Assembly: GCA_018524725.1 (NCBI GenBank)
Contig: JAEUWP010000231.1
Span: forward strand, 105,146 to 169,145
Length of the DNA: 64,000 nucleotides
Direction of reading: 5' to 3'
Source of the DNA: Podaxis mareebaensis
Taxonomy: Eukaryota > Basidiomycota > Agaricomycetes > Agaricales > Agaricaceae
Positions 1-64,000 of this stretch are shown piece after piece. A program made the position numbers and the translations under genes. The notes under the pieces are model-generated. The model was not told the DNA's origin and searched no databases. It worked only from the letters and a program-made list of their open reading frames with translations. Numbering within the stretch: position 1 is the stretch's first letter; each line of letters starts with the position of its first letter.

Positions 1-3000
1 TGAATTGGGTCGTCAATGATGTTGCTGGACGGCTGTATTATAACACCATCTCTACCGACCACAACGACCATGCGGCAGCCGGAGTTTCTGTGGCTTAATA
101 CACATCGATCTCCGTCGTTGACCTGCATCTTTACCCTCTTTTGGGCTCTCCAATGCCGTTGGAAAACGATCCCTCAACTCTCTCGTCGTTCTCCTGTTAC
201 AGTGCTGGTTCTCAGCTCGCTTATCCGGGCGATTACTAGAACTTTCTCTTTGGCTTCCATGGCGCTGGAACAACGACGGGGCATTGCCCTTCCCTATTCA
301 TATTCCAGGTTTCCAATCACCCGATCGTACAATACATCTGGATGAGGTGCCGTTATCTTACGTTGGTCACTTCTTTCTAAGCAACACAGAACGCACGATT
401 ACTCTTGACTATTTTCTCTCAAAGTATCTGAATGGGGTGACGACAATACCCCGTTGGCGGACCTCATCCGTTCGGCCGATGCATCTGGGCCTCCTGTGCT
501 CCTTCCGATTTTATGGTCGACATGTTCGGTTCCTATCACCCGAACGAACCAGACCGCACGGGACAACTCAATACGTTATAGATTATGCCCAACACCCTGG
601 ATCTCGCCAGCTTTCCTAGTCCCTGGATTCTCGGCCATCCTTTGGATTGCCTTGGATTCAGAGAACTTTCTGGATTGCGTGATAGTTACCGGAAGGACGG
701 TATAGTCTATATGCTATGCATCCTAATCCCGCCAAGGTAAACACTGAGGCCAGTGCATTGTATGCGGGTCAATAACGAAGCATCAAAAATGCTGCGGTAA
801 TCCCCTGCCTCTATACACTTAACTCGAAACGCGACGACCAGGCGAGGCGAAAAAGCTGTCCTGACTATGTTATACACTCAACGCCCGAGTCTTACTCGTC
901 ACGCGTTTGGGATCGGCCAAAGGCTCTGAATGACTCTATTCATGAGACTCGTCCGGTCGCCCTACCTGTGATTCGCTGGCCGCTGACGCAACGGCGAAGG
1001 TAGTCGGATAACCAATCGTGGCTTCATTTTGTTGCCGAACATCCCCTCAAATTACTCTCCTGACAGGGTTGGGTTGTTCCATTAACGTCCAAGAACCAAT
1101 AGGACGAACGAAAGGCAAACACGAGCTTGGGCATTCCGAATCCTCATGCATCAGTTCTAGATCGTTTCATAGATGGATGAAGCACTGAAAGAAAGGCGTA
1201 CGACGCATAACCTTAGTTTTGACTATCCGTGAAGAAAGTGGTACGTCGTTACTGTATGCCTCCTTGTATTCGAGTTGCAACTTCTCAGCAGACTTTCAAC
1301 GACACGCGCTTGATCCTTTGCATTTAATGGGCAACTTGATTGATTAATTCTACGTTGGCCTCCCAAAGCGTCGCTCCCTTGTGCGTCCAACTATTCACCA
1401 ATGCGAATTCTTGATGGTTAACCGTCTCCATTGGGCGGTAATAATAACTTTGCCTAGCGTTTGGCCCATCAACTCGCGAGTTTATCTACTGTTATTACTA
1501 AAGTGCACGGAAACTTCTGTATATTCCTATGTGTGCGACAAACCTCAGTCCAGAGGGCCGCACTCACGAGGCGAAACTTGATATTCTCCTGGAAACGACT
1601 CAGCATTCAATTCCACCACATGCCAATGGACGACTCAAAACCATGACCGGCATGTGGTTACCCAGCAACGAAGCAGCTCATATATCCCAGGCAGAAGACC
1701 GATCAGAAAAGCTACTAATATTCCCGGGATTGTGCTGAGAGAACCTGTAACTTGACTTTTAAACTGTGTCGGGTTCCCAGCGGCAAAATGCTTCCTTGGC
1801 ATGGGATGACAAACGGACAGAATATGCCACGGAGTGGCTGATTGACTTAAAGTTTCGGAGTGTGTGTGAACAGGATTAAAGTGTGTAGATAGGATGTTTG
1901 TTGCAGATGTCCACCCCATTGGAAGATGGGAAGCGAGTGCACGATGTATAGTCCCCTCCTGTTGGGTTGACGCCCTGTTTATCGAGAGATCAGTCGATGA
2001 TAAATAGTATAAAACATCATTGGCAATGGGCGAGCCCAGTCGGACACCGAAGATGACGGAAGTGGACACTGCTCCCTGGACGTAGCCCCCGTATTTTCGT
2101 ACGTAGGTCTGAACGGCGCCCGAGCCTCGTCCAAGGCCCGAACTGCCGAGTCGGATCACGAAAGAAGGAAGGACGCGGATAACATTGTTATGAACATATG
2201 GAACACGGCGGTGTTCGTCTGTGGACAAGAGTTGGCATCTCTGATGGGTTCTAGCGTAGATGAGAAATACTAATGAGGTATGGCAAACCCTAGGACACGG
2301 GAAAACGTGGCCTGAAATGACCAACCCAGAGGAACACCTACAACTCTTTCCCTCGTTTCCGATGAACCGGGAATAGGGGACTCGATAGTCAAGTATAGAC
2401 TGTCTTTCACAGAGCGAAGTGTTCGAACCTGCCCAGTTTGTCAAGAAGAACCATACCGTATTATGATATCATTCAAACGCCTGGACCTTATCTCGGAAAC
2501 CACGAGAGAAGCTCTCGTAGTGTTTCGTAACATACAGGAGGGTGAGAAGAAGGGACGACGCGAACTCACGGACACGCTTCGCCTCGGTTGCAGACGAGTC
2601 TATGCTTATTCCCGTGGCTTCACTGGATTTTGAGATATTTAGGGAACAGAAGTGATGGTGAAGTACCGGTGCAAATAAGAAAGACAGAGGGTGAGGAACA
2701 ATGAACAGTGAGGAGCGATTTCTCCATAAGCCACAAAGCGTTGAATTGATTTTACTCGTATGTTACGACGAACCCAAAACGCGAGAAACCGAGGAGGTAA
2801 CGCAACCCACGTATTAACGTGATAGACGGGACAGAGTCGGCAGTCTGCTGAGCATAGACAACTCCAAACCGTTGCGTCGCTTCTCAAATTTCAAATGTTC
2901 CAGCTCGCGCAAGGGTATGACCTACGACTCTTAGTGTTGATGGGGTAGGTGCCTTATAGGGATATCACTTTAGCGCTCAACACAGGGACAAGTCGCTGAC

Positions 3001-4323
3001 GGGGATTGAATTACACCTGTTGATGCGTTGATGGACCGTTAGGCTCCTCGGTAAATAGTTCCGCTGCTACGACAGCAATGAGTGCAGGACCGAGTAAAAC
3101 ACAGCTTTAGCCGTGTCGAGGAACGCGTAACAATCTGATAGATAGACTACCGTTACTTGCGGAAGACATTGCTGTGGAGAACATGTTTTTCCAGGCGAGG
3201 GTGAGAACGAGCATGTGTTCAGTTGAAAGAGTGGGCGCTCAGATGGTTCGATAATTTGTGTTGGAGAAGTTGTATGGTTGGCGGAGATCCTCGCATTGGG
3301 ATACGGCTGTTCTCTTCGTCTCTTTCTTTTGAAGAGTGGGAATCTTAGGGCATTGAGTTGACTCGTTGGCCAGATTGTAGCTAGCGGGAAAGAATTGCCT
3401 ACGCCTTGGAGTAATCATGTTATCCTGGCAACGAGAACAGGTCGGGCTTATTACATGTCTGAGTCCTTTGGCGTGGAGGCACTCTAGGGCCAGGTACAAG
3501 ACCGCTGTGAAAAAGGAGTCTGTATACCAGGAGGTGATAGAAAGTTCTCAAGCGATGCGAAGGGCGTGAAAAAAAAAAGTGCACGCTTTTTTGGGGCACC
3601 TTCGAGGGAGCGGACTCTACAGAGCGCTCGACGATGTTTCTGGAACAGAAGAGCCCAACCCCAGAGGGAGTCAAAAGGCTATCGAGATAGGGAGCATAGA
3701 GATGGGATTCTCAGCTCTGCGTCGGTACCAGTTGGGTCGGATTCGGATTTACCCACCGAAGATATTTTCCCTCGGTATTAGATCAGGATTCCACCGCCAT
3801 TAGGAATCCAGAAGTGGAATCCCAGATTCTGATGCAGACGAAATAGGACATCCAGAATGGGTTGTGTCAACATCAATGTCTGATAATAGGTCGAGTCCGC
3901 CCCGCCACGTGGAAAGAATTGTGGAACTCGGTTTGGAAGCGCATAGTCGAGACGGATTCGACCGGGAGAATTGAATGGGAGGCAGGGGGACTTAGGGCAG
4001 AGGTTGTGTAGTTGGGTGGTGAATTTCCTAGTGTGAACGGGATTCTAGAGGCGGGGATCTATGTTGTAGGTATAGTGATCAGGATCGGATGGGGAAGGTC
4101 CTCAGGGCCTGAAGAAGGACATGTGTTGATGAGTGAGAATTCGGTGAACGATCCATCTTTCATCAATTGCGATTTCATCTGAATGCGATGCATCTCTCGC
4201 GAACCCTCCCTTGCGGATTGTTGACAATGTACTGGCCTACCTGCCGCTACTTGTACAGATGGTCCTTCCAGATTCACGGGCAGATTCAGAAATCTACCGA
4301 TCTCACTACTCATCCGCCCAGTG
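1..4323. other. Gene-poor 5' flank
   Basis: No gene is supported here. Open frames are short and overlap on both strands, none matches a family I recognise, and none is joined to others by convincing splice sites. The longest open frame, on the minus strand at 1635-2444, has no ATG near its 5' end and a composition without domain-like features. CpG is present at normal density, so this stretch does not share the CpG loss seen at the right end of the window. Confidence 0.5.
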
Positions 4324-4332
4324 CATATAAAA
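4324..4332 (+). promoter_or_regulatory. TATA box of the CFA synthase-like gene
   Basis: CATATAAAA lies about 85 bp upstream of the ATG at 4415 and is followed by a CT-rich stretch. This is a common fungal core promoter layout and supports the chosen start. Confidence 0.6.
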
Positions 4333-4414
4333 TCCTCCCCTCTCCTCTCCCCATCCTCACTCTCAACCAAGCGTCTTCACTCCATCCCAGCTCTTTCGCT
4401 TTCTCTTCTTAACA

Positions 4415-6373
4415 ATGCCCTCCTCGCACCAGAAACCCTGTGTCCAGTTCTCCCCCTCTACCAAGGCTCTCCAACCTACCTCGCTCTTCTCCAAACTCAG
4501 CCCTAAATCTTGGCTCGTGGCTTTCGGTACGCGCCCACCCGCGCCGACCTCTAACTCAAACCTGACTGGGTGTCTTGCAGCCCGAAGCTCGATACTGGCC
4601 GTTCTCAACGACGCAATAGCAGTGGGCCATCTGACAATTTCCGATTCCGAGGGGACGTACTATTACGGCAACTACCAAAAAGGATGCAATGACGTTCACC
4701 TCAAGATTGTCAATGACAACTTCTGGCTACGTATCCTACTGTAAGTCCTCAACGTTTCTTCTGCTCCACTACTCTGGATAATGACCTAGCGCAGATCAGG
4801 AGACTTGGGCTGTATGTTTCCTCAACCCTCAACAACCCGGGTTCATCTAACCAACGTTTCATGCTTACAGTCAGTGAAGCGTACATGATCGGTGATGTTG
4901 AAGTATCATCGCTCAAGGGCGCCATGAACGTAAGGAGTCTTCCATCGCGTTTTCAATTGCTTTCTGAGTTTTTTTCCTCAGCTATGGCTCGACAACCAGA
5001 CCGGAATGGAACAGACTCTCTCGTCCATCGTCGCGAAAGTGTCGTCGGCGATTTCCGGTCTTTACAACAGTTTCCTTGGTCAAACACGCTCACAAGCACG
5101 ACTCAACGCAATTGCTAGTTATGACCAATCAAATGAACTCTTCAAGGTAAACAGTCTCGTGTTCCTCTGACACCTTGCTTCATCCTCACACCATCCTACA
5201 GGCTTTCCTCAGCAAGGAGATGATGTATTCATGTGCGCTCTGGTCTGAGGCGGAGGGTGGTGTTCGTGGCGACCTCGAATTCGGCCCCACTCCAGGGGAC
5301 TTGGAAGCTGCCCAGCTGCGCAAGATCCACCATGTCTTGCGCAAGGCTCGTGTCAAACCCGGTCACCGCATTCTCGAATTTGGCAGTGGTTGGGGAGGCC
5401 TCGCCATTGAGGTTGGTCCCTTGCCTCATTCTCTGGAACCTGAAGCTGATGTCAAATTCAGGCTGCACGCACCTTCGGTTGCGAAGTCGATACTTTGACC
5501 CTCTCTATCGAACAGAAAACTCTCGCGGAAGAGCGAATCAAGGCGGCCGGCCTTGAGGGACGTGTTCGCGTACACCTTCTCGATTACCGGGAAATCCCCG
5601 CAGAATTCGAAAAGGCTTTCGACGCTTTTGTCTCAATCGAGATGATTGAGGTTCGTCGTCCCCTTATGTCCTTATCCCCACTTCACCGTGAGACTGAGAG
5701 GTATTTCCTCGGTTTAGCACGTTGGCCCCAAATATTACAACACTTACTTCAAACTCGTCGACTTTGCGCTCAAATCCAAAGATGCTGCAGCAGTTATTAC
5801 CTCGTCGACCTTCCCCGAATCCAGGTATACTGGCTATCAGTGAGTTTCTCATTCGGTCGACCCCGAATTGAAATTGATCTATTTTATTTTCCGTCCCTCA
5901 ACAGAGCTGAAGACTTTATGCGTCGCTATATGTGGCCTAACTCTTGCTTGCCGAGTGCAACCACCCTTATCACGGCTATGAACACTGGCTCGCAAGGTCG
6001 ATTCACTCTTGAGGGTGTGGAGAATCATGCAGCCCGTAAGTGCTAAGGTCAATCCTGCCTTGCCATCATGTTCTGACATCATTATTAGATTACCCTCGTA
6101 CACTGCGTGAATGGGGTCGCCGCTTGGAGGCGAACCTTACCCAGGATCTCGTCGCCAAAGACTATCCCTCCCTTCGTGACCGTGCAGATTACGAGGCCTT
6201 CAAGCGCAAGTGGCAATACCTCTTCGCCTATGCTGGTGCTGGCTTCGCAAAAGGTTACATCACATGCCACATGCTCACATTCATACGTCAAGTGAGTTCA
6301 GATGACCCACTTCGCCTCAAACAATGTTCTAACTTTCTTTCTTTAGAACGATACGCCGGAGCGCTGTGATTAA
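4415..6373 (+). CDS. Cyclopropane-fatty-acyl-phospholipid synthase-like methyltransferase
   Basis: Family members transfer a methylene group from S-adenosylmethionine to the double bond of unsaturated acyl chains in phospholipids. Eleven exons (4415-4526, 4581-4740, 4795-4811, 4871-4929, 4982-5146, 5202-5411, 5462-5650, 5718-5839, 5905-6035, 6089-6291, 6347-6373) give 464 residues. Diagnostic segments are MMYSCALW (with the Cys conserved in CFA synthases), the SAM-binding EFGSGWGGLAIE near residues 228-240, SIEMIEHVGPKYYNTYF (crossing an exon join near residue 304) and a C-terminal YLFAYAGAGFAKGYI. The length is somewhat above the roughly 380 residues of E. coli Cfa, the extra being N-terminal. 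Exon 3 is only 17 nt and the last exon 27 nt. The start follows a TATA box. It stands alone, with more than 2 kb of gene-poor DNA on each side. The family is typical of bacteria but also common in fungi, and ten introns argue against recent transfer. The exact lipid substrate is unknown. Confidence 0.9.
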
Positions 6374-8877
6374 ATCTATCATCCGGATTTTTATTCGATT
6401 TATTATGAGGACTCCCCATTCGACGGAAATCATTTATATACCCCTTATACCGCTTGCGGCATCGGGTTTCATCTTCTCTATTCTCCTATTCTTGGATCCT
6501 TCCTCCCCTCCACCTCACCTTCAACCTTCGATGTTCTCCCTTCGCCCCCCGCTGACCTACATGACTCCCGCTTAGACTTCTTTCTATTCGTCCATAGACT
6601 ATTTATCGGAGCTCCGGCACCCGGTTTGGAAGGATCTCACGTTTCCCCTATCCCTCATCACCACTATCACTCCCATATTATGGCCACTATTTTTTCTTTA
6701 TAGCTAACTAGAACCCAGCATTGTATCACTAGTCGCACTATTTCCCCAAATCAAACTCATTTTACCATCTCATCATACCTGGAGTCCCTTACTTGGGCAA
6801 CACTCGCAGCACATGAAACTGATCACTCCCTTAGAGGGTAAGGGTGGAAGTACGCGGTCCGCAACATCATAGATGTGCTCAAGTTGTGTTTATATGGGAG
6901 GTGCCTGGGTCCATGAATCATTCTGGGACTTCCCTGACTAGGTTCCCTGTCCACCCCCACCGCCATGTTCCTGTCATCGCAGCAATAAAAATAGCAAAAC
7001 GTCAGCCAAACCAACAACTATCACTTGCGTAGAAGGATCGCCATTCAAATGGGGTTGTCAGTTGTCAACGGGTGTGATGATAGTGGCGCCGGGATTCGTG
7101 ATCACTTGATCAACAGCCCAGACGTCTGCACAGGGCGTTTGACAGAGGATACTGTTCGACTTCTTTCCAGTCCTGGTAGGTCTACCATCACCATATGCTT
7201 ACTGGATGACGATTGGTTCGACGTCATTGTTCCCTCCGCAACTGACCTGAGGGTTGAGATACCTTGACATACAAACAATGACCCTGGACTAGCCATAGTT
7301 AGGGAAGTCGGTGATTTCAAAGTTTCTCGAGAGGGAAGGAGAAGGAACCTTACCGAGTCGGCAGTGCTCGAAGGGGGACCCCAGTGACGCTCCATTACTT
7401 GCCCTTATCGTCACGGAAGGTTCCTGGACTCGAGTCTCGAAGCCTGACAACGACCTCGCCAATTAGTTCCTATAACTGTATGCCTCAATGTTGCCTAATA
7501 GTAAAAAAAATTAGAGTGATGATAAGTGAGGAGAAGCATGATGGAGAAGGACCTACTCTTGCCTGGCCTTATGATCAGGGGTCTAGCGAACCCCACAGCA
7601 GGCCATTGATGTCAATGGAACCACCGTGTTGTGGGAACACATATGTCAAACGGTGTACTATCTTGAGCCCCGTAAGTTTTTCGCAAAAATTCTATCAGAA
7701 ATCGAATAGGAAACGGCAATGCGGATTGTCGCGAAGTGAAGAAAGTAGGCGGCCGAACAATCCTGGGAGTCTTCCATAGTTTCGCCTTATGATAGGTGTG
7801 AGAGCATGATGACCGCCTGTGTTTTCGGAGCCATGAGCATCCATTCAGCTTTCACGTAATCTTGTTTCTCTTCAAAAAGATCCACATCGAGGTCGTGCAC
7901 GGCCACGATTGTCGCTTCTCATCGAAGCAACATCGCCAAGTAGCGAATGGCCAAATTGATAACGTTGCCCGTCGGAGTCTGTATGAGAAAAGAAAAAAAA
8001 AAGAGTTGGACAGCCACGAGAAAAAAATTATATGGGGAGTAAGATCTACTCCCGCCGAAAAGAAGAGGACAGCATGACATGAGTTGTGTGATTAGACGTG
8101 CACAACACGAATAACACCCGTGTTTCTAGCGGTCGGGTTTTGGTTGGATGGAGCAATCTAGCGGTCTCCCAAGGCTGTCATTTTAAGCGTAAAGTGTTCA
8201 TCGGTACATCGATGAAGAGCCTATTGAATAGAACGCTAATAGCATGCGACGGGAGGATTTTGAGAGAACGGGATGCCGATTGGTAGCGTGTATTCCGCCA
8301 TGCACTCCCAGGTCAGAGGACTATCGATAGGATGACAAGTTGATGTCCAGGCCAGTTGTTCGGTTTAGGGCAACTTTTCCGAAAACACTGGGTGCCAAGC
8401 GAGGTAAAAATAAAAAAGAGAACCAGTTTCCCCAGAGGAACGGAACGGAACAACTTGTTCTTCCCTTGTTCTCCCATGGCTTGGCTCAGCTGAACACATA
8501 GTTGGCAACTACTGATTTTCTCTATTCTGGTGTCTTGTTTGCGGAGATTCAGCTAGATACTATCAACCATGATCCCTAAATCAAACAACCGCAAGAGAAC
8601 ACCAGACGCGCCGCGTGTTTTGTCCTTTTCTTATACGTGTCAACAAGGTATAGACCGTCCACAACGAACGATATACAATAAGTGTAGGGTAATATATAAT
8701 ACTAGTGCTTCTTCCAAGTTACGAACAACTCCCGGTGATGCGAATAGATAGAACGTACATGTGGTGCAGAGATCTACGACAAAAGGAATGTGGATATCGG
8801 GGTTAGGATGTGAGGTTATAGCAATTATCAGAATAAACGGGAGATAAAGGGGAAAAAAATTCCAGTCGTCATCACCA
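6374..8877. other. Gene-poor spacer
   Basis: About 2.5 kb without a supported gene, downstream of the CFA-like gene and downstream of the kinesin stop codon, so it is a convergent 3' spacer. It contains an exon-like relic on the minus strand (7030-7700, listed separately) and A-rich runs near 7500 and 7990-8030. Confidence 0.5.
7030..7700 (-). pseudogene. Possible decayed intron-containing gene, family unknown
   Basis: Read on the minus strand, a good intron end (CTAAT branch-like site, T-run, TAG at about 7495) precedes an exon-like stretch that ends at a GTAAGG donor near 7352. Other pieces with protein-like composition lie further 3', one containing YLNPQVSCGGNNDVEP and one ending in ITNPGATIITPVDN plus a stop. 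In-frame stops interrupt the first piece, and the frames do not join through consensus splice sites. I do not recognise the family. It could be a broken gene for a small secreted protein or simply chance. Confidence 0.2.
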
Positions 8878-11800
8878 TTAAGCAGGTAAGCGAGTCGGGT
8901 CTAGTTTCGTTATCCATGACTGGAGCTCTTTAAGGTTTGGTGCAGCCAAGGCATGAGAGTTGGATGCGGTAAACAGAGTGAAAGAGAACGGTTTCTGCGC
9001 GGAAGAAGGTTCAACACGGTGACCATCCAGATGGGAGGTCGGACTCACCCCAAGTAATAACTCCTTGTGGGGGTCGCTCTCCACATTAACAGCGGAAAGA
9101 CTGATGACACCGATCTCTTCCAGCTCATTGGAATGAGCATATATATGTAGGTACGGTCTTGGGAAAGTCAAATCAGTGATCTAGGAAAATAAAACATGAC
9201 CGATTATCATACCTTCTAAGAACAAACCACCGCCGTTCCCAAGTACTCTGGCTCGCGTCAGTAAGTATCAAGAGGTGTCCCTTCTTCGTCGCACTGTCAC
9301 TGAGTAAAAGCGTCGATAACTACAGATTTTCCACATGGGGAGAATGATGGCCTACCTCCGAGGCACAATCCTCGTTTCGGAAATGTACTTGAATCCATCG
9401 CCATTCGGCATATGCTTGGCGGTGAAAGCCTGGGAAGTCTCTTCAGGGTCAGGCTCTTGACTCAAGATGATCTGCAGGACAAAGGGGAAATCAGTAATGA
9501 TTAAGAACTCGCGATGATCACTGGTGATGTTAATCACAGAGGGAAAAGATACCATACCTTGCCACGATGTCCAAACTGTTTCTGCCAGAGTTGTATCGAG
9601 CGCCTCAAGATATCATCAGCCTTCCAGACCAGAGTGTCGGGCTGAATAGGTCGCGGTGGTGTAGTAGTCATGATCACTCTGATAGCTTGTACGTCAGCTG
9701 CCCTTCTCTCTGTCGTAATCAGCCTATCATAATCCTCCACCACGGTTATCCCTCGCGGTTTCCAGACTCCAAGCGTCTCCTCCCCTCTCACATACTTCTC
9801 CGACGTGTCCAGCCTCCACAAATCCTTTGCAGATCTCGTCAACGGAGGTGACAGCTTGACGTTGAACAGAGTGCTCGTTTTCGACAAGATCTTGTTCGAG
9901 CCAAAGAACGTCAACAGCCTCGACGGTGGGCTAGCATCACGAGCGTGCATGGCGATCGCCACATCCATACTAAACTGCACAGGTTCCGCGCAAATCTCAA
10001 CAGCCACCGCCCACGTGAGCTGCAAGATAATCCTCTGATTCGCAGCAGTAACACGGTTCAACAAAACAGAGTCATGCGCGCTCGAGTCCCAGAGCGCCTC
10101 AGCGGACAACGCGCCCGATCCATCCGGCTTGAACTCGAGCTTCTGCTCCTTCTGTAACGCCAACGTCACAAGCGCCTTTGACGTCGAGTCATGCACTCGG
10201 CCTTTAGCATCCAAAAGCCGTACATTCCCAATCCGCATCTTTGTAAACTCCTGCCAGGGAAGCTGTTGTCCTGAGTTCGACGCGAGATTGATCACAATCT
10301 TTCGCTGAAGTCCTTGATGTAGCGAGAAAGCTCCTGGATCGATGCTTCCCTGCGAGATCACCGGCACGGGCGCATATGACCCATCAGGCCCTAACTCGCA
10401 TATCTGCACCCAGGCGACAACATCGTGCGTCTGTTCGATTACGAAATCGTTTTCCGACCGGCGCATTAGTCCTAGCGAGGTAGGGCGTGGTGATGAGGAA
10501 ATGTCCGATGAAGGACCTGGGAGACTTGAATTCGACGGCGATGAGATTCGAGGGGAATAGTTCTGCTTCTGCTCACGCATCTCGTCCCAGCGCTCCATGC
10601 GTTCCAAATAAGTAGGCTTGAGCGACGCGAAAAACTCGACAGGAGCATATCCTTGCCGCAGGTGGTTCAACACCTTGGACGACGCAACAATGGTAAAACT
10701 CCGTCGGAATTTGAGCTCAGATAATGACGCATGATCAATGTCAATCGCGGAGGACGGGAAGACTTCCTCAGACGTCACAGTACTCCCCACAAACGATGAG
10801 AGCCGAACCTGCATATGAACAGCAGAGAAATCATGCGATGACAGTCCCTTGACAGAATCTACCGTCAAGAAGAAGTTGAGTTTAGTGCCGGGGGGTATCG
10901 TTCCAGGGACGGGCGAAGAAGCGCGTGTAGACGCGGATGATGCACTCGCATACTTTGACGGCAGGATCGCGCTGACCAACTTGATATCAACACGACACGA
11001 GCCAATCGCCTCTGCAGTGTATCGACAAAAAATGGGGACAGTTGACGATGATGATAATCGGCGGGAGAGAGGTGCGAGAGAGATTAGGGCATTGCCAATG
11101 AAGGAGTATTCGGGGGGAGGGGAATCATAGAAGGGTTCATCAGAGGAAAAGTGTTGGGTATACGAAGGACGGTCGATGTAGGTGGTGAGATTGCGCATGC
11201 GTTGTAATTGTTGTTGTAGCCGATCTAAGGACCATACGTAGATCGCGTTGTGTCGGTGGTCGATGACTTTGATGGCCACAGAAGGCTGAGTGTTCGAGCG
11301 CAGTATGGGGTCTGCGACATCTCCAAACTGGTCTAGTCCTGCAATGCTATCAACTGCAGACGTTGGCGCGGCCAACGACCCTCCAGAGGCAATGGTGAAA
11401 TTATAGGAAACGTGCTTTCCCAATTCTTTACTATACCCTGTAGTCAGCACAACCGCTCAGCGTGTAAAGATTCAAGCCAAAACACACCTGATAACGTTGG
11501 CTTCCTTAACCGCAACCGCATTCGTCAGAATAGTTTCCGCCATCGAAAACGACCGGTGCGCTCTCCATTTATCAAGCACCTTCCGTATCAGCCTCAACTG
11601 CTTCGCAGAATAGATAACAGGCTCGAAATCCATGTTCTCGAAATCCGTCTCGCCCCTCGCACGTGCATCAATAATCCGTCTCATCTGCGCACGGACAAGT
11701 CTCAGTTGATGCTCCATATGTTCCTTCTCCGCCTTCAAATCCTCTGCCTCAGCAGTGGACACAACGGCATTCTCCTCGATTTCCTGTAACCGATTCTCAA

Positions 11801-14800
11801 GCTGCTGCTGCGCGTCCTTCAATGAATCGTCAACCGCAGGACTCCCATGTAAACTCGTATCATCCGTCGGAGCTTCACTCGGCAACGGCCTCCCACCCGC
11901 CTCACTCCAAATATCATCCGCCTGCGAAAGACTACTCTCCGGACGCGGTTTCGAATTGATATCCCTCAACGTCTTGACTCTCGTAATCTTCTCAAACAAC
12001 TTGTTCAAATCGTCATCTGGGAGATTATCAAGCGTTGGGTCCAACCCTAACCGCGCAAACGCAGCCTCGCGTTGGGCAAACGTCCAATCGACATCAGCTT
12101 GATCGTTCTCAGAAGATGTAGGCGTATCCGGGCGAGGGGAGCCTTCTGTTCCTGCCTCGAGATCGGCGGCGGAGATGCTCATGTGTAGGCTGGATTTGGC
12201 AGTGGCACGATCTCGTTTCTTGCGGACTTCTTCGGGGTTGTTGAATCGGAATACGTGGTTGTCGCCTAAAGTTTCGTGTGTAGGAGGTTGGTTAGTAGTA
12301 ATGGAAGAGAATGTGGTTGACGTACCCATGATAATACGGAACCCAGATCGAAGTTTATGAGGCTGTTGGAAAGAGTAAGCGTTAAACTCGCAAGACCCGA
12401 ACTATTCAATCCTACCTGCCCGGGCGCGATCTGTTTCCCATTCAGAAACTACCCAACAGTATTAGTCTTCAAAGACAACTCCGTAGCAAGAACACATACC
12501 GTAATACTATCCGGCATACACTCAATCGTAACCTTGCCATCTGTATTCTCGAAATAACAATGCTCCTCCAAGATCTTGTCCCCGCTCAATCTGATCGCAG
12601 CGGGTTTGTCACTGTCCATTCTACCAACCTAAAAAGCCAAACACCAAACACACGTCAGCGGTTTAGGAAATTGGGGATATCATCCTCAGTCCAGACGCAG
12701 GATGCGGTGGTTAGGAGGAAGGGGGTATGAGATACGTACAACTGTCTTGCCTGGTTTGATTTGGTATATCAGACACTCGCTCATGAGTGGATCTAGAGAG
12801 AAGATTAATAAACGTCGGATACTCGGCCCTTAGGATGCCACAAGGAACATACCTTCGTTCTATAAACATCGAACCAGTTCACATTAACACCTATCCAAAA
12901 ACTACAGATTCACAACCTCGGCACGCACCAAGTTCACAAGATGTGGCATCTACCGAGGTAAGGGAAACTCATCAGTCACGCCAACTTCGCGGAAGGCCAA
13001 GGCCAAGGAGGAAAGAAAAGAAAAACGCACCTTTTTCGGCGTATGCACACCAACCAAGTTCTTCTCCACCGTAATACCCAACTCCTCCAACGCCTTCTCC
13101 CGCTCTTTCTGCACCTCCTGTGTCCGCTGCAACTTCTGCTCCCACGTCTCGTTCAACTCATTCATCAGCTTCTCGCGTGTCTCCATCTGCTCTTGTAGTT
13201 CGGCTTTGGTCACAGTCTTGAGGACACCGTCTTTCGTCTGGTAGGTCACGATTTGTTTTTCTGGTGGAATCTTGGGATCAAAGTGTTCTTCACCACTCGA
13301 CGCTGCAACGCGGGCTATACGAATGAAAAGTGTGAGAGGTGCGGAAATGCGGGAGGTGAGTGAAGGTTGGGGGGGTTTACCTCTGAGCATCTCTAGTTCT
13401 TCCTTGAGCTCTCTAACCAGCTTCGCGTTGGGATCCTCGTTGACCACAGCCTTGTTCTTGATCTTCTTGGCCTGATCAGCATACCGCAGCGTACTCAACG
13501 TTTCTTCATAATCAGCAGGTGAAATTGCGGCTATCATCGCTGTTTTCGAGTTGCCTCCGAGACTGTCTTTGAGGAGCCATGTAAGGACCTGTGAACACGC
13601 CCCGCCGGGTCATGGTAAATGTAAGTAAAGTCGAGGTTTGACGGTATGCAGGGTAAGAAGACGTACAGAGTCACGATAGGGGATGAACTCTTCTGCTTTT
13701 CCTTTCTTTCCCTTCTTGACATCTGAAGAACTCTGCGCAGCGAGAGCCGAGATGACTTTACCAAGGGTGGTAAGCGATTTGTTGATATTGGCACCCTCTT
13801 TGAGACGTTGGCCCGTTGCTCCAGTCGAGTTGGCACGTTCAGATCCTGCTAAATCGACCAAACTGATGAAAGGAAAGGGAGTTGCAATCAGAATCAGAGG
13901 CATGATAGTGTGATGGAAGGTCGGACCTAATGCGAGAGACCTTTTCGGTATCGAGGTTGGTATCTGTATCGTGCCGTTTCATTGTTAGAAGGAGCGTGAA
14001 GACTGCGTGCGAACGCGAAGAGCTGAAGAAGAAAGTTCGTAAACGAGCTCACTTGAGAAGGGAGGGGTATCGTGATAGAAGGGAAGGAGGAGGGACGTAC
14101 GTCTCGTTCATGTTAGTAGCAGCGACTGTACGCGCTTTGTTTCCCTCATCCATGAGTGTCATCATCTCATCGTAGCTCGTCACGACGAGCTTGGACAGGT
14201 CCTCGACGTAGGGACCTAGACTTGGGTGTTCACGCACGCGTAGGTTGCCGGTGTTCTTTGGATTGAGGAGGTCCCGTACTTTCTCGTTGTAGATCTGAAC
14301 GTCGGAGGGAGAAGTGAATTAGTAGGTTGGTTGAACAGGAATGGGGGAGGACGTGCTTCGATGTAGGAGACCTCGACGGTAAAGTTGATGTGAGGGTCTT
14401 GTTCCTTCTTGGAGTTGACCCGTTGGAAGAGCTCGGAACAGGTGAGGGGAATGATTCCTTTGTCGGGGCCGTCTGTAGAATGTGTGAGTTGGGGTAGAGG
14501 CGAAGGGGAGGGGAAGTATAGCAACATACAGCCCATCATACTGGCAACCAGATGTTAGTAGGGGACTTGGGAATGCATGCATGTACGTACCTATAGGACT
14601 TTCCGGAACCTTGGATGCAGAGATTAATGAGGTTTGAAGGAAATATGGAAGTAACACACCTGTTTGTCCATCTGGGAGGTTGAAGCGTCAGTGATAGTGC
14701 ACTCGGCGCAAGATATCTGACACTCACAAGCAAGAATACAAGCGTTGAATCCAGCAAAGCCATGGTCTAGGAGTTCCTTTCCCAGGTCGTCGTAAAGTGT

Positions 14801-15115
14801 CTGCTGAGAACAGTAACCGGGGTCATCGCGGGGCCCAGCACTCCAATAACTCTTGTCAAAGCTAAAGGCCATAGTCTTGCGCTCTGTGGCACGCTTGGTG
14901 TCCTGCGCGGAGCCAGCTTCTGGAGGGTCTAGGAGAGTCTGGTTCCCTTGCATGCGTATGAGACATTTTGCACCGCGAGCGAGCTCTGTGGGTTGTAGCT
15001 AGGTGTGAGGACGTGGGGAGGATGGCTGTTGTAGGGTGAATGTAGACGGACCGCGAGCATTGAGGGGGCGACAGCGGACGACGACCTTGATGTTACCATC
15101 TCCAGCCTCGGCCAT
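8878..15115 (-). CDS. unc104: Kinesin-3 motor protein (UNC-104/KIF1 type)
   Basis: Plus-end-directed microtubule motor for vesicles and early endosomes in hyphae. The start [17 protein letters not shown] opens the motor domain. The P-loop GQTGSGKSYSMMG, switch I NMNETSSRSH and switch II VDLAGSE are all intact once introns are removed (about 15115-13450). Then come a coiled neck (EELEMLR), the linker [16 protein letters not shown], an FHA domain (about 12780-12290), a coiled-coil/KIF1-associated region (11472-12290), a long exon with the KIF1B/DUF3694-type stalk (9534-11450), and a C-terminal PH domain ([20 protein letters not shown] to LDPTRLPA, about 9290-8878) for membrane binding. The product is about 1,600 residues, normal for fungal kinesin-3. 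The P-loop is spread over exons of 12, 19 and 11 nt, another exon is 7 nt, and one intron has a GC donor (14295-14356). Family and order of domains are certain; some internal exon edges in the stalk were not checked one by one. Confidence 0.95.
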
Positions 15116-15271
15116 GGTGGTATAAGTAAGAGATTAGAAGGGGGGTATAGTGACCCTCGACGATGGAGAGACGCGTTTGTGCAGGTGGTTGTATGTCAAG
15201 TTGATTGGTTACCACGCGTTGATCAGAATACATGTATTACAGCGGCTACTACGCTACATTTGGATTGTATT

Positions 15272-16034
15272 CTACAGCAGATCAAAGTCGTCGAGCTGGG
15301 AGATTATCGTCAGGCTAGTGTGATTTATGGAAGCAGAGGTGGGGGATTTACCTCGTCGTTGTACTGCATGACGGTGCGTTTGAGTTTGGAAGTGTCGACC
15401 CAGGTAACAAAGTCCTCCATGTGCCTGGGAACGAATCAGCGAAAAGATGAAATAACGAAACAGGGCAAAGTTTGCAGACCTGGTGACGAGAAAGGCAGGA
15501 TCGGTGATGGTGTCTGGGCCGACGCGGACGTGGCCTTGCTCGATGAATTTTGTAGCCTGGACCGATAAGGACGGAGAAGGAGACAGCAAGAAAATTTTAG
15601 CTACGTACTGCACTGACTGACTCTGCCATTTTCGACATGCACATGAAGACGGCGAGGCGTCTGCGGCAAAAGGCAGCGACTGTGAGCTTGTTTTCAATGT
15701 CGGAGAGCTTGGCGGAGGAGTTGAGGACGCCCATGTCGTAGAGCTTGGAGAGGATCTGGCCCTCCATGCGGGTGCGGAAGGGATCCTGGGGCGGGAGGAG
15801 AGCTACTCTGTGGGCAAAGGCCCTGAGGGAGCCGCATAATTTGTTGTATTTGTGATAGTCGTCTCTGTTTTGGATGTGGTAGCGCCTGAGGACCTTTACC
15901 TCGCGGAGATTTGCATCCTGTTTCCACTGCAGGGGATGATGAGAGAGAGTTTGTGTTTGAGAGAGGGGACGTACGTTGAGAAAATCGACTTTTTTCAAGA
16001 GTTTTTGCTCGTGGTGGTTGAGAGAGCGAACCAT
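15272..16034 (-). CDS. IMP3: U3 snoRNP protein IMP3
   Basis: IMP3 is a component of the SSU processome in the nucleolus. It helps U3 snoRNA pair with pre-rRNA during 18S rRNA maturation. Five exons (15975-16034, 15609-15926, 15480-15556, 15352-15424, 15272-15295) encode 183 residues, the usual length. Signatures are the start [53 protein letters not shown], the S4-type RNA-binding part [12 protein letters not shown], and the C-terminal LDDFDLL. All splice sites are GT-AG and the reading frame closes exactly. It is divergent from the LDB-like gene with only 63 bp between start codons, and its stop lies 157 bp downstream of the kinesin start on the same strand. Confidence 0.97.
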
Positions 16035-16097
16035 ATGGGCACGTGTGAGATGTGGAGGTAGTAATGATTTGTGTTGTTTTTGAGAGGATAATCCACG
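16035..16097. promoter_or_regulatory. 63-bp bidirectional promoter IMP3 / LDB-like
   Basis: The two ATG codons face away from each other and are separated by only 63 bp, so both promoters and 5' untranslated regions must overlap this interval or the neighbouring coding DNA. It contains an E-box CACGTG at 16040-16045. No TATA box is visible. Confidence 0.6.
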
Positions 16098-18215
16098 ATG
16101 ATTCCGTTTCACAACAGCCAGAGCCAGGCAAGACATGGTGGCCAGCATCCTCTGCGACCACACAATGACTTTATCCATCGCACCCCCTTCTTTCCCCCAC
16201 AGCAGCCCCCCTTCCCCACCCCAGCCCAGCAGTTCGAGCACATGAACCACCCATCCGATCCATTTCCAAAACACCAGCAGCGCCATGAGCAACCATCCAC
16301 AAACCCTCCTCCCCGTCCTCACTCTCAACTCGCTCGCCCTGCCTCTGGCCCCGGTCCTTCCCGCACTCCCCGTCCCTCCCAGCAGCAGCAGCAGCAGCCT
16401 CCCGCCGCCCCCGCTCCCCCGGCCGGTCCACAACAGCCTCTCAACCCCCAGATGGCAAGAATCCCCATCCCCTCCGGTCCTCAGCCCCCCCTCCCCGTCG
16501 GCCCACAGCCCATGCCTCCTCGCCCGACACACCCCCCAATACGTGGTGCCCCCGCCGTAGCCCAGCCTCCGCCCCAGGCCGAGAGCTCTCAACACTCTGC
16601 TGCCATCCCTCGGTCAGTTTTACCTCTCTTCTGCCTTTCCTTCATTCATATTCCTACCCATCCAGCCCTCCGCCACTACTCGGCCAGGGCCAGGGCCTCT
16701 TGCGACTCCTCCAGTTCAGCGGCATCCTCTCAAGCGAAACAAAAATGGTCCGTTCCCTCCCTCTTGGCCCCCCCCTTATCGCACTCACTATTCTGCTCAG
16801 AAACTCCAACTTGCATGGTGGAACGATCTAATTAAAGAGTATTTTACTCCCAAGGCCTTCATGAAGCTCACCCTCTGGAAGGACAACCAGCGGAAGGAAG
16901 CCAAGCCCTTTGGTGCGTTGCCTCTACACACACCAACTCTCCAACTCAACCCCAAACTCGCCTCAGAAATCGGCGTACCCATTCTCCCCCGCTTTTTCCT
17001 CGTCACTACCCAGTCCGGCGTCAAGTCCATGTCCCTCTCCCTCGACGGCGCACGCGAACGCCAGATTGCCACTGGCCACTGCATCGTCGAGTGCGTCGCC
17101 GCAGTATGGACATACAAGTACAACAACGGCTACACCGTTACCCTCCGCGGCGCACTCTCTGCCCATGTCATCATTACCTCCACCTCTGCCCCCGGTTCTG
17201 CTGTCAATCCTGCCCAGCCGAGCAACTACACCTTCAAGTTTGACGAGTTTACCTTTGACGCCAACTTTCACGACAAGTTTATCGCCCTCGATGCGATTAT
17301 GGGTCAAAGGGTCCCCGAGCCCACCAAGAGTCCCTGGATACGCAATGCCCCCACTCCCAATGCCAACGGCACCAGTGATCCAAGCTCAAGTGCGTCAGAG
17401 GAAGATAGAAGGTGGGAGGAGCCTAGAGTTGTGATTGAACGGTGCTCGATACCGGGGGAGCCAGTGAATGCCTTTGGCATTCCTCAGGCGACCATGCGGT
17501 GTCTAGAGGTAGGTCTATATCATTGCAAAAGACCAATTGCTCAGTTCTCCCCCTCTAGTTGGCAGAAAGTGTAGGCGCAATGGCAGATCTAATCGTATAC
17601 TCCAAAGAAACGAACCTAGGACCTCTAGGTAACGTGTACACAATTACATTTCGTTCGAACCCTCCTGACAACGGCGACAGAAGCATTAAAATCCCTGGCC
17701 GCCAAAATCCGAGAAGGAAACCCCCCAAACCTGCATAGTCAGGACCCGTCCAACCCCAACCCATCAACAAGTTCGGGAGCACCCACAACAGCCACCGCAA
17801 CAGGTATAGCAGCAGCAGCGGGCGCGGCTGGCATGAACGGCTACCCCGGCATCCCAAACCAGAACCCAAATCCGCACTCACATCCTCAACTACACCCGCA
17901 CCAACATCCACACCCACACCATGCGCCACCGTTTAACACGACACACACGCTCTACTCTGGTGCGCCCCCATCACAAAATCCAGGGCAACCGGGACAACCA
18001 GGTCAGCCAGGAGGTCCAGGGTCCAGTGGAGCATCTATTGCGCCATCTCCTGGTACGGCTGTGAATTCTCCGCAGATGTTACCTGGTTCGGCGATGAACT
18101 CGCCACAAAAGGTGCATAAGAATATCTCGATGCATGGTGGCCAACAGGGACAGCCTGGGCAGATGGGAGGCGGTATGGGCGGACAGCACCATCAGCATCA
18201 GCAGCAGCAGCAGCA

Positions 18216-18247
<32 letters not shown>

Positions 18248-18975
18248 TGGGCGGTGGACCGGCACCACCGGGATCGCAAGGCCATACACCTGTGATGCAA
18301 CACATGCAGCAAGGTGGCGTTGGGGGTATGGGGGGCATGGGAAATATGGGGAGTTTAGGAAATCTCGGAAATCCAGGGATGAACGTCGGAGGAATGGGAA
18401 ATATGGGTGGGATGGGAGGTATGGGTGGAATGAGTGGCGGAATGAGTGGTATGGGTGGTGGAATGGGCGGTGGAATGGGTGGCGGAATGGGTGGCGGAAT
18501 GGGTGGCGGGATGGGTGGCGGGATGGGTGGAATGGGACGTCGGACGCCTACGATGGCTCCGAATACAGCGCCAGTAAGTCTGAGTGGAAATAGTGGTAGT
18601 GGTCCCGCGACTGGACTGGGCAATGCGCACAACATGAATGGCGTACAACATCACCATTATAATAATGGTGTGCATGCGCCTTCATCGTCATCATCATCAT
18701 CATCGCCCATGCCTTCCATGCCGATGTCTACAGGCATGTCCATGTCCATGTCCATGTCCGCATCGTCGTCGGGAACGACGAATACACCTTTGTTGGCGAA
18801 TGCGACGTTGAAAAGAAAACAACAGGGCCCGGGATCGGGGGACATGACCAACGCGTCGCCGTCGCTAGCAACGGCATCGACAGGAGTGCAGGGAGTGGGA
18901 GTGGGTGATCAGGGAGGGCAGGGGAAGAGACCGCCGCGGAAGAGGGGGAGAACTGGGACGACGGGTGCTGGGTAG
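16098..18975 (+). CDS. LIM-domain-binding (LDB/Mfg1/PtaB-type) transcription co-regulator
   Basis: Nuclear adaptor that joins DNA-bound regulators; fungal relatives (PtaB, Mfg1, Adn) control adhesion, filamentation and development. Six exons (16098-16612, 16666-16747, 16801-16912, 16967-17508, 17559-17628, 17681-18975) give 871 residues. A Pro/Gln-rich N-terminus (about 1-172) precedes the LIM-binding core, recognisable from GLLRLLQFSGILSSE, LAWWNDLIKEYFTPKAF, FEIGVPILPRFFLVTT and FGIPQATMRCLELAESVG (about 180-430). The C-terminal half is low complexity: a Gln tract, long Gly/Met repeats, Ser and Met-Ser runs, and a basic end (KRPPRKRGRTG) that may be a nuclear signal. The start is the first ATG after the short shared promoter. 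Family assignment is firm; which fungal subgroup it belongs to is inferred. Confidence 0.9.
18199..18246 (+). repeat. CAG/CAA repeat encoding poly-Gln
   Basis: Sixteen consecutive CAG or CAA codons in the C-terminal part of the LDB-like gene. CAA interruptions break the pure CAG run, which limits slippage. Tracts like this often vary in length between strains. Confidence 0.9.
18319..18537 (+). repeat. Gly/Met-rich short tandem repeats in the LDB-like gene
   Basis: Repeated GGTATGGG/GGAATGGG units encode strings of GGM and GGGM. Units near 18440-18530 are nearly identical at DNA level (12-bp period), pointing to recent slippage expansion. The tract stays in frame. Confidence 0.85.
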
Positions 18976-21139
18976 GTTGGTTGGGGTGTTGGGTGTGGTA
19001 TGTTTCTTTCTGGCTTTGTCTTCGCTGTTCGATGCTTTTCGTGTTCTCTTCTGCCGTTGCTTGATTTCTTGGAACTGCTCGTATAATATTCTCCATTTTC
19101 TCCTTCCTTTTTACATCTGGTTTGCGTCCCCCCCCTCACTCCCCCGACAACTCGCCAACCATCGACGACTAATATCCCTCTCTACCCATTCCCCACCGGT
19201 CATACCTCGTCGCACCCTGTATAGACTGTATTACCCATAATTAAGGCCGCGCACCGCCCTCATCACTCTTTCTCTACTGCGGGGATACATATATGTTTTA
19301 TCATTGCGTTATTTATTCATTTTTTCTTCCACCGCCCCCCCTTCTCTTCTATCCCCCTATTACTATCCCTCGTAGTCGATATCCATCCGAGTCGTCGTCG
19401 TCGCCCATTTCTGATTTGTTTTACTTACTTATCCTGCTTGCTTGTGCGCTGTGTACTTCTATCATCTCACATACGATTCTTGATCTGAACCTGATTCTAC
19501 TTTCTTGGCTGATGCTTTGCTTTCTTGAATATACGTGATTTCTTAGTTTGTTTTTTCTCTCTTGAATCTTTGTTTATTTGGGTTCTTTCGGGTTTGTTTG
19601 AACGAAAGAAGAATAAATTGAAAGAGTTTGTAGATCGCCAATGTTCGGCGGTTGAGTCTGGAACCAGGCTTTATCTTGCACTAATTTCGTATCATACATA
19701 CATTGTAGTACGAACTAGTCGCATTACCCAAAGATCGAGATCATGATCATGCCAAGAAGCAGGTTAGAGAAGCGCAGAACCACGGGTCGACAGTATTATT
19801 GACATGTTGACAGTCCATACATACAGTTCGACGGACTTTCTAAATTTATTCGACCAATTGTCGTTTGGGCGTTTGTCCGAGTGTTATCATTGGGTCTGTG
19901 GTGATTGCGAAGAGACGGGGATCTGGAAGTGTGCATGTTGAGTGGCTATGTTGTGTATGGTGGTTGGACTCGGATTAGTAGATAGGTAGATGTGAGGGAC
20001 TCGCTGGAGTACTTATTTTTGATTCATTTCGACGAGCTTCCCGGAACGAATCCGCATCCACGCGCTAGAGGAATCGAGTAGGTATGTACATGGTACGTCC
20101 AGGCCGGTACTATATCTGACACTGGACTGACCACATGAATGATCTGAACGCTCCCGAAGCCAACACGCTAACCTTATCTATATAGATAACGTACGTACAC
20201 GCGTTCTGGCGTGTCGCATCAAGGCAAGTACTTATTCAATGCTTGAGCAATTAAACTTTCATGCCGTACACAACTAGTCTCGGCAGCCTCTCCTCGAGTC
20301 CTGGGCGCCACATCATCTAGTCAAGTACTTCACATATATCACTGCAAAGGGAGTCAGGTATCATTCAAATCGACGTCGTCATCACAGAAACCGAGAAGCT
20401 CCTTTTGTTCCCTCTACTTCACAGAAGCAGGCATTATAGATTCATTATCAATAGCGCATTCCCACCACCGTGGTACTATTCCTGGGCTACACCACCACAC
20501 CTAATCTCTACTTACACATCCAGCTCGTAGCGGACTGCGGAATACCCTTAACCGCTCATTACGCTCGGAGTGCTTACTCCAGTCTTGCCACTACATACAT
20601 AGCACTTGGGGCAGAGGAACCCAAATCAAGGACATTCTATTCCTTCCCAGGATAAGTCTAAATGCTCGTGTTTGGGCTTTGGAGCCCCAGGCTCCTGAGT
20701 CCTTCCAGGGTTACCCCTGAGGGCGTAGTATTTAGCGCACTTTGTCACTTACCCCGGGCTGGGCTTGGGGCAAAAGCACCCACTGCTTAGTCCGGTTGCT
20801 ACCGGGTCGGCTGCGTGGAAACGAAATGAAGTGAGAAATGACATTTCTTTTGCACGTTTGTGTACAGACTAGCCAAAGTCGTGTTTGAATAAATATGATG
20901 CCGGGATGAATTGATGAGATGAAGAGTAGCGGTGGAAGAGAAGAAAAGGTTATGAATACAACCGAAAACGATAAGAGTGTTGTTTGTGATTGCTACTGCG
21001 CGTTGGTTGATGCCGATTAATGCCGAAACTCGAGAGGGATGAAATACTAGTATCCTCCGAACTTGAGGGACATAAGGTATACAAGATGCCAGGAGGCGAA
21101 AGTTGGGACGATTGTCAAGCATATTGCCAGTAGCTGCCA
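18976..21139. other. Convergent 3' spacer with hairpin-rich patch
   Basis: 2.2 kb between the stop codons of the LDB-like gene (+) and the PNUTS gene (-). The first 550 bp is T-rich and probably holds the LDB-like 3' untranslated region. No coding region is supported. A GC-rich patch at 20640-20820 contains perfect hairpins GGAGCC-CCA-GGCTCC (20681-20695) and CAGGG-TTAC-CCCTG (20706-20719), followed by CCCC/GGGG pairing at 20752-20770. Whether it is transcribed is unknown. Confidence 0.5.
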
Positions 21140-24100
21140 TTAGGAGAAAATCTCATGGGCAAAATCACACTGGTCCCCGAATCTGCATCTGTCAATTCGG
21201 AAAGGGAGTTGATCAGCTCTTTGTCCCATTTTGGAAATTGATGGGATCGGAGGGGGGCTCACTTTCCGGCTGCAAAGAAACTGCAAGGTTTTCGTTTATT
21301 TTGTTGTCTATAGCTTCCGCCCTCCTCTCCTCGACCACCTCCTCGACCTCGTCCAAATCCTCGTCCTCGCCCACGTCCTCTCCCGCCTGACGGCCACCGT
21401 TCTCGCTCATTGTCATCATGATAACTCTGTCCATGTCCATATTCGTTCGGGTACTGATTCGGCGTTGCTCCCCATGCCGGATCAATATCATTAAATGATG
21501 AAGGGTTAGATCCGGTTGGTCCGTATGACGCTAACTGCTGAAGGAGCTGTTGTAGTTGCTCCTGTGGTAAGGCAGATACTGCAGACAAAGTAGCAGACGT
21601 GTCGAGGCCTACTGATTTCAAATCCAATCCCTGACCGTTAAAGTGCGTGCCACCTAGCGCAGGATCAACACTTCCGGCAGCCAGTTGGCCGACAAGGTCC
21701 GCCACCGATGCCGTATGCGATATTGGCTCTATTGGCATGCCGCCGCTCCAGAAAATTGAGTCACTTTCTCCGCAAATCATCGTCACCACATCCTTGTCCA
21801 CTTCCTCCTCGGCTATCACAACCGCAGGTTCTGCTGGACTATCCGGAATCATCTGCGGCGTCATGTATACAGCGCTGAGCGCAGTTTGTTCCCGATGTTC
21901 CTGTGTTGTCTTTTCTTGGCTTCTTTCCCCACGCACTGGCACCTCGATATCCGGTGGCATTTCGAGCACTGTACAGCAAATTAATCCCTTGTTTCCAGAG
22001 CTTCTGATACATGTATATACTTACGTGATGGTTCTGTCCAGTCAACAGTTTCTTCAAATATCTGCGCATGGAGCGCTGCGCCTTCGCCACGATCCAAGTC
22101 ACGCAGGCTGTGGCCGGTATGCATGCCCTAAGAAAGCGACATCAGAACCTTCCGGGCACGTGACCTGGTGGAAATGGGCAATGCTCACCTCTTGTGGATC
22201 GTCATCGTAAACAGCTCGTTCAATCAACCTCACCGATTCAAGCTGGGCGTCAGGTGCCCAGGTAACCGATTTCTTCTTTTTACCGTTCTTCGAAAGATTA
22301 TTTGTCTGCGGTGGTGTATTCACAGTGGGAGGCGGTGTCGATACGGCAGGCGACTCTTTGCGAGCCTTCATCGTTCTGAGCACTTCTTGGAACGGATCTA
22401 CGGATGATGGCTGCGCAACATTCTCCTCCTTCTTGACCTGCGCCGGCGCCGGCGCCTTCTTAAAGCTCGGTAATTTCGGCTTGGGTTTTGGTGCCGAGAA
22501 AAACGATGAGTCTGACTTGGCGTCCTTGACGGCAGTCGCTGCCGTAGCAGACTTTGGCCTATCTTTGGCGTCTTTGACAGCAACGACGGGTTTGGTTGTC
22601 GTCGTCGTGCTTGCAACTGCCAATTTCTTCTGCGGAGGGAGGGGCTTGGTGTTTGGAGGCTCGCTAGGTTTCCGCTTCTTCGATTTTGTGTCTGTCAAAG
22701 CAGAAATGTCGGGTTAGAAACCTATTCAGGAAAACGGACTGGCGTGACCCACCCTCTGTCGAATTGCTATTAGGGGTGTTCGACGTCCCTTCTGCGCTCG
22801 ATACGAGCTGACGCCATCTTCGTTCGATATTCGATGCCATATCCTTGATGGCTGCGTTTCGTTGCGACCGAGAAAGAAACACAAACAGAAAGTTAGATAC
22901 ATGTATTCTATTACTCTTTTCACTGTCCAGGCAAAAAGGCCGTAACACGTAGGTATAACGCTGATGGGAAAAGCGCGATCTCATCTTACGCTCAGAAAGA
23001 GCTGAAGTGTATCCAGACACAGTTTGACCGGGGCAGACAAAGGGAAATGGGCGATTAAACGGAAACGTCAGCTCACCTGGTGACGGTGGGTCTTTGACGA
23101 GTTTCACGACTAATTTGCCGAGCTTGGACGCCTTTAGCGTTTCTACCGTCAGAGGCAATCGATCGATAATCTGAAAGAAAGCAACCATCACAATGGAATG
23201 TTTAGCTTTACACAAATCTAGAAGGTAATATGGCCACGTACATGCAGCAGTGGCATGATTGTTTCAATCAAGGGACTGTCATCATTAGCAGCATATGCGG
23301 CTCTCAGCCACTCTCGCGTGATATCCATTGCACGCGAGTTTTCTGACCAAGCTCTAAAATAATGATTACCTGCACCATCCCGGATCTTCGTCAAGATCTC
23401 CAAGCGGATGGCGGGATCGGCATCTTGGATGTTATTCATGATTCGATCGACAAGAGTATTTACGGCCTGGGCACCCGAGAACGCCGAAGACTGCAACAAA
23501 GGTTTGATTGATGTATAGAATCGTGCCTTCCTTTGAGCGATCTCCTCGGGGGATGGCTCCGGTGGCTGAGGCTGAGGCTGTTGCTGCTGTGGTTGTGGTT
23601 GTTGTACTTGGTGCGTCGATTGTTGTTGCTGACCCTGTGGTGTTGGCGGCCGTTGCGATGACTGAGCCTGCGAATCCTGTTGAGGTTGCTGGGGTCCAGG
23701 AGTAGGTGGCGATTGGGCCCCGTAGAAGGACGCCGGGTTGATTGAAGTCAAGAGGGCACTCGGGTTCATCAGGGCCTGTGGCGACAAAGTTCCTTGAGGC
23801 GATGCCGAGGATGGTTGTCGATAATAAGAGGGAACGAAGAGGGAGGTTTGTGTGTAGGGATATTGCTGTCGTTGCGGCTGAGACGTGAAAACGGCGTGCG
23901 ATCCATAAGGCTGTAAATTAGGATTGGCTCCTGACAACGTCAGTGACGGACTGCAAAAAGGAATCAGGATGTAAATAGACAAGAATCCAAAAACTCGACC
24001 TACTCGATCAACATTGGCTGCGAATTAGTTGATTCTGATGGCTGTGACTGAATGGAATGGGACTGCTGTGGAGACCCCTGAGTCTGGGATTGTTGTTGCT

Positions 24101-24662
24101 GAGGAGACGGGTGCTGTTGTGTGGTAGGGGAATGAGGGGGAGGAGGGGACTGCTGCTGGCCGGCTTGCGATGACTGTTGTAACTGTGTCGTCGCAGGGTT
24201 GGATGAGCTGGTAGCACCGTTGAGGGTCGAGTAGGTGGAAAGGGGAATGGGGGACCATGTCGAGTTGCCATATGCGAGCGTTGGATACGACGGGAGGAAA
24301 TACTGGTTGTGGGATTGGGTAAGCTGGGAATAGAACGTTTGGGGGGAGGCGAGCAGAGCAGGTGCGGCGGCTGTTGCAAGGGGATATGTCATCAGTTTTG
24401 CGGCTCTCGACCGGCAAGCACACGAGGAGTGCTGCACAAAGGCGGGCTCACCTCCCAAATCTCCGAGGGTCGTGAAATCGCTAATATCCATGTTGTTTGT
24501 GGCTGAAGAGGAGCCGACACCAACAGACCCTGTTTGGGACATGGTAGGCGGGCGCTCTTTTGACCAATCATCGAGGGATGACGATGTCTGCCTCTGTTGT
24601 TCATGCTGAGAGGACTCTGGAAGCATAGAGGACTGGGGAACCCAGTGGAAAATAGGATCCAT
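21140..24662 (-). CDS. ppn1: PNUTS/Ppn1-like PP1 regulatory subunit
   Basis: Nuclear targeting subunit of protein phosphatase 1, linked to RNA polymerase II termination and the cleavage-polyadenylation machinery. From MDPIFHWVPQ at 24662 the protein runs through a long Gln/Ser/Pro-rich region, then a TFIIS N-terminal (LW)-like helical domain (about 23500-22820, including RMNNIQDADPAIRLEILTKI-like helices and LPLTVETLKASKLGKLV), then a PP1-docking RVxF motif KSVTWAPD (near 22270), an RGG/RG box (near 21340-21400) and a C-terminal CCCH zinc finger. The finger, KPCSFFAAGKCRFGDQCDFAH, is completed across the last intron and has C-x8-C-x5-C-x3-H spacing. This is the full order seen in vertebrate PPP1R10. 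An in-frame codon at 24704 could lengthen the N-terminus, but the 24662 ATG is preferred. It is divergent from the HMG gene. Confidence 0.88.
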
Positions 24663-24987
24663 CGCGACTCTGTTTTTATCGAGGCTCAGGCGAAATGTAG
24701 GCAACTAATACGGCTCAAAGGCGTTTGTACCGCAATTCAGCAGCAGATACGGAAACCAACCGCTATAGGGGAGTCGCAGAGAGCGACACAGGGGGTGAGC
24801 TCACAGGTATGGTGGTGTGCGTGGTCTACAATGTCAATGGGAGGAGTGTTGGCAGCGCGGGCATATGCCTGAATTTTCCACGCCCGCTTCAGACTCCGCT
24901 TTCCCACGCTCTGTGAGACAGACTCTCTTGTCAGAAAATCACATAAACACTCAACAAAAAGCGCCTTGCTTCAGTTTGTTGACTACT
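24663..24987. promoter_or_regulatory. Shared divergent promoter PNUTS / HMG-box gene
   Basis: 325 bp separates the two outward-facing start codons. No TATA box is seen. Nothing else is recognised in it. Confidence 0.5.
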
Positions 24988-25992
24988 ATGGCTGATCAGC
25001 TGGCTCAGCAGCGCGAGTTGGTATGTACCACTACCCCCCGTCGTCATTTGTCCTCACATCCCTCTAGTACATACACAGCCTCCTTTCTCTCACCGAGAAC
25101 CTGCGCAAATGCGCTGAGGTGGGTGAGAATTTTGCAAAGTTGCTCAGCAACGCCTCGGACGACGAAATGCGCACCCTGATAAATTCGGTTCGTTCCTATC
25201 CACACTGACTGTGTTGAATTTTCTCACGGCCCCTCAGAACAAACGCAAGGCCAGCGGCGCGCTGGAGGACGACGAAGCTCCCAAGAAGCGCAAGCGGAAT
25301 ACCAAACCAAAGGATCCAAATGCGCCTAAACGCCCCGCGTCGTCCTATATCCTCTTCCAGAATGAGATCCGTAAGGAACTCAAGGAGAAGCATCCCAACC
25401 TCAACAACGCCGAGTTGTTGAACATGATCTCGGACCTCTGGAAGAAGATGAGTGAGGAGGAAAAGGCCGTGAGTCTTACGTTCCTCGTCGCGTATTCACG
25501 TGTCCCGACGCGTCTTTCGTAGCAATATCACAAGGCTGTCGAAAGTGCCAAGGAGCGGTACTCACAGGACAAGAAGGCCTATGACAACCGCACGCCAGAG
25601 GAAGTTGCTGCAGCTAATGCAGCTGCGGCTGAAGCTGCCGCGGTCAGTCTACTTATCCTTGCACGTGTTCCCCCGCATTCATTAATTTTAACCAAAACCA
25701 GGCCAAAAAGAGTAGATCAAGGAAGAAGAAGGCTGCTGATGTCGCTCCTGCCGAAGTCCCTGCGCGTCCGCCGCCTGCTGCCGCCGAAGTATCCCAGAGC
25801 GCGTCTTCATCAGATGATGAGTCCGATGCCGAAGAATCAGACGACGAGGAGGTACATGAGGAAAAGGAGAGCCAGGCTGACAGTGACTCTAGTGAGGAGG
25901 AGGAGGAGGAGGAGCCAGAGGAGAAACCAGCGAAAAAGGCCAAGAAAGCAGCTGTCACGCAGACACACAAAACGAAGAAAGGCACAAAGTAG
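24988..25992 (+). CDS. HMG-box chromatin protein with acidic tail
   Basis: DNA-bending chromatin protein. Five exons (24988-25020, 25068-25187, 25238-25468, 25523-25642, 25702-25992) give 264 residues. An N-terminal helical stretch (LTENLRKCAEVGENFAKLL) is followed by a basic KKRKR patch, then one HMG box starting DPNAPKRPASSYILFQNEIR and including ELLNMISDLWKKMSEEEK, an Ala-rich linker, a Lys/Arg patch (KKSRSRKKK), a long Asp/Glu/Ser acidic region and a basic end. Proteins of this layout include fungal Nhp6/Hmo1-like factors; the box is HMGB-type, not a sequence-specific MATA-HMG type. The frame closes exactly with GT-AG introns. The precise orthologue is not decided. Confidence 0.92.
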
Positions 25993-26799
25993 CGTTTTCA
26001 CGACGTCTTTCTCCCTATTTATCTTCGTCTCTGGGACTCTGAATTGATTGCAAGTCTAGTACGGAGCTGATTTTCGCTTGCCAGTGTTCCTCGTTTGTTT
26101 TTATATTTTATCTAACCACGTAATTGGTTTTCACCCTGATCCCCTTCGTGTTTCTAGGCTAGTCGTGGCTGTTGTATTTCTCGTTGGTGTCGTGATATAC
26201 TCCTCGACACCCGTAATTGTAATGACTGTCAGGATGCCCTAGGATGTCATAGCCCATATCCACTTTTCGAGGTGTTCCGACTTCAGGCATCGCTGGTCAA
26301 TACCAGAGGCCTGAGCCACTAGGATTATCTCTGTTTGGCTATTCTTATGGCACTACTTTTCCCGATGATTCGGTGATCGCTGAGGCTTAAGGCGTTGATG
26401 CATGATGATCTGCACGCTGAAAAAGATGGCAACGATCTATCACAAGGGAAGGTTATAATTTCAGATTTCAGGCTTCTGCGCCGAAAGCTCAAGGTGTATT
26501 CCGTCCGCCTCCGTAGGATATTATAAATTCGACGAGGTTTGTCCTCCAACTCTTTTCAAAGCAACCAAAGAGTTGATAAGCATGATATCGCGCTCATACA
26601 AGGCTATGCTATGACTACGAGCAGACCTGACTTTACACTGCCCACGGCCCTTTTGTTGACTATTTCTGGGTGCTTCGGAGCAGATACCCAATCAAGCACC
26701 AACAGTGGACTACAAGCCCGGCCGCTGTGTAATGCTGTACACGAGCTGATAAAAGCCTTTGTACTGACCAACAGCTTCATCCTTTCTCAGTCACTACCA
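25993..26799. other. Spacer with probable promoter of the WW gene
   Basis: About 0.8 kb between two same-strand genes. It should hold the HMG 3' end and the WW gene promoter. TATA-like TTATAAATTC at 26521 and GATAAAAG near 26747 lie upstream of the ATG at 26800; the second is closer to the usual distance. No other feature seen. Confidence 0.45.
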
Positions 26800-27963
26800 A
26801 TGTCAACTCCAACACCAGCTTATGGCGCTCCGCCTCCCTCGAATCCTGATACCCGACCTTTGCCTGACGGCTGGATCACCCAATTTGACAACAAGTATGT
26901 GCTACAGTCTGGATTTCATGATCTCTTCAACGAGCTGACCTCCGCTACAGCTACAGGACATGGTCAGTTCAAAAGCTCGGGTTACGGTCGACCAATACTT
27001 ATGACCAATCGGTAACGCAGGTATTATGTGAACACCAGAACCCAACCTCCAGTCATAACTTGGGAACATCCCCTTGGCCCTGCACCACCACCACCTCCCG
27101 CCTATGACTCCAAACCAAGTAATGATTTCGCCCCAGGAGGCACCCCTGGTTTCCCACAAGCAGACGTGCCAGCGTCCACACCTCAATCTCAATTTCCGCA
27201 ACCTCAGTCCACGCCAGGGCCATACGCACAACCGACGCCTCCAGCGCCAGGGCCGTATAACCAAACTCCTACACCCGGCGGACCAGCACTCTCTGGACAA
27301 CCTGGTCAATCAAGTGGAGCTCAAGATAAAGGGCTGTTATCGTCAGGCGCCGGACTCGCTGCGGCTGGCAAACGTACGTCGTCCCACCATTTCATAGATT
27401 TGGAGAATACCTAACTTGTTGGGTATAGTCGGCTCAAAACTATTTGGCGGGAAACATGGTGGTGGCAGCAGCAGTGGAGGTCATGGTAGTGGAGGAGGTT
27501 TAGGTGCTTTCCTCGGGGGTGGTGGCAACAGTAGTGGGGGCCACGGTAGTGGAGGAGGTTTAGGTGCCCTCCTCGGGGGTGGTGGACACCACGGCGGTTC
27601 TCCCCAACCTCCTCCCCAAGGCGGAGGCTACTACCCCCCTCAAGGATACGGCCCTCCTGGTGGTTACGGCGGGTACCCAGGATACGGCGCACCTACCCCT
27701 GGATCTCAGGTCTTATACGCACAAGCTGGAAAACAGCACAAGAAGAAGCATGGAGGTATGGGTGGTGCTGGAATGATGGCCGCAGGAGCAGGCGCAGGGT
27801 TGCTCGGCGGTCTATTGGTGGCTGACGCGGTAGACGATGCATTTGATGACAATTACGGTGAGTCTTTTACGTTCGACGTGGTGCATTCGATTGACTTAAT
27901 ACTGATGCGTTTGACCTGAAAGGCGGCTTTGATGATGACATGGGTGGTGGCTTCGATTTTTGA
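26800..27963 (+). CDS. WW-domain protein with Pro- and Gly-rich tail
   Basis: Four exons (26800-26894, 27021-27373, 27429-27857, 27923-27963) encode 305 residues. A WW domain near residues 21-50 has both signature tryptophans (W25 and W46) and the Tyr pair, in PLPDGWITQFDNKYYVNTRT and PPVITWEHPLG; the domain is completed across intron 1. WW domains bind proline-rich peptides. A Pro/Gln-rich stretch follows (about 50-150), then a Gly/Ser/His repeat region, a PPQGYGPPGGYGG-type stretch, a hydrophobic glycine-rich segment (MMAAGAGAGLLGGLLVADAV) and an acidic Gly/Asp/Phe end. Similar proteins occur widely in basidiomycetes without known function. The start was chosen as the ATG just before the Pro-rich N-terminus. 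Confidence 0.85.
27470..27589 (+). repeat. 60-bp in-frame tandem duplication
   Basis: Two adjacent 60-bp units in the WW gene (27470-27529 and 27530-27589) differ at only a few positions. They encode SGGHGSGGGLGAFLGGGGNS and SGGHGSGGGLGALLGGGGHH. The unit length is a multiple of three, so the frame is kept. Confidence 0.85.
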
Positions 27964-30946
27964 ACGTTCGTAAAACCTGAACTATCACAGGTTTAATATG
28001 TGTCTATGATGTCTCACTTCGCTTTCTTCTGTCTCCTACGTACTTTGTACTTGTATCTCTGCAAGCGAAGCACTTTTGTTGACCCACCCCTTAAGGACGT
28101 AATTGAGCGCTGTCTAGTGTTTACTTGCAACCCTGATCCTGTTTTCAATTCATTTGATCGGGTATTCCGAGTTCATTATGGCATTGAGGTACAGGGGGCA
28201 ATTCAGGTTCGACTCCTGCACGCCACCCGCCAACCCTCGAGGCTCGAGGCTCGGTCAGGTCCAAACAGGTGGTGGCAGTGTGGGGGCACTTACGAAATTA
28301 ACACAGAGTGTTGCCAAGTGACATGGAAGCCATTCAGTCACATATGGTAAAGCGAGGCCCTCGTACGTGCAGCACCGTACACAGCCCATTTACCGTGTAT
28401 GGCTGAAGCGCTGAAGGTTGACCCCACGGAGTTGACAAGCAACGACAAAGTTGCAACGTTGGCCAGCAGGTCGCCTGGGCGGAAGCGACAGAATGATTGA
28501 TTTAAATATTGACCACGAGGTTACGACAATCCCTGGAAGCGCTCTACCCTACCGTCTGAGGCACGTTTTGGTCCTTAGAACTAACGGTATGGCCCCTGGA
28601 ATGTAGTAACATATCTTCTGCAACGTACTCAGCTGTTACACGGGATCAAGTAGCTCCAAGGACCATCGCGACCATCCTGAAAATAATCTATACCATAACG
28701 CCTCTGAATCGAATCAACAGCGGTAATGACGCATGGGTAATGGATAGGTTTTCTTGATAGATTATGGGGTTGAAACATATACGGCACGTCACCTGTCTAA
28801 TTGGCACATTTTACCCGCACGATAAGCAAGTGATAGATGCAGCTTTTAGAGGCCAGGAAAATGTCAATCGGATAATTCATATGTAGAACATTTGTGTATC
28901 AGAATCCGCGACGTAGAGGGTTAGTTGTTCGGTTGATTGTGTATGTGTTGTTCCCATAAACGCCACCGAAGATAATCGGTTTTCACGACGGTGAATGATA
29001 ATTGGCTCGAACTGGCGAACGCGGACCCGAAAGTCATGACTGACATGAACCAGCTTATCACAACGACGAGGCGTTGTTTCTCACTGGAATGTTGGCTTTG
29101 CTTCAACTCTTTCCGATTGAGGAATTTCACTCAGTAGAACCTGGCTCTCGCCTCAGGCCTCAGGATGGATGCAGCGTTTCCTTTCTAGCCTTTCCGTCAC
29201 AGACCTATGCTCCGATTTCAGCTGCATAATTCCTAGTGACAGGCCACAAGTAATTGTTATTGGCTGTGCGTTCTCTCGGTCGACTCTGGGACTTACTCCG
29301 TTCCCCGTGTGACGGGGAGACGTGGGAGGAGAGAGTTGGACTGTGCAAGTTCACCACATGAACATGGAACACACTCCCTCCATCTCTCTTACTCGTACCC
29401 GCTGTAATCTGCCGCCGGCATGAAGTATTGTATTGCGCCGAGACCCCTGGAAAGGTGGCTGTTTCATTTTCAGCGTAATGGGCCGCGTAGGAGCGACGGG
29501 AACATCAAATTGGATTCGATTGAGACCACAGAGATTTATGTACAATCCGGAATGACTTCTTGTCATACAAATCTCCCGATCTCCCTTGCCAATGTTATTT
29601 TCACACAGGGCATTCCCAGACGCCCCATAAGCCCGCCCCATCCATCCACCGAGCCCAGACACACTTTACCGTCTCTCCGAAATATCGCTCTCGCGACCAG
29701 CGGATCTTTTCTGCTACTCTCGGACATAGGAAGAAGCAAATGGCTGCTATACGGAAGTGGAGGCAGGGCTCAATCCGAGATCCTTTTTCATTCGCAATGG
29801 AAATGCCCTCCAAGTGGCGGGTATGACGAGTACGTATGCAGTGGTTGCGGAGACCTATGATATCGGAGAGCATAAATGCACCCAATGAACGAGAGGGATC
29901 CGGTGAATCTAGGGCCGTGGTTGGCAATGATAGTGCGCAGAGGCCAGATCGTGCTGGCAATGAGGTGAACTCCTTCCCTTTCTGAGTGTGACTCCCTGCT
30001 CGCGAGGAGCAGGCGCCGCAGGTCCCGACGATACTGCTGCCAACTCAAGATAAGCATATCATACAGTGTCTCCCCGACCTGCTTTAAGCCCAGAAACCAA
30101 CGAGGGAGGCGCTCATGTTTGTCGGTGCAGCTAAGGATCAAGATCCCGAGCAGACGGAAATGAAGAGTGGGACCTCCGATCCGCGCATGCTCCCCCGAAT
30201 TCCTCGTGCCCTAGTCCGGCGCTTGGTAACACCTTTCGTAAGACCGACGATGTAGAATTTTGTGGTTGATAAGCAGGACCGTGGAGCTATTGTTCTGAAG
30301 GATGTAGGTTGTCACCTAGGGATATGTTAATTCCCCCAACCGCTTGACCTGCCCATTGGGTGTAGAATGCGGGTATCACTGTCTTTTCGTGGTATGCAAT
30401 CATCTCCTGGTGTCTCGGACACATGTTAGGCACACTTGATCGTCCTGTCTTCCCTGACCCAAGTCGGAGTCCACTCAGCACGACGCTTGGTCATGTCTTG
30501 TATAGATTCGCACGAGGTTTGTGCCGCCTATCAGTGTTCATGATACATTGTCGATGTGGTGTTGTGCTTTGTCAGACAGAGCAAAGAAAGCACAGAAATA
30601 GGCTCGAAAGCTCGGAGTCGTGCCATGGGTGTGTTCGCGTGCTCCCGCAGCTTTCAAAGCGTACCACAGCGACCATGAATAGCTGACCGTGATGCATGAC
30701 ATCCTTATTAAGGCGAACATGCCGGGAGTCTGGAATCTGCTCAGTTAACAAATGGCTTTCGACTCCTGCTCAGTCGTTCCACGATTCTTTCGTAATTGGC
30801 TGTATCCACGTTCACTTCGCGCATGATTGTCAGTCAGATTCAAGGTGGATATCCAACTATAAAGGCATTGCAAGGGGGAGGAGCGGAAGAGATCATTATA
30901 CGGTAGTGGCCTTTTAACAACCTTCCTGGAATTTACTGCGAATTTG
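27964..30946. other. 3-kb region without a supported gene
   Basis: Open frames are short (under 150 codons), overlap on both strands and match nothing I recognise. CpG density is normal. A stretch near 28205-28225 resembles a tRNA T-arm but lacks the rest of a tRNA. The last 100 bp is the promoter of the lipase gene. Confidence 0.5.
30858..30865 (+). promoter_or_regulatory. TATA box of the class 3 lipase gene
   Basis: TATAAAGG sits 82-89 bp upstream of the ATG at 30947. The spacing is the same as at the CFA-like gene. Confidence 0.6.
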
Positions 30947-33615
30947 ATGGCCAACTGGGACACCTACTCGCACCAGGGAGTTAACGTCGCATCGACCGCC
31001 ACTTCAGTGGGCCTTTCGGCAGCGAAAAGAGGCACTCGTTTCGGTGTATGCGTCTTCTCATTCTGTCCAACCCGATCTCACCTTTTATTTCTAGTTTCGG
31101 ATCGCTCGCGGTGTTACCGGTGCTGCCCTAGGCCTCACATCCACCGCCGTCGACCATGCCTTCTTCAAGGGCGAAAAGGTCGTCCGCCCTGTTGCTGGTC
31201 CAACAGTAAAATCGGTCCTCAATATGGCGGAGCAACTCGCGCTTGGCTCTCTCCAACTGTCCAAACAAATCACCTCCACATCTTTCACCGCTGCGCGCAA
31301 CTCAATCAATGTACTCTCTTCCATATTTCCTGGAAGCAACGAAGCTAGTTTCTCTCTGGCCTCCATCATCACGCTGGTCAAGGGAGAATGGGGAGATCGG
31401 GATGGCACCTCATCCAGCAAGAACTATAGTTTGGCACAAATTGCTAAATCGATCGTAGCCTGGGTAGCATTGCAAGGTGTTACTCAGGAATGGCAGGAAA
31501 AGCGTTGGTTCCAGTATCTTAGAGAGCTCGATGTTGCGGACAAGGACACAAGCGATCCTGAGCCGCCAGTCACACGACCACAAGGGTAAGCTTGTCCTTT
31601 GCACTTCATACATATTCCCACTCAACAACCTTTAGAAACTCGCACGTTCGCGTTACCTCTGATGTTATCTTTCCCGGTGAAGGTGGTCCTCAAATAATTG
31701 CTGCAAATATTGGCGAGGCCCCATCTGACGACGCTCCTGCAACCGACTCGAGAAACTCAAATTTCCTATCTCCACCCCAGACCCAGTATTCGCCGTACTC
31801 ATCGATTGCAACATCTTCATCTCACCCATACCCGCACTCTCCTCAATCGCCACATTCGCTTCCAGATTCTGACCCATCGGAACCCTCGCAACTTTCACAT
31901 GATGAACTCAAGTCCACGCTCCGTCGTTTGTCGAAGATGGTCTTAGCAGGCTATGGTGGAGCTTCTCTTCTATTCTTTGGTATCAGACACGGGAAGACTG
32001 CAAATAAAGGAGAAACAAGAGAGAAGAAAGACGAGGAAGCCAATCTTGAGGTTGCAGTCGACGCTGCAGAGTGCGAAGCTGTAGGAGATGGCCCAGACAC
32101 AATCCCTCCCCCGCCCCAACAGAAATATTCGTGGTGGGATCAACTAATGGGGAAATATGACCAGGAGATTTTTGAACAGTCCGCGTTAAGTGATGATGAA
32201 GAGCTGAAGAAAGGAAAGAAGAAGGAAAAAGGAGCGGAGAAGGAGAAGAAAGAAAAAGTGAAATCGACCGCGGTTATTGGGAATCAGTTCTTGATGCCTC
32301 GATTTTGGGTTCTCACTGACTATAACCGACAACAAGTTGTACTCGTCATCAGAGGTGAGACTCAGGCTCGATCGAGATCTTCTTGGATGTTCATGAATGA
32401 TAGGCACGGTGTCCCTCAACGAAATCGTTGTCGACTTAATGGCTCAGCCTAAATCCTTCTACCCCTCACAGACCCAGGACGACGTTGACGAAGAACAACT
32501 TGATGCTCCAGTAAAACAAGAAAAACGGTTCTTTGCCAAGTGCTTCTCGCGCACGAAATCCAAGGAGCACAAACAGAACAGGCCGCCTTCTCCATACTTT
32601 GTGCATTCTGGTATGTTGCGCATGGCAAAATCTATGGGGAATGTGGGCAAGCCTGTGCATGTGGCCGTTTGTGAAGCGTTGCGCCAGAATCCGGGTTTCG
32701 GTAAGACATTTTTAGTATGTAAGAACGGTCGTGTATCTCAACGAGTTCATAGAGTTGATACTTTGTGGACACAGTCTCGGGGCAGGTGTTGCGGCTCTTC
32801 TGGGCATGGTACGCGTGATTGTTCCCCCCTTGTATACCTACTGAACCTCGTTCCTTATAGATGTGGGCGGACGTGACGACGTGCCTAACCGTTCCCTCGA
32901 GCGGCTTACCAGTAGGACGAAGGGTCTCTGTATACTGTTTTGCACCCCCGTACGTCCTGGACGCCTCTCTCATAGCATACGTATCATTCACGACTATCTT
33001 TTAGTGCTCTCGCCGATCCCCAATTGGCCAGACTGGCAGAAAAAATGATCGTGTCCGTTGTCAACTCAAACGACGTCGTTGCACGGCTCTCGCTCGGCAC
33101 CATCCGGGACCTGCGAAACGCAGCCAAGAGCCTATGTGAAGCTGAGGAGGGCAAAAGCCAGTACGGGGCGAAAGGCAACGGTTATGGGTATTCGGCCGTT
33201 ACGAAGCGCGCAAAGCAGTTCAAGGAGAGCAAGAGGGGTGGGAGTAAAGAGGATATGGATTGGCTGATTGCGGAGAGGCAGACGCTGGAGGCTAATATGC
33301 ATGGGCCGGATATGTTTCCACCTGGGCGCATTCTTTGGGCCATGAGAGACAGCGATTTACACCCCTCGCACCGGAGCCAGAACCCGGACGATACGCAGGC
33401 GCAAGGGAGTGCTAAGAAGGGCAAGGGGAAGGATAAGTTGAGGCTGTTTGAAGTGTTGGACGTTGAAAATGTGTTTGATCAGATTGTGTTTGCAAAGAAC
33501 ATGCTTAGGTGCGTTGGATTCCTTTTCTCCCTGTGGTCCAATGGTACTAACTCGCTATCACTGCAGCGCACATCAGCCGCACCAATATGATAAAGTTCTC
33601 CACGACTTGCTTTAA
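30947..33615 (+). CDS. Class 3 lipase, sn-1-specific diacylglycerol lipase-like
   Basis: Alpha/beta-hydrolase that should release fatty acid from diacylglycerol or related lipids at a membrane. It starts MANWDTYSHQGVNVASTATS and has at least eight exons. A hydrophobic Gly/Ala-rich N-terminal part is followed by a low-complexity Ser/Pro/His region (near 31760-31900), then a lipase core: WVLTDYNRQQVVLVIRGTVS, HSGMLRMAKSMG, and the nucleophile elbow LILCGHSLGAGVAALLGM. The serine of GHSLG is restored only after removing the intron at about 32701-32752. CFAPPALADPQLA and VVNSNDVVARLSLG follow, as in DAG lipases. A charged Lys/Glu-rich insert lies before the core. The end NMLSAHQPHQYDKVLHDLL comes from a short last exon. 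It has a TATA box, and it converges on the permease gene. Substrate is inferred from family only. Confidence 0.88.
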
Positions 33616-33875
33616 ATTATACCCAGTGATACATACCCTTGGACACTCACGTCTCTAATCTGAAGCCACGACTCTTACGATCGACCGTCTTCTGATTTGG
33701 CTTGTTTGGATACTTGTTTTCGTCGCTATCTATAATGTATATTAGAACCGTTTTTCATACAATTCACTAGGATCGTGTATTATGTTCGGGTCCAAATGGG
33801 AAGGATTTCCGTGGATTATTGTCCTTGCAAGTCAACATAACTAATATTTATCTTTTTTACTGTTTTTTTTCCCTA

Positions 33876-36206
33876 TCACTTTTCATGTACTTCAACAGCG
33901 TCCGGATATTTTTCGTCGGCACCAGTCTCCGAAGGTGTCAACGACCCGGATGGTTCCCCCAGATCAATATTGGGCACCGGACCTTTGAACCAGTGTACAC
34001 CTCCATACTTGGGGAAATAATACCATACTATGGAGAGGACCATGACGCCACCAACGACGACAACGCTGTAGTTCATATCATCTGCACTTATGCCGGGACC
34101 TTCTGGGAAAAGGAAGACAATTCCCAGGAACAGCATAAACAGTACAGATACAATTGCTACTGGGAGGCTCTGATAGAGCCGCACCCGCGTTTAGCAAACT
34201 GCGACATCTGCGGTGAGGGAGAAACACGCACGAAAGCTCCAAGACTAAATGGTCCTGGCTGGAAATTATTTTCGCCTGTGAACCGAACGGTAATAGGGAT
34301 CGCGTAGGCGATGTAGATGGCCGTAACAGACATAGAGAAAACAGCATTAATAGCTTGCTCGCCTGCGAAGACAAGGAGACCGAGGATGAGTGAGAGGAGG
34401 GCATCAAACCAAACGACGTTTGCGGGTGTTTTGGTGTATGGGTTCATCCTGTATAACCATTTTGAGAAAGGGAGGGCTATGAGAGGATGGGTGCAAGCGA
34501 AAAATGGCAGTTAGTCTCGGGTGGGGTACGGGTAAAGTGAAGAGGACAAACCCCCGTCACGGCTGAAGGCGAATGTTTGCCTACTTGCTGCTAGAAGCTT
34601 TGAGAAAGTGAGTTAGGGTGGTGGTGAGGCATGAGGAATATTACCATGCTCGAACCCATCATGTATCTGTGAGGAGATTGGTCGAGTTTCTTTCGCAGGG
34701 GAAGGAGATACACACTGAATAAGGACGACCAGCACCCAGATGCCCAACGTTGCGTTCTGTCCGAAGCTATTGACAAAAATCTGTGCCATTGGTTGCTCGC
34801 TATCAGCCAGAGCTTGGAGGTCGGCCCCCATGCAGAACGCAAGGGCCATGTTGATGGCTTTTCAACGAGTTGGTGTTCATCTCCATGGAAGGATAAAGAT
34901 AAAGACGTACCCCAACCCAAAATTCCTCCCATGCTGATGGCACCGACGATAGCCCATGGAACCGCCGTCGACGCGTTGGATGCCTCTTCGCTGATGTGGA
35001 CGCTCGAGTCGAATGAACCTTAGACTGGGGTAAGTATGAGGGCAAGATGTGTTGATAAAAGAGAACCTACAGATGGTCCATAGTGGGGCGAGAAAGCTGT
35101 AGATAAATGCGAAACCATTAGGCCAACCACTCACTGAAGAATTGACGGTAAGCTCGCGAATTTATGAGGGAAGCCAGTTCTTACGGTTAGTGAAGTCCCA
35201 CAGAGCAAATTTGGTGCTATTTCTAAACTCCTTTGGGGTCGCAGCAGGAAGGGCGATAATCAGGGCAATACAGAACCTGCGAGGACCTTAGAAGGTAACA
35301 GAATCCAATCAATGGTGAAAGTCCTTACAAAACATTCAAGACAATATACACGGTTTGTAGACGAGCCAAGACTCGTGTTCCTAGGCAGCATACAAACGCA
35401 TGGCTGATAATAATCGCGGCATATATTCCACTATAAGGGGATAGTGAGCCAAGTCTGGTGGTGAAGAGACAGAAATACACTGACAATAGCTGGGCGTTCG
35501 TGGCTTCGAAATCGCCGTTGGTGCCAATAGTGACAGCGGCTGTGACTTGTACGGCTGCTCCCCAATCAATGGAGGCTAGGGCAGCGACGGATCCGATCGT
35601 GTTGGCGTCTTGGGGGACACTTAGCTACTAAATGCCCGAGGTTTGGTTATTTAAAAACTCACATCCGACAATCCAGCAAAGCAAATTCTTCCACTTCTTT
35701 GGTGCTAGAGAATATGTCCAGAAGTACAACTGAGAAACAGGCGGAAATAAGCAGCTGAGTGCATAGATAAGATAAGGGTGCCTACGCCACCAGAAGTAGG
35801 AGCTGCGGACGCAAGTTCCGCCATTGATAAGCCAACAAACAGAATGAAGATACTGGCAACTAGCCACTATAGCCATAAGGCTGTTAGTGATGTCCTTGGG
35901 GGAAAAGGAGAGACACCGGGACTCTCACGTACTCCCCAAACCATAGCAGGGCCTCCTCCATTGGGAATTGCATAGAATAAGACAGACGAGATAGACGGTG
36001 CGAGTCCAATGATCGAGAATGCAATTCCGAAAACCTGTTTAGGGAGCAAAGAGATAAGAGACTGGGCTCCAGTTTGACGACCAACACACTTCTATTGGTG
36101 CAAACTCCCTCTTAAACTCTTGTTTATACCCAAGTGCTGCTAGCAAAGCTTCATCTGCTTGACGAATAGCGTCCTGGGGCGAGAGCGACTGGTCCTTTAT
36201 GCTCAT
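33876..36206 (-). CDS. Amino-acid / GABA permease (APC superfamily)
   Basis: Plasma-membrane transporter with about 12 membrane helices; fungal relatives carry GABA, choline or amino acids. It starts MSIKDQSLSPQDAIRQADEA, then FGIAFSIIGLAPSISSVLFY (helix 1) and AIPNGGGPAMVWG, the glycine-rich TM1 region typical of this group. Later pieces include TSGGLYFWTYSLAPKKW, RTFAFSRDGALPFSKW, NPYTKTPANVVWFDALLSL and GEQAINAVFSMSVTAIYIAYA. The C-terminal tail is hydrophilic and ends DAVEVHEK. There are about ten short introns. It converges on the lipase gene. Substrate cannot be read from sequence; GABA/amino acid is the most likely class. GATA-type motifs such as GATAAG occur upstream (near 36477), compatible with nitrogen control, but this is weak. 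Confidence 0.88.
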
Positions 36207-36930
36207 GTTGTCTCAGAACAGCGGGGGAATAGATGGTTGGGGAGCCCGTTCAAATAGCTCAGTTGACGGGGCGGGATGGAGAACCACTGTCAAGAGAGCT
36301 AAGAATGGAATTGGTTCTCCAAGCACATTATGGAGTGGGTTCTTGTGGGTAAAATTGATGGGACCAAAATCAAACTGAGTTTCATAATCTGTGCAACGCA
36401 TGCTCCGCCGCGGTTATCAATGAGCGTGTGTGATGAGAAGAAGCCACAAATCGGTTTGTGTGGTTCTATCGGGGCCGGATAAGGAGCGCAATGCCGTTTC
36501 GCCTTGTGTAGATAGAAGAAATCTGTTCCAGTTGGTTAGCCATGTACAATAGCCAGGTAATCGAAAATGGGAGGCATGCGGGGTTCGGTATGTGTGCCAA
36601 GCTCATATGTTTGAGCCTAAATGCATTGAAATCGTGGACAGTTAGATGTACCATGGCAAACTCGAGATGGGGTTATCTGTGATGAGGGAGTAAAATAATC
36701 TTTATAAACCGCCTTGGGGTGAAATTCTACCAAGTACATAGGGGTTTACACAAGTGGCGGAATAGTATCACCGCCGTAATATCGCAGGAGAAGCAGACGC
36801 CGGGGTCCTCATCATGGTCTAGTGGAGAAGGCGCGCGTGGTGCAACACTGAGTGTCGGTCCGAGGAAACGCAGGGTATCAGCAGTGAACCGTTAAAGAGG
36901 GGGTCGTCTGGGCGACCAGCCACTGGGTAG
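36207..36930. other. Spacer between permease start and SPT4 stop
   Basis: 724 bp holding the permease promoter and the SPT4 3' end, both on the minus strand. A short tRNA-like stretch at 36806-36866 was examined and rejected. No gene is supported. Confidence 0.5.
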
Positions 36931-37393
36931 TTAATCTTGGTCGGTTTGGTCTCGTGGCCGGTATTTGATTCCTCTGTTTTCTAGTTCAGCTTCTACATCA
37001 TCTGGAATGCGCCCTTTGACTTGGACGGCGTAGATCCCGCGAACATAGTTTGCTAGGGAAGAGGGTTAACAGCAAGATTTCTCGTGGTTAAAAGGTCTGC
37101 TTACTTGTTCTCTGCCACCGTGCTACCCAACTGGTCTCAGGAGAAATAACAGCAATGACGCCATCAAAAGAGGTCGTTGTGCACGCCGCTATCCTGTCCG
37201 GACTTCCCTTGAGCTATGCAATCTCAAAATTTAGCAACGCGCCTACAAGTGTGCCAGGGGAACATACCTGCATGATTTCTTCACAATTTGGACACCCATT
37301 TTTCCGAAAATCAGCGGGGGTCAGGACAATTGAGCAAAGAAGACATGCGCGGAGTGTTTTGCTTCTAGCTTGCGTCGGGATGGGTGCAGACAT
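36931..37393 (-). CDS. SPT4: Transcription elongation factor SPT4
   Basis: Small zinc protein that pairs with SPT5 (DSIF) and clamps transcribing RNA polymerase II. Three exons (first 37268-37393, then about 109 and 122 nt) encode 118 residues. The zinc finger has four cysteines, C17, C20, C34 and C37, in RACLLCSIVLTPADF and NGCPNCEE. Then come SFDGVIAVISPETSWVARWQ and NYVRGIYAVQVKGRIPDD, which form the beta-sheet that contacts the SPT5 NGN domain. The length matches the family (about 100-120). The gene was missed by simple open-frame searches because no exon exceeds 130 nt. It lies between the permease and MET2, all on the minus strand. Confidence 0.97.
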
Positions 37394-37712
37394 GGTGAAT
37401 GTGACTCGACAGGTGAGTAACTGGAGGCCGTGTTCCGTGGTCACTGAAATGAGTGCTTGTGGTCATGTGACTTCCTCCCAGTGTCACGTTACATGATTAG
37501 ATTTCTGTTCCTAAAGAAGTTCGGTATTCCGAGCCTCTCTTTCGCCAAACGCACTTCCAATATATGGTGCAATATGTTATATAAAAATATTTTAACTCGG
37601 TTGCAACAGATTTTTATTATCGTCTTCACGACATAACGGATGGTCTAATGACTCGCCGGCCTGATGTCTATCTATTCCAAAGATACATAACATATCCAAT
37701 AAACCAATAACC
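37394..37712. other. Spacer between SPT4 start and MET2 stop
   Basis: 319 bp, AT-rich near 37560-37620. It should hold the SPT4 promoter and the MET2 3' end. No further feature is seen. Confidence 0.5.
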
Positions 37713-39162
37713 TTACCACCTTGTAATATCTACTTCAGCCTCCCCAAACACGCTCGTTTTCTTTATTGAAAAGTCCTCCTCGGGTTCCTCTCCATCGTCT
37801 CCCGCTGCATAGTATTCCGGAAACTCCCTCTTCAGGAACCTCAAAATGTGACCATTGATCACCTCGAATTCCAACAGGAAACCATCATGTCCATCCTGAG
37901 ACGGGACAGTCACCAGCTCTGCCCCAGGTATATTTTCTGCGATTTCTCGTTGTTCTGAGGGCGTGAATAGCCCGTCTGTAGCGATACTAATGACAAGTGC
38001 ACGAGGAGGAAGTGTTGAAAGAATTTGTTTGAGGGCCTCGGAATCAGATGTACCGGGTGGTATACGACCGCGGGTTACATCGTGTGTATCGAGTTTGCGC
38101 GTGATATGAATATAGCAGTTTGCATCGAACCGAGCGATGAATTTGTCGCCCTGGTACCTGAGGTACGACTGCGCTGAGAAGATTTGCGGTCTGGTTGTAG
38201 TAATAGATGAGTTGGTGGATACGGGGGATGCCGATGGGCTGGTGTTATCTGCAGATGAGTCCTGTGATATGCTGTTGGTCACAATTGTAGTCCGTGGCCT
38301 GGCATTCTTATGCCCATCGTTGTGCAGCACAACGGCATCATCCTTCTCTCCAGATTTTGGCGAGTCAGGAGGAGTAATAACACCATTGGCCGGCTTCTTC
38401 ACCTCCAGCTGCGGTTTCCTCCCGAACCTTGCTTCGAAAGAATCTCTCGACCTATATGTCAACAGTGCACTCATCCTCGCGGCAGCCAATCCACTTGCTG
38501 GTTGTTTCTCGTAAAACCCGTCCTGATATCCCGGATCACTGTAAATACTCTGCCTCTGCGCTTCGCCCCACGAAATACACCAAGCAGAATGACGAGCGGA
38601 AGTCGCAAGTGGTATAATATGGCGGACGAACCCTTGTGGAGTACAGAGAGGCCATTCAAGGACGGCCATGCCTCCCATGGATCCACCGATCACGACTGCA
38701 ACCGATGTGATGCCGAGATGGTCAAGGACGAGTTTATGCAGACTTTACTTGGATAGATGTTGAGTAAGTGAAAAGCGGTAGGATTTGGTGTTACTAGGCG
38801 TACCGGACGTCGTCGCGGATGCTCGTGGGTGGAAATTCGGGGCCGTACGTGCGTCCTGTGTCTGGGTTGATGGTTATAGGCGAAGCAGAACCGTAGGGCG
38901 ATCCGAGGGTGTTGGCGCAAAAGATGAAAAACCTTCTTGGATCGAATGCTTTGCCTCTACCCATCATCGGTCCCCACCAATCTTCGACATCGGCACTCCC
39001 AGTGAAAGCATGACATATGATCATGACATTGTCCCTCGATTCGTTGAGCTTTCCCCAGGTTTTATAGGCAACTGGGACCTGTTTTAGGGTTGCACCACAT
39101 TCAAGGGTAAATTGGGGGATGGTGAGGACTTCCTGCTCGATCAACTCGGTGAGGAGGGGCAT
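37713..39162 (-). CDS. MET2: Homoserine O-acetyltransferase
   Basis: First committed step of methionine synthesis: acetyl-CoA plus L-homoserine gives O-acetyl-L-homoserine. Two exons (38804-39162 and 37713-38742) encode 462 residues. The alpha/beta-hydrolase core shows NVMIICHAFTGSADVEDWW, the nucleophile motif IGGSMGGMAVLEW (serine near residue 140), EAQRQSIYSDPGYQDGFY, the acid TDGLFTPSEQ and the histidine in SQDGHDGFLLE. A Ser/Thr/Asn-rich insert of about 80 residues (near 38190-38400) splits the catalytic domain between YRSRDSFEARFGRK and SYLRYQGDKFIARFDAN. The acceptor of the single intron was placed so that the frame resumes at LHKLVLDHLG. It is divergent from HEM25 with 131 bp between starts, and a Cbf1-type site lies in that gap. 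Confidence 0.96.
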
Positions 39163-39293
39163 AATGGAAGGAGATAAATAATATGAATTGAAAAGATTCA
39201 CCGACAGCCGCTCGTGGTTCTCGGTCACATGACACCCCCTGACACTGTACTCCCGGCTCGTTCTTCCGCCCATTTCCTTCGACGACTACGTCC
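39163..39293. promoter_or_regulatory. Bidirectional promoter MET2 / HEM25 with Cbf1-type site
   Basis: 131 bp between outward-facing ATG codons. GTCACATGAC at 39224-39233 fits the yeast Cbf1 consensus RTCACRTG, which is used at sulfur-amino-acid genes in yeast; its use here is an inference. No TATA box is seen. Confidence 0.5.
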
Positions 39294-40609
39294 ATGAGCA
39301 ATGTCAGCAATCAACTCCTGTCTGGTATGTCTCTTTAGTCCCCAACACTCATACCCTAACTGAGCTGTGTACAGGTGCTCTGTCTGGCTTTGCAACAACC
39401 GTATGTCTCCAGCCGTGTAAGTTGATAACCTCAAACTATTATCTCGGAATTCAAATAAATTACCGCTCCAGTCGACTTGCTGAAAACGCGTATGCAACAA
39501 AGCGACGGAAGGATACGACCAAAGTACGCCGTACTTGTCTTCCGTGCAACCATTCAGCGTGTCTAAACCCGAGCCAGGCATAGCGTTTCTCTCATCCTGA
39601 GTACAACCCACGACGTCATTGCAACAAACGGTTGGAAAGGACTATGGCGTGGAACAGAGGCCTCGCTCATACGCAATGTTCCTGGCGTTGCACTCTACAT
39701 GACCGGCCTAACTCAGCTTCGAACATGGATGGCGAAGTCGCCATATTTCGCTCTGGTGCATAAGCGTTCATCGTCGGACAACGCCAACGCGTCGGTCCTT
39801 CCAAAGCTTACGAGTGCAGGAAATCTTGTGGCTGGAGCGACAACGCGGGTGGGAGTGGGATTGTTGCTCAATCCTTTCTCTGTCCTCAAAGCTCGGTATG
39901 AGGTGCGTCTTGGATTCATGAGTTCCGGCCGATTGATGTTAACCTGGACGCATTCCATGTTTAGAGTAATATGTATGCATACGAGAGTCTCGGAGGCGCG
40001 TTTGTCTCCATTGTTCGGCAAGGGCCTAACGAACTGTTACGAGGATTCCTTGCCTCGTCGCTCCGAGATGCACCGTATGCAGGACTCTTCGTTGTATTCT
40101 ACGAAGGCATAAAGCGTGAAGCCTGTAAGTTCGTACCACGACTGTGGACTATCCCTTACTAAATGTGTGTAGCATACTTTGCTCCTCCAACAAGCGCTTC
40201 ACACTCCACTGTGATTCACAGCATCTCTGCCGCTTCTGCTGGCGCAATCGCGACTATGATAACCCAACCCTTTGATGTCATCAAGGTAAGCATTTCTTTA
40301 CCCCAACAGGCCATGTAACATGATCTTCACACGATGCCTTAGACGAAAATTCAAGTTCGTCAAGAGGACAGATACCACGGACTCCTTAGAACCGTCTATA
40401 CTATCTGGCAGGTGCGTCCTTTCTCAGTTCGACTTAAACTGGACTACTTGATGTAGATGACATCTTAGCAACGAGGCATCTCTGGGTATTTCGACGGCGC
40501 TTCTCTTCGCATGTCTCGTAAAGTCCTTAGTTCTGCGATTGGATGGGCCGTTTATGAAGGTATCTTAATGTTCGTGAGGACCTCGAATATCCAGAAGCAT
40601 CATATTTAA
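39294..40609 (+). CDS. HEM25: Mitochondrial glycine carrier (SLC25A38/Hem25)
   Basis: Inner-membrane carrier that brings glycine into mitochondria for 5-aminolevulinate and haem synthesis. Eight exons (39294-39324, a 42-nt exon, a 52-nt exon, 39584-39902, 39965-40124, 40173-40285, 40343-40411, 40469-40609) give 308 residues. Three carrier repeats are seen, each with a Px[D/S]xx[K/R]-type motif: QPFDLLKTRMQ (split by an intron after the Pro), NPFSVLKARYE and QPFDVIKTKIQ. Subfamily marks are GLWRGTEASLIRNVPGVALY, NLVAGATTRVGVGLLLNP and SSLRDAPYAGLFVVFYEGIK, close to Hem25. Length and topology (six helices) are typical. The start follows the short shared promoter with MET2. Confidence 0.92.
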
Positions 40610-40923
40610 AAGGTGGCCACGCGCGGCAGCATGTGTTTTGCACATTGATTCGTACTAGATTTCAGTCCCTGATACCTGACTTTGGACGATCCACATTTAT
40701 TCGGTTTCTACGCTGTGTTTAATTATTGCTGCAGACCCTCGGCCTCAGACGTGACTTGTTCTCACTAGTTTGATTCTGTTGTAGCTATAGTCCACTTCAC
40801 CCCACTTGATAGATCCGTGATATGCGATGTCTATTGAATTTGCTAAAGGGATATGCAATTAGATATAATCTTACATGCTGATACCAACCGTTCATGCTAT
40901 GACAAGGGAATATTGGGTATCAT
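40610..40923. other. Convergent spacer HEM25 / acyl-CoA dehydrogenase
   Basis: 314 bp between two stop codons facing each other. It should hold both 3' ends. Nothing else is seen. Confidence 0.5.
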
Positions 40924-42572
40924 CATGAGTATTCCTTTTGGATTAACTTGGCAATCGTCTGCAGCTGGATATTGGATGTACCCTCGTAGATGGCACCCTG
41001 CGTAGATATGTGGTTAGCCTGTCAACACGGGAATTTGGGAAAAACCAGAGACGTACAATTTTGGAGTCCCTCCAGAACTTCTCAATGCCAGTCTCTCGAG
41101 TAAAGCCAACACCACCAGCCCATTCAATAGCAGAACCAGCTACCCGCTGAGCAACCTGGCTACTCCAGTATTTAGCCATAGCAGCCTCCTTCGTAAAGGG
41201 TTTACCCTCTTCCTTTCGGCGTGCAGCGTTGTAAGTGAGGAGGCGAGCAGACTCGATATCAATGGCAGCCTGGGCAATCTGGAATTGCATGCCCTGGAAG
41301 TGGCCGATGGGTTGGCCGAACTGCTTGCGCTGATACGTGTAAGGAACGGCCTTGTCAAAGGCACCCTGAGCAAGGCCGAGCATCTGAGCAGCAATACCAA
41401 TGCGACCTGGAGTACGATTAATAGGGTAGAACTGTTAGGATGTATAATCAGGACGTACCCTCGTTCAAGATCTCGATGGCAATCTTGTATCCTTTACCCT
41501 CACCACCGAGAACATTCTCAGCGGGGATCTTTAGGTCGTCAAAGTTGAGGGTGCATGTTGAGGAGGCACGGATACCAAGCTTTTGTTCCTTCTTCGCAAT
41601 CTGTATGCCCATATCCTTGGTAGCGATAAAGCAGGTGATACCCTTGTAACCCTTGCTAGGGTCAACCTGAAGGGGGCTAAGCATCTGGGGACGGCACAGT
41701 AAGTCATTAAACAACTTACATTGGCAAAGATGAGGAAGAAATCGGCCTCGTAGGAGTTGGTAATCCACATCTTGGATCCGTTAATAATCCAGTGGTCGCC
41801 CTCCTTCCTGGCGCGGGTTTGGAGGGCGAAAGCATCTGAGCCAGACGCGGGTTCAGACAAGCAGAAAGAACCGAGCTAGGATAGGTGTGGGCATTTTTCG
41901 TGCGGAAAGCATCGGATGAGCGCACCATCTTCTCAGCCAGCAATGGCAGCCATTTGTCCTTCTGCTCTTGGGTGCCGTAAGTGCGGACGACGGTATTGAC
42001 GAGGGTATTGTGGACGTCGCACAACACGGAGACGGAAGGGTCAATCTTTGCAAGCTCCTCAATGGCGATGATTGCGGAAGTGAATGAGGAACCGGCACCA
42101 CCATGATCCGGGCTAGTTTCTATGCCCATGAGCTGGAGGGAGACGGAACACCGTGAGGGGTGAAATCAGGCATAGTAACGTTCGGAACGACGTACACCTT
42201 GTTCAAAGAGACCCTTGATAATCGAAGGGTCCATGTTTTCGTTCTCGTCCATCTCTCGGACCTTGGGACCAACGACGTCGACGGCGAACCGTTGGACTAA
42301 GGGGTGTAGGGTGAGTTGGTAGGGAGAGCACCCACCACAAGAGAACACATACCGGCTTCTCTTAGCATCTGCTCTTCGTCTGTGAAAACGTCCAAGGACG
42401 TCGGAATGGCGACTTCACTCCGGATACATCTCGAAGTCGAGAAAGCCCTACTATGTAGAAGTATGGATAGATATCGTGGTACGGATCAACACAAGAAGGG
42501 TTCCTACCTGGCTGTCGGCAGAGAGCGAGCGCGGAGAGCAGAGAGATAACGAATGGCAGCAGACCTGAACAT
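40924..42572 (-). CDS. Short/branched-chain acyl-CoA dehydrogenase (mitochondrial)
   Basis: FAD enzyme oxidising short or 2-methyl-branched acyl-CoA in fatty acid or isoleucine breakdown. The N-terminus [20 protein letters not shown] is a mitochondrial targeting peptide (Arg/Ser/Ala-rich, no acids). Then come [126 protein letters not shown] and the last-exon motif [20 protein letters not shown], whose Glu is the catalytic base. Expected length is about 420 residues. The first exon is short, followed by a 57-bp intron. The best subfamily match is ACADSB; a plain short-chain enzyme cannot be excluded. Confidence 0.93.
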
Positions 42573-42753
42573 GGGTGAGATGATGGTGGAAGAGGATAAA
42601 AAGTAGAATTATATCGAGGACAGAAGTGCAAGGTCCGGGTGCCGAGGGTGTCATATGTTAATCGCGTATGATGCCCGATCACATGACCTTCCCGCCACTC
42701 TTGGCTCGATTTGGGCGTCGCCATCACGCTCCTCCGACTCGACGTTCACCACC
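42573..42753. promoter_or_regulatory. Bidirectional promoter acyl-CoA dehydrogenase / BIG1-like
   Basis: 181 bp between divergent start codons. GATCACATGACC at 42678-42689 again fits RTCACRTG, as in the MET2/HEM25 gap. No TATA box is seen. Confidence 0.45.
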
Positions 42754-43725
42754 ATGGCTGCCAGACTCATCACCATTGCCGCCGCTCTTGCCTCTGCAGT
42801 AACCGCACTTGCAGACACCTCTATCATTACTTGGTCCTCTTCCAGGTCTGTTCTGAGATCTCTGGCTAGTCATTCGCTCACAATGCTGTGTAAGGTCGAC
42901 TGCGCTCGAGGCGCTCCCGGAAAACGTCAGGTCGGCCAAATTTGTCGACCACATCCTCAACAACGATCAGCTATGTGACTTTGACGCAGTGGTGCTCATT
43001 CAGCAGCCAGGAGTAAGCTCTCCTCTGGCAAGCCATACGTTATTGCTAATTATCGTATCATTGTTCCTTAGGTGAACCGCGCCCCGTCATCACACATAGC
43101 CCGCAGCTTCTCTTCAGCACCTTCCGCACGCTCATTCAAGATTTCTGGCTCCTTAGACTTGCCACTCGCAGCAGAATCCCTTTCCTCTCGTTGTAGCGCT
43201 CGTTTCCTCAACTACTCACCTGGGCCCTCGTCCTCCGGTGATGTTTCGCTTGAAGAGGGCAAAAAGCACGTTCTTTGCCTCAAAATGCACCATCCTCACG
43301 AGAGCTCTGATATGGAACGATACGGTACGTTCTTTGTAATGTCTATGAAAGAACTCTGACTTAATTTGAGTCTCATTGCTGTAGAGTCAACGCTCGCAGC
43401 CGAACTCGCCACCATCTCCTCAGTCTTCCCTTCTCATTTCATTATGTATACTGGTTCTGGCTTATCGAACCTCCGGGCTCGTCAAGCACCAGGCACCATC
43501 TCACGACCCGTCATTGACACCACCAACTCATCACAGGAACCAGTCAGTGTTGAGGCACAAAGCACCGTCTTCTTCACGACCGGTTTGATCACCTCTCTCC
43601 TCATCGTCTTCTTCATCCTTCTTCCTGTTCTCATCATGGGGATTGGAGCTCTTTCCAGTATACAGACACCAACCCGTATGGACGCTCCAAAAGGGTACAG
43701 CGCAGTCGAGAGAAAGAATCAATAA
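42754..43725 (+). CDS. BIG1/VOA1 (ATP6AP1)-like ER membrane protein
   Basis: Four exons (42754-42845, 42895-43012, 43072-43324, 43385-43725) give 267 residues. A signal peptide (MAARLITIAAALASAVTALA) starts the protein. A luminal domain follows, with DHILNNDQLCDFDAVVLIQQPGV and SFSSAPSARSFKISGS. Near the C-terminus one membrane helix (TTGLITSLLIVFFILLPVLI) precedes a short cytosolic tail with IGALSSIQTPTRMDAPKGY. The helix and tail resemble the Voa1/Big1/ATP6AP1 family, which acts in V-ATPase assembly and, in yeast Big1, in cell-wall beta-1,6-glucan formation. The match rests mainly on topology and the C-terminal segment, so the subfamily is not settled. Frame and splice sites close exactly. 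Confidence 0.72.
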
Positions 43726-44020
43726 TTGCATTCCCCTTTACCTGTGCATATATACCGACCTGGACTGTTGTTACTCTATCCCCACTGCTTCAATTCATTC
43801 ATCTTCTATGTGTGTGCAAGAATAATGTGTGATGAAAGGCTAATTACAAATATAACAAGGTATGTACTTGTAATATATACTATACAATGCAACATGGGCT
43901 AAGAACAAATGATATATGCGCAAACAATTAGGATCAGGTTAAAACAAAACCACAACCATAGCATAGGACTACATAAGAGGACCAAGGAAAGGGCTCGCAA
44001 CCAGAAAAAAAAAAGATGAA

Positions 44021-47000
44021 TCAGGAATCAATCTCAACACTGTCCGCACCATCCACTACCCGACTCATGATATCAACCATAGCCAAGTGTATCGGCAGTA
44101 TTGGATCAACATTTGTCCTTGAACCATTACCTGCATTCCCACATCCAGTACTAGCAGTCCCGGTGCTACTACCAGCCTCAGGGGCCGCCATCTTCCAACG
44201 TGATTGAGCCAACACGCTAAGTTCATAGAAATTCTTCGTCACGTCAGCATGGATGATCTTTGGATCCAGTGCGGGGGATCTTTTGACCAATGAAGCTGGG
44301 TGACAATACATAGACAAAAGATGGATGTGAAGCATGGATATTGAGGTCAGCGGCGATGAACGCGGAACCCGGATAAGACATGTTGTGGATTTGGGTAGCA
44401 ACCCAATCGGATGTGGCAATGGATTGGTTGAAGGTGAAAATGTCGGAGACGATGGCGAGACAGGTACGGGGGTAGCAGGTGAGGTTGTAATGGTCGTAGA
44501 CACTGGACTAGTCGCAACGCTCTCTGTGTCTCCATCAGCAAGTCCACTGCTGACACTTGATGGATCCACTACGTAAGGTAACGAAAGTCCCAGATCGGAT
44601 TGTGTTGGTGGAACGGCAATTGGTAAAGTGACACTTGGGAAGAGCGCATACGTTGTGCTTGAGATATCAGAAAACACAGTGTGTTTGTTAGTGGATTTGT
44701 TGTTGCTACTGCTCGACTGTTGAGGCGGAAGGCTCGTGCCCAACTTGGTGAACATCCAAGTACTGTCTGGGTCTGCACAGACGAGTGAGACGTGGATGGA
44801 GCCTAGGTCACTTGTAGGAACCACCGCAGGCAAGAGTGTCGTCCATGCTATATAACGTAAGATTTAGAACGGTGAAGAGGAGTGAGCTTAGGGAATGCCA
44901 TACCTGTGAGCTCCGTCTCTTCCATAATGCCTAGTTTCGAAATAACAACCCTCCACTCAACGTCTGCCTTCCTTGCAAAACTCACGACAAAATCCCAAAC
45001 GTTCTTCACAATAAACGCCTCTTCATGACTTCCCCCACTCCCTACCGAGATTGACGTAGGCGTCGAAGAAACACCACCATGACCGGTTCCCTCACCATCC
45101 GTGTCCTGGTGATCACCCTTCACCAACCACACAGCCTGATCCCAAGCCTCTCCACGTTGATCCACACAAGCTGCCATGACCCACTTTCCACACGCACTTA
45201 TCCGGTACCCGACATGGAGTAACGTGTAACGATCCAACACGTCCAAAGAGGTGCGTGTACTTCGTGCATAGGTCACCTTGTTATGTGTAGGTCTCGCAAG
45301 GGTGAACATCGGTTTCTGAAAATATGTTTTGGCGGATATGGGTGTATTTTCCGGTGTGAATGTGCGCGCCAAGGGCTGGTCGATAGGGACAAGGATGCGG
45401 TTGTAGAGACTGACGCAGAAGGATTCGAGTTGATTCATGCTCGCCGGGTCATTCTCCATATAATTAATCGCATGTTCAGGTATCAGCTGAACAACAACCC
45501 GGTTCTCTGGAAGCGACTTGAGAGCCTTCTGCATTGAGGACAGAATTTGCCGAAAGATGGAAGAGGAAAGACTCATGAAGGTGATGGGTACCACCAGAAA
45601 GAGCAAGACAGGCGTCGGGACATCAGTGAGGCTCGTTGCAAAGGTAGCTGAATAGAAACTTAGCCCATATGAAGGGAGGATGGTTGATCAAAACATACCA
45701 AAAAGCTTCCTGAAAGAAAGATCAAACCTCAAGGGGACTAGCCCATCCTTGACACAATATGAACTCGACCCAGGTTTTAGCTTGCCTAAATGCTTTGCCT
45801 GTGAACCCTCAAGTTAACTTTATGTCATTTCAATGGAAAAACGTGACGCAAACCTCATAGGCAGTACAAACTCCAGCTAGCCAACTTGCGACATCACCCT
45901 GGCGATGTTGTTCGCCATCATCCGCGAAAAGGACATATACTGTTCCGTCTTTATCACCGTTCCTCGGCCCCAAACCGAGTTTCTCCCAAAACCGGAGTGC
46001 GGGAGGAAGGACGTTGATAATAGTGTCGCCCTTGCCCACGGATATTTTAGGTGTACCCAGGACTCGGAGCGTTTGCGGCCCGGGACTTGGAGGCGGGGGA
46101 ATGGGTGTCGTGGTGATCGTGTCTGAGAATGCGTCAAGAATGAGGGAGTGTTGGAGTGACGATTCACAAACATACCTTGACCATACACGCTACCAAGGGA
46201 CAAACCTCCTTGAACACCCTCCAGACTCCCAAGCACCTTCTCCACGAGCTTCACATCACTGACCCACACCTCTGTTAGCTTCTTCCCCTCAACACCAGTA
46301 GACTTGCTCAGCGAGCCAAATGCATTGTTCGCCAGCCATGTTTCACGCCATATCGCATTCTCAACTGCTTCCTTCGCAAGGATATTGACCACGACCTCTA
46401 ATTGCCTCCACTTTTCCGCTGTGAGTCCCAGGCCAGCAGCCGGCGAGACAGGCGTAGGGACATTTGCAATCGGCATAGGTGTCACTCCCAGTCCCCCCTG
46501 CGTACCGGAACCTGATATGGAGGAACCCGGCGGTCGTAGAGGCTTGCTGAGGGGAAGGAGGTGGTTATGATGGAACTGTGTATGCAGGAGGGTAGGACCG
46601 AGAGGAAGATACGAAGGCGGAGGGGTGCTGGGACGCGAAGTAGCTGGGGTGTCCTCTTCTTCCTCTTCCGAGAATTCATCCTCCGATTGGCTGGCTTCAT
46701 CTTCAGATGGGTCTGAGTCGAAATCTTTATTATCGGTCGCTGAAGACGGTCGATGACCCTTCCACTCTTCATGTTCCGTAGTCCAAGGCGACTTGCGAAC
46801 GTCTTTTCCTGTCCTCCCACCCTGCGTCGTGTGCCTCCTTTTCACGCCAACCAACTTACGCACCACTCCAACTCTTGGATCGGTAATCGCATTGTACTGA
46901 TTCCGCCAACCCGTACCCAAGACACTCTCACTGCGCGGAAATGGCGGTCGACGTGCGAGAGGAGACCGGCTTCGAGTAAAGATAGACACCGTGAGCGGAA

Positions 47001-49188
47001 CTTCGGGCTCGTCCGGCGGTGGGCTGGGCAATCCAAATTTCCCTGTAGGTGCATACTTGCCATCAGCCACGCGATGATACTTGGCAAACGGAATAGGATC
47101 AAAGTTTTTTCGAGGCTCATCCATGGTCACGTCAAATACATGCGATCGAGCTTCGTGATCCAGATGCACATTAGGGGTCAGAGGACCTCCTTCGACACCA
47201 TTTGGGGGTGTAGGACCTGGAGAAGGAGGTGCTAATTCTGGTGGAACAGCGGAGTCCAGATGTTCTACGGAACGTGGAGTGAAGCCTTCGGGAAAGTTTG
47301 AAGACCAAGGAGCGTGTAAGGCGGGAGTAGGGTGTGAATGAGGTGTTGGATGTGGAGGACCTGGCCCTGAAGGGTGTGAAAGCTGGATGTCTCCAAAGAG
47401 AGGCGGGGAAGTGACCTGCAAGGAATTTGACGCAGGAGTAATGGCAGATGTAGGTTGTTGCGGTGGTAGCGCAGGCGCATGAGTGGAGGGTTGATCAAAG
47501 AAATTAAAGTCGTCATCTGTAAAGTCTTCAAAATCCATGCCCGAACTACTCCCAAGACCCATTCCCTGGGTAGTGTCATCGTTGTATCCCGACCTCCCAG
47601 CTGCACCGCCGGAACCTGCGCCTGAATTTCCACTTAGGTTCATACTCATCCCAAAATTCATGCCCATGTCCATTCCGAAATCCATACCCATATCGGCCAT
47701 ATTCATGTTGAGGTATCCAAAGGGGTCATAATTGGACGAAGACGATGAGGACGCAAGGGGAGGAGGCTGTGATGCAACGGAATTGGTGGGAGGGGGCTGC
47801 GTAACTTGTGGTTGAGAGGCAACTGGGAGAACTGGAGAGGTATTTCCTGGGACAGGTACTGCAGTAGTGTCGGCTTGAGGAGGGGATGGGTAAAAATTCT
47901 GCGAGGGTATGACGGTTTGGGCTGGTGTGGGTGTGTGTACAGAAAGAGGTGGCGCCACAGAAGGAGATGGTGGGATTACACTTGTGGAGGTTGACGGTGT
48001 GTTACGCGAAAGCAAACTTGGGGAATGAGCATTCCCTCCTTCACGCTCCCGCTTGAGACGTTCGCGTTCGCGCTCCCTGTCTTTGGCGACATGGTCGACG
48101 TAGCTACTGACCTGAGCTGCAATAGTGCGGATATTCTTTGACTTAGAGAGGGTGAGCGCGCGGAATGCTTTGAGTTCGGCAGTCGGTGAGCCAAGAAGGG
48201 AGGGTCGATGTGGATATGCAGACGGACACTCAGATAGGGGTGTCGTTGCACTTTGGAGTCTGGGCGAGGGTTGCAAAGGTCCTGGGAGATCAGGGGTATA
48301 ATCCAAAAGGGGTCTGTTAAGGGCTGGGGCAAAAGCAAGGCAGAGGCGAGTTGGATAGATAAAGGTGATGCCCTTATCTTCGCCCTGTCTGTTTTCAACA
48401 CTGATCCAACCAATGATGAACGACGAGTCGAGTGGAGGCTGTCCATGCCCTTGAAGTGATTCTGAAAACTGCCGTGCTAGTGCGGAAGTTGGACCAGAGT
48501 AGGTAGTTAGGAAGTAGGCAGGAGTAGCATAGGGAAGAAGGAGGATGGGAGAACGCGGTAACAGTGGGAGAGATGAGTCCAGGGAAAGATATGGTGTTGA
48601 TAGTAGCGTCGGTCGGATAAGAATAGCGGATGTGGTCGGTTGTAGTTGAATATGACAGAATATGAGGGGTCTGCTAAGCGCCTTATATTCCCATCCGGTC
48701 CCCCAGTCGGTCCCGGCCGTTAACTGCTGGTGAGATATTAGAAATCCGTCTTTGCAACGCTGTACACCCGAGTTAGAGGCTACAATGTTGTCAATAAGGC
48801 GGGTCCGGACAGCGTTGAGGAAGTGAGAGATAATGTTGCGGGGCTGTTCATAGATCTTCTGAAAAGGGAAATGGGAGGCGGGATTTGGCGCCACCACTCC
48901 GTCGAAGCATAGGTCGTTTGCCGCAGCAAGACTCGACACTATGCGGTCAGCGGGTACTATAGAGAAGACATAGAGAGTTGGTCTGTGGCCCAGTTGCAGG
49001 CTGGGTAGAGGAGCTTCGAGGATGTTCCTGGAATTGGATAAACGACGGCGAGCATTGTCGAGAACATCGGGCGGCGAGACGGCGGAGTTGTCTGGGACGA
49101 AACAGGCGGTGGTTATGGAGGCGTCTGAAGGAATATGTATGCTTGCGGCGAGGATGGTTGAGGATATGCTGAGGAGGCTGGGTAACAT
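44021..49188 (-). CDS. MED13: Mediator kinase-module subunit MED13
   Basis: MED13 (Ssn2/Srb9) links the CDK8 kinase module to core Mediator. The start MLPSLLSISSTILAASIHIP opens a first exon of 3,013 nt (46176-49188), followed by 45854-46122 and smaller exons to the stop at 44021; the total is roughly 1,650 residues. The N-terminal domain includes ARRRLSNSRNILEAPLPSL and FIIGWISVENRQGEDKGITF. The middle is Pro/Ser/Gly/Met-rich and disordered, with an acidic stretch near 46640-46720. The C-terminal PIWI-like region includes VGKGDTIINVLPPALRFWEK, FADDGEQHRQGDVASWLAGV, VVVQLIPEHAINY, GYRISACGKWVMAACVDQRG and VWDFVVSFARKADVEWRVVI, all typical of MED13. The frame stays open upstream of the chosen ATG, into the divergent DUF2433 gene, but that extension looks antisense. 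The C-terminal part is firm. Confidence 0.92.
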
Positions 49189-49278
49189 GGGGGAGAGTGC
49201 ATAAAACCTGTGCCGGAGAAAGCCGAGGCGTATTTTGCAAGTAGCTGAGTGTGAAATTTCAATTTCTTCTCCTGCACA
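49189..49278. promoter_or_regulatory. 90-bp bidirectional promoter MED13 / DUF2433 gene
   Basis: Outward-facing ATG codons are 90 bp apart. A weak TATA-like GCATAAAACC lies near 49198. No other motif is recognised. Confidence 0.5.
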
Positions 49279-51452
49279 ATGTCCTCGACGACCAACGTCC
49301 GCACCCTCACCGTCACCCTCGACGGCGGCCACGCACGCGTCCTCTGCATCGCTGATATCCGTGGAAAGCTCTCGGCACTCAATGACCTCGCCCGCCAGGA
49401 GAATGCTGCCGCAATCATCCATACTGGTGATTTTGGTTTCTTCGAGGCCGACAGCCTCGAGCGCATCACAGACCGCACCCTTCGTCATGTCACCCAATAC
49501 TCACCACTCATACCCCAGGCTCAACGCACGCACCTCCTTTCTGCAGACAGCCCAGAAGCTATTCGCTCAACTGTAAACGTATCCCTGCTTTCCGAGTTCC
49601 CTCTTCTTCTTGCAGGCCAGATCAAGCTACATGTCCCAGTTTTCACAGTCTGGGGTACTTGCGAGGACGTTACTGTTCTCGAAAAATTTAGAGCGGGAAC
49701 CTACAATGTCGAAAATCTACATATAATTGACGAAGCCACTACACGTCTCATCGACCTTGGTGGTGTCAAACTCCGACTTTTCGGCCTTGGTGGTGCCCTC
49801 GTACCGCACAAGATGTTCGACAATGGTGAGGGCAGAGCAACTATTGCGGGAGGGGGCGGAACTATGTGGACAACCGCGCTCCAAATCGGTGAACTTGTCG
49901 ACACCGCACAACGCGTCTATGACCCCTCTGAAACACGCCTCCTGGTTACCCACGCTAGTCCAGGCCGTGAAGGCATCATTTCTCAACTCGCTCTCGTTCT
50001 CAAAGCAGATCTCACAATTTCTGCTGGTCTGCATTTCCGTTATGCTACTTCCTATAACGAGTTCAGTGTTCAAGCTGATTTCGAAGGCTTCCGTCATAAA
50101 CTCGCAATCGGCAAGGAAGGTTGGGACAGGGTTTGGGAGAGCGTCAAAAATCAGGTCGACCTTGTGATTGACGAAAACCAACGCATTCTGCTTGAAAAAG
50201 CCCTCTCGGTCGTTGAGCGTATTCCTGGCCCTCAACCCTCTGTTGGTCCAGGTGCCACCGCCACAGGAGAGGAGCCTGCATGGAAGAACTGCTGGAATTG
50301 GAACCTTTGTGATGCTGCCTATGGCTCACTAGTTCTTGACGTGAAGGATGGACGCGTCAGCTCCGAACTCAAAAGCCAAGGTACAGCCTCCAAAAAACAA
50401 CTTTCCCTCTCAACCATCGCCCTAATATATTACAGGTTTTAATTATGCCTACCGACGCAGCGCAACAGTCGCTCCTACCCCTGGCTCTGCCGCATCAGCC
50501 CTCCCACCACAAACACAAAGTACCATCAACGGCAGTCAACCACCAACCAAGCAGCCGACGCCTGCTCCACCTGCTCCTGAGAAACCCCTTCCTCCCCACC
50601 TTTCTAACAAGTCCAACGCCTCAACTCCGCCACCTCTAGCCCCCGCCAGCCCCGCTCCCTCCACTCCCAAGCTCAACGGCACTCCTTCGACTGATAAGGA
50701 AAAGGAAAAACAAGGTCCAAAGAAGGAAAAGAAGCGTGACCTCAGGAGAGATAGCAAGTCTGGCAGAAATACGCCTGATGTACCCAAAACTTCTACCCCT
50801 GTACTTCCTGAGACATCAACTTCCGCTACTGGCACACCCGAGCCGAGCGCGGCGACAGCTGAAACTACGACAACAGAAGAACCGAAATCGCCTGTTGAAG
50901 GCACAGGCTCCGGAGTTCGTTCTCCCAGACCCGCGAGACCAGCACGTCATCCTTGGACCATTTTCATGAAGATGCCGTCGACAATTCAAGTTACCGAGGC
51001 GGACGTAAGAGAGTTCTTCGGCGAAGCGAAAGAGGGGGTAAGTCTTAATGTCCGTGCCTCGCTGCTTGCCATCTTAACCGAGCATGGCTAGATTATCAAA
51101 GTCAATTTCCCCACTCACCCCGGTCGTTCTAAACTGTCATACATTGAATTTGTGGATGAGGCTGCCATGAAGGCAGGTCTAGAGAAGCATGCCGAGGTTT
51201 GTTTCAACCAAACTCATTTTGCCATGTGCTGCGTCTCACTTCGCACAATAGAAAATTAAAGACTTCACACCCGAAGTCAAGCAAGCGACAGACCGCGAAT
51301 CACGCGAACCGTCGTACAGAGGAATGGGCCGCGGTCGAGGACGAGGTGGTGCCGCTGGTTATGCTGCTAGGGGCCTATCAGCAGCTGGCCTGACTAGGGG
51401 AGGTACCGCATCCAGAAATAATAGCAACGGTGATGCCACTGGAGATGTTTGA
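49279..51452 (+). CDS. DUF2433 phosphoesterase-like protein with RRM-like and RGG tail
   Basis: Four exons (49279-50380, 50436-51037, 51092-51196, 51252-51452) encode 669 residues. The N-terminal two thirds resemble the calcineurin-like fold of the fungal DUF2433 family: VLCIADIRGKLSALNDLA, AAIIHTGDFGFFEADSLE, FTVWGTCEDVTVLEKF, RLLVTHASPGREG and DLTISAGLHFRYATSYNEFS. A disordered Pro/Thr/Lys region (about 390-550) follows. Then comes an RRM-like domain, HPWTIFMKMPSTIQVTEADV to KLSYIEFVDEAAMKAGLEKH, and a glycine-arginine end (MGRGRGRGGAAGYAARG). The usual DxH and GNHD metal motifs read as DIRG and GTCED here. The RRM-like tail suggests an RNA-linked role. The family has no known reaction, so function is open. 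Confidence 0.8.
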
Positions 51453-53130
51453 GTAGTCCGTGGATTTTTCTTCCTCTTTCTCTCGATTTAGCCCATGTTT
51501 CCACATCCTTCCTGATCTTGCACCTTGTTGCTTCATGACTCTTTCACGCTAATTGCACTTGTCACCGCGGTCTAATTGGTTGTTTGGACTGCTATACTTA
51601 CTGGCGCATATATACCATATCGTCATGCGCGTAATTGAGTTGATGCCCTGCCTCTTTCGCGCTTTTGCGAGTCCGAGTGACGTCTGAGGTAATGCTGACG
51701 ACGCTGAAGCTGGGAGGGAAAGAGAGCTAGACAAGATGATATTCCGAGGAAAGTGTACCTGTGAGGTCACAGCCAGTGGGCGGCAAAGCGGACTTTGTTT
51801 GGAATGACGTCGTTTAGGCAAGTCAGGATAATCACTTGCCTTTCCAGGTCTAAACATAGTATGTTTTGTGTCATTACTACGCCTGCGGACATCCTAGGAC
51901 TCATCAAGTCCCTGTTTCGTCAAGGCAGGTGCAACTGCCTCTTCTCCTAGGCTACATAGAATGAGAAAGGACGCTGAGGGTCTTTTTGCCAGGGAGATCC
52001 CTGCACCTCCAGTATAAAACTCATCTATTTTGACTGACACCTTCCTCCCCTGCCTCCCTCCTGCCCCCGCACTTTGTTTCCCTCGTACTGAAGCGTCTGG
52101 CGCGCGCCCACCTCATCATTGTCCAATCTTCCCAAGGTGCTGTACATTGATAAACATTAATGTCGGGCGCCTATATTTTTCTAGACTCTGAGGATCGAAC
52201 AGAGATACCCACCCTGACATCGTGGTACTTCTGGTGGAAATTCTGACTTTCTAGATACATGCTGCAGGCCAGCGCCCATCGGACACTCGTCCGATGGAAG
52301 ACGTATTCTCCGTGGAGGTTGAGGTCGTCGGAGGCAACATAGTGCAGAGTATATTGATGGTGTCGCGACTGTCAGTGGCAGACATGTACATACGTCAGTA
52401 GAGGTTTGCAGGATATTGGTCTGTCTCCTCGGGAACTTGACGAGTAAGCGACACATCAGACGGTAATAACACCACGGAAAAGAACACCGTCGACGCTGGT
52501 CATGCTTTCCTCTTTCCCCTCGGACGTCATTCTCGCGGCCAATGGAATGTTGAACCCGGGATCGTCTACAAAAACGTCCACAAACCCGGGTTCCTCAGCG
52601 TCTCGATCTGTGATCATCTGGATTTACGCCCTGCCCTGCAAGATTTCTATCGATTGTCTTTGGAATGCGGTGCTGCCGAGGAGGTATCTGATGATCGACA
52701 GGGTCGGATCGGTACCACCCCTCAATTTTGCGCAACAAATCTCGTGGCGGATCGCCTCTTGTCCTCGGTTTAGTCTTGGGTCGGCTACTACGGATATAAC
52801 GGGAGTCGGGAAAAGTGACGTTGTGTAGATCATCCTTCTCGTTGCTCGCGAACACGTTTTTTTTACTCGACTAGTGTCCTCCGACGATGACGATGACGCG
52901 TGCAATACTCTTCCGCTGAGCAGAGTAGCAAACGTCATAGAACCCTGAATGATACTCAGAGTTGGGTCTCGTCCTTTGGCGTCATATCGCTGTACAGTTC
53001 CTAAGGCCGAATTCAGTTATAATTCATAACATTTGATCTACAAATACAATGCAACGATGCGTGATGACACCAGGTGGAAGGATAGTTACTTTAATAAATA
53101 GATGAAAGCAATTGAAAGAACATGTCTACA
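51453..53130. other. Convergent spacer with promoter-like signal and hairpins
   Basis: 1.7 kb between two converging genes. TATAAAA at 52013-52019 is followed by a strong CT-rich tract (52040-52080), which looks like a core promoter reading to the right. Downstream there is no open frame that joins by good splice sites to a recognisable protein. Two perfect 9-bp inverted repeats occur: CCATCGGAC-ACTC-GTCCGATGG (52276-52297) and GAACCCGGG with CCCGGGTTC (52552-52560, 52585-52593). An orphan gene or non-coding transcript is possible but not shown. Confidence 0.4.
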
Positions 53131-58334
<5,204 letters not shown>

Positions 58335-58461
58335 GGATGGGGTTGAGGAGATGAACGAATTGGGCGAATCATATCTGCAAAATTTGTGACATAGCGTGAC
58401 ACGATCGCGTGATGACTTGCGCGTCCAGGTGAATTCGTCATTAACACACTTATCATCCACC
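58335..58461. promoter_or_regulatory. Bidirectional promoter RPC1 / SCL1
   Basis: 127 bp between divergent starts. No TATA box and no yeast-type proteasome element (GGTGGCAAA) is present. Confidence 0.5.
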
Positions 58462-59569
58462 ATGTCCAGAACATCCTACGATAGGCATGGCTCCTCTTCT
58501 GGACGGCCAATAACGTACTCACTCAGTCCTGCAGATATCTTACAGTTTTTTCCCCAGAAGGTCGTCTGTACCAAGTTGGTGAGCGTGCATGAGGCATCTC
58601 GGCCAACATTCACTCAATTAATACTGTGTAGAATATGCATTCAAGGCGATATCTGGCTCTGGACATACTGCAATCGCGATACGAGGAAAGGACACGGCAG
58701 TTGTCATCACACAGCGAAAGGTTCCTGTGCGTAGCGCTTCCCCGATGTCTATTTCTTCCTCCATTCATAACTTGGCCCTAGGACAAGCTGTTGGACGCGT
58801 CAACAGTGACCCACCTGTTCAGCATTACGCCATATATTGGTTGTGTGATGACGGGTCTCATAGGTGTGTGATGAAGTGTAAATTTCATTCAAGCAAAGAC
58901 TAACTATCACTATAGCTGATGCCCATGCCCAGGTCGCTCGAGCTCGCGCCGAAGCCGCAGACTTTCGCTACAAGTTCGGCTACGAAATCACTCCGGATGC
59001 ACTTGCCCGTCGGATCGCCAACATCAATCAGGTGTACACTCAAAGAGCTGCCATGCGGCCGCTAGGAATCTGTAAGGATCCATTGCTGACAGCTTCCCAC
59101 ATTGTCCATTAACTCGTCATGGCAGCCATGATCCTCATCGGAATCGACCCCGAATTCGGTCCTCAGTGCTTCAGACTTGACCCAGCGGGCTACTTTGTTG
59201 GTTATCATGCAACCTCTGCAGGGCAGAAACAACAAGAAGCGATGAATCAACTAGAGAAGAAGTGGAAGAAGTTGGACTCGGGTAGGGGCGCCGATGAACC
59301 AGCAAAGGCAGGAAAGACCCTAAGTCGTAATGAGGTCATAGAGGTGAGGAGGGCTTTCAGACCACCCTGCCTGTTATTCTGACACGGAAGTAAAGATGGC
59401 GATCGAGGTAATGTCAACGGTACACGCCACGGATTACAAGCCTGGCGAAATTGAGATTGGTATTGTATCTGACAGCGAGGAGGAAGATCCCAAAATACGG
59501 GGAAAGTGGCGGGTGATGGGTGAATCCGAGATTGAGCAGCACCTTCTAGCATACGCAGAAAAGGATTGA
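58462..59569 (+). CDS. SCL1: 20S proteasome subunit alpha-1 (PSMA6 type)
   Basis: Structural outer-ring subunit of the 20S core. Seven exons (58462-58484, 58535-58578, 58632-58726, 58782-58863, 58916-59071, 59126-59343, 59396-59569) give 263 residues, close to the family size. The N-terminus [20 protein letters not shown] is followed by [93 protein letters not shown] and [17 protein letters not shown]. The conserved N-terminus appears only if intron 1 (58485-58534) starts with GC instead of GT: exon 1 ends ...GAT AG and exon 2 begins with A completing Arg. Every GT-based alternative breaks [11 protein letters not shown]. An insert near residues 200-215 ([14 protein letters not shown]) is longer than in yeast or human. 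Confidence 0.95.
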
Positions 59570-60277
59570 AATTGTCTAATTGGATTCCTCCTCTCTTGCC
59601 AGGGGAAGTGGCTAACACAGGATGGTTCAGCATCAGTGCCTGCCATATGATGAAGCGCCTCCACTCTGTAAAGTAGTTCAGTCAAGTTGTGTATGAATAT
59701 ACCACATGCAGGCGCACCATAATGGCCTCCATTTCCCACTCCTCAAGCTCCCTTACTCGCGGTTTCCAGTACCTCGACGGCGCTTCCCAGAAATGACTAT
59801 ATGTCATCGTCCCGGCGGGTGTAAACGCTGCTTCACGGGCTGTCGAGCTGAAGGACTGTCGCTTCTTCACAAAGTCGGTGAAATGCTCCCGGAGCTCTGC
59901 TGGTGCAGCAGGGTGAGGGTGGGGGGCTTCAGATGCTGGACAAAACAGTGAAGTAGGAATATAACACGGTAGGGGCTAAGCTCACCCGAAGGCCACTGTC
60001 GTTTACCAATGAAGCGAATCAATGGTTGGTGGGATCGTGCTGCAAATACGCGCAGGGAAGGAATCATGGCAGTAATGGATGGATGAACACTCGTGACGTC
60101 CCGCCTCTGCCAACCCGAGTATGGTGGCTGTGCTTCGGAGTAACAGACGAGTCTGGCCCCGATGGTGAGATGAGGTAATCAATTACAAGAATAATAAAGT
60201 ACCCCAGTGTCCACCTTGGTTGCTTGTAGGTGGGACTGAAAAAGTTAGCAACAGCATATGCAGTCCATATTGCCACG
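59570..60277. other. Spacer between SCL1 and the CpG-free block
   Basis: About 0.7 kb with normal CpG density. The first part should hold the SCL1 3' end. No gene is supported. The last CpG before the depleted block is at 60276-60277. Confidence 0.5.
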
Positions 60278-61648
60278 CAAAGTAGCAAAAACACTCAAGC
60301 TCTAGTGACAAACACAAGGTGGAACACTGATTGTGCTCTTTCAAGGATTTTCTATGTAACACAAGTTCAGAGATTCCTGTGCAGGCCTTTGCATCCACCA
60401 TATCATCTATTGATCATTTTCCTACAAACAAAGGTACAAACCTGCAATGTAAATGTAATAGTGTCCTCTCACCTTTTGTTGAACCACCACTCATAGCCAG
60501 TATCTTGGGCTGCTATGTGACCCTCACATCACCCAATCTCCTATACTCAGCCAAGGCAGTCTGTAGATCCTCATGGTATACCATTATATCTGGAAGTGTA
60601 GCCCCTATTCCATTCTGCATCAGCTGCCAGTTCCCTGTCCCAATGTTTACTTTATTTTCTCCATATATTGTTGTCCTGCCTGCTCCCTGCCTGCTCCCTG
60701 TCTACTAGGTATCTCAGGGCTTCTGTTCATGACCACTACCACATGTCAATGGAATGGAGGGGGGACATGGCCCACCTTGTCCTCTAGCTGTTCCCCTCCT
60801 TTCCTATTGACATTTGCATCCTTATAGGCCATGTGGTCCATTGACCATTCAGCTGCAGATGGAATCATCCAGAACACAATCATGTGTTCTGGGCTTTTTG
60901 GCAGCCACTCATGAAACCTGCTGCCAATGGCCAAAGGGTGTCATTGTGGGCCACTGTAGACACTTGAGTTGAGTAGTCTTCTAGCCAAATTATGTAAATC
61001 TATAAAGACCACAATGTGCCTTATGTCTGGAACTGAGGTGGCTTTGCAAACCCCATGACTAGCCCCAATGTCCATTTCATCTTTTCTATGCATGAACCAT
61101 CTCTCCTGAGGTGGGCAATGTGACTGCAGCTATGTGATCATGGTGAGACATCACCTACTGCCTGGCATATTCAGAGCACTCATGTCAGTTGTATTTACTT
61201 TCACTGTTCCTGTTAAAGTATTAAAACATAACCTATTTCATGTGGAGACTTATGTTTCTCTTCCCTGGGCATACAAAATTGGCTGTGGGCTGGAAATTTT
61301 CCACAAGTTTTGTTAGTCATTCACTCACACCAATCAAGGCAGCACCTTTTGTATTGTTGCCTTGAGGCAGTTGATCATCTATGCCATTGAGTGTTTCACT
61401 TCTCTGAGCCCTGTGTGAATTAAGTGAGTGGAGGTAATGTTTCCTCTATGGAGGTTACCATCCTTGGTAAGGTGACTGTGCTACAAGCTTATGAGGATGC
61501 AAATGGATGGGTACAAACACATCCACCCATGAGCATCATGCAGAATGCACCATTAATCTACACTGCAGTATTCTATTGCACAGTTTTTAGGGGTTTTAGT
61601 GTGAAGAGGGATCTCCTCTGTTAGAGGTAAAAAAAAAATGAGTGAGTA

Positions 61649-61676
61649 TAGTCAAATCCAATAGTCAAATCCAATG
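61649..61676. repeat. Short tandem duplication (AGTCAAATCCAAT x2)
   Basis: Two adjacent copies of a 13-bp unit, AGTCAAATCCAAT, lie within the CpG-free block. Confidence 0.7.
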
Positions 61677-62921
61677 ACTGCTAGGCTTTGTAACCAAAGT
61701 AGAAGAAGCAGGAACTAAAAATGAGGGGAAGGGGATTAGGAGGACAAGTAAAATAAAGTCAAAAGGTTTGAAACTATAGGTGAAGGGATTAGAGGTAGAG
61801 ATATAAAGTTGGGTTTCAAGTAATGCTAAAGACTCCAAATACAGAGTTAGAGTTACAATTTACTACTTCTTGTACATGATATGCTTCTCTTTATATATGA
61901 GTAGAACTATATTTTTGAAAAAGGATTTTGATGTGGAAAACCATAAGGAGAAAATGAAGGGTAATTAAACTAAGATTAGTCAAAAAATATAACAGGACAA
62001 TAAAATGACAAGATCAGAAACAAATGAGAGTTGGCACTTGTTAGATAGTTTATCTACAATATCAAAGTAGCATAAATAAAGGGAAAAAATGAGACTGAGA
62101 GGCATAGGCTGAAACACAAGCAAAATTCATGAGACAACACTATTGGAATGCAATTACATATAAAATAATAAGAGGGCATACAATTATAGGACTGGTAATA
62201 ATGGAAGAAATATAGCAAACAAATACATACAGGTACAATGCCAAAAAGATTCAGGAGGCTTGAATTATATGACCTATAAGTAGTGATAAGCAGCTTGATG
62301 ATAGATATTTCAATGAGCTATGATCTGAGCTTGAAATTAATGAGAGATCATGCAAGGTTGCTGTTTTCACAAGCAACTGAATATCAGTCTCTACAAGTGT
62401 TTGCATGAGCTTCTTGACTAGGAAGGGGGTGCTAGTTCAAAATACCATCAGAGACAGTAGCTGTAACTTGCAGTACAGAGAACACATGCCCTGCATAGAA
62501 GGTGTTCCTGTGATAGAGATAGACAGAAACTTCTGCTTAAGTTTCCTAGCATACATATGGCCTTTTTATTGATATGAGGGCTCTGTCAAGGTGAAAGCCC
62601 AGATATCTCCAGGTTGCTTTAGGCTGAAGTGGAATGTCAGCTCTGTATGGGTAGATTATTGCCTTTGCAGTTTCACAAAAAGTAGAATACCATTGATTTA
62701 TAATATGTTCAAGGACTAGCCTCAGCTTTTGCAGTTAGCCCATATGATTCTCTAAGTGTGAATAAATGTAGAGGTATCTCCTTTCCAAGAGCTCAACTGC
62801 TTCATTCCTTCTCCTTTGCCTGGAGGACTGAAAAATGTTCAACAATGCTAATGCATTGATGGAGTGTTGCAAACATCAGTCTTCCTTGTCATGCATACTC
62901 ATTATCTCTCCTTGTTGCTAT

Positions 62922-62924
<3 letters not shown>

Positions 62925-62959
<35 letters not shown>

Positions 62960-62968
62960 TCTCTCTCT
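62925..62968. repeat. CT microsatellite
   Basis: An almost pure CT dinucleotide run of about 44 bp with one CC interruption, within the CpG-free block and followed by other T-rich sequence. Confidence 0.9.
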
Positions 62969-63075
62969 TGTTGTCTTGTATTGTACTTTAGTTATCAGTC
63001 TTGTCTCCTTCTAAGTTGTACTATTCTTATCCCTTGGACTCAGTATTACTACTTATGGACTACTTTCCTATTTGA

Positions 63076-63122
63076 GTAGATCTTCAATCTTACCTCAGGC
63101 TTGGTCTAGTATAATTAGAACA
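63076..63122 (+). repeat. LTR-end-like motif, copy 1
   Basis: This 47-bp stretch (starting GTAGATCTTCAATCTTACC and including GGCTTGGTCTAGTATAATTA) is closely matched 880 bp downstream at 63956-64000. Such motifs sit near the inner edge of long terminal repeats and primer-binding sites of Copia-type elements, but no full LTR is proven. Confidence 0.5.
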
Positions 63123-63759
63123 CCAATGTATTTATGAGCCCTCTCAATTTGGACTTATAGAATAGCATTTACATACTATTAAAGTACCTCATAAAGTAAG
63201 TAGAGCTTAGCTTTATGAGTGATTGTATTACATAGTATGAGAATAGGAGTCCTTCTCTTTCCCCTCTTCTATCTTCTTGCTGCATGAGAGCTCTACCTGT
63301 CTCAACAGGACAACTGGCATAACAGCTACATCACTAGAGAGGCCTGCAATCTTATAAGTCATATCCCTCCTGGTGACAGTTCCTACAAGATCTAGACAGC
63401 CTCTAGTTTTTAGGAATAGATGGGCACTTGGTCACTGGGTTTAATTGTCTTGGGTGGTATCTTAGACAGTATCTCTTCACATTGATGCAATACATAATCT
63501 GCACTTATTGTAACAACAATACTCTGGAATGTACAGTAGTGAGCAAAAGTATTGCATGCTAGTCACATGACCTTATCAGAGCCCTCTCCTTGTCATAGAT
63601 TACTACTTATGTACCTCAAATAATTGCCATGAGGCTGTGAGACATGTAGGAAATATATGAAAGTGTAATATAAATCATGTTTCAGTACTGAGAGATGACA
63701 GTTTTACAATTATTACTGAGTTACACATGCATTTCTTTTGATCATTGTTACACTCCTCT

Positions 63760-63955
63760 CGCTTCCGCTGCCATCTATGCCTCTTTTGCATTCCTGCCTC
63801 ATCGCCTGTTGACCACTTTTCTGCCTCCTGACTCCAAGCGTCCACCTCGACCTGTCTTCCATTGCCAACTTCGGCCTCACCTCGGATCTTCCGAAGATGT
63901 GCTATGTTTAGCATTCGGGCTCGGTGATATGTTGTGTAATAATAGCTCGCCTTCT
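63760..63955. other. CpG-containing end segment, probably a younger repeat
   Basis: CpG returns abruptly at 63760 and about a dozen CpGs follow in 240 bp. The sequence is pyrimidine-rich, as in LTR leader regions, and runs into the LTR-like motif copy 2. No gene is supported. Confidence 0.4.
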
Positions 63956-64000
63956 GTAGATCTCATCTTACCTTGGGCTTGGTCTTCTATACTTAGAGCA
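63956..64000 (+). repeat. LTR-end-like motif, copy 2 (cut by window end)
   Basis: Starts GTAGATCTCATCTTACC and includes GGGCTTGGTCTTCTATACTTA. It differs from copy 1 by a one-base gap and several changes. Unlike copy 1 it lies in DNA that still has CpGs. The element presumably continues beyond the window. Confidence 0.5.

Follow-up and report, generated by a model that had tools for sequence, protein, structure and literature searches.

Absence of CpG from a stack of degraded transposon pieces in the mushroom Podaxis mareebaensis, and its probable origin

The CpG-free block and its surroundings

The window considered here is the whole 64,000-nucleotide stretch of Podaxis mareebaensis DNA that was analysed (assembly GCA_018524725.1, contig JAEUWP010000231.1, here C427), the last base of which is also the last base of the contig. 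Its right end carries an exon of a proteasome gene, a block of repeats devoid of CpG, and the beginning of a younger retrotransposon, as listed below; repeats were compared with the entire assembly (36.95 Mb in 429 contigs).

59119-59343, forward strand: exon of a proteasome alpha subunit gene of the SCL1/PSMA6 type, in the CpG-normal flank (PDB sequence match, E 2.7e-14)
60277-63759, no strand assigned: CpG-free block of stacked degraded transposon pieces (0 CpG against 135.5 expected, TG+CA excess 134.2)
60749-61129, reverse strand: remnant of a coding element (127-aa frame with one stop; at least 149 other matches in the same genome, E up to 0.0015)
61663-62396, reverse strand: old, diverged LTR-like repeat (66-72% identity, over the longer pieces, to contigs C266, C273, C19 and others)
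62920-63491, forward strand: repeat A, LTR-like and old (at least 39 other matches at 71-78% identity, some being pieces of one copy)
63528-63745, reverse strand: one terminus of a Tc1/mariner-like transposon, truncated by the element that follows (92% and 90% identity to the ends in loci L004 and L008)
63746-64000, forward strand: younger LTR retrotransposon, of whose 647-bp LTR the initial 255 bases precede the end of the contig (at least 39 other places at 83-95% identity)

A first-pass annotation made from the letters of the window had reported that no CG occurs between 60277 and 63760, where on the order of a hundred would be expected from base composition. Direct counting confirms this observation, with 135.5 CpGs computed as the expectation and the bounding CGs located at 60276 on the left and 63760 on the right. 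The absence is real and far beyond chance: the lowest CpG number among 500 shuffles of the letters of the block was 107, and the Poisson probability of finding none is about 1e-59. The reverse dinucleotide GpC is normal (observed/expected 1.01). The proposed comparison with TpG and CpA has also been carried out, and the block holds 550 TG and CA dinucleotides against 415.8 expected; this excess is nearly equal to the CpG deficit, so that the loss of CpG is balanced by a gain of TG and CA.

The flanks were said to have CpGs at the usual spacing, and they do. The 10,277 bases ahead of the block contain 565 CpGs against 626 expected, the second-longest CpG-free gap within the window is 163 bases, and the other 60 kb are CpG-normal. 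Only one CpG, that at 60276, is present in 60161-63759, so the depletion may start up to about 115 bases to the left of the edge given above.

The block is a stack of old degraded transposon pieces. The remnant at 60749-61129, in the left part of the block, has no Pfam match and no match in the protein database; in pattern it resembles the RNase H region of a LINE. One of its genome matches is overlapped by locus L015, where no usable frame was found. When the 730-bp copy in C266 served as the query, the LTR-like repeat that follows was recovered in the window as two pieces, 61873-62380 and 61663-61712, and C266 itself carries two copies of this repeat 7.1 kb apart. Repeat A is likewise present twice in one contig (loci L017 and L009 of C150, 8.55 kb apart); in the window it starts with a (TC)n microsatellite (62922-62968) in which the unit is repeated 23.5 times. 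The terminal inverted repeat of the Tc1/mariner-like piece (63532-63565) recurs at the opposite end of L004, in which a transposase HTH domain gives a weak match below the cut-off (PF01498, E 0.0011). A search of the window against Rfam gave no match.

The right edge of the block is explained by the adjoining LTR. Its copy in the window begins with TGTTACA at 63746 and contains 11 CpGs in 255 bases, comparable copies at 30 retrieved loci contain 4-17, and the seven LTR pairs inspected all have TGTTACA...TGTAACA ends and matching 5-bp target duplications; a retroviral-type protease (RVP_2, E 3.5e-6) adjoins one LTR of the family (L034). Since the LTR starts exactly where the mariner match stops, insertion at this point is most likely, and the sharp right edge separates old DNA from young; the first 14 bases of the LTR (63746-63759) happen to be without CG. 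The left edge needs nothing beyond the end of the transposon debris. Thus, of the two possibilities offered by the first-pass annotation, that the edges mark the limits of a methylated domain or of an element, it is the limit of an element that has held. The annotation had named the neighbouring gene SCL1, with which the SCL1/PSMA6 type of its one exon compared agrees. The chromatin barrier that, it suggested, might lie between this gene and the block, at 59570-60277, finds no support in an insertion boundary on one side and an end of debris on the other.

CpG-free repeats elsewhere in the genome

The search of the block against the rest of the genome, also suggested at the outset, has shown that most of its parts are repeats with copies on many contigs. 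Among 29 other loci retrieved with the block as the query, and hence chosen by similarity rather than at random (no genome-wide fraction is given), the matched part, a copy of one or other of two of its pieces, contains no CpG in 28 and three CpGs in the remaining one (L024). The C-to-T change affects the repeats and leaves the rest of the window normal; within the block, 60278-61662 has no DNA-level copy in the genome, protein-level matches being present for the coding remnant. The block looks ordinary for its genome and not like a special domain. The first-pass annotation had considered that other copies might prove equally CpG-free yet unmethylated; the CpG-free half of this is borne out, and such DNA has no CpG left to carry CpG methylation.

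Nearly the same state has been reached by a displaced relic of rDNA (L068:2636-5009, contig C393) that comprises the 3′ part of the SSU gene, the ITS, 5.8S, and the 5′ part of the LSU gene. Against a 5.8S reference sequence entered by hand, 9 of 10 CpGs are lost, with three changes at 147 other sites, all of them C>T or G>A. The SSU part keeps one CpG against 38 predicted from its own composition. Over six alignment blocks with the Rfam consensus, whose differences from the species have other causes as well, all eight strongly conserved CGs are lost, while changes occur at 7 of the 267 remaining sites of strong conservation, five of them G>A. The 5.8S of this relic is the only one that has been found in the assembly.

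A second Tc1/mariner family (L068-L079, with L068:825-1825 as one of its members; PF01498 in L069, E 3.6e-11) is represented by 12 copies with unrelated downstream flanks. They lie, in order, on the following contigs:

L068-L079: C393, C132, C268, C150, C290, C15, C397, C335, C310, C299, C238, C191

Eleven of these copies have no CpG and one has a single CpG. Pairwise, they differ on average at 1.9 TG/CA sites (at most 6), by 62 other transitions, and by 8 transversions. If the copies had decayed separately, about half of approximately 36 sites would differ between them, which argues that the family spread from a source already lacking most of its CpG. This spread may reflect an escape from methylation, or dead copies may have been mobilised by the transposase of another element. 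CpG methylation alone does not explain the 62 non-CpG transitions against 8 transversions per pair in these old copies. The non-CpG differences are almost all transitions, and C varies more often in CpA (128 of 185 positions) than in CpC (59 of 137) or CpT (78 of 184), a bias that the simple model leaves unexplained too.

Rate and pattern of CpG loss

Because the two LTRs of one insertion are identical at the start, the loss of CpG can be timed against changes at other sites. In seven LTR pairs, 81 CpGs are kept in both LTRs, 126 have been hit in one of the two, and 41 sites have TG in one LTR and CA in the other; the same pairs show just seven transitions and three transversions at about 4030 non-CpG sites. 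According to the first-pass annotation, a complete loss implies long and heavy methylation. A long time is not needed, since about half of the CpGs in these seven pairs have gone while ten non-CpG changes accumulated.

Over 11 pairs, CpG loss has been estimated to be about 490 times faster than non-CpG change (95% interval 320-810). The value is rough, as the starting number of CpGs was obtained by doubling the TG/CA sites, eight of the 11 pairs come from a single family, and the ratios of individual pairs lie between 180 and 1686, with two pairs lacking any non-CpG change. One common ratio is compatible with the data when compared with pair-specific ratios (p 0.17 for all 11 pairs, p 0.08 for the nine that retain CpG), and the rank correlation between CpG survival and non-CpG divergence is negative without reaching significance (rho -0.53, p 0.09). 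The two oldest pairs, with a non-CpG divergence of 3.2% and 4.1%, share no CpG at all. A single mutational burst was considered as well and dropped, given the graded loss among the pairs. The corresponding excess of CpG change in vertebrates is roughly ten-fold, and a value near 490 lies far above it. Based on chemical rates, spontaneous deamination left unrepaired could outrun the fungal mutation rate a few hundred-fold.

The hits themselves are distributed without obvious order. Along 14 LTRs, the succession of TG and CA makes 112 runs against 110.1 ± 6.4 expected at random, and the strands are hit without significant imbalance (P 0.28); the random order fits a site-by-site loss in double-stranded DNA. 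The least-hit context is TCG, with 23 hits and 198 surviving sites (p 0.0007), the counts being taken over both strands and therefore not fully independent. TCG is likewise the least affected context in vertebrates.

Probable methylation with poor repair, and the rival explanations

The cause proposed by the first-pass annotation, CpG methylation followed by deamination, has come out as the best-supported one as far as sequence can tell, on the combined evidence of the TG/CA balance, the copies, the clock, the random choice of strand, the context bias, and the methyltransferase genes found. We consider it probable that CpG methylation of transposons, together with a scarcely repaired deamination of 5-methylcytosine that has run to completion, is the explanation of the block. 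CpG methylation would be almost restricted to transposons, where 5-methylcytosine on either strand would deaminate to thymine; the resulting T:G mismatch would hardly be corrected, and CpG would decay to TpG or CpA. With a CpG clock about 490 times faster than change at other sites, elements beyond approximately 1% neutral divergence would have essentially no CpG left, and genes, being unmethylated, would retain theirs. We infer both the methylation of these CpGs and a rate that is set by poor repair and not by an active mutator.

Related fungi provide a background for such a mechanism. One protein of the window matches Leucoagaricus sp. SymC.cos at 92% and Agaricus bisporus at 88% identity. 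In A. bisporus, CpG methylation is found almost only in transposons and has clear borders; the same study saw no sign of a RIP-like shift of base composition in the methylated repeats of this relative (PMC7473861). Repeats are also methylated in Marasmius oreades (PMC9674265). The decay of CpG to TpG and CpA in transposons is shared with Microbotryum (PMC4352252) and Tricholoma matsutake (PMC6980582), as is a set of methyltransferases of the DNMT1/Masc2 type with none of the RID type recognised; in comparison with them, Podaxis is distinguished by a complete loss in old copies and by the LTR-pair ratio. Methylated vertebrate DNA likewise undergoes deamination of 5-methylcytosine, but the depletion of CpG in the human genome is put at about five-fold (PMC13297926), against zero CpG over 3.5 kb here. 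None of the literature titles searched was recognised as reporting zero CpG or a rate ratio of this order.

The main rival is a CpG-directed process akin to RIP, in which a mutator linked to a methyltransferase converts a fraction of the CpGs in repeats during each sexual cycle. It is a possible reading, which we hold to be rather unlikely beside methylation and poor repair. It would account readily for the great preponderance of CpG change over other change and for an rDNA relic hit almost purely at CpG, and CpG hypermutation has been termed RIP-like in T. matsutake (PMC6980582) and in Rhizoctonia solani AG8 (PMC4014442). Against it, the loss varies by degrees from one LTR pair to the next and can be fitted by a constant ratio (repeated weak rounds of RIP could also give this), strand-coherent runs are lacking, and the poor targeting of TCG is the opposite of the TpCpG bias of hypermutation described for Pucciniomycotina (PMC4014442). 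The RIP of Ascomycota shares with Podaxis the C-to-T change in repeats, displaced rDNA included. In Ascomycota, however, RIP mostly favours CpA and requires RID (PMC4352252), whereas in Podaxis the target is CpG and no RID has been recognised. A preference for CpA is not seen in the LTR pairs, which show seven non-CpG transitions beside hits at 167 or more CpG sites; a CpA bias appears solely among the non-CpG differences of the old mariner copies.

The genes that might serve either process have been looked for in the same assembly. PF00145 is present at four loci, which by their best matches are classed as two DNMT1-like, one DNMT5-like (the matched structure, 7r76, we take to be a DNMT5), and one DNMT2-like; no RID-type methyltransferase was recognised among these best matches, all four loci being nearer by name to other types. 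A profile search of the genome with PF03167 gave no match. Exons resembling uracil-DNA glycosylase (UNG) were nevertheless found with TIGR00628 at C150:156139-156694 and C4:97720-98212, below the curated cut-off and possibly representing two UNG genes, which makes the PF03167 result uninformative on thymine glycosylases. TET/JBP-like stretches occur at seven places (C93, C346, C162, C356, C100, C286, and C90), three of them with internal stops; such genes can reportedly travel with transposons.

The remaining explanations are far less credible. Foreign DNA from a CpG-poor organism, or an artefact of assembly at a contig end, might be suspected from the end lying 241 bases away, but it is highly improbable: the repeats of the block recur on dozens of the assembly's contigs, partly depleted intermediate copies exist, and the contig ends inside a many-copy LTR, a common site of assembly breaks. 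Even less can be said for a single-strand cytidine deaminase acting on retrotransposon intermediates, which would agree with the dominance of C>T changes but not with hits on both strands in random order, with DNA transposons and an rDNA relic equally affected, or with CpG as the target and TCG as its least-hit context. Selection that keeps CpG absent, for example in an unmethylatable insulator or boundary, is just as hard to credit, the sharp edges and the gene 0.7 kb away being set against unrelated repeats in the same state at many other loci, a right edge that is an insertion site, and a block in which no further conserved feature was found.

The interest of the locus is in the speed and completeness of the CpG loss, and in CpG-free transposons that moved. 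LTR pairs turn this loss into a clock, and a ratio near 490 suggests either that deaminated methylcytosine in this DNA goes almost unrepaired or that an active CpG mutator operates in the mushroom. Annotators of such a genome could apparently take a long run without CpG as a simple sign of old transposon DNA. The question is also raised of how transposons are silenced once their CpG is gone, and whether those free of CpG escape. It is conceivable, if doubtful, that a fast and complete decay of CpG erases the targets of its own methylation and so favours transposons without CpG; if true, CpG methylation would not see such elements, which could nonetheless go on spreading.
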